Positions 1 to 64,000 of a DNA stretch of 64,000 nt are shown here, piece by piece. This DNA is from Ophiura sarsii (taxonomy: Eukaryota > Echinodermata > Ophiuroidea > Amphilepidida > Ophiuridae). Numbering within the stretch: position 1 is the first letter of the stretch; every line of letters begins with the position of its first letter. The position numbers and the translations under genes were made by a program. Where the stretch lies: assembly GCA_035610835.1 (NCBI GenBank), contig CM069455.1, forward strand, positions 40,689,944 through 40,753,943. Direction: 5' to 3'. Below the pieces are notes generated by a model. It did not search any database. It was given only the letters and a program-made list of their open reading frames with translations, and was not told the origin of the DNA.

Positions 1-498
1 ATATTTGCATATAGGGCGTTTTTAAATAAATAGGGATGATATTGTTTTAATCAAGTTTTGCTGTGTTTACACAACCATAATGACAAATTTTAATGTTCAT
101 CTTAAACTCTGAAGTAAATTCTAAACATTTAAAATTTTCAACACCACTTAATGTCCCTATAAATGTAACTACCGGGGTCCAAGGGTAATTATTATGGGAT
201 AACAACGTGGTGGAAAGTCGCGAATACTATGGGATGGTTGGATATATCTTGGAAGCTGCTATATTTTCCGAAGCTGGCGATGTTTATGAACATAACATTA
301 ATGTTTATTAACATAACTTGTATTTTTATTCCTTGTTCAAAAAATGTTACTTATTATTTGAAGTTTTGATGTTCCTGTTTTAATTTAAAAAAATATGTGC
401 TTACTCTTATTTACCTGTAGGGCCTATCCTCTCTCAATTTTTTCTCCAACTTTTACCAGTTTTTATTTTTATCCCCCAAACTTGTTTATTTAATATTC
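1..498. other. Unannotated AT-rich DNA
   Basis: No open frame, RNA gene or convincing repeat is seen here. The sequence is AT-rich and ends at the 3-bp duplication flanking the first TIR element. Confidence 0.6.
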
Positions 499-501
499 AT
501 A

Positions 502-1726
502 CGGCCGAGTGCACCAATGACGGGTAACTTAATAGGGAGGTAAGCTACCTCCCTAGTAGTTATGCTCTAACTGTAGCATAACTTACTAACGATGTAATTC
601 TTAGAGCATAACTGGCGAGTAACATCAGAATAGCAACTAGCGAGGTAAATATCCACATTAATCAGCATCGTCCCCTTACAAAATAAATTGTCGCATATGC
701 AAAGTGTTAACCTATAGTTTATTGTATAATACTGACGTGAGTGGTCCTCCGTAATATTTAAAATGTGTCGTCACTCGCTAGGTCATAGGTGAGTGTACAT
801 AATTAACATAAATAATCACGTTGAGTCGGCCTGCGTTCCGAACAAAAAAATGACGGTATTTCTTTGGCCAAAAATTTCGAATTTGTTCAACGCTTTTTCA
901 AAAATAAGGACTATCAAGACATTACAAACATATTTTGGGCGAGGGGCACACACAAATATTGCACCAAAAAGCACAATTTTAATGACAAACACAAGCACCC
1001 GATGCAAACAGTTATATACAATTATAACACATCTCTTAACACAGATACTTCTGTGGCGTGGATACCTTGTCCGTCGCTTGTTAACCGCTAGGACCCCGGT
1101 TCGATCCCCAGATAACGCACGGCAAGATATGCTTTTTTTTCTTTTCGTTCTTCTAGTTTTACCCTTCCACTCACAATAATGTTGAAACTTCAGTTTTTAA
1201 TTAATAAAACAATAATAAGTTTATTTATTTATTTATTTAGTCATTATTTAAGATCCTCGGACAATTAGTACATTTTGGTCAAAATATGACCCAAGGTCGG
1301 TGCGATTAGTGTTTGAATGGGCAAAAGGAGTTGATCTAAATTTTGACTAAAAAAATCCCCAAATTGCATGAATGGATTTTCAAAATATAAAATATTTCAG
1401 CTTATGAGGGGTCACATTCCACTTCAAATATACATCCCCTGGGCTTGCAAGCGAAGTTGGTCTTTCAGCATCAGCGAATCATCCCCTCCAATGTTCACAA
1501 CAAATTTTACGCTACTGCTATATAGAATCAACTGACTTGTGGCATAAAACGTTATGCCCCAACTTACTCTTGGGTCCGGCCAGGTATAACATTTAGCGTA
1601 AATTACCCGCCAGTTACTAGCCTAGTAGCTTACCCCGCATTGGCGCTCTCAACATTTTGGGTTACGCCTCAGTTACTAGCGAGGTAGCGCTATTCTTCAG
1701 CTACCCGTCATTGGTGCACTCGGCCG
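502..1726. mobile_element. Non-autonomous TIR element (MITE-like), 1.2 kb
   Basis: The ends are inverted repeats of about 25 bp beginning CGGCCGAGTGCACCAATGAC, at 502-526 and in reverse complement at 1702-1726. The trinucleotide ATA sits directly outside both ends (499-501 and 1727-1729), which fits a 3-bp target-site duplication as used by PIF/Harbinger-type elements. Assignment to that superfamily is inference. Open frames inside are short and overlap on both strands, so I treat them as non-coding. A tRNA-like segment lies inside near 1.05-1.11 kb, and a diverged fragment of the same left end recurs near 16.95 kb. Confidence 0.75.
1053..1112 (+). repeat. tRNA-Asn-like segment (SINE remnant)
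   Basis: A CTTGTTAACCG anticodon-loop-like block (GTT, as in tRNA-Asn) is followed by a B-box-like GGTTCGATCCCC. The acceptor and D arms do not fold well, so this is a tRNA-derived remnant rather than a gene. Confidence 0.35.
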
Positions 1727-2303
1727 ATAATCTTAAAACATTCTTAGTTTTTTTAGTCGGGTTAATTTTCAACCCGACCTTTAATCAAATGTTGAGATAC
1801 ACAGGTGGGGCCTCATTGGATAGACTAAATGAGTCAGACGATGGAGGGTTTCAGAAAGAAAAGTGGGCCCAGCATTAAAACAAAGAGTTTTTGTTAAAAT
1901 ACATCATACACTGTCTAAATCTTCTTTTTTTAATATTTCCTTTGTGTCGTCAGTTAATTTCATTTTAGGATGTTGACCAGTTTTTTGTAAATACCTTGTT
2001 TAACTTGTCCTATACCTAGTTAAAGGAATTGTTTTATCATTCCGAAACGTCGGTCCCCATGTTATTGTGTTGTTTCTTTTGCCTTTTAATTGTCCCATCC
2101 TTGGATGTTGTCATTGCACACCTTTTTAGTCATTTCAATAATTACCTATTACCTAGCTGCTCAATGAAAATGACATTAAGACATGCGCAGTCTGTGTATT
2201 GTTTTATATAACTTCTCAATCACGATGCGCAGTCTCCATTTGCAAATGATATATAATCTGTCATTTCGTTTTTAACATTTACCATTTCTCTCACAGCTGC
2301 AGA

Positions 2304-2382
2304 ATGGCTGTAATACTTATCTACACTCTGTTTGTGGCAGGACTTGTCAAGATGACTACGGCGTCTCAAGTATCCAATAATC
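2304..2382 (+). CDS. Candidate first coding exon with signal peptide (partial gene)
   Basis: An ATG at 2304 opens a 26-codon frame starting MAVILIYTLFVAGLVKM, a hydrophobic stretch that looks like a signal peptide. The frame runs into a consensus splice donor (C|GTGAGT, intron starting 2383). A pyrimidine-rich acceptor-like TTTCTCTCACAG lies just upstream of the ATG, so the exon could begin with a little 5' UTR. I found no following exon, and the mature protein is unknown. A chance combination of a short hydrophobic frame and a donor site remains possible. Confidence 0.35.
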
Positions 2383-2861
2383 GTGAGTAATTCGTATTTT
2401 TAATGCAATATAGTCGTAACGGCTTCGCTATGATATACTTTTGCAGGGAAGAATTTGTCGTATTTCATAAGATATATTTTCAATTATTAAAAGTTAACTG
2501 AAGACTCATCTGTTTCCTACTTAATTGTTCTTTCTGTATACATGTACTACTAGTTTTTATTGGTACATTTTGATTTGTTTGTGGATTGTACCTTTTTGTT
2601 TTGTTTGTTTGCTGCCAGCGCCGTGATCTAAATGAAATAGCGCTTTATAAAAGCTCATATGTATGTATGTATATGTAATCCATGATGTAACTGAAGTGTT
2701 TGTCCGTTTGTCTCAGGTAGCCAATTTAATTAGAACCAAGCCACGCGTACTGAACCTAAAATTCCATGCATTATGAAGGGCCAGAGGCCTATTATTATAC
2801 AATGAATAACATTAAATAATTAATTAAGTCATCTTTAAGACAACCTTGCTAATGCTATGTT
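2383..2861. other. Intergenic or intronic DNA with SINE/LINE-tail-like motif
   Basis: No gene is seen. Around 2630-2680 the sequence GCGCTTTATAAAAG is followed by ATGT repeats, a form common at 3' tails of invertebrate SINE/LINE copies. The assignment is weak. Confidence 0.3.
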
Positions 2862-3435
2862 TGGGTTTTATAAAAGAGTGAAAAAGAAAGCACGTACTAT
2901 AATATACTAATTATATTGGCTAAGCTATGCATAAATTAATTTAAATATAAGAAACATCTAAATTTTATTTGAAAAAGAGTTAAATATAAGAGAATTGGTT
3001 TTTTTAAATTGAATAATAATACAAATAATAAAAAACCCAAAAAACACCACTATAACACAATTATGTAATGTAATATGATTGTTTTGTTCGGTTGTTTTGT
3101 TTCTCTTTATTAAATAAATGGTTTATTTATAAAAGAGTTCCATATGAGGAAATGATTATCATTATAGCTGGAATACTTTACTATTTTGTTTTTAAATTGT
3201 ATGTGACAAGTTTAAAGAGATATTTGTGGTTATGAAAAAAGAATCTTGAAAAGAATTGTTTAATTTTACTCTATGAAAAAGAAGCAATTAGAAATATGCA
3301 AGAACGTGTTTTTGGCTTGGGTTTTATAAAAGATGAAAAAGAAACCCAGTAAATATATAGACTAATTATAATTGCAAAGCTATAGGACCTATGCAAACTG
3401 AAATTTAAATATGAGAAACATCCAAATTTGATATT
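2862..3435. repeat. Diverged direct repeat pair (about 115 bp each)
   Basis: The segment at 2862-2970 recurs with substitutions at 3318-3435. Both begin with a TTGGGTTTTATAAAAGA block and continue through a run ending in AGAAACATC(T/C)AAATTT. No TIR or coding content is evident. Confidence 0.55.
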
Positions 3436-3439
3436 TTTA

Positions 3440-5495
3440 TTTCTTGAACGTGTGAAAATAAATTATATATTATTTTATATTATATATAATATAATATAAA
3501 GCACTTTATTTAACTACGGTGTTTTACAATTGACGGAATATAACATCAAATATTAACAAACACCTGAGAACGTCCCAAGAATAAGCAATGACATTCACCG
3601 GCAGGGAATTGAACCCCGGTCTCCTGAACACTAGCCAGGCGCTCTTACCACTAAGCCACCGGTCTTGCTAGTCACCGGAAAGTTGAGCCAGAGGTAAGTG
3701 AATAAGCGACGGGGTTTTACAATACATATAACACAATAACAAAGACTAGTGGCCAAACACGGTAGGAATCTCATGAAAGCGATACAAGAGGAAACTGAAT
3801 AAATGAAATTATATATTATTTTATATTATATGTAATATAATATAAAGCAGTTTACCTACGATGATTTACAATAGACAATATAACAACAAATATTAAAGTT
3901 CCTGCTTATTGAGATCATGTATGGTATCAATGGAAAGCTTAGATTGTATATAATATGTTAATTTTTATTTCATCTTAACCTAATATACTGGGAATTACCA
4001 ATAGGCAATACAAACTTTCGAGTACAGAGCCCCCTTATACCTTGGGATAAATAGTCAAAACGGGGTTTAGAATTCATCCTCATCCTATTCAACCCATTCA
4101 TCGAAGTCCGAGATCGATACCACACAGACAGTACTGCACACAACGCTACTATTCAAATAGATACAAGAGAGGCATGCATCACAATGGACAATGATCGAGT
4201 TTGTTTACATTACCGGGTCCCTTTGCTGACGTCATACAAGAATCTTGATTTTCATCTCTCCACTTCCGGGTTTGCGTCCGCCCTACACCGGTACTTTCTA
4301 ATGCTATTTATTATTTACAGTGGCGTTTTGGGACGTGGATACCCGCGGGTGGACACCACCATTTTTCTAAGCTTTCCAATGATATATAATTTGGCTATAT
4401 TTCAATTTTCAATGAATAGCACCTGTAACAAACACCGGAGAACGTCCCAACGAAATATAGGCAAGGAAATTCACCGGCGGGAATTAAACCCTGGTCTCCT
4501 GGACATGGTTTTATAATACATATAACACAATGAGACAAGTGGCCGAACAAGATAGGGATCGCATAAAGCGATACAAGAGGAAACTGAATAGATCATATTA
4601 TATGTTATTTAACCTACAGTGCTCTACTATAGACAATATTACGACAAATGTTACCAAAAACCGGAAAACGTCCCAACGAAACATAAACAAGGACATTCAC
4701 CGGCGGGGAATTTAACCCCGATTTTCTTAACACTAGCCAGGCGAGACAAGTGGCCAAACACGGTACGTAGGGATCGCATAAAACGATACAAGATGAAACT
4801 GACTAAATCAAATTATATATTATATTATTTTATATTATATATAATATAATATAAAACAGTTTACCAACTAACGATGTTTTACGATAGACAATTCACCGGC
4901 GGGGAATTGAACCCCGGTCTCCTGAAAACTAGCCAGGCGATTGTACCACTAAGCCATCGGTCTTGCTGATAAACGGCAAGTTGAACCAGAGGTAAGTGTG
5001 TAAGCGATGTGGTTGTACAATTCCCATAACACAATAACATAAGATAAGTGGCAAAACACGGTAGGGATCGCATAAAGCGATACAAGAGGAAACTGAATAA
5101 ATCTAATTATATATTATTTAACCTACGGCGTTCTACAATAGACAATATTACAACAAATATTAACAAACACCGGAGAACGTCCCAAAGAAAAATAAGCAAG
5201 GACATTTACCGGCGGGGGAATTGAACCCCGATCTCCTGAACACTAGCCAGGCGCACTTACCCCAAAGCCACCGGTCTTACTGGTAAACGGCAAGTTGAAC
5301 CGGAGGTAAGTGTATACGCGACGTGGTTTTACAATACACATAACACAATAACAAAAGACAAGTGGCCAAACAAGGTAGGGATCGCATAAAGTTATACAAG
5401 AGGAAACTGAATAAATCACATTATATATTATTTAATATTATATATGACATAATATAAAGCAGTTTACCGACCTACGATGTTTTACAATAGACAAT
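3440..5495 (-). repeat. Irregular tandem cluster of tRNA-derived SINE-like units
   Basis: A unit of roughly 230-330 bp is repeated about five times with deletions. Each contains AACAAACACCGGAGAACGTCC-like sequence and then, read on the minus strand, a tRNA-like module with an A box (GGCTTAGTGGTAAG) and a B box (GGGGTTCAATTCC). The clearest modules lie at 3601-3664, 4896-4963 and 5210-5276, with partial ones near 4470-4510 and 4690-4745. Units are separated by palindromic AT tracts such as ATTATATATAATATAAT. The A and B boxes indicate a Pol III-derived origin. The tandem layout could reflect unequal exchange rather than independent insertions. Confidence 0.65.
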
Positions 5496-6593
5496 CAGGG
5501 TGAGTCAAAAGAAAGTTTACCCTAATTGAAAAAATAAAAACAAATATTTCTGACCACAAAATCAAGGCCAACAAAACTTTAAATGATTGCGCCATTTCTA
5601 TGCTATCATCTGGAAAAAGATCACGCTATTTGATGATACAGAATAAGTATATATGACTATTTCTGTACAGGAGCTGTTTTTTCACCAAAAACACGGTTTT
5701 TATTTTCAAGCTTAACGAGCTTAATAATGTTTACTAGGATTATGATGTAAAGCATTACACATCTTGTTTATTAAAAGAATTAAGTAGACAATAGACTTGT
5801 TCAAAATTGTCTCCTAATAGATTAAAACATGAAATATGGATTAAATCGTATCACCACTGTCAGTTAATATATAATAATTGCAAGGATTAAATAGTCCGCA
5901 AGGAATATTCATAAACATGATAAAACTAGATGAGGACATTGAATAAAAATTGTCACCAGTGACTATCTGGTAATGTGAATAATAAACGATATAGTATTTT
6001 GATAAAATCAATAAACATAATATTGCACTTATTTTCGTAAATATGTCCGATTAAGTAAACATTATCCTTGAACCAATCAAAAATTGTCAATGTCCACAGA
6101 AAGACTAGTAGGTAATAGTCTATCCCTCTCTTTCTCTCTCTACATGTAAAATGTATTCCTGTTAATGAATAGAAACCCACTTGATAAACCAGCATCTTGT
6201 TTGGTCTTTCTCCTGATCTTTGAGAGTGTGCTTAGGATGGTTGCACTGAGGGACAATAGACAGCTTTTAAGGCCTATTTATGACACATTTACCACACTTT
6301 AATCATTTCATAACAAAGGAATTGATCCTTTCGCTGTCGGTATTGTATGTTTTTATTGGTCGTATCTTATGAAATATAATGGTCAAGATCTGGAAGCGTG
6401 TTCGGAAGTTAAATTGGTCACTTTCATTCAAAACAGCGTAAAATAAGTTCCCCCAACCAATCTAAACCAGATAAAATTCATTTTAAAGCTAATTAATTAG
6501 TCCTTACACCGTTGTAAATTGTTTTGAAAACAAACGAACACTTTTTCTACAAAAATCGCTGAAGTTGAGTAAACTTTTTTTTGACTCACCCTG
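5496..6593. mobile_element. Non-autonomous TIR element, 1.1 kb
   Basis: The ends are inverted repeats of about 25 bp with one mismatch: CAGGGTGAGTCAAAA followed by an A/G run and AGTTTAC, in reverse complement at 6569-6593. The interior has no meaningful ORF. It abuts the tRNA-derived cluster at its left edge. No clear target duplication is visible. Confidence 0.7.
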
Positions 6594-7047
6594 GTTAAAA
6601 ATTTAACGGGTTCGCCGTCGGAAAAGTTTTAATTTTTTAAGCTTTCGTCAGGATTAGCTCTGACTCACTGGAGAGCGTCCAGAGACTATATAAACTATGG
6701 GACAAGTATCTCGAAGGCAAAGTCCCCCGTTTATTATGCTTAAATTGACGGAGGACGGTTTTAGAGGGGGCGCACTATCACGGTCGTAGCAAACCAGACG
6801 ACCGAAGATGTGGTGGATTTTATCGGCTCAAAACATGATTTGTGGCACAGAAATAGTACATCAATGGTAAAAAAAGCTGATTGTGATTTAGAGTAAAACT
6901 TATTTGCTTTGATGATAGCAGAATTTAGTTCTTATATGACACGAAACTGTTACAATAGTATAAAGGTGTGTCTTTATAGACATTAATGAGCAGTCAAGAC
7001 ACGTAGATCTTCTTATGTACCCGCCATTGGGCTATTCCATTTATTAA
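6594..7047. other. Unannotated DNA
   Basis: I see no coding, RNA or repeat signal here. Confidence 0.5.
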
Positions 7048-7052
7048 TGGTA

Positions 7053-7556
7053 CACCCCCTATAGAAGGCAAGCATTTTTTTACTGAAAATTTTGGGAATT
7101 CCCACTGCAAAATTGTGCTGCCTTCTATAGGGGTGTGACCAAAACTGCTTCAAAAATTGGGAATTCCCAGGTTGTTTTTTGTTTTTAAAATTGGGAATTC
7201 CAATGCCTTCTATAGGGGTGTGAGGCATGCAATTTATTTTTTGGGAATTCCCAGGCTGCTTTTTGATTTAAAAATTGGGAATTCCCATGCCTTCTATAGG
7301 GGTGTGAGGCATGCAATTTATTTTTTGGGAATTCCCAGGCTGCTTTTTGATTTAAAAATTGGGAATTCCCATGCCTTCTATAGGGGTGTGAGGAATGCAA
7401 TTTATTTTTTGGGAATTCCCAGGCTGCTTTTTGATTTAAAAATTGGGAATTCCCATGCCTTCTATAGGGGTGTGAGGCATGCAATTTATTTTTTGGGAAT
7501 TCCCAGGCTGCTTTTTGTTTTAAAAATTGGGAATTCCCATGCCTTCTATAGGGGTG
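7053..7556. mobile_element. Short TIR element with internally amplified 84-bp repeats
   Basis: Inverted ends (CACCCC(C)TATAGAAGGCA on the left, its complement on the right) are flanked by TGGTA on both sides (7048-7052 and 7557-7561), consistent with a 5-bp target duplication. Inside, an 84-bp unit is repeated about five times. Each unit carries two copies of the palindrome GGGAATTCCC and one TIR-like block, so about ten exact palindromes occur in 0.5 kb. Because 84 is divisible by three, both strands stay open in one frame. The resulting 168-aa and 99-aa frames are by-products, not genes. Confidence 0.75.
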
Positions 7557-7568
7557 TGGTACTTTTTG

Positions 7569-7616
7569 GGTGTTGGTGGGGTGGGGAGGGGGGGGGGGGG
7601 GAGGGGGGGGGGGGTG
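7569..7616 (+). repeat. Poly-G low-complexity tract
   Basis: Long uninterrupted G runs on the plus strand could form G-quadruplexes and are also prone to sequencing or assembly length error. Confidence 0.9.
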
Positions 7617-7625
7617 GCACAGGAT

Positions 7626-9250
7626 CAGAGTGCAGAGTTGAGAGGGTGGGGCTTATACATTGAAGTGGCAAGGATGTGTGGACAGGATTCGGGGTAATTG
7701 GTGAGGAACTTTAAGGCAAAACCACGGTGTAATTAATTTGGTGAGGATAGTGCAAATCAGTGAGTGTGTGCAGGGGTGCGTTTGTTATCCTTATTTCTCT
7801 ATAAGTTTTGATCAAAGTGGCGCCTAATTTGCATGAAAGATAGAGGAAATAACGGGACGTGTGATTTTAAGTATAGAAAATGGTCAACAATTGGCTCAAA
7901 AAAACAGCAAAAACCTGGCATCATTCTGTTATACCCTACACACCAACATCGGTAGTATGCGTCGTTCTTAAAAGTATGCACTATGAATACCTCTGTGAAG
8001 GGTATAACAGAATTACTTCAAAAACCTCTCCAATTTTGCTCACAAATGCCACTAGAAGTGCACGATATTGTGCGTTGCGCATACTATTGCGTAATCATAC
8101 CGTGTGGTAACGCGTCTCGTACATGTTTGCGGAAGGGCTCACTGCCGCGGCATTACGCACTTCTACACATGGCGCATAAGCCACACGGGAAAAGTTATAG
8201 ACCTGTTGGTTATGGTGTCATGTTGGGTGGGGGTAAAACCACGTAAAAATGGTTTAGAATAGGCATAGGGTTATCATGGTTTATATAGTGACGAGGTACA
8301 AGTAGCGGGTTAATAAAGCAACCTGATTTTTTTACTTTAAATTGGCGTGCCAAACAATCCAAGGGACCAAGGGTTAATGAAGAAGCCACGGGAAATGGTT
8401 TAAGAGGGTTATGATAATAAATAAATCTGGTTGGTGTGTGTGAGGGGGAGGGGGTGGGGTGTAGGGGATTTGTGTGGTTCATGCAGTTTGAGAGGTAGGG
8501 GTTAATTAAGTAGCCACGGTAAATGGTTTTGGAGGGTTATGATTATAAATCAAACTGGTTTGGTTTGCGTGTGGGGTGTGTGGGGGGTGTAGGGGGTTTA
8601 TGTAGTTTCAGAGCCTTGGTAATGTGGCATAACCATAAAAATAATAATGACTAATATCGCTACAAATAGCCTCGGCATAAAATAAATTATTTAAAAACCT
8701 TGTTTTTTTTACGTTCAAGAGCGTTTTATAAAGGGAAAACCAATTCAACCTTGTTCATAGTTCTCCAATAATGCCTACATGATATTTGGCATATTTATTT
8801 ATAAAACAACCAACAAACAAGCAAAATACCAAATCAACAAAGATTCCTATCTCCAGTAATTATAGAATACCAGTGATACCATTCGCTATACGGTATATGT
8901 TACATAATATTGCTATCTTCAGTAGATAGCAAACAAATTGAATGAATAACATGCTTTCTTCAGTATAACATGATCGCAATGTTATCTATAGATAGCAAAT
9001 AAAATGGCTACTGTAATATTAGTGCATTTAATAGCAGCAAAATAATTCAAATCTTAACCTAAATCAACCCATGCATCAAGCTTGAAACTGGTTAGTTCGT
9101 GCAGACACATACCTGATGCATATGGAACCAAAACAACTGAAACTTTAGTGCAAACCTTAAGGATGGTGAATATAAATTAAACAAAAGCTCTGGATTCCAT
9201 TAAAAATATGATAGCTATGTGGTCAAATCATTCTCTGACTGTGGTGGAGA
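7626..9250. other. Unannotated DNA, partly G/T-rich
   Basis: No gene is supported. A short inverted pair, TCTGTTATACCCT near 7925 and its complement near 8000, could form a hairpin. 8200-8620 is G/T-rich with repeated GGGTTTATGTAGTTT-like phrases. 8870-9000 has repeated GATAGCAAA motifs. Confidence 0.5.
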
Positions 9251-10066
9251 CCAGTGGCGTAGCATTATAGGGGCTCGGGGGCATGATTTCGGTGGGAAAA
9301 AAAGAAAGGGGAATGGCGAAAAAGGGAAGGAAGAAAAGAAAAAGGGGAAGGGTAGAGGAAAAGAAAGGGGAAGGAAGAAAAGAGAAAGGAAGAGAAAAGA
9401 AATTCGAAAGAAAATAAATGTTTATCATCAGTGGTTAGTTCGGATCGGGAATCGTTAGGCGCGGCCGGGGGAGGGGGATCAGACGATAGCGTGGCGGCCG
9501 CGCAAAATCATAGTTGCAAGACCCTCTGACCCTTGGTATCTTTCAAACACATCGTTAACACGAAAAATGTGTTCCGGGATACGCCGTGGTGCAACTCACA
9601 AATTAAAATTATTCTTCATCTACTGTACCAATGAGATATTATAAAATATTGTTGGAAAAAGTTATATATAAAAAGTATAATAGCGTCATATAATTTTAGT
9701 ATGCCAGTTACTTTTTAGAACCCTAATGATGATGCCGAGATGGAGGTGTTTGTTTGTGTGCCAGTTAAGGGAGTGTTCATAAATAATTTGGTGGGGCGGG
9801 GGGTTGGAAAATATGAGGAGGGGGCCAACCAAAAAAAAGGTTCTTAAAAGGGGGGGTCAGGGAAAAAAGTGCTTGTATAGGGGGGGGTCCAAAAAAAAAG
9901 GTTGGTATTGTTTACAGCCAAAATGTATCTCAATCGTGACAAAAATAGGTGTAAAGTCAAAAATTTTCGCGCGCTACGCGCGCGTATCTTGACTCATAAC
10001 AATCTTGTTGGTTCATTTTATTTCCCGCCCCACCAATATCAATAACCTATATAGCTACGCCACTGG
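9251..10066. mobile_element. TIR element with CCAGTGGCGTAGC ends
   Basis: CCAGTGGCGTAGC at 9251-9263 and its exact complement at 10054-10066 bound an 0.82-kb segment. Inside are a purine (GA) tract at about 9295-9420 and a G-rich stretch with a CGCGCGCTACGCGCGCG palindrome near 9968. The right end abuts a coding-looking exon fragment, suggesting insertion into or next to a host gene. Confidence 0.6.
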
Positions 10067-10191
10067 AGCCTAAAACATTTGAAGATGAAGAGGATGCAGA
10101 TAAAGAAGAAGAGGAGGACATACATGTACCACAGCGATCACGAGTGTCGGGCAGGATTATAAAGAAGAAGACCTACACTGATTTTGTTTGA
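10067..10191 (+). CDS. Candidate 3'-terminal coding exon fragment, acidic then basic tail
   Basis: Codons starting about 10069 read PKTFEDEEDADKEEEE, then a basic segment (HVPQRSRVSGRIIKKK) and YTDFV before a TGA at 10189-10191. An acidic stretch followed by a basic Ser-Gly-Arg segment is typical of nuclear protein tails, but I do not recognise the family. An AATAAA lies about 31 nt past the stop, which supports a genuine gene end. The 5' side is the TIR of a mobile element, so either the exon was cut by the insertion or the acceptor lies within the TIR edge. The parent gene is not otherwise visible in the window. Confidence 0.45.
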
Positions 10192-10221
10192 CTTTTCAAT
10201 TGTGTTATATTATATATCTTT

Positions 10222-10227
10222 AATAAA
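10222..10227 (+). promoter_or_regulatory. Polyadenylation signal AATAAA
   Basis: The canonical hexamer lies about 31 nt downstream of the TGA of the exon fragment ending at 10191. Spacing and strand fit a 3' end, although the hexamer is common in AT-rich DNA. Confidence 0.4.
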
Positions 10228-10304
10228 TAGTTTGATATAACCCACCTACCATAATAAAAGTGATTGTGACTATGTCTATAGGTTTATATAGAATGTTGTT
10301 ATTG

Positions 10305-10404
10305 NNNNNNNNNNNNNNNNNNNNNNNNNNNNNNNNNNNNNNNNNNNNNNNNNNNNNNNNNNNNNNNNNNNNNNNNNNNNNNNNNNNNNNNNNNNNNNNN
10401 NNNN
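10305..10404. other. Assembly gap (100 N)
   Basis: This is a run of exactly 100 N, a standard placeholder for a gap of unknown length. Features across it should not be assumed contiguous. Confidence 0.99.
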
Positions 10405-11017
10405 ATTACTTTCATAGCCGTTGTGAAGTTCAAGACCCCAGATAGGTCAAGATGTGGACCCCATTCTCCTAGTACAATGCATGCACAGTTAGGACCCGGG
10501 ACTTGTTAATTGCATCAAAAATTGGACGAACCTTTCAGCTACCATGGTTCAAGATTTATAATCAATGCATGCACGACCTCACTCAGCTCAAGAGTTTTAC
10601 AGAAATGTTGTAACCAAAGCAGGGAACTTAAATGTAACTCAAACTTAATGTGGAGAAAACATTTGCAAGAAGAAATCACACAAAAAACACTATTTTTTTC
10701 AAAACAGTAAAACATATATTTTATTATTTACATTTGTTGTTGCTGTCACACACAATATGTAGGATATAATGAATGATTTGAGCTGTTCAATTCTTTAGCT
10801 GCAAATGTAGGGCAAAAATGGTGTCATGTTTTTAGAAGTAATATTTTCGTTTTATTGCAGCTAGAATTGGAATTGTTTCCCTTTCAAATTGCCATAAATT
10901 GCCTGCCCTTTTCATTTCTTATTTTCAAGGCCTGACTAGATGCCAAGGCCATGTAAATTAATGACGTCTTGTAACGGTGCTGTGTACATGGTTAATTAAA
11001 TGGTCCAATAACTTATC
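10405..11017. other. Unannotated DNA
   Basis: No coding or RNA signal is supported in this stretch. Confidence 0.5.
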
Positions 11018-11156
11018 CTTGTGGGAACGCCTTCCAGATGAGTATGAGGCTTATAAATGTTGTCATTTACAGAGATAAATCGTTACCTATGAGTGACAAA
11101 TGACAACATTAAAAAAAAAATTAAGCCTAATATTCTTCTGGAAGGCGTCCCACAAG
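11018..11156. mobile_element. Fold-back element, about 140 bp
   Basis: Near-complete inverted arms: CTTGTGGGAACGCCTTCCAG at the left and its near-complement at about 11137-11156. Inner blocks AAATGTTGTCATTT and AAATGACAACATT are also paired. The interior is non-coding. Confidence 0.65.
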
Positions 11157-11208
11157 TATCAGTAAAACATATACTCATGAGACCATTTTTTGCACCATAA
11201 TGTTTTAA

Positions 11209-11234
11209 TAAGAACTTTTTGATACCCCCTCGTA
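11209..11234. mobile_element. Solo mariner-type TIR remnant
   Basis: AAGAACTTTTTGATACCCCC followed by TCGTA matches the right end of the complete mariner-type MITE at 27983-28471. Only one end is present here. Confidence 0.5.
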
Positions 11235-11275
11235 TCTTTTCAGGGAACGCCCTCAACATTGACAACAAATTGAAA

Positions 11276-11498
11276 GCAGATTTACATTTTCTGATCATAA
11301 AATCGTACATTCATTCCAAGTTACATGAATCAATACGATTCTTATTACTTCAAAATCATGGTTTTAGAGTGAAAATAAACTGATTTGACTCTAGTCCCTA
11401 AATTCACTCTAAAAACCATGATTTTGAGGTAATTAGGAACCGTATTGCTCTGTAACTTGGAATGTATGTATGATTTATGATCAGAAATGTAAATCTGC
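11276..11498. mobile_element. Fold-back MITE, 223 bp
   Basis: The segment is almost entirely an inverted repeat with arms of about 95 bp. GCAGATTTACATTT pairs with AAATGTAAATCTGC, and inner blocks CAAAATCATGGTTTTAGAGTG and CACTCTAAAAACCATGATTTT also pair. No ORF. Confidence 0.75.
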
Positions 11499-11571
11499 AA
11501 GAAAATCTACTTTAAAAAAAAAAAATCATGAATAGAGGGAGCTCACTGGAAAAGATCATATAATATGCCTT

Positions 11572-11722
11572 TAAAGGTAGATGTTCCGATTTTCAACTTG
11601 ATGTTTTCTATTCTATGAAAGGTCATCCTTAAAAAAAGTACGAGCTTTCATATGATATGAAAATCTCCGTATATTTGAAATAATTATGTGTTACGAAATG
11701 TGATCGGGTCCATCTACCTTTA
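11572..11722. mobile_element. Small TIR element, 151 bp
   Basis: TAAAGGTAGATGTTCCGAT at the left end is mirrored by ATCGGGTCCATCTACCTTTA at the right. A related GTATGTTCCGATCACTT phrase occurs in the dispersed repeats at 39.49 and 47.84 kb, suggesting one broad family. Confidence 0.6.
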
Positions 11723-12576
11723 ATAGGCCTATAGGTTTTCCCGGCGAATTTCGCACTTTGTTAAGTTTCAATTTTGTATTATGGGTATTCAATTTCGCGA
11801 GAAATCTTAGCATCTTGCTATCGACGTGTATTGGGGTATCTTTTTCGCAAAACAAGCAGTCAATTTCATATAAAAGAATTTAAATTGATACATGCAAAAT
11901 CAATTAAATTTATTGAGATTCAAATCTGTCTAGGGCCTATACGCTGCCATTTTAACGAATGCTCGGCCGATTTGGTAAAAGCATCAATCTATTTGGAAGT
12001 ATAGTGGACTTGATATTGTGATTCGAGCTAAATCAAATTGTCCTTTACACCAATTGGCATTTAAATTCGCAAAATCAGCATTCAATTGGAATAAAGCATA
12101 TTACATGTTTGATTGTTTTACAATATAATTGCCATGAATTTAATGGTTAGATAATTTTGAACCGTTTTATGTTTTACAAGACTTCTTCAATTCAAGGCAC
12201 AGGGCCCCGATATCATTGGGAGTAGTTTCACAGATCACTCGATGTATCTTGTGTATGATAAGTTCCCTACCTTCGATCCTAGATTTTGTTCCGATTTCCA
12301 TTGAAGGTCAGAATATATTTTTCTATTCAATCAAAAGGATTTTTTTTGGATGATTCCTCTCATAAAAACATATTATCGACCTGATTACAAAGAAAAAAAC
12401 ATATAAGTAGGATCAGGACCACACAAAGAAAACATATTTGCGCAATTATAGTGTAACAAACATTATACCCTTTTAATTGATTTAAAATAAAGAATCATAA
12501 ATATTTTTTGAAGGTAACCAACGATAGAATAACAGACGAGAAATAACGTTGTTTATTTCAAATAATCTGAACACTT
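11723..12576. other. Unannotated DNA
   Basis: Nothing supportable beyond AT-rich sequence. Confidence 0.5.
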
Positions 12577-12604
12577 TTCCACGTGGAAGTCGTCTGCAGA
12601 CGAC
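12577..12604. repeat. Two abutting perfect palindromes
   Basis: TTCCACGTGGAA (12577-12588, containing the E-box CACGTG) is followed immediately by the 16-bp palindrome GTCGTCTGCAGACGAC (12589-12604). Function is unknown. Confidence 0.6.
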
Positions 12605-14217
12605 AGTTTCTTAAACTTCACAAAATGTTTAAAAAAATGTCAAGATTATTTAATGCCGTCGCCATATTTGGAATCATTATGAGAAGTGCATTCAAATACG
12701 TACACACTTGCCTAGTAATAGTATTGGTTCGTAATTCTTAAGATCAACTTTAAAAGTTGGGAAAGGTTTCTCAAAAAATCTGGTTTAGTGTATAATATGG
12801 TAAAAACTAATTGCCGCGTTTGCCGCGTAAGCAGGTAAGTGTTATAAACACCCTTTTTTGCACTTCGCTGAGTGAAATCCCCATCCCGTACGCGATCACA
12901 TCGGGTCGTGTATCTTCAGTAGTTGATAGTCCGATCCATGATAGTATAAATAGGCGTTAATCATTGATGCTCATGATTGAAAATATAATGAAGGTTTTTG
13001 CATCGATGGCCTGTATTTTTGTACGTAGTTAAACACGGCTTGAAGCTAAACACCTGTCTAACTTGGACATAGTGTTTACCTAAACGCAATTGCTTTTGGT
13101 AAAATGTATGATTCACAATGTTTGATTTTTTTTTTTTAAATCTTATATTTATTTGAGATCCATGTAATACTTATACCTACCCATGACATAATGTTCTTTG
13201 CATTTTTGAATTCCTCATGAAATTACTAACAATCACCGCTATAGGATTGCCATGGGTTACTGTCTATATTGGTTAAATAACATACAGGCTAATGAAAGTG
13301 CCCCAACAAGTTTAAATATTTTTTTAGAGTTTACGTTTTATTATGCCCCCTACATTGATTTAAACTGCATTTTTGAATTGCCAATGTTGAGAGTTTCCAA
13401 AAATGTATAGACCCTACTTTTGCTATCAAAGGTTAAAAAAACAATCCGTTAGAGTAATTTATATAAATTGTGGTTAATATTTGCGTTCTGTGTAGCGAAT
13501 AGGGGAAAAGCCGATCATGCGACTTATCCATAATGAATAGTTGTTACATAAGCCTTGACAAGTCTGTTAAAACACAGACATAAAGACTATTAAATAACCT
13601 TTAAGAAGAGACCAAAATCATGTTTGTAGCTCATACAGAGGTTGATTCAAGGAAAGGCACCGCTTGGCACACACTTTTTCCCCATAGAGTTTATGTGCAA
13701 CCCCCCCCCCCCCCCCCCCCCCCCCCCCTCTTCCCAACTCAATCAACCACATCTCCCCCATTTAAGAAGTTATGCGTCATATTTACAGGTTATGTAATGC
13801 AATTATTTAGCTTTCAAATGAGACCAAAACCATGACAATATCCTTTTGCGTTAGTTATCGTGATTTGAGCAGAACACGATTCAAAAAAGCGCAAGGCGAC
13901 GCCACCTTTTTTTTGGGGGGGTGGGGGGGGGGGGGGGGGTGGCGAGTTCAAAACGCGTGTGGACCTACATAAATTGATACAACAAGTCCAGGCATCCGCC
14001 CGGCCCTGCGGGGACACATTTTCAGTCAAATCCCCAACAAACATGATGACAAAGTCCCGGCCATCCCTGAGTACCCAGGGGCCGTGGTTGCAATTGATAA
14101 TTGCAGAGCACGAAGCCTTTGTAAACACATTTTTCTTCATGGTTCTGGAGGATTGGTTACTACCGTAGTAATACAAACTCTGCTTTAAAATGTTCATTGG
14201 GTTAAAGTAAACCTATT
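12605..14217. other. Unannotated DNA with C and G homopolymers
   Basis: Poly-C near 13699-13728 and poly-G near 13915-13940 interrupt non-coding sequence. 13960-14160 is open on both strands with more balanced composition, but neither translation resembles a family I know. Confidence 0.45.
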
Positions 14218-14898
14218 AGGGACCGTTCATAAATACTTTTGTGGGGGGGGGGGGGGTGGTTGGATAATTTCATTTTTGGTATATCAACACTCATATATCA
14301 TATTCTATTTTTGATGGACGTGTCACATCTAGGAGGGCAGGTTGTAGAATCTAGAGTGAATCAGAACTCCCACTTCAATTGCAGGTATATTTGGTTTAGT
14401 GCCATGGTCTCCTGAATAACTTCACATATTTATGCACGGATCTCTGTTTTTGAAACCAAATAGGATGCTCCCTCCAATTATATATCATGGCTTTATCTTT
14501 GGCTTTATCTTTGCTTTGCTTTATCCTGGCTTTAAATATGTTTTTGCTATTGACATGAATTTGCCTTTCATTCTTTTTTAGCTTGGCTAGTACATGAACA
14601 TAGGACCGTAGACATCTGCGCGTGTAGCGCGCCAAAACATAGCTATTTTTACGTTGATTTATGAACGTTCCAGAGTATTTAGAATTAGAAACCACATGTG
14701 CATATTGGTAAAGCAGGGGTCGGGGGGCGAAGCCCCCAGAAGATTTTGGAAACTAATAAGTGTTTTAAACTTTTTTGACACCCCCCCCCCCCCCCCCTCT
14801 GTTGGGGTTTTCAACAACAAAATTGACCCCCCCTTTGCAGAGTATCAACACTTTTTGCCCCCCCCCCCCCCACACCAGAGTATTTATGAACGCTCCCT
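14218..14898. mobile_element. TIR element with GTTCATAAATACT ends
   Basis: AGGGACCGTTCATAAATACT at the left matches, with one substitution, the complement of AGTATTTATGAACGCTCCCT at the right. The interior has G/C homopolymers and a GCGCGTGTAGCGCGC palindrome, with no credible ORF. A related end (GGGAGTGTTCATAAATAA) occurs inside the element at 9.25-10.07 kb. Confidence 0.6.
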
Positions 14899-15667
14899 TA
14901 CCAAGATGTCAGCCTTTTAAATATTTTAACAAAAAAGTTATAGCAAAAATTAAGGGAAAAAAGGAAAATTATAGAAGTCCTGAAAATGGTGCCCGAGGGG
15001 ACCATTAAAACTGCTTTATTTACTTACTTGGACTTAATGATATTTGGATCATTCCACGTTTATACCTTGGGAGAAGTTGTCTTCATTTCAATAATTTAGA
15101 TCTACCTTTCATTTCAACACAATCAAAATCTTAAGTTATTCCAAATTCATAATAAAACATCGGTGACAGTGAGCACTGTAATCTCAAAATTGGGATCAAT
15201 TTGGCTTGATAGTATCCTAATTATCCAGGAATCAATGCACTATAGTATTATGATCAAAAGGTTAAATCAAACTTGAATATATATACAAATACAGAAAAGA
15301 ATCTGCCAATAACTTGCAATTCCATGTCTTATCTCTAACACCAAAACTCAAACATACATTAGTTCACTATACTAATCAATAGCAGGTTCATTGACCTAGG
15401 CAACACATAGGTGGTCAAATCCACCATTATGGGATTCAACAATGGATTGTCAAGCAATCTCAAGTGGCCAATTTGCACCCCATTATTTCAGGTTTCGTCA
15501 TGTCACAAGCATGATGAACTTAACGCAAACACACGCTGTTTCGGGCCTAATACCTAACTAACTAATCTTCGGTGTAAGAGACTACCCATGCACACAGTGG
15601 GCAGTGGACTGTTGCACTATTTCCAATTTACCAACCGGGCCAGCCCAATACGCCATTTTATTCACAA
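14899..15667. other. Unannotated DNA
   Basis: No gene or clear repeat is seen. Confidence 0.5.
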
Positions 15668-16330
15668 AACACGCTAACAATTTACAATGAGAGTCCATTG
15701 AACCATCGATTATACTACTTTCCCGAATGATTTAAATTTCGTCCAAAGAACGGGATACTTATATAATCCTATTTCACCTATCTATGGCATTTTCCATTCT
15801 AACAAGTACTTAAAACTCCATATTTTGGGCCACGCATACGTTGTGGTGTGTTCAGAAATAGAAACAAAATGGTTCGTCACGCAGTTTCTCCTCAAAAACA
15901 TGCTACAAATTCACAATTGAACCATCGATTACAACACTTTCATGGACGAATTGAATCACGACCAAACCACGGTACACTTTAGAAAACTCTATTCTATCTA
16001 AATATGTCATTTTCTATTCTAACAAGCACGGCTAATTCCATATTTTGCGCCATGCCGCGACGTCGGGGTCGGGGTGGGTTGTCTATGGAAATAGAAACAA
16101 AATGGCTCGTCGCGCAATTTCCCCTAAAAAAAATCGTATAAAATCACAATTGAACCATCGATTAAACCACTTTCCTGGCTGATTTCAATTTCGTCCAAAC
16201 TTCGGGAAACTTCGCTATCTCTATTCTACCTATCTATTGCATTCATTTTTTCAACAAGCGCTGCAAACTCCATATTTTGGGCCACGCAGACGTTTTGGTG
16301 ATTTTGGAAACCGATTAGAAAGCTCTTACC
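15668..16330. repeat. Diverged tandem repeat, three units of about 218-234 bp
   Basis: TTGAACCATCGATTA recurs at about 15699, 15917 and 16151. Around it lie repeated phrases ATTTTGGGCCACGCA(T/G)ACG, CATTCTAACAAGC and AGAAACAAAATGG(T/C)TCGTC. The units have diverged. No coding potential. Confidence 0.7.
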
Positions 16331-16950
16331 GTGCAACTTCTATGTAAAATTTAGCGTTGCTGCATTGCGCGTCATTGGGCTACCAAATTGGTTGGAGCAA
16401 CTACTCTAAAAATGACAAAACAAAACTATATAGTCAGCCTTCGGCGACTCAATAATATCAGGCCTATGTCACAGATGTTTAATACTACGCCGAAAATAAT
16501 GATAATAATAATAAAAGTCCGGTTAAATTGTGCAATAACACAGTCATGTTTTTGTAAAACGCATCAGCATTGGGCCCTTCCATTTTACCATGAGTAACGA
16601 GGCCTGCACAATCAAACATTACCCAATTCAAAGTCAAGATTTTGAGAACAATTTAGGGTTTTTTTCTTTGACAAATAACTGGGTCTTCCTTTAATTTTGA
16701 ACACCCTCAGAATTACGACGTATGACTTTCGAAAAAGTGGTATCAGAATAAGAGAAAAAACACATATTTTGAACCCCTTTTATAACACCTTTACGAACGA
16801 ACGTTAACAGTGTGTTTCCGTGCCCCGAACCAACTTTTTAAACTCCCACCGGGTTCTTCTTTAAAGTTTATTTTCATTCATCAATCACATTACATATCAC
16901 GATAGTTACTACGTCATTCGTGTATTTTAGCAATATTATCAATTACACAA

Positions 16951-17025
16951 TCGGTGAGTGCACAAATTAGCGTAACTTACTAGAAAGGTAAGCTACCTCG
17001 CTAGTACTTATACCGCAGCGTAACT
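16951..17025. mobile_element. Fragment of the 0.5-1.7 kb TIR family
   Basis: GGTGAGTGCACAAATTAGCG and the following GGTAAGCTACCTCGCTAGTA resemble the left end of the element at 502-1726. No right end follows. Confidence 0.45.
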
Positions 17026-18002
17026 GCGTGCTATTAAAGAGTGCTTTGTCCCAAGTCGGTTCTCTATTGTGAGCACAGGGATAGTTGTATTAAATTGTAT
17101 CAAGTGTGCCAACTATTATTTTCCTTGATTGTAGATTAGGGTTATAATCATGTTGGGCTGCAGACTGTGGTGCCTGTGTACAGTGTAATCAGTTCAATAT
17201 CATAATTCAACATTGGTTATAATCATCATGATCATGGTAATACAATTGATAGCGGTCTCGAAAATGTCCTAACAGGTGTTGGATTGTAACCTTTCTTCAT
17301 AAAGTCCTAAGTAATTGTCATTCCATTTATATTTTGTATGTGTTGTTATATACATTTACTTTAAATTGGTACTTTATAAGAGTGGTAACATATTTTAGTT
17401 TTTAAAGACCATGGACTGATTCATATCTGGCCTCTACTTCAAAGTCAATTACATAATTGAATAATTTAGAAGACATGGTGGCATAGTCAACTACACTAGA
17501 TCCCATTGGGCTTATGGAAGTAAATTCACCTTGAATATTATAGAGTTAGATTTGTTTAAATAATCTTTCATTATTTCAACAACAAAAAAGACAAACACAT
17601 CAAAAGTTGCAACAACAACAACAGCACATTTTAACCCTCGTATGATAAAACGGAAAATATTTTATTAAAAAAATCCATACTTGTTATATACAATCATCTC
17701 ACAATGTTATTTAAATCCATGAAGAAATGGGAGGAGATTTATTATTTTGAAGATTAAATAATATGTCAAAATGAGAGTAATACATAAACACTGACTTTTT
17801 TATAGGACGCATTACTGATATAGTATGACAAAAAATATTTTGACTACGAATTTGGGATATATTTAGCTTACTACGTGTTGAAACACATTAAACTGGCACT
17901 ATGGCAAATAATTACAAAAATGGAAATTCATTATATTACTTTTCAACATTTATGGATGTTTTTTATACATATTTTCCACAACTTGTTGTTTTAATCTCTT
18001 AC
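17026..18002. other. Probable intron or intergenic DNA
   Basis: No coding signal. If the exon at 18003-18084 is real, this would be the start of its first intron on the minus strand. Confidence 0.4.
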
Positions 18003-18084
18003 CTTGACATTCACCGGGTGAAATCAGCATCGACATGTACCAGTAGCATATGAGCAGTATGCTAATCCGATCCACGGTGTCCAT
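18003..18084 (-). CDS. Candidate first coding exon with signal peptide (partial gene)
   Basis: On the minus strand an ATG at 18084 opens a 27-codon frame. It begins with MDTVDR, then a hydrophobic core (ISILLICYWYMSMLI), then SPGECQ, and ends at a strong donor (CAAG|GTAAGAG; intron begins at 18002). Hydrophobic core, small polar cleavage-like region and donor together look like a secretory-protein first exon. I could not find a matching second exon at lower coordinates, so the product is unknown. Chance cannot be excluded for such a short frame. Confidence 0.4.
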
Positions 18085-18854
18085 AGCGAGCGATTTAAGA
18101 CAAAGTTTGCTTCAGCGCGTATGTGCGAATGCCATTAATGAAGAGAAGAGGTAAACTTGACTAATGCCCGCGTCAGTTTGACATCAAATGAATGCAAAGT
18201 GGTTGCTATAGTATTTGAATGCTAAATTAATCGGAGTAATGGCATGCTCTCGGTATAGGCTGGTTTTTTGCAGTTATATTATATGGTTTTGCACGATCTG
18301 CTCCTTTTTCTAAGGAATTATTAACGCATCCTAATTATGATTATGGATATTGGTACGAGCCTTTATGATAATTAAATAATTTTATAAAGGTGATGTGTCT
18401 CTATTTTAGGCTATTGTATAATGCATATGGCATATTTATGAATTTTTTTTTCTTCTTCTTTTTTTGGTAAATATGTAACAATGTCGTGCTGTAGTAAAAG
18501 AAAGATCAATTAAACAATCTTAAAATACTCCCCTCCTTTTGATGAACTTTAAGAATTACCCTTATTCTCCTTGAATTCGTCAGTTGGTGACATTACCATC
18601 CATTATTTATTTAAAGTGTTTTTACTGTTATTCGTGCTACAATAGACCATTCTTACATATTCTTACAGTTTAAGCAATCATCATTGGTTCTTAGAGAAAA
18701 TCGGGTAGGCGATGCTTGAATTTATTAGCAATGCGTGTAACTATAATTTTTTTCTCCCGGTAACGCGCCCTTCTGCAGAACGTCTTACCGCTTGCTTATG
18801 GGACGCAATACACCGACACAACCATATAAAGGGTTCAACAAAAGAAAAGTTTAC
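18085..18854. other. Unannotated DNA, possible upstream region of the 18.0-kb exon
   Basis: No distinctive promoter motif stands out in the AT-rich background. Confidence 0.4.
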
Positions 18855-19953
18855 CACTTTGTTTATGTCATTTTGAGTACCATTCAATTTTTTTGGGACC
18901 AAACAGGCTAGATAGGCATTTAGATGAATTTTTAGGCATAATTTGATACCAAATTTGCCCCCTAACAACAAAGATAAACCATGATAAGCACTATTTAAAG
19001 AAAATTTGTCACTTTTCAAAAGTCATATTTTCAACGCACGCAAGCCGCGAGAAAATGCTGTGCGTGGCACTTTGAATGGCCGGGAATGAAATGGATATTG
19101 ATCACACAGTGCGTTGGGTTGTGCCTGAGCAAGTGGGCTATTTGATTATGAACAGGCATAGATAATCGACACAGGGATGGTTAAGTGGGTGTTTTGTTTG
19201 AAGCTATGTGTGTTTTGGACCAAGGTCGCTCAACACAAACGCCGATGTAGCCTTTCAATATGTCATAAATAACTTCTTAACAACCATAAATAATACGCCA
19301 CTCTCGTTCCCAGATGCATTAAATCGCTAGAAATCGATTTCAAAAGAAGTGCTATTGTCCATCGCGCTCATATGGGTTCGAGTTTACGTGTAATAGAAAA
19401 CTGGGTGAAATAAGTGTCTATAAACTTCACAAATAGCGTTACATCTATCGCATCGGTGAATGCGTGTATTAAATTTACATGTTTCAAATATTAGAAGTAT
19501 CTTAACTTTCACCGTTGCTTTTTTTATCAAACTAATTGTATGTATCCCGTTAGCTAGTATTAGATACTGTAGTTGCCGCAATAGACTATCAATACCCGTT
19601 CTGTTTACCGGGCTTTTTCAAAAATGCTAGTCATACAGGTGTGTGAAAAACAGACATACATGTAGATCAGCTCCACATAACATTTCAATAGAGATAATCC
19701 GGGACTTAACCATCCCTGTGTCGATTATCTATGGAACAGGTAACATGTAGTCTTTTCTTCCCGCGTATGCGTATTGAATATGTGACTTTTGGAATGTGGC
19801 TAATTTTCTTTAAATGGTGCTAATCATAGTTTATCGTTGTTGTTATGGGGCAAATTTGGTATCAAATTATGCCTAAAAGATTCATCTAAATGCCTATTTA
19901 GCCTGTTTAGTCCAAACAAAATTGAATGTTACTCAAAATGACATAAACAAAGT
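18855..19953. mobile_element. Nested fold-back element, 1.1 kb
   Basis: Outer inverted arms of about 180 bp (18855-19030 and 19770-19953) include CTTTGTTTATGTCATTTTGA and its complement, and GGCATAATTTGATACCAAAT and its complement. A second inner pair (about 19151-19185 and 19704-19737, with GATAATCGACACAGGGATGG) is separated from the outer arms by unpaired sequence. No ORF supports a transposase. Confidence 0.75.
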
Positions 19954-20932
19954 ATACGCAGAGTGCGTATATATTCAAGATGAAACAGCGGTCTGTAAAC
20001 ATCAGTGTTGAAGATCGCAATGCAGACTAAACTAGTGAGTCTACAATTATGTCGGCCACTGAAATAACCAAGTATTTAAATAAATGTACTATCCGGCTTT
20101 TGAAGATGTAGTGATAGGTCTATATTATAACATTTAAGAATGTACAAACCTCTTGTGGTCTCATATTGAAAGTAATATTGTTTATTGAACAAGTATCTGA
20201 AATCACAAGGAGTCGTGAGTTTTCAGATTGAAGTAAAAACTATTTTGATGCAGACACTTTTTAAAAGTAGTTGAAGTTGTATTTGGAGTTCATATAGTAT
20301 ACTCTATACCACTGCAGGTTTTCAATGGGGTCGACCATACACCTACACAGTCATGAAGAAAATAGTATTCTAAATCTTAATTGTTTCTTTTTTTTTCAAT
20401 TTGAGACTTTCTTTGAAGCTTAACACATTTTTAAGTAATATGCAGTTTACACTTCTTAATGAGCATTTCTGTCTTCATGCATGATGGGCAATTCAAATTG
20501 TCCTGGTTACAATTTGAATTGTAGGCCGAGAAAATTGGCTATTTGTATTCTAATTGATTTGCCCGATAGGCTGGTAAAGAGGCAATTTTGATTCTCCCGA
20601 CTGACGCTTTGAAATTGGATAGAATTTCTTATCTTTAATTTTTTTATCACACTCTGCATATTTCATAGCGATAGGTTCAATAGTTGTGGACTTGAAGTTA
20701 ACTCATGTGACCATTTTATGAATAAAAGTATCCCAAAAGTAGACGTAATATTATATCAATAAAAGTGACCGTTCCCTAAATCAATTAATGTAAATAACAA
20801 TTGTTGCCATTCATTTTTATCTATGAAAGTAGGTACACTTGTCTTCATTTATAAATAAAATCGGTCGACCCGTTACACAAATACAATGATTTAAACTAAT
20901 CGTAAACTTGACATTTTTGTCACTGCAGGAGA
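19954..20932. other. Unannotated DNA
   Basis: A local inverted pair (GGGCAATTCAAATTGTCCTG region and ACAATTTGAATTGTAGGCC, about 20488-20526) is the only structure noted. Confidence 0.45.
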
Positions 20933-21209
20933 CAATCGTGGACAATATTGTTGGGACACTTTTATGTGTGTGATTAAAATCTCCACCACTCCCCCTGGTT
21001 CAATGTTAAAATATGGTTTATTTTTGGATCACGGGTTACTGGAAGGGGTCAACATTTCCCAGCGGGGTGTGGAGAGTTATTCATGTTGAGGAAAGGCTTC
21101 AAGATCCCGTCAAAGACAGCTATGTTTCAAGAGTTTAACTTTTACGGAAACGGAAACACTTTAAAGTGTAATTATTACTAGGGTGTCCCAACAACTATGA
21201 CCACGATTG
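20933..21209. mobile_element. Diverged Tc1-type MITE, same TIR family as 29.2 and 37.98 kb
   Basis: CAATCGTGGACAATATTGTT followed by GGGACAC at the left end and the complementary GTGTCCCAACAACTATGACC then ACGATTG at the right end match the CAATC...GTTGGGACAC ends of the intact copies. The right flank is TA and the left flank GA. It sits directly against the Ty3/Gypsy pol fragment. Confidence 0.65.
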
Positions 21210-21960
21210 TAGATTTACAAGCAGGTTACCGGTACCACCAATTTGAAATGCACCCTGACAGTCGACATATTACTACTTTCACAACACAATTAGGATTATA
21301 CCGATACAAGCCACTCATGTTTGGAGTTAATGCAGAGTCAGAAATATTACAAAATGCAGTTGCGCAGATTTTGACAGGGCTACTCGGATGTTAAAATATA
21401 TTAGATGATATTAGAGTGTGTCGAAAAACACATCGAGAACATGATCACATTTGCAAGCCGTGCTCCAGCGCCTTCGTGAATGCAATCTGCGTCTAAACAA
21501 AGACAAGTGCATATTTTCACAGCGCACGGTAAAATTCTTTGGACACACAGAAAGTAAATGCCATAGTCAGTGTAGCGCCCCCTAGTTGCGCAAAATATGC
21601 AGCTATGTCTCTCTTGGGAATGTCGCAATACGTATCTACGTAGCTATAATTGTTCCACTGCGTCAGTTTTATACTCACGATGTTGTAACATGAAAATGAT
21701 GGGAAACGGAGCAACAGGCATTTTGATGATTTGAAGAGCGCCGTCGCTAGCTCGCATATAACTGCCTATTTCGACCCTACTAAAAGATCAACTGTCGTTG
21801 ATGATGCAAGCCCTATGGGGCTAGGTGCAATGCTCTGCCAATATGGTCACGTGGTGGAGTATAACTGTATATATAAGGGAGTCGCGAATTAAAACCAACT
21901 GAATCAACTATTGTCTAATGTTGCATGCCAATATCAGTGGTCGCAAATTCCTAATGTTCC
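21197..21960 (+). pseudogene. Ty3/Gypsy pol fragment (RT and RNase H region), decayed
   Basis: The first 65 codons read DLQAGYRYHQFEMHPDSRHI then TTFTTQLGLYRYKPLMFGVN, matching Gypsy RT around motifs A and B (family norm: DL...YHQI then TTF...GLYRYKRL.FG). After stops and frameshifts further homology can be read: LRECNLRLNKDKCIF and KFFGH (end of RT), a YVSRYIPNYS-like segment, and FDPTKRSTVVDDASPMGLGA (start of RNase H, normally VVVDASPVGLGA). No protease, integrase or LTRs are visible. The copy starts abruptly at a Tc1-type MITE end. It is inactive. Confidence 0.8.
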
Positions 21961-22008
21961 TAATGAGGGCAGTATTTGCTGTGTTCTCAGTGTCATTCTG
22001 TAGATAAT

Positions 22009-22470
22009 ATAATGAATTTAGTTTCGCTTGTCATAGATTCTGCTAGAATCATGCTTATAGGCCATCATAAATTGTTAATATTTACTCATGTATTTTGGCT
22101 GCGAGAGACTCTTTACAAAGGCTTTGTATACATAAGTGCTTGTTCGTCTGGTATCCATGTAAACACAGTCCCTGTGGTCTAGGGGATTATCCTATCGCCG
22201 CAAATGCGAGAGGGACTGGGTTCGAGACAGTGTATTTTTAAGGTCTTTGCTAATTTAATTCTCGCCAGCTGTCCGAGTCTATATATTATTTATTCATTTC
22301 ACCTACTCGACTGGTATCATTTGCTTGATCCTCGCGTGTATTTAATTGAGTTTCGCTCGTCATCGACTCTGCTAGAATCATGCTAATATAGGCCATTATA
22401 AATTGTTAATATTTACTCACGTATTTCGGCTGCTAGAGGCTCTCAACAAAGGCTTTGTATACATACATGT
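22009..22470. repeat. Direct repeat pair (about 130 bp) flanking a tRNA-like module
   Basis: The block at 22009-22142 recurs at 22341-22470 with about 85-90 percent visual similarity. Shared phrases are CTGCTAGAATCATGCT, ATAAATTGTTAATATTTACTC and AAAGGCTTTGTATACATA. Between them lies a tRNA-like module. The arrangement could be a tandem SINE pair or a duplicated flank. Confidence 0.6.
22167..22236 (+). repeat. tRNA-like module (SINE head)
   Basis: A-box-like TGGTCTAGGGGATTA and B-box-like GGGTTCGAGAC flank a partly paired anticodon-like arm (TCGC/GCGA). The acceptor ends do not pair, so it is a tRNA-derived repeat rather than a functional tRNA. Confidence 0.45.
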
Positions 22471-24198
22471 TTTTTATACTGGGTACCCAAAAAAGGTGGA
22501 TCTGTTACATTTGCACTACATATTATTACTTTGCATGCATATATTTTGGCTATTCTTTATCACACTTACTTAAATTTGGTCTTATTTTGATGAGAAAGTA
22601 TTTGGCCTTTATTTTAAAAAGAAAAATATGAACTACCATGGTTCTGTTAATTACAATAGTTCGTTAAACCTAATTAGTCAGGGGTGGAGGAGTATGTGGA
22701 GGAGGAGTATGTGGAGGAGGAGGAGTGCATAGTTGAACAAGTATGGTGCAATATACATTGGGCAAACATAAAATGCACTGGTTTCACTCTTGGTACAATT
22801 CTATATTGAAAACATAACATTATTGAAGTATATTTGAATTAAAAATATAATTAGTTAATTAAGGAATCATTAATTAGTATTAAATAAGAAGCTCAAAAAA
22901 ATGTTAAGAAACGTAAGTTGGTCGCAGTTTGCAAATGTAAGCAAACATTTGCCTGCACCAAACTGTCCATTTAAAAAATATAGAAAGGTTGAGGTACCCT
23001 TTTGAATAAATAAATTTAACTATTTAATTAAAAATTAAAAGAAGATATGTAATTAACCTCATGTATTCTGTATTGTCTAGATGTTAATTAGCACATTTTG
23101 TTAAATGCGTTTAAGTGTGGTGTTATTACTTGTTTTTAACTGTGTTACCAAATAAGTAAAAAACTGCTGGTTTTCATCAAGCTTGTAAACTCAGGAGAAT
23201 TATTAAATTCTTAGGAATGCAACTGACCTGACCTAGTATAGGATGACCAGCATAAGCAGTTTGCCAATCAACATTGGATCACCCTATATGTTGAATACAA
23301 CTTAAAACGAAAACAATTATAATTCAAACTTAAATCAGACTCTTGAAATTTGAATACTGGGTTCAAACATTATGGAAACTAACCTAATTTGTTCATTTGA
23401 ATGTGCTTTGCACATCATGAAGGTACAAGAAGAATGAACGCAATTAATTGTATGCCACTAAACATGTGCCATTGGGGAAATTTGAGTCACCCTGTAGTTA
23501 AAGGGCCCCTTTTTTAACATTATTTGAAACTCATACCACTTTAAGCATTTGACACATCAAATTGGAATGTAAAATCATGTTTCAGATGCAAATATAAATT
23601 CATTCAATTTAATGAGTTGTGGATAATCATGTATACCTATAAATTAATGTTTTAAACACCCTATATGTTAGAAAAGGGTGACTTTTAAAATCAATCAATG
23701 TTCATGTACATGTAATTGATGCATTTTTATTTGAAATCTACTTGAATTTTGTTAAAATACTAGTCTTTGTATGTATGTAGTAATAGAAGCATTTTTCTGG
23801 AACTAAATAAACAAATTTGTAGACACCCTGTATGTAGAATTTCAGATTCGTAATGAAATTTAATTTGCATATGTCTGGATGGGTATTTTATTAAACTACT
23901 TTAAATCTGTACTGAACTTTTCTCTCATCACTTCATATACATAGTGGAAGTAATTATTGTAATCCTTCTTTTTTAAGAAGATTTTGCTTGTTACACCCTG
24001 TACAATTTCGGACCACCCTGTAGAATCAACTTGATTGTATGCTATTTGCATCCGTTACAGTATATGCTTTCAGAATTTGTATACTTTTACCAACTTTAAA
24101 TGTAAACTTTTTCAGATGTAATGCATAAACTGAAAAAGGAACCTAATTTATGGAAAAAGGGACATGTAACACAAATTGTACCCAGTATAAAAAACATG
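22466..24198. mobile_element. 1.73-kb TIR element with degenerate 168-bp internal periodicity
   Basis: A perfect 21-bp inverted repeat begins CATGTTTTTTATACTGGG at 22466 and is complemented at 24178-24198. Inside, the motif CACCCTRTA occurs at 23280, 23488, 23657, 23824, 23994 and 24014. Four of these are spaced 169, 167 and 170 bp, indicating a degenerate tandem array of about 168 bp. No transposase ORF is present, so it is non-autonomous. The superfamily is undetermined. Confidence 0.65.
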
Positions 24199-24509
24199 AC
24201 CATAACATGACATTGGGCCATATAAATAAATACTAGCAATTGCTTTTACTAGCCTTTTACTTAAATCTTAATAAATAAAAGTAAGCAATTACTTGCTAGT
24301 AAATGGTCGGACTAGTATAAGTAAAAGCAATTGCTTGAATGTTTAAGTAAATGACCGCGGGATTACCTTTTACTTATCAACATATAAATAAAGACGACCT
24401 TTTACTAGTGTCCTGTAGCATTTACTTGTAGTTTTACAAGATACTGCATGAGGAGCTTGCACGTTTACTTAAACAACAGTGTTGCATACATGGTGTACGT
24501 GTTGTCATC

Positions 24510-25178
24510 ATGGCGCTATTCATGAATGCAACAACACATGCTAAGGTGCATCAGATGAGAATGAATCGTGAAGAGGTCAATCCTGCCACTTATCATCGAC
24601 TCTTTCGATTTAATGAGGAAAATGTGGAGTGGCTTGCAGAGACTTTCCTGCCAGAAAATAATGAGACTCGTAGTGGATGTTTGTCGCCAGTTGAACGAAT
24701 GGAAACGACTCTACGGTACTTAGCGGATCCTGGTTTTCAGACATCGGTTGCGAAGGTGATGGGCATAACTCAGCCTACAGCTTCTACTGTCATTGCAGAT
24801 ACTTTGGATCGCATATCTGCTCAGCATGCAACCTGGATAAGATTCCCGACATAAAATACAGAAGTGACCAATGCAAAGCAATGGTGGGCTGCAACGCTTG
24901 GGTTTCCGTACACCCTCGGTGGCATAGACTGTACTCAAGTGCGCATAAATAAACCTGGGGGACAATTCGGGGATGATTTCATCAACCGCAAGAACTTCCC
25001 CTCCTACAACGTACAGGCAAAATGTAATGAAAAATGGGCCTTTACCAGTGTTGGCCAGGATCAGTGCATGACTCGCGCATATTTCAAACATCAGCATTGT
25101 ATGACGTGGTGTCAAATGTGCAAGGACAATTTTGCGATTTCCTTTCTGTTTAGCATCCGTCTTCCTTTTCACCTGTGA
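24510..25178 (+). pseudogene. PIF/Harbinger (HARBI1-like) transposase, nonsense and frameshift
   Basis: This is a DDE transposase that would cut and rejoin element ends. From the ATG at 24510 come an N-terminal helix-turn-helix-like region (LRYLADPGFQTSVAKVMGIT then QPTASTVI, equivalent to the SQPTVS helix of the family) and an in-frame TAA at 24852. The same frame continues to YTLGGIDCTQVRI (first catalytic Asp) and DFINRKNFPSYNVQAKC (family INRK...NVQ). A frameshift then moves homology to WPGSVHDSRIFQTSALYD (second catalytic Asp). The third acidic residue and C-terminus are missing. HARBI1-type proteins are about 350 aa; about 230 codons remain. Not functional. Confidence 0.88.
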
Positions 25179-25375
25179 CTTCATATTGGCAACCTTCTTT
25201 GCGATTTGCTTTTCATCCATCGATTTCCCTATATTGGCAGCAATGGTTTGTCTTGCTTTTTAAGTGCATTTGACTTATTGTCTTTGGCACCTGGTAGCTG
25301 GCTCTTATCGATGAGGATAGGGTAATCTTTAATAATGGAAACTAGCAAGTCATTGAGCGTAAGTATATCCACCAT
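25125..25375 (-). pseudogene. Harbinger second ORF, Myb/SANT-like DNA-binding protein, frameshifted
   Basis: On the minus strand an ATG at 25375 gives MVDILTLNDLLVSIIKDYP, then ILIDKSQLPGAKDNKSNALK. After a frameshift the sequence continues IAANIGKSMDEKQIAKKVAN and a basic tail (KSQVKRKTDAKQKGN). The pattern L..L...YP.L.DKS...KD...K...W..IA...G.....V...W..L is that of the Myb/SANT-like protein partnering Harbinger transposases. Here the conserved tryptophans are lost or lie in the damaged segment. It is convergent with the transposase. Confidence 0.6.
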
Positions 25376-25608
25376 CAAAATCTTTATTATCCGCGACATC
25401 CATGATAATTGTCTGCACTAGTCCTATTCGTGCTGAGAAATTAGTAGGCCTATACTAATACATAGCAAAACAAATTACTTTAAGTGTGTGTTTTCTTTCT
25501 TTAGATTAAATTGAAGTGGAAACTGCCACGTGTATTCAAATTACTCGCTATTGATCTAATAAAAAGTCCATGTTCATTTCAATACCCCGCTATTGTTATA
25601 CTCCTGAT

Positions 25609-25994
25609 TATACACCTAGCACATAAAGTCCCTGACCAGGTGCTTTGAGGTTGGCTAATTAAAAATATATAATCGGTACCAAAAATCTGAGATATACATT
25701 AAATGAGCAAATTTCTTCTCCACAGTTTGATACCTGATTAGCTGTGAGTTTTTTCAGTGCGTAATCACACACAAATCAATGATTTCCTATACCTAGTGCA
25801 ACTTTTCTGTGGCTATGCGCGGTCATTGAAATCGCCATAACTTTAAAAGTATCCATTCGATTTTGTTGAATTAGGTATCAAACTGCGGAGAAGAAATTTG
25901 CTCATTTAATGTATCTTAGTTTTTTGGTACCGATTATATATTTTGAATTAGCCAACCTCAAAGCACCTGGTCAGGGACTTTATGTAGGTGTATA
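25609..25994. mobile_element. Fold-back MITE nested in the Harbinger element
   Basis: Inverted arms of about 125 bp start TATACACCTA, continue CATAAAGTCCCTGACCAGG, and are complemented at about 25870-25994. A direct repeat ACCCCGCTATTGT occurs at 25584-25596 and again at the right edge (25994-26006). It could be a target-duplication relic, but the left copy is 12 bp away from the element. Confidence 0.75.
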
Positions 25995-26181
25995 CCCCGC
26001 TATTGTGCTATCCTCCGACCATTTACTTATCCGATCAAGTGAAAGGTGTTTAGTCAAGTAAAAGGTTATTTATAGAGATTTAAGCAACTGCTCGAGCCTG
26101 ATCTTTTACTTATCGACCTTTTGCTAATGCTGGACCTTTTACTTGATAAGTAATTGCTAGTTTTTATTTATACGGCCCATT

Positions 26182-26541
26182 AGAAGATTACATACTTTAA
26201 TAGGCTTAAAGGGAAACTCTCCTTCTTATCATGTTCATGGCAGAAATTGAAGTTGACTTAAAAGTCCAATTTCACCTGTCTATGAATGTTTTTAAATGCC
26301 CTTCTCTGTCTATGATAGGTATAAACGCACAGGACGTGATTGGTGCTTTATGATTTGTGCCAGAATTATGAGGAATATAGCAAACTAATATTTGCTATTG
26401 TTAATTGATAGATGATTTACAATGTTCATTTATAAATGCAAAGTATTGAGATGTAAACCATGTCATTTTCTGGTTTGTATGTGTAAATCCCATTGTACAG
26501 ACTAGTAAATGACATGGTATACGCAAATTATGCTAGTGACT
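26182..26541. other. Unannotated DNA
   Basis: Two overlapping inverted phrases, AAACCATGTCATTTTCTGG and its partial complement ACTAGTAAATGACATGGTAT, are the only structure. Confidence 0.4.
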
Positions 26542-27176
26542 CAGCCATACGGGGAAAATGTTCGAGAGTAAATTTACTGGACACGTGACTAATAGGAGGC
26601 CGCCATTGCTGAGGCCACCCATAATGCATGGCTAATGAATTTCTTTTTTTGAGGGCATTTTTGCACAAATTGCAAAGTGATTGTTTATTAAGCTAACATT
26701 ACAAATGAAACTTACAAAAATATCAAAAATTGCAGATATTTACGGTTATTATTATTATTATTATTATTTCCCGCCCAGGAGACAAATTTCAACACACAGA
26801 CCACACGATAGGTAATCAATGTTGTCACGATCGCCATGTCTTGCACACAAAATCAGCGAAATGGGTCTTAAATCGGAAATTAAAATCGTTATAACTCATG
26901 TTTCCGACACCCAAAATGTATACCCGACGCTGCATTACATATGAAAGGTCAATATAAAAGTATTCACAGCTCGTCTTCATACAACAAGAAGCGTCTTTAA
27001 AAATTAGTACCCCTATGCTGTTGTACAGTGAAGCTTCTACACCCGGGGATCTTTCTCCGCTCTGCTCCGCTCTGCTCCGCTCTGCTCCGCTCTGCTCCGC
27101 TGCACTCGCCAGACTAGGTTATACATGAGTTACGTGTCCAGTAAATTTACTCTCGAACATTTTCCCCGTATAGCTG
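26542..27176. mobile_element. MITE with 45-bp TIRs, 635 bp
   Basis: CAGC(C/T)ATACGGGGAAAAT then GTTCGAGAGTAAATTTACTG and GACACGT form the left arm, complemented at 27132-27176. Inside are a TTA microsatellite (about 26745-26768) and a tandem 10-mer CTCCGCTCTG repeated about five times (27055-27104). Confidence 0.75.
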
Positions 27177-27220
27177 AACTAGTGGTCTTATTTTTCATTG
27201 GATTAATCTCAGATTTTCAG

Positions 27221-27625
27221 AATATGTGATGCGATCTGTGAAAACCCGTCGGATGTCGCAAAATGTGAACTAGGGATTATGGGTAAAATGTTAAAAACAT
27301 AAATTTAAAAAAAAAAATTTTTTAGAGAATTAATGTCCATTACTTTGTGTCATCATCTTTTATGAAATTTCACCTTCAAAAACTTACTTAATTCACTTTT
27401 CTTTTTAACCCTATAATGTTATTCTATTGAAATATGTATCTTGTTTTGTAGCTTTTTATGACATCACAATCATCATTTACTCATAACTTTTTTTGTAGTG
27501 ATCGTAGAAAAATGATCGAAACAGTTCTGTAATCATCACAGTTTCAGCTTTCTTATGATATATAAATATCTCCAATATGAAAAATCCCACCATGTGGCGT
27601 GTTTTCACAGATCGCATCACATATT
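27221..27625. mobile_element. MITE with perfect 25-bp TIRs, 405 bp
   Basis: AATATGTGATGCGATCTGTG plus AAAAC at the left is exactly complemented at 27601-27625. Interior is non-coding with poly-A/T tracts. Confidence 0.7.
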
Positions 27626-27799
27626 ATGATTATTAATTGGGCTTTGCACTGAAGGTGAATTGGTCATGGTCCAGTAATTTTGACAAGTATAACACCGTCA
27701 TGAAACAGAGTTCTATTTGTTTGATGCATCCTGTATAGGCAATGTTCTCATTCCAAATGTTATTGTAGTTTACATAATATATGTATTATATAAAATACA

Positions 27800-28660
27800 G
27801 TAGAGGACTCCAAATACCTTGGAGACTGGATGAATAGAAGTGAGAAGGACATCAAAATATGCAAATCAGCAGCATGGAGAGCTTGTGGCAAACTTTGTTA
27901 ATATGGAAGGACAAATAATTGTCCAGAAAGCTTAAAGAAATACTGTTCATAGCCACGGTAGAATCAGTACTCAGAATCTATACGAGGGGGTATCAAAAAG
28001 TTCTTGACATCACCAAGAAGTAAAGGAGCCAGAAACCTCTTTTTGATATGTGACCCTTCAGACATCTTTAAAAAGTCACTGTGCAAAGTCACACATTTCT
28101 CCCACTTTTTATTACCTGTCCACAGACCGCCATTGTAGAGATCCTCAGATTGACCGCCATTGATTGATCCTAAGATTGCCTCAGATTGCGTTATTCACCA
28201 AAACAGCAATAAATAGTTTAAAGTTTTGACAGAAAGGGGTCAAAGGTCAGGTTTCGGGAATAAAGCAATCTGAGGCAATCTTAGGATCAACCGATGGCAG
28301 TCAATCTGAAGATCTCTACAATGGCGGTCTGTGGACAGACAATAAAAAGTGGGAGAAATGTGTGACTTTGCACAGTGACTTATTAAAGATGTCTGAAGGG
28401 TCACATATCAAAAAAAGGTTTCTGGCTCCTTTACTTCTTGGTGATGTCAAGAACTTTTTGATACCCCCTCGTATCTGAGGCACCTCAAAGCTTAGTAAAC
28501 AGCTGGACGGATGTTACACTAGAATGCTAATAACAGCGTTCAACATCAACTGGAGACAGCATGTGACAAATGGAGACTTGTACGGGGATCTACCTAAAGT
28601 CTCGGATAAGATAAGAGAACGTTGCAAAAGCCTGTCTCCAAACTCATGTAGTTAAACACA
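27800..28660 (+). pseudogene. Non-LTR retrotransposon RT fragment, interrupted by a MITE
   Basis: Before the MITE, codons read SKYLGDWMNRSEKDIKICKS then AAWRACGKL and, after stops, TVESVL. This is the region after the RT core of LINE-type elements common in invertebrates (family norm KYLGSW, AW.A..KL, TVES.LLYG). After the MITE, further homology includes NINWRQHVTNGDLYGDLPKV then SDKIRERC. Stops and frameshifts show it is dead. The mariner-type MITE at 27983-28471 landed within it. A short GCATGGAGAGCTTG(T/C)GGCAAAC fragment of the same family recurs near 42.2 kb. Confidence 0.65.
27983..28471. mobile_element. Mariner-type fold-back MITE with TA target duplication
   Basis: Inverted arms of about 205 bp begin CGAGGGGGTATCAAAAAGTT and are complemented at the right end. 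TA flanks both sides (27981-27982 and 28472-28473), the Tc1/mariner signature. No ORF. The host LINE fragment gives the relative age: the MITE is the younger insertion. Confidence 0.8.
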
Positions 28661-28948
28661 ATGTCCACGTTTGGCGGCAAACACGCGTAGGTGTGTGTAA
28701 TCCTGTACATACAACACGAAACAGCCGGTATTGCTTTTATTTAACAAAAACAAAAACAATACCCATTTATGAACATAGGCTAAAACTGCCCAAACTAGAT
28801 ACATTGGACTTGTGATGCAAGATATATCACCATCATAGAAGATGGTTCGTCATAATTGATGTACGGACCAAATATAAAAAATGCAGTCTTTTCAATACAA
28901 AATTGAATAAGACTTGAGTAATCACATATTGCTTGACAGAACTGTTTC

Positions 28949-28971
28949 GTGAGGGTCTGACAGACCCTCAC
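28949..28971. repeat. Perfect short hairpin
   Basis: GTGAGGGTCT and AGACCCTCAC pair exactly around GAC. No T tract or RNA gene adjoins it; function unknown. Confidence 0.5.
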
Positions 28972-29021
28972 TCTTCAGAAACAAAATAGATACCGGTGAG
29001 CTTGTGTCAAACAAGGTTAAT

Positions 29022-29204
29022 AACCCTAACGCTACTACGTCTCACAGTCACCTCACAGCCAGCACCACGTGGCTTGCGCGCGCACAAGTTCTATCTCCTG
29101 TAGCACTAAACTACGGGTATATATGGTCTCCGATTTCTTAGCCTGTGAAGCCCTCCCCCCGTGGCTGAGTGTTAGTATATCTCGCCTGTCACGCGGCCGA
29201 CCCG
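29022..29204 (+). mobile_element. tRNA-Asp-like SINE copy A, left part (split by the composite insert)
   Basis: Begins TAACCCTAACGCTACTACG and is the same as copy B at 38398-38581. It includes the tRNA-like A-box region GTGGCTGAGTGTTAGTA and the GTC anticodon block CGCCTGTCACGCGG, then stops at GACCCG where the Tc1-type MITE begins. The remaining half, starting CGGGTTCAACTCCCGG, resumes at 38264-38266, 9.06 kb away. Confidence 0.8.
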
Positions 29205-29487
29205 CAATCTTGTTCAAAACCTGTTGGGACACTATACACGTGCGCATCAAATATCTTTCAAAATTAGTAAAAAGCTGTCAATTGAAAGTATGATAGTCAA
29301 AACTAGTTTATGTAAAGCTGCCATCCCTCTCAACCCCCCCCCCCCCCAAACCAATGTTGGGGCTGATATATATAACACAGCCCGTTGCTGGACGATGCTT
29401 TTATATGGACCAACATTGAGTTTAGGGAGAGGGACCACCGTTTCACAGGACATGCAGGAAGTGTCCCAACAGTTTTGAACATGATTG
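29205..29487 (+). mobile_element. Tc1-type MITE, left flank of the 1.4-kb array
   Basis: The element is 283 bp with 28-bp TIRs: CAATCTTGTTCAAAACC then TGTTGGGACACT on the left, complemented on the right with CAATCATGTTCAAAAC. Termini are CA and TG. Its outer flank is CG (in the SINE) and its inner flank TA (array). A poly-C tract is near the centre. A near-identical copy in the same orientation is at 37981-38265. No transposase. Assignment to Tc1/mariner rests on TIR form, the inner TA and the footprints at array junctions. Confidence 0.8.
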
Positions 29488-29853
29488 TATTAAGGGAGTG
29501 GAAAAATGAGCTATAAAAAATAAAAAAATCGCTATATCTCGAAAACGGTAGCTTCGATTTTAACCATTCTTTTTAAGAAATGAAGAACATTGCTTCTGTA
29601 ACATTACGAGTTGAACTTCATAGTCTAATTACGTATACACATTTAATGAAATACATAAATAACGTGTATTTTGATAAAGTGTCATAGTTTCAAAGTATCT
29701 AATTTACAGCGGCGAGTGTTTCAAACGATTGCATCAAGTGGCGGTGCGTCAAGGCGACGAAAAAAAAAACATGTTGTACAAACCTGATCAACTCATTTAT
29801 TTCAAATCTTAATTGTTTAAACATTTGAAGTAAAAATTAAAATGTAACTAAAC

Positions 29854-29923
29854 TGCCGCGCTGAGATTCGAACCCATGGACAGAGTCTGCGGTGTCAGTC
29901 GAAACCACTACACTAGTAGGGCA
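29854..29923 (-). ncRNA. tRNA-like sequence, minus strand (one per array unit)
   Basis: On the minus strand a 70-nt sequence has a perfect A-box-like TAGTGTAGTGG and B-box-like GGTTCGAATCT. The T arm pairs at four of five positions and the acceptor at about five of seven. The anticodon arm (GACA/TGTC around CCGCAGACTC) is irregular, so I do not assign an isotype. Copies in the other five units: 31271-31340, 32686-32755, 34101-34170, 35519-35588 and 36934-37003. Either a Pol III-transcribed tRNA pseudogene or a SINE head. Confidence 0.5.
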
Positions 29924-30260
29924 ATACGTTGTACTAGTATAAGAAGATAAGGTATAACAATTTATCTTGTTAAACTAATATTCTTCTTGAGATGATTTAG
30001 TATGGAAATACACTTATTATTATCGGTCTACCACGGTTAACATTATATACACTTTCATACTGTTCAAAATAATAATCATTTTTGCGAATTCAACACGATT
30101 AACCACGGTCTACCAATAATATCTTAAAAGATGATCAATACTTCCTTTCTATTCATTCTGGTAGACCGTACATAGGGTTCTATTGACATTGATGGGTTGA
30201 CCGTGATTGATCAATACAGTGCTTGAGTTAATAAGCAAAATGCCTCTTCAAAAAGCTGAC

Positions 30261-30330
30261 TCCCCAGTTAGCTCAGTGGTATGTTTCCTGTCTTAGAATA
30301 AGTAGATTGCTGGTTCGAATCTCGATAGGT
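30261..30330 (+). ncRNA. tRNA-like sequence, plus strand (one per array unit)
   Basis: TCCCCAGTTAGCTCAGTGGT supplies an A box and GGTTCGAATCTC a B box at tRNA spacing. The T stem pairs poorly and the acceptor ends do not match, so this is a degenerate tRNA-derived module. Other copies: 31678-31747, 33093-33162 (B box reads GGTTCGATTCTC), 34508-34577, 35926-35995 and 37341-37410. Its opposite orientation to the minus-strand module means each unit has two divergently placed Pol III-type promoters. Confidence 0.45.
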
Positions 30331-33300
30331 TCTTGTTTTTATGGTTTTGTTTTCGTTTGTTTAGTTTTGTATTTTATTTTGGAAATGTTTTTAACTTTTC
30401 ATTCTCAAGTTGATTTCATTTTTCCGGACCTTACGAATTGGTATAATATGTTTAATAATAACATGCGATTTATAGGTGATGTATTACGTTGTCAAATGGA
30501 TATTTTGTGTTTGTTGACATCTACCTCTATACGAATACGAATCTTAATTATTATGGCGTCTCAATTAACATGCTTCAATTAAGAGTATATTAATCTGAAA
30601 TAAACGGTCACCCCCACCCTACCACAATAACACAATCATTAGTTTATTTAATGACATTATTTGTTTTACCTATTATCTTATGAAATAAGTCTTTATTAAA
30701 AAGTACCATTTAGGTGCGTAATTCAGACAATGGCCCTTTAAATTGAAGACATTACTAACCCATTATTTTCTTGAATAAACGATACTAATGGCACATTATC
30801 GCTCTCTAATATTGCCAAATATAAAATAATTTGGAACTTATTTAATGCAGTTACAAGGACTTATATGAATTTAGTACATTATTTTTACAATGCTTTAATA
30901 CATGTATTAAGGGAGTGGAAAAATGAGCTATAAAAAATAAAAAAATCGCTATATCTCGGAAACGGTAGCTTCGATTTTAACCATTCTTTTTAAGAAATGA
31001 AGAACATTGCTTCTGTAACATTACGAGTTGAACTTCATAGTCTAATTACGTATACACATTTAATGAAATACATAAATAACGTGTATTTTGATAAAGTGTC
31101 ATAGTTTCAAAGTATCTAATTTACAGCGGCGAGTGTTTCAAACGATTGCATCAAGTGGCGGTGCGTCAAGGCGACGAAAAAAAAAACATGTTGTACAAAC
31201 CTGATCAACTCATTTATTTCAAATCTTAATTGTTTAAACATTTGAAGTAAAAATTAAAATGTAACTAAACTGCCGCGCTGAGATTCGAACCCATGGACAG
31301 AGTCTGCGGTGTCAGTCGAAACCACTACACTAGTAGGGCAATACGTTGTACTAGTATAAGAAGATAAGGTATAACAATTTATCTTGTTAAACTAATATTC
31401 TTCTTGAGATGATTTAGTATGGAAATACACTTATTATTATCGGTCTACCACGGTTAACATTATATACACTTTCATACTGTTCAAAATAATAATCATTTTT
31501 GCGAATTCAACACGATTAACCACGGTCTACCAATAATATCTTAAAAGATGATCAATACGTCCTTTCTATTCATTCTGGTAGACCGTACATAGGGTTCTAT
31601 TGACATTGATGGGTTGACCGTGATTGATCAATACAGTGCTTGAGTTAATAAGCAAAATGCCTCTTCAAAAAGCTGACTCCCCAGTTAGCTCAGTGGTATG
31701 TTTCCTGTCTTAGAATAAGTAGATTGCTGGTTCGAATCTCGATAGGTTCTTGTTTTTATGGTTTTGTTTTCGTTTGTTTAGTTTTGTATTTTATTTTGGA
31801 AATGTTTGTAACTTTTCATTCTCAAGTTGATTTCATTTTTCCGGACCTTACGAATTGGTATAATATGTTTAATAATAACATGCGATTTATAGGTGATGTA
31901 TTACGTTGTCAAATGGATATTTTGTGTTTGTTGACATCTACCTCTATACGAATACGAATCTTAATTATTATGGCGTCTCAATTAACATGCTTCAATTAAG
32001 AGTATATTAATCTGAAATAAACGGTCACCCCCACCCTACCACAATAACACAATCATTAGTTTATTTAATGACATTATTTGTTTTACCTATTATCTTATGA
32101 AATAAGTCTTTATTAAAAAGTACCATTTAGGTGCGTAATTCAGACAATGGCCCTTTAAATTGAAGACATTACTAACCCATTATTTTCTTGAATAAACGAT
32201 ACTAATGGCACATTATCGCTCTCTAATATTGCCAAATATAAAATAATTTGGAACTTATTTAATGCAGTTACAAGGACTTATATGAATTTAGTACATTATT
32301 TTTACAATGCTTTAATACATGTATTAAGGGAGTGGAAAAATGAGCTATAAAAAATAAAAAAATCGCTATATCTCGAAAACGGTAGCTTCGATTTTAACCA
32401 TTCTTTTTAAGAAATGAAGAACATTGCTTCTGTAACATTACGAGTTGAACTTCATAGTCTAATTACGTATACACATTTAATGAAATACATAAATAACGTG
32501 TATTTTGATAAAGTGTCATAGTTTCAAAGTATCTAATTTACAGCGGCGAGTGTTTCAAACGATTGCATCAAGTGGCGGTGCGTCAAGGCGACGAAAAAAA
32601 ACATGTTGTACAAACCTGATCAACTCATTTATTTCAAATCTTAATTGTTTAAACATTTGAAGTAAAAATTAAAATGTAACTAAACTGCCGCGCTGAGATT
32701 CGAACCCATGGACAGAGTCTGCGGTGTCAGTCGAAACCACTACACTAGTAGGGCAATACGTTGTACTAGTATAAGAAGATAAGGTATAACAATTTATCTT
32801 GTTAAACTAATATTCTTCTTGAGATGATTTAGTATGGAAATACACTTATTATTATCGGTCTACCACGGTTAACATTATATACACTTTCATACTGTTCAAA
32901 ATAATAATCATTTTTGCGAATTCAACACGATTAACCACGGTCTACCAATAATATCTTAAAAGATGATCAATACTTCCTTTCTATTCATTCTGGTAGACCG
33001 TACATAGGGTTCTATTGACATTGATGGGTTGACCGTGGTTGATCAATACAGTGCTTGAGTTAATAAGCAAAATGCCTCTTCAAAAAGCTGACTCCCCAGT
33101 TAGCTCAGTGGTATGTTTCCTGTCTTAGAATAAGTAGATTGCTGGTTCGATTCTCGATAGGTTCTTGTTTTTATGGTTTTGTTTTCGTTTGTTTAGTTTT
33201 GTATTTTATTTTGGAAATGTTTGTAACTTTTCATTCTCAAGTTGATTTCATTTTTCCGGACCTTACGAATTGGTATAATATGTTTAATAATAACATGCGA

Positions 33301-36300
33301 TTTATAGGTGATGTATTACGTTGTCAAATGGATATTTTGTGTTTGTTGACATCTACCTCTATACGAATATGAATCTTAATTATTATGGCGTCTCAATTAA
33401 CATGCTTCAATTAAGAGTATATTAATCTGAAATAAACGGTCACCCCCACCCTACCACAATAACACAATCATTAGTTTATTTAATGACATTATTTGTTTTA
33501 CCTATTATCTTATGAAATAAGTCTTTATTAAAAAGTACCATTTAGGTGCGTAATTCAGACAATGGCCCTTTAAATTGAAGACATTACTAACCCATTATTT
33601 TCTTGAATAAACGATACTAATGGCACATTATCGCTCTCTAATATTGCCAAATATAAAATAATTTGGAACTTATTTAATGCAGTTACAAGGACTTATATGA
33701 ATTTAGTACATTATTTTTACAATGCTTTAATACATGTATTAAGGGAGTGGAAAAATGAGCTATAAAAAATACAAAAATCGCTATATCTCGAAAACGGTAG
33801 CTTCGATTTTAACCATTCTTTTTAAGAAATGAAGAACATTGCTTCTGTAACATCACGAGTTGAACTTCATAGGCTAATTACGTATACACATTTAATGAAA
33901 TACATAAATAACGTGTATTTTGATAAAGTGTCATAGTTTCAAAGTATCTAATTTACAGCGGCGAGTGTTTCAAACGATTGCATCAAGTGGCGGTGCGTCA
34001 AGGCGACGAAAAAAAACATGTTGTACAAACCTGATCAACTCATTTATTTCAAATCTTAATTGTTTAAACATATGAAGTAAAAATTAAAATGTAACTAAAC
34101 TGCCGCGCTGAGATTCGAACCCATGGACAGAGTCTGCGGTGTCAGTCGAAACCACTACACTAGTAGGGCAATACGTTGTACTAGTATAAGAAGATAAGGT
34201 ATAACAATTTATCTTGTTAAACTAATATTCTTCTTGAGATGATTTAGTATGGAAATACACTTATTATTATCGGTCTACCACGGTTAACATTATATACACT
34301 TTCATACTGTTCAAAATAATAATCATTTTTGCGAATTCAACACGATTAACCACGGTCTACCAATAATATCTTAAAAGATGATCAATACTTCCTTTCTATT
34401 CATTCTGGTAGACCGTACATAGGGTTCTATTGACATTGATGGGTTGACCGTGGTTGATCAATACAGTGCTTGAGTTAATAAGCAAAATGCCTCTTCGAAA
34501 AGCTGACTCCCCAGTTAGCTCAGTGGTATGTTTCCTGTCTTAGAATAAGTAGATTGCTGGTTCGAATCTCGATAGGTTCTTGTTTTTATGGTTTTGTTTT
34601 CGTTTGTTTAGTTTTGTATTTTATTTTGGAAATGTTTGTAACTTTTCATTCTCAAGTTGATTTCATTTTTCCGGACCTTACGAATTGGTATAATATGTTT
34701 AATAATAACATGCGATTTATAGGTGATGTATTACGTTGTCAAATGGATATTTTGTGTTTGTTGACATCTACCTCTATACGAATACGAATCTTAATTATTA
34801 TGGCGTCTCAATTAACATGCTTCAATTAAGAGTATATTAATCTGAAATAAACGGTCACCCCCACCCTACCACAATAACACAATCATTAGTTTATTTAATG
34901 ACATTATTTGTTTTACCTATTATCTTATGAAATAAGTCTTTATTAAAAAGTACCATTTAGGTGCGTAATTCAGACAATGGCCCTTTAAATTGAAGACATT
35001 ACTAACCCATTATTTTCTTGAATAAACGATACTAATGGCACATTATCGCTCTCTAATATTGCCAAATATAAAATAATTTGGAACTTATTTAATGCAGTTA
35101 CAAGGACTTATATGAATTTAGTACATTATTTTTACAATGCTTTAATACATGTATTAAGGGAGTGGAAAAATGAGCTATAAAAAATAAAAAAATCGCTATA
35201 TCTCGAAAACGGTAGCTTCGATTTTAACCATTCTTTTTAAGAAATGAAGAACATTGCTTCTGTAACATTACGAGTTGAACTTCATAGTCTAATTACGTAT
35301 ACACATTTAATGAAATACATAAATAACGTGTATTTTGATAAAGTGTCATAGTTTCAAAGTATCTAATTTACAGCGGCGAGTGTTTCAAACGATTGCATCA
35401 AGTGGCGGTGCGTCAAGGCGACGAGAAAAAAAAACATGTTGTACAAACCTGATCAACTCATTTATTTCAAATCTTAATTGTTTAAACATTTGAAGTAAAA
35501 ATTAAAATGTAACTAAACTGCCGCGCTGAGATTCGAACCCATGGACAGAGTCTGCGGTGTCAGTCGAAACCACTACACTAGTAGGGCAATACGTTGTACT
35601 AGTATAAGAAGATAAGGTATAACAATTTATCTTGTTAAACTAATATTCTTCTTGAGATGATTTAGTATGGAAATACACTTATTATTATCGGTCTACCACG
35701 GTTAACATTATATACACTTTCATACTGTTCAAAATAATAATCATTTTTGCGAATTCAACACGATTAACCACGGTCTACCAATAATATCTTAAAAGATGAT
35801 CAATACTTCCTTTCTATTCATTCTGGTAGACCGTACATAGGGTTCTATTGACATTGATGGGTTGACCGTGATTGATCAATACAGTGCTTGAGTTAATAAG
35901 CAAAATGCCTCTTCAAAAAGCTGACTCCCCAGTTAGCTCAGTGGTATGTTTCCTGTCTTAGAATAAGTAGATTGCTGGTTCGAATCTCGATAGGTTCTTG
36001 TTTTTATGGTTTTGTTTTCGTTTGTTTAGTTTTGTATTTTATTTTGGAAATGTTTGTAACTTTTCATTCTCAAGTTGATTTCATTTTTCCGGACCTTACG
36101 AATTGGTATAATATGTTTAATAATAACATGCGATTTATAGGTGATGTATTACGTTGTCAAATGGATATTTTGTGTTTGTTGACATCTACCTCTATACGAA
36201 TACGAATCTTAATTATTATGGCGTCTCAATTAACATGCTTCAATTAAGAGTATATTAATCTGAAATAAACGGTCACCCCCACCCTACCACAATAACACAA

Positions 36301-37980
36301 TCATTAGTTTATTTAATGACATTATTTGTTTTACCTATTATCTTATGAAATAAGTCTTTATTAAAAAGTACCATTTAGGTGCGTAATTCAGACAATGGCC
36401 CTTTAAATTGAAGACATTACTAACCCATTATTTTCTTGAATAAACGATACTAATGGCACATTATCGCTCTCTAATATTGCCAAATATAAAATAATTTGGA
36501 ACTTATTTAATGCAGTTACAAGGACTTATATGAATTTAGTACATTATTTTTACAATGCTTTAATACATGTATTAAGGGAGTGGAAAAATGAGCTATAAAA
36601 AATACAAAAATCGCTATATCTCGAAAACGGTAGCTTCGATTTTAACCATTCTTTTTAAGAAATGAAGAACATTGCTTCTGTAACATCACGAGTTGAACTT
36701 CATAGGCTAATTACGTATACACATTTAATGAAATACATAAATAACGTGTATTTTGATAAAGTGTCATAGTTTCAAAGTATCTAATTTACAGCGGCGAGTG
36801 TTTCAAACGATTGCATCAAGTGGCGGTGCGTCAAGGCGACGAAAAAAAACATGTTGTACAAACCTGATCAACTCATTTATTTCAAATCTTAATTGTTTAA
36901 ACATATGAAGTAAAAATTAAAATGTAACTAAACTGCCGCGCTGAGATTCGAACCCATGGACAGAGTCTGCGGTGTCAGTCGAAACCACTACACTAGTAGG
37001 GCAATACGTTGTACTAGTATAAGAAGATAAGGTATAACAATTTATCTTGTTAAACTAATATTCTTCTTGAGATGATTTAGTATGGAAATACACTTATTAT
37101 TATCGGTCTACCACGGTTAACATTATATACACTTTCATACTGTTCAAAATAATAATCATTTTTGCGAATTCAACACGATTAACCACGGTCTACCAATAAT
37201 ATCTTAAAAGATGATCAATACTTCCTTTCTATTCATTCTGGTAGACCGTACATAGGGTTCTATTGACATTGATGGGTTGACCGTGGTTGATCAATACAGT
37301 GCTTGAGTTAATAAGCAAAATGCCTCTTCAAAAAGCTGACTCCCCAGTTAGCTCAGTGGTATGTTTCCTGTCTTAGAATAAGTAGATTGCTGGTTCGAAT
37401 CTCGATAGGTTCTTGTTTTTATGGTTTTGTTTTCGTTTGTTTAGTTTTGTATTTTATTTTGGAAATGTTTGTAACTTTTCATTCTCAAGTTGATTTCATT
37501 TTTCCGGACCTTACGAATTGGTATAATATGTTTAATAATAACATGCGATTTATAGGTGATGTATTACGTTGTCAAATGGATATTTTGTGTTTGTTGACAT
37601 CTACCTCTATACGAATACGAATCTTAATTATTATGGCGTCTCAATTAACATGCTTCAATTAAGAGTATATTAATCTGAAATAAACGGTCACCCCCACCCT
37701 ACCACAATAACACAATCATTAGTTTATTTAATGACATTATTTGTTTTACCTATTATCTTATGAAATAAGTCTTTATTAAAAAGTACCATTTAGGTGCGTA
37801 ATTCAGACAATGGCCCTTTAAATTGAAGACATTACTAACCCATTATTTTCTTGAATAAACGATACTAATGGCACATTATCGCTCTCTAATATTGCCAAAT
37901 ATAAAATAATTTGGAACTTATTTAATGCAGTTACAAGGACTTATATGAATTTAGTACATTATTTTTACAATGCTTTAATA

Positions 37981-38265
37981 CAATCTTGTTCAAAACCTGT
38001 TGGGACACTATACACGTGCGCATCAAATATCTTTCAAAATTAGTAAAAAGCTGTCAATTGAAAGTATGATAGTCAAAACTAGTTTATGTAAAGCTGCCAT
38101 CCCTCTCAACCCCCCCCCCCCCCCCAAACCAATGTTGGGGCTGATATATATAACACAGCCCGTTGCTGGACGATGCTTTTATATGGACCAACATTGAGTT
38201 TAGGGAGAGGGACCACCGTTTCACAGGACATGCAGGAAGTGTCCCAACAGTTTTGAACATGATTG
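37981..38265 (+). mobile_element. Tc1-type MITE, right flank of the 1.4-kb array
   Basis: Same orientation and near identical to 29205-29487, two bases longer in the poly-C tract. Inner flank is TA (array end TTTAATA), outer flank is CG, where the interrupted SINE resumes. Confidence 0.8.
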
Positions 38266-38373
38266 CGGGTTCAACTCCCGGCGCCGGCGGACATAATTTT
38301 CCCCATTTTTTATTTAACCCCCTCCCCCTGTTCTTCGTTCCATCCCCACTGCCACGCTCTAGGGTTAGGGTTA
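38266..38373 (+). mobile_element. tRNA-Asp-like SINE copy A, right part
   Basis: Continues the split SINE from GGGTTCAACTCCCGGCGCC through a CATTTTTTATTTAACCCCC stretch to CTCTAGGGTTAGGGTTAA. The end carries two TTAGGG-type repeats mirrored by AACCCTAAC at the 5' end. About 24 bp separate it from copy B. Confidence 0.8.
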
Positions 38374-38397
38374 ATACGACACCACACAGTGCATTTC

Positions 38398-38692
38398 TAT
38401 AACCCTAACGCTACTACGTCTCACAGTCACCTCACAGCCAGCACCACGTGGCTTGCGCGCGCACAAGTTCTATCTCCTGTAGCACTAAACTACGGGTATA
38501 TATGGTCTCCGATTTCTTAGCCTGTGAAGCCCTCCCCCCGTGGCTGAGTGTTAGTATATCTCGCCTGTCACGCGGCCGACCCGGGTTCAACTCCCGGCGC
38601 CGGCGGACATAATTTTTCCCATTTTTTATTTAACCCCCTCCCCCTGTTCTTCGTTCCATCCCCACTGCCACGCTCTAGGGTTAGGGTTAAGG
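38398..38692 (+). mobile_element. tRNA-Asp-like SINE copy B, intact
   Basis: An uninterrupted copy from TAACCCTAACGCTACTACG to CTAGGGTTAGGGTTAAGG gives the pre-insertion structure of copy A. It has a 130-bp 5' leader, a tRNA-Asp-like module, a short body and TTAGGG-like 3' repeats. The mirrored telomere-like termini are unusual for a tRNA SINE. Confidence 0.75.
38536..38607 (+). ncRNA. tRNA-Asp(GTC)-like module of the SINE
   Basis: A-box-like TGGCTGAGTGTTAGTA, an anticodon arm CTCGC-CTGTCAC-GCGGC with GTC in the anticodon position, and a perfect 5-bp T stem (CCGGG-TTCAACT-CCCGG) are seen. The acceptor stem does not pair properly, so it is a tRNA-derived module, not a functional tRNA. Confidence 0.55.
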
Positions 38693-39060
38693 TTCTTTTC
38701 AATAGCTATTTGTGTCAAAAAGAGGATCAGACGGCGATATAAAGAGCATGACGTAATTATAAATGATCACCTATTATAATTTCTTCTCATCATACATGTA
38801 ACATGCATCCACTCAGTTGTGTTCGCTGTTTTTTATGAATAGAATGAAATGTTGCCAGGAGACGTATAAACACAAATGCTTTTTTCTTCAAAATATCCAT
38901 GGACGGTAACTGCGGTGTTTTGATGAATTCATTTGCGCGTATTCATAACCAATATTATTGTCTGGTTTATATTATAATTATGTATAATTATGATTATGGA
39001 GTAATTTGCAAAAGGTTCTTGGGGGAAACGTGTATTTAGGTCCCAGATACAGGACTGTAC
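38693..39060. other. Unannotated DNA
   Basis: No gene or repeat is supported. Confidence 0.5.
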
Positions 39061-39170
39061 TAGTATCGTCCGATACTGGAACACCCAGTATCGTTCGATA
39101 CTGGTACAAATTCAGCGTTCCAGTATCGGGCGATACTGTTCCAGTAAGATGTCTAAGATGTATCTTAGAC
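39061..39170. repeat. Cluster of near-identical hairpins with variable centre
   Basis: (C/T)AGTATCG-NN-CGATACTG occurs three times, at 39061-39078 (NN=TC), 39086-39103 (TT) and 39121-39138 (GG). A different palindrome, GTCTAAGATGTATCTTAGAC, follows at 39151-39170, and TTAGACGTCTAA comes near 39397. Only the central dinucleotide varies between the three. Function unknown. Confidence 0.8.
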
Positions 39171-39483
39171 GCCTACGAAAATGTTCTCGCTCTATTCCGT
39201 TAACAAAAGTGTGACACTTTGGATTTAATATTGGCAAAAAAGTATCAATCAAACAAACCCGGGAGAGTGGGGGTGGAAGAGGATGGAAAAACAAGGACAA
39301 AACCATATTGAATATCATGCAAGCTTTAAATGCTAATTACGGAATCAATCCTATTTGTAAACTGTATTTGCTCATCTTCGACGTGCAATATGTTATCTTA
39401 GACGTCTAACCGTACACGTTCTACGTGTAACCGTAGACAGTGCTTATCTTACACGTTTTGCTTATACTATGGCCACTCATATT

Positions 39484-39610
39484 TAAAGGTGTATGTTCCG
39501 ATCACTTTTTTGGGCTATGATTTTTTTTTTTCACATCAAGATATTTTGATATCAGAAGAATCCCCATATGTTTCTCATGATGTATGTAAAATATATGGGG
39601 CCAGAAATGT
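39484..39610 (+). repeat. Dispersed repeat, copy 1
   Basis: GTATGTTCCGATCACTT, TTTTTTCACATCAAGATATTTT and GGGGCCAGAA recur in the same order at 47838-47960. It is related in its first bases to the small TIR element at 11.57 kb. Confidence 0.6.
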
Positions 39611-41700
39611 TCCATTTAGAAATAAGTTCTCACACCGTGTATCCTCTGTCGTTTCCAGCGGTACCCAGTAGTTGCTATGGTTATGGATCACATTACACGG
39701 TAGCACAGACTAGTGAATATACAATACAAAAGAAGTCAATTTCATATAATACATCAATCATCAAACTGTATTACCTTCATCGAAAACCCATTACCGTACC
39801 TCGATTCCAATTAGTGTCGGTACCAAAAAGGAATTGATACTAAATAATTTAACCACAAATGAGAAGTTAGCTATAATAGTGCAGCCGAACTGTATATCAT
39901 TACTGGGTTTGATTGTTAACTTGTCACCAGTGTTACGGTTGGAAACGTGAAATATCATTTATATTGGAGTATCCGATGGCCAAACATTCAATATAGTTTA
40001 AAGGGGCACCCTCCGGGAAGAGAGCCCTCATTTTCAGATGTATTTGTTTACATAGGCATACGTAATGCTTACACATGTATTAACTACCATCTGAAATCAT
40101 AGAGCTTAAAGGGACAATGATAGATTTCCGAAATTTTGAGAAAAAACAAGACTATTTAAATTGATAAGGTACGCAGGAACCCTTAATGATAATAAAGTAT
40201 GGGGAAATGGTTTAGAATAATGGCGCTAGATAGATAGTCGGTTGAAGTAATTTATATGGCGAGTAATGCTGATATTTTCGATGTGATTTACATCGAAATT
40301 ACCAAACAATAAAATGTTACACGATAGTTGGTGTTGGTGAATTAAGGTAAGCGCTTTGAGATGGTAGTTTATGCCCAAGTATTACGTAGGTGCAACAAAC
40401 AAAAAAATCCAGGATAATTAAGTGCGCCCTTTAAGTACCTGTCAATGCCCTTTAATTGGCAAGGTTTCATTTAACATTCTTGGAATAGTTTGTTTAATTT
40501 CGATCATATCAAAATTCAAAAAATCCATCATCAAGACATTTGAAAATCTCCAAAATTAGTCGAAAACCTGCCACGAAATGCCATATTAAGTTAAAATTTA
40601 TTTTTGTAACGGTTGAACCTCTTTATTTTAATAACCATGTTCTTACAATGACTAAACACACATTAATAATCACACTCCTCATTAAATGTTCCATGTTCGC
40701 AAAAATTAAATCCGCATTGTGGAAATCCTCAAACAATTACTAAGTCCAGTTAATTAAATATGCGTAACTAAATATCTCGAGTTCTGTATGTAGTAAACTA
40801 ATTACATTTGGTATGGTGGTTACCTGTGCTTAGATATATCTTTCAAACTTACATTCAGTTCGATATAATATAATCAAATATGTTGATAAGCTAATTAATT
40901 ATTCAAATCTCAAATATACAAATGTGGTACCTTACGCCATTTGTTTTGACATGATTATATTCTTAAATGCATTCATAATATGTGTCACCATGTTTAACAA
41001 AAGTGTAATGCACTACGAACTAAATTATAACCATGGTAACCACTGGTGCGTATCAAATTATGCTTATCTAAATGCTTGTGTGATGCAGTCACTGGTTTTT
41101 TAATCCAATTATACCATCATATTTCCTTGGAATGTGTAGTTTTGGGTGTAGTATTTTTAAAATGTGCCCAAAAATAAGGTATTTGGCCCCAAATGAGGTG
41201 TTTTGAGCAAATTGCGTGGATTCATTCAAACAGTTCTATCTCGAGTTATGGAAATAGATTTAGAATAGTACATATGAATGGGGATGTAGCGCTACGGTAG
41301 ATATTACGCACTGTATTAAAACCACTGAAATACAGTAAGTGATTTAAAATATTTCTAGGAGGGTTAATGAATTGACACAATATCAAGAACAATATTGTAA
41401 TATGCCTTCGTTTGTTCATAAATTAGATTTGAGTTTACCTAAAATTGACATTTGTTAATTGTGCACGAAATGATAGTACGTGGCAGGTTTGTACAGCATG
41501 ACTTGTGTTGTGCCTACTTGTACCACATTATTAATATTTGTATGTTTGGAGGGATTGTGGGGTGGGAGGGTGTCGGTATAGCCTGGGATCCAAGAATGAT
41601 TTTTGTTTAACCATGCATGGAATACACAACAAAATTTGAACAGTGTCTCTAGACTGAAATGATGTGCTGATTTCAAATCTGTTGAGTGTAAAATCCGAAT
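39611..41700. other. Unannotated AT-rich DNA
   Basis: A small hairpin TTTCGATGTGATTTACATCGAAA near 40276 is the only structure seen. No coding frame stands out. Confidence 0.5.
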
Positions 41701-41721
41701 CTGTGAGGAAAGTTATCAAAT

Positions 41722-42185
41722 TAAAGGGATAATACTCGAATTATGTTTTTTTTAATTACTTGTCCCAAATATGATGCTCTGTAATGTTGAGAACTGATAT
41801 AAGCAAGTTTAGCTTACATTAAATGGACATTACCCGATTTTATGGTCCGCAATCCTAAAATTTGGTAAAAAATCTAGGAATAATGCCTTTATGTCTTTGA
41901 TGGAATGATATACCACAAAATCGTAAACATATTTCTGAACTGAAATGTTGTGCTGATTCCAGATCTGATAAATTTGTCAGCCACATGTGAGGGGAAAATG
42001 GTCAAATTAAAGGGGTAATACCCGAATTATATTTTTTTAATGAAATTCACCTATAACGCATTTTCTTGTGATTCTTTTTTAAATATTTCACATTTCTTTC
42101 TCATAACTTGTCCCACATAGGATGCTCTGTAATGCTGATATAAAACAATTTTGGGTCAAAAATCTAGGAATATGCCTTTAATAAT
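41722..42185 (+). repeat. Degenerate direct repeats
   Basis: AATTAAAGG(G/A)ATAATACTCGAA-type blocks, CTTGTCCCA...GATGCTCTGTAATG and AAAAATCTAGGAATA...GCCTTTA each occur twice, about 280 bp apart, pointing to an old duplication. No TIRs identified. Confidence 0.5.
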
Positions 42186-42290
42186 TACTCTATTCTTTGC
42201 ATGGAGAGCTTGCGGCAAACTTACGGCAAAATAACTAACGTGTCTCCTTCCTCGTGTGTACTACTCAGTTCCTCGCAATCTTCTTTGTTC

Positions 42291-42655
42291 AGGCCGTCAG
42301 ATGGGGGGGGGGGGTGCGTTAGGTGCGGACGCACCCCCCTTTAGAATTTATTTTTTATTTTTATTTTTTATTTTTGTAGGGCAAAAATTGCGTTTTTCTT
42401 AGTTTCAAATTTCAATGATAGTTAAACTACTCATAAAACATTGACTACAGTGTTTTTTCGACTGTGAAATTTTGTGTCCGTGCGAATTTGTTTGACTTAA
42501 CCCCCCTAAACTTAACCCCCCCCCCCCCCCCCCCCCACCCCCACTTACGTGAAATTAACGAGGTGACTGACTTGGAAATTTTTGGGGGCAACCTTTTACG
42601 AAAATTTTAGAAATCGTGAAAACTCACCCCCTGGGCAAAAGTGTCTGACGGCCCT
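42291..42655. mobile_element. TIR element with GGCCGTCAGA ends
   Basis: AGGCCGTCAGATG at the left and GTGTCTGACGGCCCT at the right are inverted. The 365-bp interior has C and G homopolymers (GGGGGG near 42304, a long C run near 42518-42536). Non-coding. Confidence 0.55.
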
Positions 42656-42790
42656 GCTGTTAGTATTGTCATGCAGATAGTCTTTCGTCGCACTTCAGTT
42701 CCAGCTAGATACAGTGTTACATCTGATGGTTACAGATTATTACAGTTTTCCAAGGTGTTGAACAGAATATGTATCGGTTTATGTTTGCTT

Positions 42791-43150
42791 TTAGCACAAC
42801 ATAAAACCTGATTCCAGTTGACAATAGGAGTTATCTTCAATTTTATATGTTACTTGCTTATCAGACTCATGTCTTCTATTTCTGCAACCACTTGCCTCTT
42901 TCAAGCTTGCACAAAATTCTTGCAATCCATCATATCTGTCGGCAACGATGTGGACGAACTTGCATCCTTTTAGATGTTGTGCTATACTTCTTGGCAATAT
43001 TCGTTTTGTAAAACACTTTGCTGTCTCGTCATCCTTTGGGCTGTATCTCCGGATAACACTCATGAGATCAACGATGAATGTACACAATTCATTTGCATGC
43101 ACAGTATCCTCAGGATTGACCGTCCATGTCATTTTCCCCCGGAAAATCAT
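42791..43150 (-). pseudogene. Fragment of an unnamed multicopy invertebrate protein family
   Basis: On the minus strand 119 codons read through MTWTVNPEDTVHANELCTFI, VDLMSVIRRYSPKDDETAKC and a KFVHIVADRYDGLQEFCASL region, then basic CRNRRHES. The block with (I/V)D..A, then H(I/V)V.DRYD and SLK.A...RR is what I recall from the middle of the same family whose decayed plus-strand copy lies at 48955-52175. Upstream on the minus strand a frame shift leads into the 18-bp minisatellite. Other parts of the gene are not identifiable here. Function unknown. Confidence 0.5.
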
Positions 43151-43164
43151 CTCGTTCGGCTACG

Positions 43165-43985
43165 CTATCTACTTCCACCACATCCCCTGCTTCTGCTATG
43201 TTCTCTGGTTCTGCTATGTCTTCTGCTTCTGCTATATCCCCTGCTTCTACTACGTCCTCGGCTTCTTCTACGTCCTCTGCTTCTACTACGTCCTCTGCTT
43301 CTTCTACGTCCTTCGGGTATGTCTCCTGCTATGTTCTGCTTCTGCTTTGTCCTCTCGGTCGGCTATGTCCTCTCGTTCGGCTATGTCCTCTCGTTCGGCT
43401 ATGCCCTCTCGTTCGGCTATGTTCTCTCATTCGGCTATGTCCTCTCGTTCGGCTATGTCCTCTCGTTCGGCTATGTTCTCTCGTTCGGCTATGTCCTCTC
43501 GTTCGGCTATGTCCTCTCATTCGGCTATGTACTCTCGTTCGGCTATGTCCTCTCGTTCGAATATGTTCTCTCGTTCGGCTATGTCCTCTCGTTCGGCTAT
43601 GTCCTCTCGTTCGGCTATGTCCTCTCATTCGGCTATGTCCTCTCGTTCGGCTATGTTCTCTCGTTAGGCTATGTTCTTTATTTTGGATATGTTCTCTACT
43701 TCTGCTATGTCCTCTGCTTCTCCTATGCAATATTGTCCTGATATGTCTTCTGCTTCTGCTATGTCCTCTACTTCTACTACGTCCTCTGCTTCAGCTATGT
43801 CTTCTGCTATGTCCTCTCATTCGGCTATGTTCTCTCGCTCGGCTATGTTCTCTACTTCTGCTAAGTCCTCTTCGTCTGATATGCCATCTTGTTCGTCCAA
43901 GTCCTCAGCTTCTACTATGTCCTTTGCTTTTGCTATATCTTCTGCTTCTGCTATGTCCTCTGTTCCTCTGCTCCAACTATGCCAT
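43165..43985 (-). repeat. 18-bp minisatellite with acidic REDIAE-type frame on minus
   Basis: About 25 tandem copies of TTCGGCTATGTCCTCTCG, with edges degenerating to TTCTGCTATGTCCTCTGC-type units. All three frames on plus and one on minus stay open because 18 is divisible by three. On the minus strand one frame reads REDIAE/AEDIVEAED-type hexapeptides that continue into the degenerate edges (EEAEDVVEAEDVEEAED). This suggests expansion of a coding acidic repeat. The frame does not join the adjacent 42791-43150 fragment without a shift. Confidence 0.8.
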
Positions 43986-44067
43986 CTTGTTCGGTTCTCT
44001 CATATTTGTTTGCTTTGTTGTCAGTATGTTTGCAAAAATGCTGCCTTATTTTCTGATCTAAGGTAAA

Positions 44068-44274
44068 CTATAACCCAAGATCATCCGTCTCTGCTATTGA
44101 TGGTGGGTAAGGCATAATCTCATGCGATGATATGTAACAGTATCCCTGCTTCCGTCTTCTTCCCGCTTGCATAGCAAAGCTCCTTTTTAGCATGGTAACT
44201 TCATTAGTCAATTTCTCCTTGGATAGCTTGGGTTTTCTTTCCTTTCTTAGTAGCAAAGGCTTTGAGCTTAACAA
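44068..44274 (-). pseudogene. Possible minus-strand coding remnant upstream of the minisatellite
   Basis: A 68-codon frame has a basic N-terminal part (KERKPKLSKEKLTNEV) and ends YPPSIAETDDLGL before a stop. It lies in the same direction as the acidic repeat frame and the 42.8-43.15 kb fragment and might be part of the same broken gene. No family match is recognised. Confidence 0.25.
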
Positions 44275-44899
44275 TGTTCATCTTCTTTTCTCCGCTATCG
44301 CAGTACTTCTTCACAGCTGCCATACCGAGGTCGACTGCTTTCAAGACTTCGAACAGATTTTTATATATTTTGGAAATTTATTTTTTACCAAAACACAAAT
44401 TTTGACTAAACATAATATTAGGCTATATCTGAGACAGATTGTTTTTCTGCTTAAATATTAAGAATATGATTTTGAAACTTTGTGATCGCACAATGCACTA
44501 TTTGTAAAGCCAAACTTGTACATAATCTTAATACATTTAAAAATTAAAAACTTGGGTATTCAAACTGCAAGATTGTTATTGCTTGACTGAAAGATGTATG
44601 TGTTAGTTAGCCAAATATAATATTAAGCTTTTTATTTGAATTCAGAATAGTCTATTCGCATATAATGAGTCGAAAGCTTTAAGTTTTCTTTTGTCATATA
44701 TTTTATTGATCACAATTACTCAAATACAACTTTAATAACACATATCAAAATTCTTGATACATTTAGCTTAGTAAAAAAACATAATCTTCAGTTACTGATG
44801 CGCTTTCACACAAACTCTAACATTTACAATAGCATAAGGTCATTAGAAACAATTATCATTACTTTCTATAAATGTAGCAACCAAAATCAATGAAAAGAG
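44275..44899. other. Unannotated AT-rich DNA
   Basis: Nothing supportable. Confidence 0.5.
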
Positions 44900-45890
44900 T
44901 CCTCTATTGGGTGACCAATTGACCACCCAGGTCAGAGGTTCACTCTAGGGTGACCAAAATCTTGGATTGACTACCCAGATCATAAGCCCTATCTTGGGTG
45001 GTCAATTGACCACCCAGATTAGAGATCGATCTAGGGTGACCAATTAACCACCCATACAAGAGCAAAAGTCCTATCTTGAATTGACCACCCATATCATGAG
45101 CCCTATCTTGGGTGACCAATTGGCCACCCAGATCAAGAGTCCGATCTTGGGTGATCAATTGACCACCCAGATCACAAGTCCTATCTCGGGCGACCAATTG
45201 ACTACCCAGATCATAATTCATATTTTGGGGCACCAATTGGCCACCCAGATAACAAGTCCTATCATGGGTGACCAATTGACCACCCAGATCACAAGTCCTA
45301 TCTCGGGTGACCAATTGACTACCCAGATCATAATTCATATTTTGGGGCACCAATTGGCCACCCAGATCACGAGTCCTATCATGGGTGACCAATTGACCAC
45401 CCAGATCAGAGTCATATTTTGGGTGACCAATTGACCACCCAGATCATGAGTGAGTCCTATATTGGGTGACCAATTGACCACCCAGATCAGAGTCATATTT
45501 TGGGTGACCGATTGACCACCCAGATCAGATTTATATTTTGGGTGACCAATTGACCACCCAGATCATGATTCCTATCTCGGGTGACCAATTGACCACCCAG
45601 ATCATGATTCTTATCTTGGGTGACCAATTGACCACCCAGATCATGATTCCTATCTTGGGTGACCAATTGACCACCCAGATCATGATTCCTATCTTGGGTG
45701 ACCAATTGACTACCCTGATCAGAGTCCTGTCATAGGTGACCAATTGACAACCCAGATTAGAGTCCAATCTTAGGTGACAAATTGACCACCTAGATCATGA
45801 GTCCGAGTCCTATCTTGGTTGACCAATTGACCATCCAGATCAGAGTCCTTTCTTAGGTGGCCAATTAACCACCCAAACCCAGATTATGAG
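44900..45890. repeat. Minisatellite of about 36-39 bp with palindromic core
   Basis: Some 25 units of the form GGGTGACCAATTGACCACCC plus AGATCATGAGTCCTATCTT. The core GGTGACCAATTGACCACC is nearly self-complementary, so each unit can form a short hairpin. Open frames on both strands come from unit length and are not genes. Confidence 0.9.
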
Positions 45891-46529
45891 TCCTATTAGT
45901 CACTTAGTAAAGGCAAACAATTCATCTATAGGCCTAATGGTCACAGAGGAGCCATCAATTTTTTTCTCAAGTTGGGTTTTTCACATACGTAATGCTTACA
46001 CATATACTAACTACCGTAATTTCCGTGCTATTAGCCTCAGCTTATACTCTGCATATTGACCTTACAAGGGCCAGTGCTGCTTATATGACGGTGTGTCTTA
46101 TCCGTTAATCAGGCAAAATGAAAAGCCCTAATTGCCAAACAGATCTAGACCATCAATCAAATTGCCAATCAATGAAACGCGGCTTACAGCACGGAAATTA
46201 TTGTACCATTTGAAATATTTGAGCTTAATTTTCAACATTTCATGTAAAAATCATGAAGTTGATGGTCGTTTAATTTTCAATGTAGATCTGACGCAAAGCT
46301 ACATGTAGGTCCTACCATGGGAAATTGTCGAACAAATTATCTCTAGCAAGAAAGCTCCAACAGGAACATCGGATAATTAGAAAAATAGTAAGCCCATAAT
46401 CAGCACTATCATCACTACAACTTACACCTGTATTATTGGTCAGAAAGAGGAATTCAACATTAAAATATGGATGAAGGGGGAAATTGACAATTTATTTCCC
46501 AATAAAAAAATTAAAAGTCACATTCACAC
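45891..46529. other. Unannotated DNA
   Basis: A phrase ACATACGTAATGCTTACACATATAC also occurs near 40060, a minor dispersed repeat. Confidence 0.45.
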
Positions 46530-47186
46530 TTAAGGGGGGACTTTAGGAAGTTTATTGTTGAATTATGTTAGTGCTGTAATTATTGAACCATGACTCAAAT
46601 GTATATAAAAGTATACCTTTTTGGAAAGGAAATGGATCAGAGATTCCAAATTTGGCATCAATTTTGATTTTTCGAGAAAATCACAAAAAAATCACTTTTA
46701 ATCCAATTTTTTTGAACAAAGCTAAAACATAATTTTGAGTTAAAAATGCCCAAATCACTTGATGATGTTACGACACTAATGAAGGGACAATTTGTTTTTT
46801 TTTAAACCTAATCCAATAATATGTTTTGAAATTTTGACAAAAAAGGGTTTTAAAAAAAAAATCTAATTTTGTCACGTTTTTTGGCACTTTTTGGTCAAAA
46901 TTTTCAAAAAATATTAGATTCATTAGTGTCTTAACATCCTTATATAAAGTGATTTGGCCATTTATTACTCAAAATTATTTTTTGTTAGTGTTGTTCAAAA
47001 ACATTTGGATGTGAATTTTGTGATTTTCTCAAAAAAAATCTACTTTTTTGGTCAAAATTGATGCCAAATTTGGATTCTCTGATCCATTTCCTTTCCAAAA
47101 ATGTATACTTTAATATGCATTTGATTAATAGTTCAATAATTAAAATTCAAAAAATCAAATCAAAACTTCCGTAAGTCCCCCCTTAA
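46530..47186. mobile_element. Fold-back element with long arms and terminal TTAA
   Basis: Inverted arms of about 270 bp: TTAAGGGGGGACTTTAGGAA on the left and complement TCCGTAAGTCCCCCCTTAA on the right. TTAA at both extremities could be a target duplication, as in piggyBac- or Kolobok-type elements (inference). The interior is non-coding with AT tracts. Confidence 0.75.
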
Positions 47187-47837
47187 ACAGTAAACTTAAC
47201 AATTGGGCCAAGAATATTTAATCATATTTTGACACATTCCATTTAATATAAGAAACACTATGTACTGATCAAATGCGACAATTATGGTGATTTTAGATGT
47301 TATATGGGTTTTGCTACAAGATAAAGTATGTCAAAACTTTTAAAAATAACTTATCTATGAATTGCATGTGCCCATACATAAGGCAGAACAAACCAGTCCC
47401 AAGCATAAACATTTCACACATGCTAGGTTCATGTTTAAGGCATGAGGTAAATATGAATTTTACATCAAATAATGATGTTTTGCCGTCAATGGTCCAACAC
47501 CGGCAACAATTGGCCCTTACGACTTATCCATACCAAAACTCTCTGATATGTACTTGGAAGCCAATACCATCTCATACACCAAATGCCTTGTAAAATGGTG
47601 ACTACAGATTTGTTCATGTTCTTATTATACAACTCTTAAGTTGTCTTGTGAATCTACTTGCAACATTTCGGTGATAATAGGCAGTGGAATAATTACCAGA
47701 TTGCGAGCAAATGAAGCCTACTATTGGCCAAGATACATTCAAGTGGAAGTCATTCAAAACAAATATTAAGTTTGAGCTTACTAATCAGCTATATAAGGCA
47801 ACATGTCCCAACTTTGATAATTCTATCAAAACATATT
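47187..47837. other. Unannotated DNA
   Basis: A 98-codon plus-strand frame (47297-47593) is present but has no recognisable homology or codon pattern. Confidence 0.4.
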
Positions 47838-47960
47838 AAAGGTATATGTTCCGATCACTTGTTTGGGGCTATGGGCTTTTTTTCACATCAAGATATTTTG
47901 GTATCATAAGAATCGCTATATTTTTCTCATTATGTCTGTAAAATCTTAGGGGCCAGAATT
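47838..47960 (+). repeat. Dispersed repeat, copy 2
   Basis: Matches 39484-39610: GGTATATGTTCCGATCACTT, CACATCAAGATATTTTGGTA and GGGGCCAGAA are in the same order. Confidence 0.6.
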
Positions 47961-48012
47961 ATTTCATTTGGAAATTACAGGCCAAAATGTGGTGAATTAC
48001 TGCCAAAGGTGG

Positions 48013-48660
48013 TTAACCACCAACCAGCCTCTTGATTCTGAAATTAGCAACCTTAGGTGGAAATCCATAACACCGAGATAAGTAAGCAAGCATATTATAA
48101 CATTGAACATGGCCTTGTGAGTGTGCTGTTAGATGCATTGAATCAACCTTCATATCTGGGGTAAGAGAACCAATACTAAATGAAAACTCTTTCAAGACAT
48201 GTTGACTCTTTTACATGTTCTAAATAATTGTACAATATCTCTCAAACAATATAGGTTGACCTGGAGGCATAACATTTTTGTCTCACTTGGTAAATGAGCT
48301 CCATAAATGTGTCAGTACTTTAATTGTGCAATATACACCGACTTCACTGTCCACACAATCACAGGTGTCCAATTCTACAAATACATATTTTACCCACTGG
48401 CGAACGTCCTGATCTTGATCATATTAATAATAATTACAAATCTTTACATTATGTATTTGTAACCTTGGAATCAATATCCCAAAATGCTTACAAACATAAA
48501 ATAGAGTTGTATTGAACACTCCAATCTGAAATAAATAAGGTTATAAATGCAACCTCAACTGTATTGAGATCCATTTGAAGAGTCTTGTCACTGCGTTTAG
48601 GTTTGTCTATTCCAAACTGTCCAATCATTTCATTAAAGAGATCAGTAACATCTTCTTTTG
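48013..48660 (-). pseudogene. Minus-strand decayed coding region, unrecognised
   Basis: Reading minus, three stretches look protein-like: KEDVTDLFNEMIGQFGIDKP then KRSDKTLQMDLNTVEVAFIT (about 48660-48540); QDVRQWVKYVFVELDTCDCV then DSEVGVYCTIKVLTHLW (about 48420-48300); and FSFSIGSLTPDMKVDSMHLT then AHSQGHVQCYNMLAYLSRCY (48195-48013). Stops and shifts separate them. They may be exons of one gene or a pseudogene. I do not recognise the family. Its upstream end abuts a perfect snap-back hairpin. Confidence 0.4.
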
Positions 48661-48684
48661 TAGTTTACTACAAAAGAAGATGTT
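48647..48684. repeat. Perfect 38-nt hairpin (18-bp arms, TT loop)
   Basis: AACATCTTCTTTTGTAGT pairs exactly with ACTACAAAAGAAGATGTT around TT. It coincides with the point where minus-strand coding-like sequence ends and the reading direction changes to plus, which suggests a snap-back junction. Confidence 0.7.
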
Positions 48685-48954
48685 GACACAAGCTTGAATG
48701 TTCGAAACAAGCCCAATTGAACATAGCCCCATATCAAACAAGAAGAGTGTTTAAAAACACAAACAGCGCTAGCTTTATCAATTGAAATTGTTTAAAGTGA
48801 AAAGCTGGTTTCACCGATTTTCTCTGATGTCATACCATATCGGAATTGATAAAGAGGTTGGCCATTAAATTCTATACACTCATCATCCACTCAAGATGCT
48901 GGATTATCACAAATTAAGCTCCTCTCTCAAACATTTACTGCTCAATAAGACAAG

Positions 48955-51900
48955 AACATGTGTTTCTTTTGTCAAACACACAACGAGAAAGACATATTGA
49001 ATGCTATACAGACTGAAAAACGTGGAAGGAGGCTACATGATTATGTACAAAATTGTGATAAAGATATTTACAAAGTATAATCTAAGTAGTGCTATTAAAC
49101 ATGCCCTCTCCATGATGTCAAATACCATGGAAATTGTTGGAAAAGACATATTGACCGTGGTTGTTCCATTACCAGCACAGCTACAAGGGAGAAAGTCGTG
49201 GATCAAAAGGTTATTGGTGCCAGGATTTAATATTTAGGGGTTGAATAACGTTTCGGAGTTGTTTATCTTGAATCGACAATGGTAAAGATGGGTTTATTTT
49301 GCGAGGGCAGCGCAAAATAAGCCTGTCTTACCGTTGTTGATTCAAAATAAACAACGACGAAGACCTTGTTGTTCATTAGATTAAAGGAATGTCATTTTAC
49401 CGCGCGATGATGAAAAATGGCGATTCTCTTGTGCTGGGTAGCGATCGTTCGGTCTAAAATTGTGGCTTTAGTAGTGAGTAGCTTTGTTACTGTAGGGGAG
49501 TTGTTGAACTCAATATCATGAAAAGTATGCTTGAGGAGGGCAAGATTCAGTTGTGGTATTGCCCATACAGCATACCTGACCATCTTAGAAAACCATGAGT
49601 GTGCTACATGTATTACGCCATATCGAAAAGATGTTCGCCGTATTATTACAGAAAACATTGAAGACATTGACATTATACGTGCCCTACGTCGCAATGAGCC
49701 AGATAGGTTCTGTATGAGTGTAGCTAAGATTGCAGCAATTGAAGCAGCTATTAGGGAACCTAACATAGATGATGAAATTAAAATTATCTTCCAATGTGCC
49801 AAAATTGTGCGCAAAGACGTCTCGAATGAATTCTCCTAAGTGGGCTTTTGAAGGCAATCTAAACACTGACATAGACAATATTATTCCTGGAAATTTACTT
49901 GCACTTCTTCAGTGAATTTTAAAAGGTATGTTGAAAGAGCTTCAAACTGCCTATCGCAGGGATGTCATCAACAAGACAGTAAATAATCTTACCCAGCAAT
50001 TGAGCAATTGATGTATCAGATCAAAACGGATAGACAAGTGAATTACCAATACCAGCCAGAGTCAACCAGTAATGAGAATACATTCTACTACAGCCAAGAG
50101 TATTCTATGATTCTATTCAGACAGGAACAGGCCTCTTAATTCACCATAAAACAATAGGCAAGTCAGTAATAGAATATCTCCATCACATTGGCTTATCTGT
50201 AGACTATAACCATAGTCTGCGAATTGAGACTCGGCTAGCGGAAGCTGTGTTGAAATGTTTTGCTGATCGTGATGTGTATGTGCCACCAAACATGAACCTT
50301 TCTTCTTTGGTTCTGACAACTCCGATTTTAATGGAGATACACCAGAGGGAACACATACCATGCACGCAATTGCAATGGTGGTGTACCAGAGACAAGCAAA
50401 TGCAAGCCCTCCTGTAACACGCTTGGTCCATAACTGACTACTAAGCTTTTGCCTCATCATGTTCCAGCAAAAACACAACTAACCTATCCAAAGTACGATC
50501 TAATGTCTACCAGACCATTAACCACAATAACAGATGACCCTTTGAAAAAGGATATCACATTGTCAATCGAATTGTCACTGGTCCGCTCTAGAGCTGGAAC
50601 GCAATGTTTGCCCACTTGGAGTGCTTATAATTTAGCAACAGGATCACCTCCAAGCAGTCTGACCAGTCGCCATGATGCCACTACTTGTTGCACCAGCACA
50701 TGAATGGAGTACCTGGCTAACCATTCTCAAACATAAGATCACAACAGATTTAATGGGACAAGGCCACAAGACTGTGATTACATTTGACCTACAGCTCTAT
50801 GAGAAGGCTGTAATGCATTCTGCACAAGATATAGACCATATGATTTTCGCATTGGTGAAATGCATACTGTATTAGCCTCATTGTGAGCTCTTGGATCCTC
50901 TATTGAGCGAAGTGGTATTGACAATGCGTGGATGGAAGCAGATATGTGTGGATCAGCTACTACCAGGCAGATTCTTGAAGGTCGTCATATGAAACGAGCT
51001 CTGACTGCATATAGCATCACCTCATCCGCACTAAGTGACTTGCATATGAATGCCTACTTTCAGACAGAACTGGAGCATACAGACCATAATTACATCAACT
51101 TTCAAGAGGCTGCTGCATTGGTAAAGTCAATATGCAAAGATCACAAATATGATGAGCTAGACCACAACCACCAGAAGCTGATAGATATCATAGTGGATGA
51201 AAGCATATTTGGCAGGCTGGACAGATTCGACAGAGAAAAGGAATAACACTGTCCTACATTCAAATTTGCTATATAAAGAATACATTAGATTCATTGCCTG
51301 GATATTTCTGTGCATTCGTGACACCCGTGAAAGAACTGGAATCCGCAAATATTTCTTTGCACATGACAGACTGAACTACGCATGAATGGCACCTCTTTAC
51401 CTAGCTCAGATGGAAAAGCTGAAGACAAGCGATCCTGATATATACCAAGAATACTTGGCTGGTAATTTCTAATCCGTTTTGCGCAATCAGTACCGATCAT
51501 GGAGCAGAACGGGTTAATCGACTTGAAGCTCCTTGGTGGTCCGAGAGGACTTACGCAAACACCCCTGCCATGGCCAGATGATTTCTAATCGCATTTGATC
51601 TCAGTCGTCTAGCTAAAGAAGCTGAAGATCTAGCTGGAGGCAAAAAGAAAGGGCCAGATCATCATCATGATCTGTCAGTTGCTTGCCTAGATCGGTATGA
51701 GAACAATGTCATGAAGATTAGAGAGGCGATGCAGAACAAGGACCCTTTCCTGAAGGCCAAAGATGAACTTGTGAACATTGTTACGAAAGCACTTATGCCA
51801 GAGCAAGTAAAGCAAGCATTCATGAATCGAGCCAAGTTTATCAGAGAGCGGCTCATTGACAGGACATTGAACATTTGGAGTCCTATGAAGAAAGTGAACT

Positions 51901-52175
51901 TACAGACTTGGAAGACTGCAATGAAGGTTAAGAAGGCAACAGTTACTAGCGTCACTGATTTAAAGGATGACAGAGCACTGTTTGCCCGTTTCACGGTAGT
52001 GATTTTGTCAAGGCCTGACATTGACATCAAGAAAAGCATTGGTAAATTTGAGTTTGCAGTACACTCTCGATCACTGATCTCTTTAGATGGAAATCTTCGG
52101 TCCTGTGGCGCCAAGAGCAAGCTGATGACAATATGTGAGAGTCTTTCTCCTAAGCCAACTACATCTCACTGTTAA
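48955..52175 (+). pseudogene. Decayed large gene of an unnamed multicopy invertebrate family
   Basis: Many short plus-strand frames give one continuous homology when read across shifts. First comes a Cys/His region (QTEKRGRRLHDYVQNCDKDI then HDVKYHGNCWKRHI). Next are PYRKDVRRII, DNSDFNGDTPEGTHTMH, then PAHEWSTWLTILK with VITFDLQLYEKAV. Then MEADMCGSATTRQILEGRH, LSDLHMNAYFQTELEH, ISTDHGAERVNR and FLIAFDLSRLAKEAEDLAG. Last is the C-terminal KVNLQTWKTAMKVKK, DRALFARFTVVILSRPDIDI and KKSIGKFEFAVHSRSL. I recall this architecture from abundant uncharacterised proteins of cnidarians, molluscs and echinoderms that behave like mobile-element cargo; no function is established to my knowledge. At least eight shifts or stops, including TGA and TAA between 51246 and 51540, make it inactive. 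The C-terminal 154-codon frame (51711-52175) is best preserved. Confidence 0.65.
49258..49355. mobile_element. Small fold-back element inside the decayed gene
   Basis: Arms of about 45 bp (GTTGTTTATCTTGAATCGAC... and its complement) surround a 7-nt loop AGGGCAG. It interrupts the homology between the N-terminal Cys/His region and the following segment. Confidence 0.7.
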
Positions 52176-52841
52176 GGCCAGGTAAACTAAGGATGGATTC
52201 AGAGCCCACCGTACTATTAACAAGACATCCAAGTCCAACATATTACAGTTCAAAGTTGCAGGGTTCCGAATGCACACTGTATCCATAGATGTGATCTTGC
52301 CAGCAATAAGTTAATCTATACAACGAGTGTAATGGACATGCACCAGTATAGTTTTTGATCGGTATGATTAAAGGGAATTAAACGCCACTAAAGCGCTGAA
52401 AAAGTATAACCTAAGGACCTTCATGCAGTGTACAATTCAAGTGTGCATTCAAGGTCCCAGCCATACATGATTTATATCCAAGTTATTTATAGTTTTAATG
52501 TGTGTAATGTTTGTCTCTGTCTCTGTCTTCCATGCCTGTATGTTGGTCGGTCTGTCATTGATGGGCCAACATCATGTCCTGGGGGTTTATGTACATTAGA
52601 TGAAGAATGATAAAATAATAATACCGCACAAACCTTATTTTATAGTGTCATAACTGTAACCAGGATTGTCCTTCGAAACTACAACTTTTGAAAGTGCATT
52701 ATATCCCATAAAACAGTAAAATTCCAAATTGGTGTATCTCAATCACACCATTAAAGGCATAAGTCCACTATGGCTACACATAGTTCCAACTAAAGTTAAT
52801 GCCAGGTGTGTGCACTAATCACTCCTGTACACAGTTCTAAT
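52176..52841. other. Flank between the decayed gene and the retroelement
   Basis: No additional gene is recognised here. Confidence 0.45.
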
Positions 52842-52866
52842 CTACAACTTCTTCATCATCAACTTC

Positions 52867-52899
<33 letters not shown>

Positions 52900-52915
52900 T
52901 TTTTCTCCACCAATT
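52842..52915 (-). CDS. Possible C-terminal exon end with poly-acidic tail
   Basis: On the minus strand a frame reads GGEK followed by nine Asp, then EEVDDEEVVD and a TAG (52844-52842). A CAT/GAT triplet repeat accounts for much of it, but the regular EEVDDEEVVD and stop resemble an acidic protein tail. The Penelope-like element ends immediately upstream on this strand, so the rest of the exon, if any, has been displaced. Simple-repeat origin is the main alternative. Confidence 0.25.
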
Positions 52916-53777
52916 TTTACAATGGGGGGTGGGAGGGTAACAAGGGTACCTGCTTTCGGACGACCAAACTAACTCTTTTAAAACCACCGATTTTAAAATG
53001 CTATAATAGAAGTTCAAACTAGAAAATCTAAAATATGTAGCATTTGAAGACAGAAAACTTTTATTTATTTAATAAATTAAATAAATTAAAAGGTAGGCTA
53101 AAACCGGCAAACACTGTGTCGGGCGTGAACTTGTAAAATTCAATCATATTATCTTAATGAAAGATATAACAGTTTTATACCGTAAAAACTGAAATTGAAG
53201 TGTATTCATTTACTTCAAGTAATATATTAGATTTATTCCGTAAAAACTTTTACGGATCTTAAAATTATATTCCGAACTTAGAACATTAAGGAACGTTAAA
53301 AACATTCCCGTGGATGAATCAATGATTATCTGAACTTCCAAAACTCAGTTCAGTAAAAAGCCGTGCAGCTTTAACGTTGCATTTTTGAGAAAATTGTAGA
53401 GCAGTGAGTATATTCAATTCTTTGAATAAAGAGATGGGGAGTCGTGTTTTCATAAAATAGAACCACTTAAAAAAGCTAACTTGCTTTTACCCCTAAAATC
53501 AAATGTAAAGAACATTTAATTAAATAAGAGAGAAAGTATGATTTTACTACTATCATATAATGGAAGCTTACTTGCTTACTTTTTAAAGTTAATTAACTAA
53601 ATTATTTTTTATTTTATTATTCATAACTTTGAATCTATAGTTTATTAACATACTGACATTTCACAAAACTCTTTTTGGAAGATAGGGTGGCCCTAAAAAG
53701 GGCCGTTGAAAACAGAGGTAGTGCTTCCTCCGTTCTTTTGTGGCTCTGAAAAGAGCCGTTGATAAAACCTCAAAGGC

Positions 53778-54569
53778 TTACTGCCTCTGGTCAACTGATC
53801 TCTGCCAGTTGTTACGCCTGTTGAAACTCCGTTGGTTGTTGTAGCTAGGACGGCCGTCTTGTCGTCTCTTTTTTCCTTGATGATGCTCTTGGCTTGACTG
53901 CTGGTTGGTTTGCTTTCTCTTCTTTGCTGGTTGGCGTCGTTGTTCCACTAGGGTCTTCCTCGTTTGGTTTATCCTCGCGCACTCATCCAAAAAATACTTT
54001 AATGCGTCCCTCTGCTCCTCTTCCGGTATAGTCTTTTTCATCTTTTCCTCTGCGGCCAGCCTGATGGTAGCTATTGCTTGCAGCGACTCTGGGAGCACGT
54101 ACACCTCCAAATCCGTCACCCATAAATCTATAAACTCGCGCTCTTGTGCTTTTTGTAAGGTTTCGGCTTGCGTCCGAGCCCTGGCTGAGAACTTACAACC
54201 AGGAGCAAGGCCAGGGATACCCCGGTCAGCGCGCAATTCTTTTGGTACTTCTCTTGCACCCGCGAGCATTTCACGTAATTTCCTGCGCTTTTCTAGCAGA
54301 ATTGTGTAGGCAACGACACTTCGTTCTACTAAAATTAAATGGTCGCCAACCTCTGTCAAACTGACTTTGGAAAGCTCTTGACCAATTTCACGCGGCGGTG
54401 TTTTACGCTGAGGCTGGCCTGGTTGGATCTGTGACGTGTCTGAGAGCTGGCTAGGTTCTGCTGGGCTGCTGGGCTCTGCTAGGCTGCTTGAAGGAGGCTG
54501 CGATGGTGATGTAGAGATGGTTGATCTTGGACGAGGACCGCGAGACGACTTAGTGCTTAGTTTACTCAT
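53778..54569 (-). CDS. Gag-like 263-aa ORF of the Penelope-like element
   Basis: Intact frame from ATG at 54569. Residues 1-60 are Ser/Pro/Gln-rich and probably disordered. Residues 65-190 are predicted largely helical (EVGDHLILVERSVVAYTILL, KRRKLREML and SLQAIATIRLAAEEKMKK). From about 200 the tail is strongly basic and Gln/Asn/Arg-rich (RRQPAKKRKQTNQQSSQEHH, KKRRQDGRPSYNNQRSFNRR), suiting RNA binding. No zinc knuckle is present. PLEs often encode a small ORF besides RT; here it lies downstream of both RT and ribozyme, instead of upstream of RT. If transcripts are processed HHR to HHR, it becomes the first ORF of the monomer. A Gag-like role is inferred from composition and context only. Confidence 0.7.
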   Translation of the reverse strand: MSKLSTKSSRGPRPRSTISTSPSQPPSSSLAEPSSPAEPSQLSDTSQIQPGQPQRKTPPREIGQELSKVSLTEVGDHLILVERSVVAYTILLEKRRKLREMLAGAREVPKELRADRGIPGLAPGCKFSARARTQAETLQKAQEREFIDLWVTDLEVYVLPESLQAIATIRLAAEEKMKKTIPEEEQRDALKYFLDECARINQTRKTLVEQRRQPAKKRKQTNQQSSQEHHQGKKRRQDGRPSYNNQRSFNRRNNWQRSVDQRQ

Positions 54570-55026
54570 GTTGATGCTTGAGTGCAGAATGATGCTGTCT
54601 GACTAGACAACTTCCCCTTTTATGGAGAAACGAAGGATCCTACGAGGTAGTGAAATTAACAGACCGTGGTTCTATTGACCAATGAAATTCGTCGCCTTGT
54701 GCGTGTCAGTTCTACCTGACTAGGTAGAAGTGATGTATGAGTAATGGCGGGAATTCCATATAATGAAGAGACAAATACCTTTACTTAGGTAGAAAATATT
54801 CTACAGCTGAGAATATTTTGAAGCTGGAAATCATAACCAAATAAATAAATAAATGAATAAAACCAAATATAATAGGTTAGAAGAATATCAAAATTAAAGG
54901 AGACATTCATCCTACTAAATTGATTCAGTAAAGAGTAGACCAAAAAGAAGTATAGGTGAAATCTTTACCTATACCAGTTTTGAAAAAAGTAAATTAACCA
55001 TCACTGTCTAGTTTTGGTTTTGGCAT

Positions 55027-55077
55027 GCAGTTCGTTAGACACATGTTTCGGACTCTTCCTCATCAGTAACATACTGC
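55027..55077 (-). ncRNA. Type I hammerhead ribozyme of the Penelope-like element
   Basis: On the minus strand every core element is present: CTGATGA (55066-55060), stem II GGA/TCC with AGAG loop, GAAA (55049-55046), a short stem III (ACA/TGT with TG loop) and the cleavage-site C at 55038. Stem I has two helices, GTTA/TAAC and GCAG/CTGC, separated by an internal loop (TAT versus GAA) suitable for loop-loop contact with loop II. The weak stem III is typical of PLE and retrozyme hammerheads, which often work as dimers. It lies between RT and the downstream ORF, sense with both. Confidence 0.92.
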
Positions 55078-55538
55078 TCAGGTCTATAAAAGACCAATGC
55101 TAATTTCAACAGATAAATTAAAATCTGAGAGAAGAAAAATAACTTCCTTCTTGTGATGTATAGTCCATAAAACCTAGTCATGGAAAAATACATCAACGGT
55201 AAACTCGCTAGTTTGCCGCGTGGTAATACATGGAACGGTACTTTAGAATGCGTAGTACTCTTGGTTCAAATACGGGTGACCAACTGGTGAACCGCTTTAA
55301 CTCTTTAAAAATGTGTTTGTTTTATAAAAAAACTGTAGACTGACTAGTCCACTTTATAACTTTAGAAGTTATAGTGACTCTGAAAAAGAGCCGTGTTCAC
55401 GGGAAAACTTCCCTGTAAAATTACGGTAAACTAACCGCATGTAGGATTAATCTCGTGATTAATTTTCTATAGGGAAAGCGTGTTTAAAACTATCCCAAAA
55501 TTTATTATCTCCTCAAATAATAATAAATGATTCAATGT

Positions 55539-57605
55539 CTATGAATCGGAGGGGGAATCGTCGTTCTTAAAAGATAGTGACGGGAAAAATTCCTCTATAC
55601 CCCGACTCTCCAAAAGGAGGTCCTCTAAAATGTTTAGAGTTTGTGATCCGTCGCGTGGATCTTGGTTTTCATATTCTAAATCATTATCTAGAACTTTTAG
55701 TCGTGCCCTAACCAAAGAGTCCCGTAGATTAGCTGTCCTACTATAGGCTATAATAGGAAAATCTGGGAAAACTTTCTTGAGGTCGGGTTGTTCATTGATA
55801 ATGTCCCAATGCCTCCGAAGTGCTTTCTTGACGTGTTTGGTAGAGATGTGTGGGTGATAATTCATTTTGAAAACTAGCGGAATTTTGTCATCGCTCTGTT
55901 TTTCTGCAATGAATTGATTCCTCTCCTGAAAAGCAACTTCGCGTGCTGCTTTTTGTATTTCTTTTTCACTATATCCCCTTGCTAGGAGTTTTTCTGTGAA
56001 GTTAGCTTTCTTGTCTTCATATGATTGCAGGTTGTTTGAGTTTCGTACGTATCTGATCAGTTCTCCTTTGATGAAACCCTTGAAAACTGCAGGGTTGTGG
56101 CATGATGATCTGTCTAGATAACACCATGTTTCTGTGGGTTTGGTGAAACATCTAACATCTAAGATGTTCAGCGTTCTAAAACGCTCACCTTTGTAGATTA
56201 CTAAATCCAGAAACTGGATTTCTTGTGTTGATGCTGTGTATGTGAACTTCAAAGTCGGGTGTAAAGTATTAATTCTAGTAATAAAAGCTTCCAAATCTGT
56301 TTGTGAACCTTTCCAGGTTAGAAAACAGTCGTCCATATAAATGTAAAATGAAACCACGTTTTCATCCATGTTCATAAATCTTTGAACAAGTTTGTTAACT
56401 ACTAGGCAGCATAAACTCGGGCTGCTTCTAAGTCCCATCGGACATCCAGCTATTTGAAGGAAGAAATCTTTGTTGAATTGAAATGCGTTGCGGTATAAAA
56501 CTAATTTGATTAGTTTACTCATGAACGCCAAACTAGGCATTCGAGGGTCACAGGAGCGTGGATCGACTTTTGCGAGCGTTTCCATTGCGATCTCATAAGC
56601 TTCTTCCTGTGGAATTGATGTGAACATGCTTTCGACATCTATACACGCTAATAAAATCTCTTTTGGTAGAACCAAATTTTCAACCTTTCTAATAGTGTCA
56701 GCTGTATCTTTCAAATATGCTGGTGATTTTTTCACTTCTGGTAGTAGGTAAAAGTCTATAAATTCTGCTATTCTGTTCAGCGGTGATGCGACTGAAGAGA
56801 TGACCGGCCGTCCTATAAAAACTTGGCCCGGTAATTTCACTTTCTTGTGAATTTTAGGAAGCATAAAGAAAACCGGAGTTTTCGTTTCATTGCTTGTTTT
56901 TGGATCTAGATAATTTGCTAAAGCCTTGTCTATTTGCTTGGCTTTGAATATTTCACATACTAGTTCACTGACCATTTCTGCCGTGTGAGATGTCATATCA
57001 TAATCTAGTCTTAGATATGATTTTCTATCTTGAAGTTGGCGTAGGCCTTCTTTAATATAGTCCTCTCTGGACATTACACAGATACCTCTCCCTTTGTCGA
57101 ATTTCTTTAAGACTATGTTATGATTTTTCCCTAGTCTTGTAACAGCCTTAAACTCGGCTTCACTGATGTTGCGATGTACGTTTGTGATCGGAACTTTATT
57201 AAGTTCCGTTCTCATACCTTCTAGGAAATCTTCCAGTGCCAAACTCGGCACTGGCCCTGGTGTCCATGTGGATGGGTTCCTAAATTTGTGTCTGGGTCCC
57301 CATCGTTTAATGGATGCTAAATATCTAATACGCATAGTTCTCTGTAGCACGTCTGCAGCTTCCATAAAGACATTTTTATTTGGCTTATTTGGATTTGGAA
57401 TGAAGTTCAAGCCTTTTCCAAGAGCTAGGATTTCTGTGTTTGTCAGTTCATACTTTGACAAATTGATTACAAATTGTTTGGCTTTTTCCACTGAGAGAAG
57501 ATATGAATCTTCCTTAGTTTTTACTTTCCAAACTTTACGTTGTTTCTTGTATCGTTGCTTATGGCTACAAGCTGTGCCCTTATTCTTTCTAAAAAAACGA
57601 CCCAT
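55539..57605 (-). CDS. Penelope-like reverse transcriptase, 688 aa, no visible GIY-YIG domain
   Basis: Uninterrupted frame from ATG at 57605. A basic N-terminus is followed by ALGKGLNFIPNP (about 61-72), a PLE hallmark. Next come KKFDKGRGICV (167-177), LPKIHK (249-254) and GRPVIS (265-270). Motif A is ACIDVESMFTSIP (catalytic Asp about 323), motif B GCPMGLRSSPS (about 388-398), motif C YMDD (423-426, catalytic Asp pair) and then STQEIQFLDLVIY. The thumb ends with YSRTANLRDSLVRARL (about 621-636), the conserved PLE motif normally followed by a Cys-rich linker and GIY-YIG nuclease. Here only about 50 further residues follow, acidic and without GIY or YIG. Neither does the N-terminus show a GIY-YIG. 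It therefore resembles endonuclease-deficient PLEs such as the Athena/Coprina type, although subfamily placement needs phylogeny. All catalytic residues are intact. Confidence 0.93.
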   Translation of the reverse strand: MGRFFRKNKGTACSHKQRYKKQRKVWKVKTKEDSYLLSVEKAKQFVINLSKYELTNTEILALGKGLNFIPNPNKPNKNVFMEAADVLQRTMRIRYLASIKRWGPRHKFRNPSTWTPGPVPSLALEDFLEGMRTELNKVPITNVHRNISEAEFKAVTRLGKNHNIVLKKFDKGRGICVMSREDYIKEGLRQLQDRKSYLRLDYDMTSHTAEMVSELVCEIFKAKQIDKALANYLDPKTSNETKTPVFFMLPKIHKKVKLPGQVFIGRPVISSVASPLNRIAEFIDFYLLPEVKKSPAYLKDTADTIRKVENLVLPKEILLACIDVESMFTSIPQEEAYEIAMETLAKVDPRSCDPRMPSLAFMSKLIKLVLYRNAFQFNKDFFLQIAGCPMGLRSSPSLCCLVVNKLVQRFMNMDENVVSFYIYMDDCFLTWKGSQTDLEAFITRINTLHPTLKFTYTASTQEIQFLDLVIYKGERFRTLNILDVRCFTKPTETWCYLDRSSCHNPAVFKGFIKGELIRYVRNSNNLQSYEDKKANFTEKLLARGYSEKEIQKAAREVAFQERNQFIAEKQSDDKIPLVFKMNYHPHISTKHVKKALRRHWDIINEQPDLKKVFPDFPIIAYSRTANLRDSLVRARLKVLDNDLEYENQDPRDGSQTLNILEDLLLESRGIEEFFPSLSFKNDDSPSDS

Positions 57606-58411
57606 ATTCTTGGTCGGTTTTCTTGTTTGGAGTGCTCTGAAATATCTGAGAGCGACTTCTGCCTACGAAGTCACGGTTAAAAATGATTATTTGCTTGATG
57701 CTTCAATTAAAAAGCAAAAATTTCAGTCAGTATCGGAAAGACTCCTTTCTCGGAGCTGTTGAGCCTTGACGGCTTCTCTCATAGAAAGCGGGGTCTTTCA
57801 TCTCCCGCGCGGCTACTTTACAAACTGTAGAATGTCGATGCTCGATGTTTCTCATAGAAAGCGGCTTCTTTCATCTTCCGCGTGTCATGATTGACAGACT
57901 TTGGATGCTTTGTCTGTGTTTTCAAGTGGAATTCCTGGGGAGTTCTAAACCCGTGGGAAAGTTTAGTAGTCCATTGATACATTATTTCGCTAATTAAGCG
58001 CCGACTTGTCTGGCCGGGCGTATTTGTGAAGTTGGTGTGGCTACCAATAATAAGTTCATATCATATCGACATGCCTGTTCTGTGATGAAAACTCTTTCTT
58101 GAGTTTTTCTATTACAATTTTCTGATGAAAAATCGTAAATATAAACGGTGGTGGAAATTAGTCTCTATTTCCAAAAACCTACTGAACTTAGTAAGTTTAA
58201 AAGTTAAAAAGAGTTGAATTCAAAAATTGAATTCTGATGGAAAGACCTACAACGAGGGATTGCCTGTCCACATACCATCAGATATGTGCGTCAATACTAT
58301 CCCTAACCCTCTCCAAAACCGCAAGTATGGCAGTCATGACCTCGGAAATGTAAACACATCCAAAAGAATCACCTGTGGAACACACCGGGTTACTATATCA
58401 AACATTACAAT

Positions 58412-58480
58412 GGGGGGTGGGAGGGTAACAAGGGTACCTGCTTTCGGACGACCAAACTAACTCTTTTAAAACCACCGATT
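58412..58480 (-). mobile_element. Truncated 3' tail of an upstream Penelope-like copy
   Basis: It reads on minus AATCGGTGGTTTTAAAAGAG through CCCACCCCCCATTGTAATGT and continues directly into the 5' end of the full-length copy, so it is the tandem partner. It ends abruptly at 58480 against the plus-strand array. Sequence matches 52917-52990. Confidence 0.8.
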
Positions 58481-58520
58481 TAAAACTTGTGTATGTAGGC
58501 ACAGGTCAGTTGACCTACCC

Positions 58521-58577
58521 GCAGCCCGTGCTACTGATGAGACTCACGGAGAGTCGAAACGCGTCTAGCTACTCTGC
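58521..58577 (+). ncRNA. Hammerhead ribozyme, unit 1
   Basis: Type I fold: stem I GCAG/CTGC and GCTA/TAGC with internal loop CCCGT/TACT; CTGATGA at 58534-58540; 5-bp stem II GACTC/GAGTC with ACGGA loop; GAAA at 58556-58559; minimal palindromic stem III (ACGCGT); cleavage-site C at 58565. The self-complementary stem III with no loop favours a dimeric hammerhead. Confidence 0.93.
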
Positions 58578-60587
58578 ATGCCGTCACCATTGTTTTATCT
58601 TAAACATGGTGGGCCTTTACTCTATAGGACATTCTCAACTTATTTGTCTCCTCCCTAGTAGTTTAAACTCAAGGGAGAGGACATTTTAAGTTAGGAATGT
58701 TAAGAAGACATATACAAAGCTCATTGTATATAAGTCACTCTAAGTCTAGAATGGCATTTGGTTTTCCGTATTAGTCCATTGGATTAATGTTGTTCTTTCC
58801 CAGAGTCATCTTAGTTACGAAAGCAAGCTAGCTTTCTTTTAGCAAACAGTTTCATAAACTTGAAGTTTCATAGTCATGAATTACCGGGTGAATTACAACA
58901 AGTCGCCTCCATCGATCATCTTTTAAAGAACGGCAAGACATGCCTTCTGTCATCGTTTTAAATAACTATCATTAAGCCAGTTCGCTTTTTGATTTATCGT
59001 AAGATAAATAGACCTACTGCCTTCTCATATAAGTTCAATATGAGCATACATGCCGCGTGTCTTTTAGTCCAACACGGAATAAAGCACATTAGGCCTACAC
59101 AACATTCAGCTAGACATTTAATTGTCAGATTTTAATAAGATATACTTTCCTAGTTTGGAAATTTATCATTCTAAATGTCGGAGAAAGAGCCAGCGTTTAT
59201 CATGTTTCATTCGGAAGCTTTTACCGTGTGACATAGAATCATATATATTTTGTGAGATAAGACAAAATAGGAATTTCAAGTCTAGAAATTCAGTGTTGTT
59301 TGTTTTAACAACACATCTAATAAGTTTTGCCACGACAAAGATTTTGTCGGACACGTTGCCTTCAGTTGATTTTCTTTTAAATCATCTTCATCAAAGTTTT
59401 CTGTTTTGGAATGCTACTTATTTTAGATTTTCTAGTTTGAATTTCTATTGTAGCATTTTACAATCGGTGGTTTTAAAAGAGTTAGTTTGGTCGTCCGAAA
59501 GCAGGTACCCTTGTTACCCTCCCACCCCCTTTGTAATGTTTGATATAGTAACCCGGTGTGTTTCACAGGTGATTCTTTTGGATGTGTTTACATTTCCGAG
59601 GTCATGACTGCCATACTTGCGGTTTTGGAGAGGGGTTAGGGATAGTATTGACGCACATATCTGATGGTATGTGGGCAGTTAATCCCTCGTTGTAGGTCTT
59701 TCCATCTGAATTCAACTCTTGAATTCAACTCTTTTTAACTTTTAAACTTACTAAGTTCAGTAGGTTTTTGGAAATAGAGACTAATTTCCACCACCGATTT
59801 TCAGCAGATAATTGTAATAGAAAAAACTCAAGAAAGAGTTTTCATCACAGAACAGGCAACTATCAACTTATTCGACATTTGATTCTTCGAGCTCTCCTTT
59901 CTCTACTTATTAAAGTAGAACACGCATTTCCCGACATTAGTAATAACTTTACTGATTGTTGTTTGAACCAAGAAAGGTTCATTTTTGTTTGGCATCTTTT
60001 CACGATTGACTAGTTAGTCAAATTCAAGGTCTTGAATATACATCCTAGCCAGGATTTTTCAACATAAATAGATAGTTTTCTATTTAATTTTAGAAAAAGT
60101 AATAGATAGTATTCTATTATTTTATATTATTACAAATGGAGGCGCAAGTGTGCACGAGTTGTACATGTGATCAACATGACTGGTAAAGATACCAGGCCTT
60201 TCATCTTTTATGACTACGCTAATTGGCATCCTTTGTTTGCTTGGATCGCCCACGGCATTGTCGACGGCCGCTTGCTCTCATTGTCCAGCATAGGACGGAG
60301 AGCATGGTCGCCATTTTGTAGTTAACCAAGAAATGGTTTAACTTTTGGGATTTGAACATGGAAAACATTCATTACAGTTTCAGGCTTTTGCCAAACTGTA
60401 TGATAGGCTTAATAGCGGCAGTTTGTCCGCGAAATGTTAGGGCCCGAGTATGGTTCCGATCAGCGAAAGTTATCTCGCTCGTTGCATAACATTTTTTATC
60501 GTCTGTGTAGTAATATAGGCAAGTTTTGCCCTGTACTTACTTAGATTTAAAACTTGTGTATGTAGGCACAGGTCAGTTGACCTACCC

Positions 60588-60644
60588 GCAGCCCGTGCTA
60601 CTGATGAGACTCACGGAGAGTCGAAACGCGTCTAGCTACTCTGC
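60588..60644 (+). ncRNA. Hammerhead ribozyme, unit 2
   Basis: Identical to the ribozyme at 58521-58577, offset by exactly 2,067 bp, with the cleavage-site C at 60632. Cleavage here and in unit 1 would release a 2,067-nt RNA. Confidence 0.93.
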
Positions 60645-62654
60645 ATGCCGTCACCATTGTTTTATCTTAAACATGGTGGGCCTTTACTCTATAGGACATT
60701 CTCAACTTATTTGTCTCCTCCCTAGTAGTTTAAACTCAAGGGAGAGGACATTTTAAGTTAGGAATGTTAAGAAGACATATACAAAGCTCATTGTATATAA
60801 GTCACTCTAAGTCTAGAATGGCATTTGGTTTTCCGTATTAGTCCATTGGATTAATGTTGTTCTTTCCCAGAGTCATCTTAGTTACGAAAGCAAGCTAGCT
60901 TTCTTTTAGCAAACAGTTTCATAAACTTGAAGTTTCATAGTCATGAATTACCGGGTGAATTACAACAAGTCGCCTCCATCGATCATCTTTTAAAGAACGG
61001 CAAGACATGCCTTCTGTCATCGTTTTAAATAACTATCATTAAGCCAGTTCGCTTTTTGATTTATCGTAAGATAAATAGACCTACTGCCTTCTCATATAAG
61101 TTCAATATGAGCATACATGCCGCGTGTCTTTTAGTCCAACACGGAATAAAGCACATTAGGCCTACACAACATTCAGCTAGACATTTAATTGTCAGATTTT
61201 AATAAGATATACTTTCCTAGTTTGGAAATTTATCATTCTAAATGTCGGAGAAAGAGCCAGCGTTTATCATGTTTCATTCGGAAGCTTTTACCGTGTGACA
61301 TAGAATCATATATATTTTGTGAGATAAGACAAAATAGGAATTTCAAGTCTAGAAATTCAGTGTTGTTTGTTTTAACAACACATCTAATAAGTTTTGCCAC
61401 GACAAAGATTTTGTCGGACACGTTGCCTTCAGTTGATTTTCTTTTAAATCATCTTCATCAAAGTTTTCTGTTTTGGAATGCTACTTATTTTAGATTTTCT
61501 AGTTTGAATTTCTATTGTAGCATTTTACAATCGGTGGTTTTAAAAGAGTTAGTTTGGTCGTCCGAAAGCAGGTACCCTTGTTACCCTCCCACCCCCTTTG
61601 TAATGTTTGATATAGTAACCCGGTGTGTTTCACAGGTGATTCTTTTGGATGTGTTTACATTTCCGAGGTCATGACTGCCATACTTGCGGTTTTGGAGAGG
61701 GGTTAGGGATAGTATTGACGCACATATCTGATGGTATGTGGGCAGTTAATCCCTCGTTGTAGGTCTTTCCATCTGAATTCAACTCTTGAATTCAACTCTT
61801 TTTAACTTTTAAACTTACTAAGTTCAGTAGGTTTTTGGAAATAGAGACTAATTTCCACCACCGATTTTCAGCAGATAATTGTAATAGAAAAAACTCAAGA
61901 AAGAGTTTTCATCACAGAACAGGCAACTATCAACTTATTCGACATTTGATTCTTCGAGCTCTCCTTTCTCTACTTATTAAAGTAGAACACGCATTTCCCG
62001 ACATTAGTAATAACTTTACTGATTGTTGTTTGAACCAAGAAAGGTTCATTTTTGTTTGGCATCTTTTCACGATTGACTAGTTAGTCAAATTCAAGGTCTT
62101 GAATATACATCCTAGCCAGGATTTTTCAACATAAATAGATAGTTTTCTATTTAATTTTAGAAAAAGTAATAGATAGTATTCTATTATTTTATATTATTAC
62201 AAATGGAGGCGCAAGTGTGCACGAGTTGTACATGTGATCAACATGACTGGTAAAGATACCAGGCCTTTCATCTTTTATGACTACGCTAATTGGCATCCTT
62301 TGTTTGCTTGGATCGCCCACGGCATTGTCGACGGCCGCTTGCTCTCATTGTCCAGCATAGGACGGAGAGCATGGTCGCCATTTTGTAGTTAACCAAGAAA
62401 TGGTTTAACTTTTGGGATTTGAACATGGAAAACATTCATTACAGTTTCAGGCTTTTGCCAAACTGTATGATAGGCTTAATAGCGGCAGTTTGTCCGCGAA
62501 ATGTTAGGGCCCGAGTATGGTTCCGATCAGCGAAAGTTATCTCGCTCGTTGCATAACATTTTTTATCGTCTGTGTAGTAATATAGGCAAGTTTTGCCCTG
62601 TACTTACTTAGATTTAAAACTTGTGTATGTAGGCACAGGTCAGTTGACCTACCC

Positions 62655-62711
62655 GCAGCCCGTGCTACTGATGAGACTCACGGAGAGTCGAAACGCGTCT
62701 AGCTACTCTGC
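62655..62711 (+). ncRNA. Hammerhead ribozyme, unit 3
   Basis: Identical third copy, with the cleavage-site C at 62699. Together with unit 2 it bounds another 2,067-nt monomer. Confidence 0.93.
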
Positions 62712-63673
62712 ATGCCGTCACCATTGTTTTATCTTAAACATGGTGGGCCTTTACTCTATAGGACATTCTCAACTTATTTGTCTCCTCCCTAGTAGTTTAA
62801 ACTCAAGGGAGAGGACATTTTAAGTTAGGAATGTTAAGAAGACATATACAAAGCTCATTGTATATAAGTCACTCTAAGTCTAGAATGGCATTTGGTTTTC
62901 CGTATTAGTCCATTGGATTAATGTTGTTCTTTCCCAGAGTCATCTTAGTTACGAAAGCAAGCTAGCTTTCTTTTAGCAAACAGTTTCATAAACTTGAAGT
63001 TTCATAGTCATGAATTACCGGGTGAATTACAACAAGTCGCCTCCATCGATCATCTTTTAAAGAACGGCAAGACATGCCTTCTGTCATCGTTTTAAATAAC
63101 TATCATTAAGCCAGTTCGCTTTTTGATTTATCGTAAGATAAATAGACCTACTGCCTTCTCATATAAGTTCAATATGAGCATACATGCCGCGTGTCTTTTA
63201 GTCCAACACGGAATAAAGCACATTAGGCCTACACAACATTCAGCTAGACATTTAATTGTCAGATTTTAATAAGATATACTTTCCTAGTTTGGAAATTTAT
63301 CATTCTAAATGTCGGAGAAAGAGCCAGCGTTTATCATGTTTCATTCGGAAGCTTTTACCGTGTGACATAGAATCATATATATTTTGTGAGATAAGACAAA
63401 ATAGGAATTTCAAGTCTAGAAATTCAGTGTTGTTTGTTTTAACAACACATCTAATAAGTTTTGCCACGACAAAGATTTTGTCGGACACGTTGCCTTCAGT
63501 TGATTTTCTTTTAAATCATCTTCATCAAAGTTTTCTGTTTTGGAATGCTACTTATTTTAGATTTTCTAGTTTGAATTTCTATTGTAGCATTTTACAATCG
63601 GTGGTTTTAAAAGAGTTAGTTTGGTCGTCCGAAAGCAGGTACCCTTGTTACCCTCCCACCCCCTTTGTAATGT

Positions 63674-63884
63674 ATCGTATCTGAATTGCTAATCTAAAGG
63701 GAAAAAATGAAAAGAGCATGATTTTTGTTAATGTTTATTTGCCATTAATAAAATCTATTTGGAAGTGAATGGTTATTAGCTCATTATTGACGATGCCATC
63801 ATCTATGTAAAATGTGTGTGGGGGTGTGTTAGTAATTAAGCCTAGTAAGTCATTAAAAATGCATATTGTTTTTATATATTTAAG
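63674..63884. other. Flank of the tandem array, possible intron
   Basis: Unique AT-rich sequence begins immediately after the last unit. It ends in a TTTTTATATATTTAAG acceptor-like stretch before the exon candidate. Confidence 0.4.
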
Positions 63885-64000
63885 GTTCCAGAAGACCCCA
63901 CAACATGGCCACTTAAGGAATTGGCTTACCGATCAAGGCCCCAACAATCAGCAGGAGAACCTGATGAACAACTAGAGCAGATTAGACAGAGAATACACGT
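63885..64000 (+). CDS. Candidate internal coding exon, runs off the window
   Basis: After an AT-rich tract ending AG (63884) an open frame reads VPEDPTTWPLKELAYRSRPQ then QSAGEPDEQLEQIRQRIH to the window end with no stop. Balanced composition, charged and hydrophilic sequence and the acceptor-like boundary suggest a real exon of a host gene next to the retroelement array. An alternative acceptor (CCAG at 63888-63891) would shorten it by seven bases. Family not recognised. Confidence 0.45.

Follow-up and report, generated by a model that had tools for sequence, protein, structure and literature searches.

A Penelope-like element of Ophiura sarsii with a permuted DNA unit, a predicted internal hammerhead and a histone-type signal after ORF1

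INTRODUCTION

Penelope elements are already described as initiating internally, carrying tails and occurring in circularly permuted copies, and circular permutation by itself is not new (PMC11167929, PMC3846280). Poseidon of Anolis carolinensis shares with the element described here its tandem units, a hammerhead, initiation at an internal tail site and extension of both target strands (PMC11167929). Poseidon encodes its reverse transcriptase (RT) and a GIY-YIG endonuclease in one ORF, whereas the Ophiura sarsii element has a separate ORF1 and no endonuclease. The Poseidon start site lies ∼90 nt past the cut, as computed from the positions given in the paper, versus 2,121 nt from cut to tail-end start site here, with ORF1 between them (PMC11167929). 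A histone-type 3′ signal on ORF1 also sets the Ophiura element apart from Poseidon. The Penelope families of Adineta vaga likewise form inverted, head-to-head insertions with an optional tail, short junction overlaps and circularly permuted copies (PMC3846280). They carry an endonuclease, and several of their insertions have target-site duplications of 8–10 bp (PMC3846280), whereas six compound insertions here show none beyond chance (longest, 6 bases, at locus C10t). The word ribozyme is absent from the main text of that paper (PMC3846280).

Penelope-like elements (PLEs) without an endonuclease are a known branch (PMC6431247). The endonuclease-deficient two-ORF PLEs, or Terminons, resemble our element in the missing endonuclease, the two ORFs and the hammerhead (PMC6431247). 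However, their ribozyme is described as 3′-terminal, next to telomeric repeats (PMC6431247), whereas here it is internal; in sampled insertions, inspection by eye found varied host flanks at the tail end and no telomeric repeats or joins. Metazoan retrozymes consist of tandem units that code for no protein and carry type I hammerheads; a circular RNA template has been proposed for them, and PLEs are their suspected helpers (PMC7229834, PMC7761336). The RZ units that accompany our element are of this kind, but their 2,067-bp unit compares with retrozyme RNAs of ∼170–400 nt (PMC7229834, PMC7761336). Unlike those retrozymes, RZ has a clear tail/head region in common with an RT-bearing element and alternates with it inside single insertions. 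Finally, replication-dependent histone mRNAs end at a stem-loop with a downstream AAAGAG core (PMC7026596). A signal of the same build here follows a non-histone retroelement ORF, unlike in histone mRNAs.

RESULTS

A compound insertion of element and RZ

The window, which is the whole 64,000-nt stretch of Ophiura sarsii DNA analysed, holds a compound insertion of an element copy and an RZ array (Table 1). Read along the minus strand, the element runs RT, hammerhead, 263-aa ORF1 and tail, the order that a sequence-only reading of this DNA had given. Positions 52917–52997 recur at 58405–58485 (81 bp, 98.8% identical): the element repeats its own tail and reaches ∼58485, not 58411. That reading had taken both ends as fixed; the 3′ (tail) end holds, and the 5′ end does not. 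RZ shares with the element only the tail/head region and a related hammerhead, and the longest RZ-unit ORF among those of at least 120 aa has 161 aa and a TTG start. Four matches to the hammerhead core pattern occur in the window, against none in 100 dinucleotide shuffles. A minimal type I hammerhead is present by sequence alone, and the lowest-energy RNAfold structure does not draw one. Separately, a candidate conserved fold at the tail/head junction did no better than shuffles.

Table 1. Features of the compound insertion, in window coordinates
Feature	Position	Strand	Remarks
Whole compound insertion	52917..63673	.	Two head-to-head arms, both tails outward
Element copy	52917..58485	-	1.015 rounds of 5,488-nt unit, from the 81-bp repeat
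Tail	52917..53064	-	End TTGTAA, likely reverse-transcription start point
SL2, histone 3′ stem-loop and downstream element	53663..53709	-	Rfam 39.1 bits (cut-off 34); AAAGAG core ∼53669-53676
SL1, histone-type stem-loop	53719..53762	-	30.8 bits, under the Rfam gathering score; some copies have it damaged or lack it
ORF1, 263 aa	53778..54569	-	Predicted helical core; basic, low-confidence C-terminus
Type I hammerhead core, element	55036..55066	-	Predicted cut 55038/55037
Degenerate histone-like loop after RT	55351..55397	-	Hairpin not conserved
RT ORF, 688 aa	55539..57605	-	YMDD present; RVT_1 E=2e-10
Head	58072..58411	-	Directly 3′ of tail in tandem or circular form
Head-to-head junction of the arms	58477..58481	.	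5-nt overlap GATTT
RZ array	58477..63673	+	2.5 copies of 2,067-bp hammerhead unit; no long ORF; units without differences
RZ hammerhead core	58534..58565 (also 60601-60632, 62668-62699)	+	Core pattern match
RZ tail/head region	59390..59858 (also 61457-61925; tail alone 63524-63673)	+	469 bp, 93% identical to element

An endonuclease-less PLE with a separate ORF1

Homologues of the RT include proteins that pair RVT_1 with GIY-YIG, a pairing that we take, following the literature, to denote PLEs. A Pfam search of the 688-aa RT ORF found no GIY-YIG endonuclease, the domain that canonical PLEs have, and in an RT tree with no named PLE reference the element falls in a clade of 27 rows, all 27 without an endonuclease. 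Two ORFs without an endonuclease are the make-up of an Athena-type two-ORF PLE, and tandem or inverted copies that share a fixed tail end are likewise PLE-like. Judged by these features and its PLE-type RT, the element is an endonuclease-less PLE. Across four copies, dN/dS of the RT is ∼0.15–0.19; ORF1 compared with four copies gives dN of 0.18–0.37 and dS from 0.83 to saturated.

ORF1 had been called Gag-like, a name we do not retain: it hits no Pfam family above cut-off, and its structure model (mean pLDDT 70) has no fold match at E ≤ 0.001 among PDB and viral models. ORF1 was also considered as a detached N-terminus of fused RTs (P0044, P0047). This resemblance, seen by eye, is unsupported by HMM search, by profile–profile comparison (probability 0.1–0.5%) and by shuffled alignments (p ≤ 0.05 in 4 of 30 comparisons). 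Viral and prokaryote contigs yielded no relatives.

A histone-type signal after ORF1

Downstream of ORF1 lie both parts of a histone-type 3′ end, namely a stem-loop above the Rfam cut-off with conserved pairing and an AAAGAG downstream element. SL2 is paired in 15/15 aligned copies, with 90/90 pair cells standard, one of the pairs being G-U. In a search of 14 stretches from 13 loci, it scores at or above the cut-off on 12 stretches and at 11 loci; locus C5 ends before reaching the stem-loops. Across six diverged copies, 51–53 of the 56 positions of the SL2 block are identical. The AAAGAG element is present in the window and in 22 of the 23 SL2 copies outside it; the 23rd, the second copy at C8a, is without part of the element. 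The stem-loops might instead be a captured relic without function, as the decay of SL1 and of the loop after RT in some copies would suggest. Against this, SL2 and AAAGAG are kept while adjacent sequence diverges, and one SL2 pair is compensatory; we consider a relic quite improbable.

A histone-type signal would likely tie ORF1 expression to DNA replication. On a retroelement gene and conserved across subfamilies, it would be a new coupling of a transposon to DNA replication; the open-access literature searched showed no earlier report of such a 3′ end on a retroelement gene. The loop after RT, tried as a second true histone signal, was rejected for lack of conservation.

A fixed tail end and a permuted DNA unit

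The Ophiura sarsii genome gave 18 hammerhead matches at 15 loci, the window included. Twelve of these loci have the same tail end, among them subfamilies ∼75% identical, and the remaining three (C14b, C5, C512) show no tail within the stretch fetched. The tail end is also common to the RZ units, otherwise unrelated to the element. Copies that start at the hammerhead and run ORF1–RT, which the sequence-only reading had named as evidence that would count against it, occur at 0/15 loci. Two loci (C11 and C5) do have their 5′ end at the cut, but both carry ORF1 and no RT, the outcome that run-off on a cut linear RNA would give.

PLE insertions are described as structurally very variable (PMC3846280), and the window copy could in principle be a chance rearrangement or a DNA-level recombinant. 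We regard this as very improbable, because the tail end is the same at 12/15 loci and no locus runs ORF1–RT from the hammerhead; the order is also the same wherever parts co-occur, diverged subfamilies included. The comparison supports the proposal, made earlier from the window alone, of a DNA unit circularly permuted relative to the RNA monomer predicted from hammerhead release.

Joins at the predicted cut

Exact-match patterns, whose counts are lower bounds, found the tail joined to the first RZ base past the cut in five matches, of which three (C7, C8, C12) are exact, without added bases, and to the first element base past the cut in one match, with four extra bases (C11). Control patterns starting 1–9 bases beyond the first post-cut base gave a single match, 7 bases beyond. 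For RZ, 40 loci were scored from 823 first-look candidates. Such tail-to-cut joins, at four places (three RZ, one element), are new here. They look as if RT ran off a cut RNA and then jumped to the tail of another. Scars at the exact predicted cut would be genomic evidence of cleavage in vivo.

The hammerhead could also be irrelevant, with RT halting at structured RNA and the cut joins reflecting pausing. In the anole PLE, hammerhead mutation left insertion in vitro unaffected, and no RNA ends were observed at the cut (PMC11167929). Here, some ends lie near the cut and not at it: RZ 1088 and ∼1104 at C7a, and two further genome matches (C9, C574) that start 6–10 bases before the cut. Pausing does not readily account for four genome-wide tail joins at the exact first post-cut base with two ribozyme sequences, to which C5 adds an element end at the cut joined to other DNA. 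We favour run-off at a cut end and hold pausing improbable.

Template switches and runs of identical units

Among 10 classified template switches within arms, at loci not chosen for cut joins and with junctions in old diverged copies not all classified, nine land on the tail end; two of these nine depart exactly at the cut and seven elsewhere. The exception, at C16, passes from element position 2941 to RZ 1577, off the tail. C16 holds three RZ sequence types: repeated full units within a type are free of mismatches, whereas between types there are 21–47; a jump marks the place where two of the types adjoin. At C8a, 1.18 rounds align over 1,004 columns with one gap and 0 mismatches, whereas the family diverges by 5%.

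The sequence-only reading had pointed to a circular or concatemeric template. Runs of identical units favour circles, which nevertheless are unproven. A competing account has RT read through linear tandem transcripts of existing arrays, with no circles. Transcription from tandem loci is reported for PLEs (PMC11167929), and the C10t array (3.3 units of 5,858 bp, 1–12 mismatches apart) and the C7a run (units 1–3 bases apart) fit such transcripts. Linear transcripts fit poorly with C16, where mismatch-free units of different types meet at a jump, and in-unit hammerheads would cut a tandem transcript: the core stands upstream, within one edit, of 31 of the 36 ribozyme 3′ halves seen. We consider linear tandem templates rather unlikely. 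Counting against circles, identical units could also arise from transcripts of already identical arrays or by DNA-level homogenisation.

A proposed replication cycle

The reading that we consider probable combines an endonuclease-less PLE with a fixed tail, a permuted DNA unit, a hammerhead and circle cycle, RZ mobilised in trans and a histone-type ORF1 end. Tandem transcripts would be cut at each hammerhead into linear monomers (ORF1, tail/head, RT), and ligation of these would give RNA circles. Reverse transcription would begin at the tail. The two ends of a DNA break probably both serve as primers, which would give two arms with their tails outward. Two fates are envisaged for RT: (i) on a circle, it would go round more than once; (ii) on a cut linear template, it would run off at the hammerhead end and then jump, in most cases onto another RNA's tail end, possibly that of an RZ unit. 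The two arms would then meet with little homology. RZ is probably mobilised in trans because RT jumps may land on RZ tails; the shared tail/head region (469 bp in RZ) and the mixed insertions point to the element as helper. The ORF1 mRNA would end at the histone-type stem-loop without a poly(A) tail, and would therefore be made mainly during host DNA replication.

New here besides the cut joins are the near-identical runs at C16 that switch type at a jump, the alternation of RZ and element, and the stem-loop and downstream element of ORF1. A fuller version of the cycle, to which we give even chances, would have the element borrow two RNA-end devices: a hammerhead that supplies 5′ ends and circles, and the histone stem-loop pathway for the ORF1 3′ end. 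Its RT would roll round circles made by the ribozyme, run off cut ends and hop between coding and non-coding RNAs at a common start site, with two-armed insertions placed in S phase. Helix III is almost missing from these hammerheads, and hammerheads with so scant a helix III may need to act as dimers.

Element layout and its recurrence in the genome

The sequence-only reading placed a reverse transcriptase (RT), a hammerhead and a 263-aa ORF in that order, and the minus strand of the window bears this out, with a tail after the ORF (table). The copy is longer than that reading gave. Because 81 bp of tail (52917-52997) are repeated upstream of the head (58405-58485), it goes round its 5,488-nt unit 1.015 times.

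Parts of the Penelope-like element (PLE), in reading order
Feature	Position	Strand	Placement
Reverse transcriptase ORF, 688 aa	57605-55539	minus	5′ of hammerhead
Type I hammerhead core	55066-55036	minus	3′ of RT ORF
ORF1, 263 aa	54569-53778	minus	3′ of hammerhead
Tail	end at 52917	minus	3′ of ORF1

The window contains four matches to the hammerhead pattern, against none across 100 shuffled sequences. The element's own ribozyme is a minimal form with helix III nearly absent, and it was not drawn in the lowest-energy fold of its region. The RT ORF matches RVT_1 (E=2e-10), and the window's protein lacks a GIY-YIG domain. Among 76 proteins with a length of 600 aa or more (75 of 120 listed homologues plus the one in the window; some are predicted and possibly cut), this domain is absent in 42, present in 32 and unclear in two; the window RT falls inside a 27-row clade (support 100) with GIY-YIG in 0/27 rows. 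Going by its relatives and published descriptions, we read the RT sequence as Penelope-like. Its dN/dS is ∼0.15-0.19 across four copies; a stop interrupts one of them.

Searching the 1.57-Gb assembly that holds the window with a hammerhead query of 301 bp yielded 18 matches, spread over 15 loci with the window counted; the 17 others were fetched with flanks. Wherever RT, hammerhead and ORF1 co-occur at these loci they do so in the same order, and the tail end was seen at 12 of the 15, with none in the fetched stretches of loci C14b, C5 and C512. Tail ends share a C-rich motif followed by TTGTAA or slight variants, or by TATAAAA in diverged subfamilies. Because tail end and part order recur across loci, the genomic arrangement belongs to the family as a whole. 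In the anole element, the start site computed from positions in PMC11167929 lies ∼90 nt past the cut; the window element has 2,121 nt, including all of ORF1, between the two. At one locus, C10t (L017-L019), 3.3 units of 5,858 bp stand in tandem; they belong to a subfamily ∼76% identical, and each unit contains a duplicated ORF1-end/tail segment.

Scars at the predicted cut and template switching

In the window, the element adjoins RZ, a non-coding, retrozyme-like hammerhead unit arrayed on the plus strand (2.5 units of 2,067 bp, identical to each other); element and array meet head-to-head and overlap by 5 nt. By blastn the two share sequence in the tail|head region only, where one unit's end meets the next unit's start (RZ 59390-59858, 469 bp, ∼93%); their hammerheads are related by motif, and both end at TTGTAA, within a few bases. 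An RZ hammerhead query of this genome returned 823 first-look candidates (40 scored) versus 18 for the element, and RZ looks far more abundant.

Several junctions fall exactly at the predicted cut. At C11, the hammerhead match (100% identity) ends at the base adjoining the cut, and the junction consists of a tail end, four extra bases and the element from its first post-cut base. At C7a, the element's tail is joined to RZ at the first base after RZ's own cut, with no extra bases. Zero-mismatch patterns, whose counts are lower bounds, found a tail, 0-8 bases and the first post-cut RZ bases at five places genome-wide, three of which are exact joins lacking extra bases (C7, C8, C12); the equivalent for the element matched once, at C11. 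As a control, RZ starts 1-9 bases past the first post-cut base gave one match, 7 bases past, in C7a. At C9 and C574, the other two of the five places, RZ starts 6-10 bases upstream of the cut, inside the core, adjoining an inverted RZ piece. We read the scars as RT run-off at ribozyme-cut 5′ ends: the enzyme would run off the cut RNA and then jump to the tail of another.

An old partial copy, C5 (L026, about 1900-3275), starts at the same first post-cut base, joined to other DNA, and breaks off shortly ahead of where SL1, the first of two stem-loops downstream of ORF1, would lie. This single case could be a retrocopy of the ORF1 message.

Switches were classified inside arms only (n=10), in loci not picked for cut joins; for pieces that are old and diverged (C7b, C8b, C10t, C14a), junctions were classified only in part. 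Nine of the ten have a tail end as their landing point (four in C7a, two in C16 and a single one in each of C8a, C7b and C11); the tenth, in C16, goes from element 2941 to RZ 1577 instead. The nine depart exactly at the cut twice, 7 bases past it once and elsewhere six times.

The minus arm of C16 holds two RZ types that meet at a jump, and its plus arm a third; types differ by 21-47 mismatches, whereas repeated full units of one type show none; a partial unit has one mismatch in 1,009, and the plus arm contains one gap. In C8a the element goes round 1.18 times, and its overlapping 1,004 columns show no mismatches and a single gap, although this copy is 5% diverged from that in the window. Because these rounds are near-identical despite the divergence between types and copies, we favour repeated copying of single circular RNAs. 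Identical tandem source arrays are a possible origin of such units too: units in the C10t array lie 1-12 mismatches apart, and those within one C7a run 1-3.

Two-armed insertions

All six compounds with both outer ends visible (window, C11, C7b, C8b, C10t, C7a) have two head-to-head arms with tails outward. Target-site duplications above chance were not found, the longest match being 6 bases (C10t). Priming from both sides of a DNA break would give this shape, and fits the extension of both strands by the anole PLE enzyme (PMC11167929). For the same shape, the A. vaga authors discuss self-priming on antisense RNA (PMC3846280). Two similar AT-rich stretches of ∼45 bp, probably host satellite, flank the C7a insertion (L012 with L027, L028); in the window a TCA microsatellite (52840-52900) adjoins the tail end.

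ORF1 and its histone-type 3′ signal

Eight ORF1 relatives were found. The modelled protein is helical, its basic tail being predicted with low confidence, and our guess is a nucleic-acid-binding helper. The ORF1 stretches compared in four copies contain no stops, and dN (0.18-0.37) is well below dS wherever estimable (0.83, 3.1, 3.3, one not calculable).

About 15 bases past the ORF1 stop lies SL1, a histone-like stem-loop scoring 30.8 bits, below the cut-off of 34; the following SL2 scores 39.1 (E=5.7e-8 for the window). Across 14 fetched stretches (13 loci), the search gave 17 matches at or above cut-off, in 12 stretches (11 loci), with none in C14b or C5. We aligned 15 of the 24 ORF1 3′ regions located, the window's included; the remainder are additional copies from C16, C7b and C10t. 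All SL2 pairs are standard in 15/15, many rows being close relatives; pair 4 is C-G in eight and U-A in seven, and pair 3 is G-U in one. Several rows have a damaged or missing SL1. An AAAGAG core, which in mammals pairs with U7 snRNA (PMC7026596), follows 22 of the 23 SL2 copies that lie outside the window. Six diverged copies keep 51-53 of 56 bases across the SL2-element block, and upstream of SL1 31 of 49 (five copies) or 46 of 55 (one), against ORF1 dS values of 0.83 to 3.3 where calculable. From SL2 conservation and by analogy with histone biology, we infer that the ORF1 message may undergo SLBP/U7 processing and S-phase timing.

Relation to known elements and other window features

PLEs are already known to initiate internally, to bear tails and hammerheads, and to form tandem and inverted copies (PMC11167929, PMC3846280, PMC6431247), and circular templates and PLE helpers have been proposed for retrozymes (PMC7229834, PMC7761336). 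As far as searches of an open-access library and the cited papers show, what is new is that scars fall exactly on the cut, that mixed insertions link a long retrozyme-like unit with its likely helper, that the start site lies between two ORFs, and that there is a histone-type 3′ end. Elsewhere in the window, 42948-44061 is repetitive, open in three overlapping frames and probably a minisatellite, and a tRNA-like match (48 bits) lies at 3663-3597 on the minus strand.
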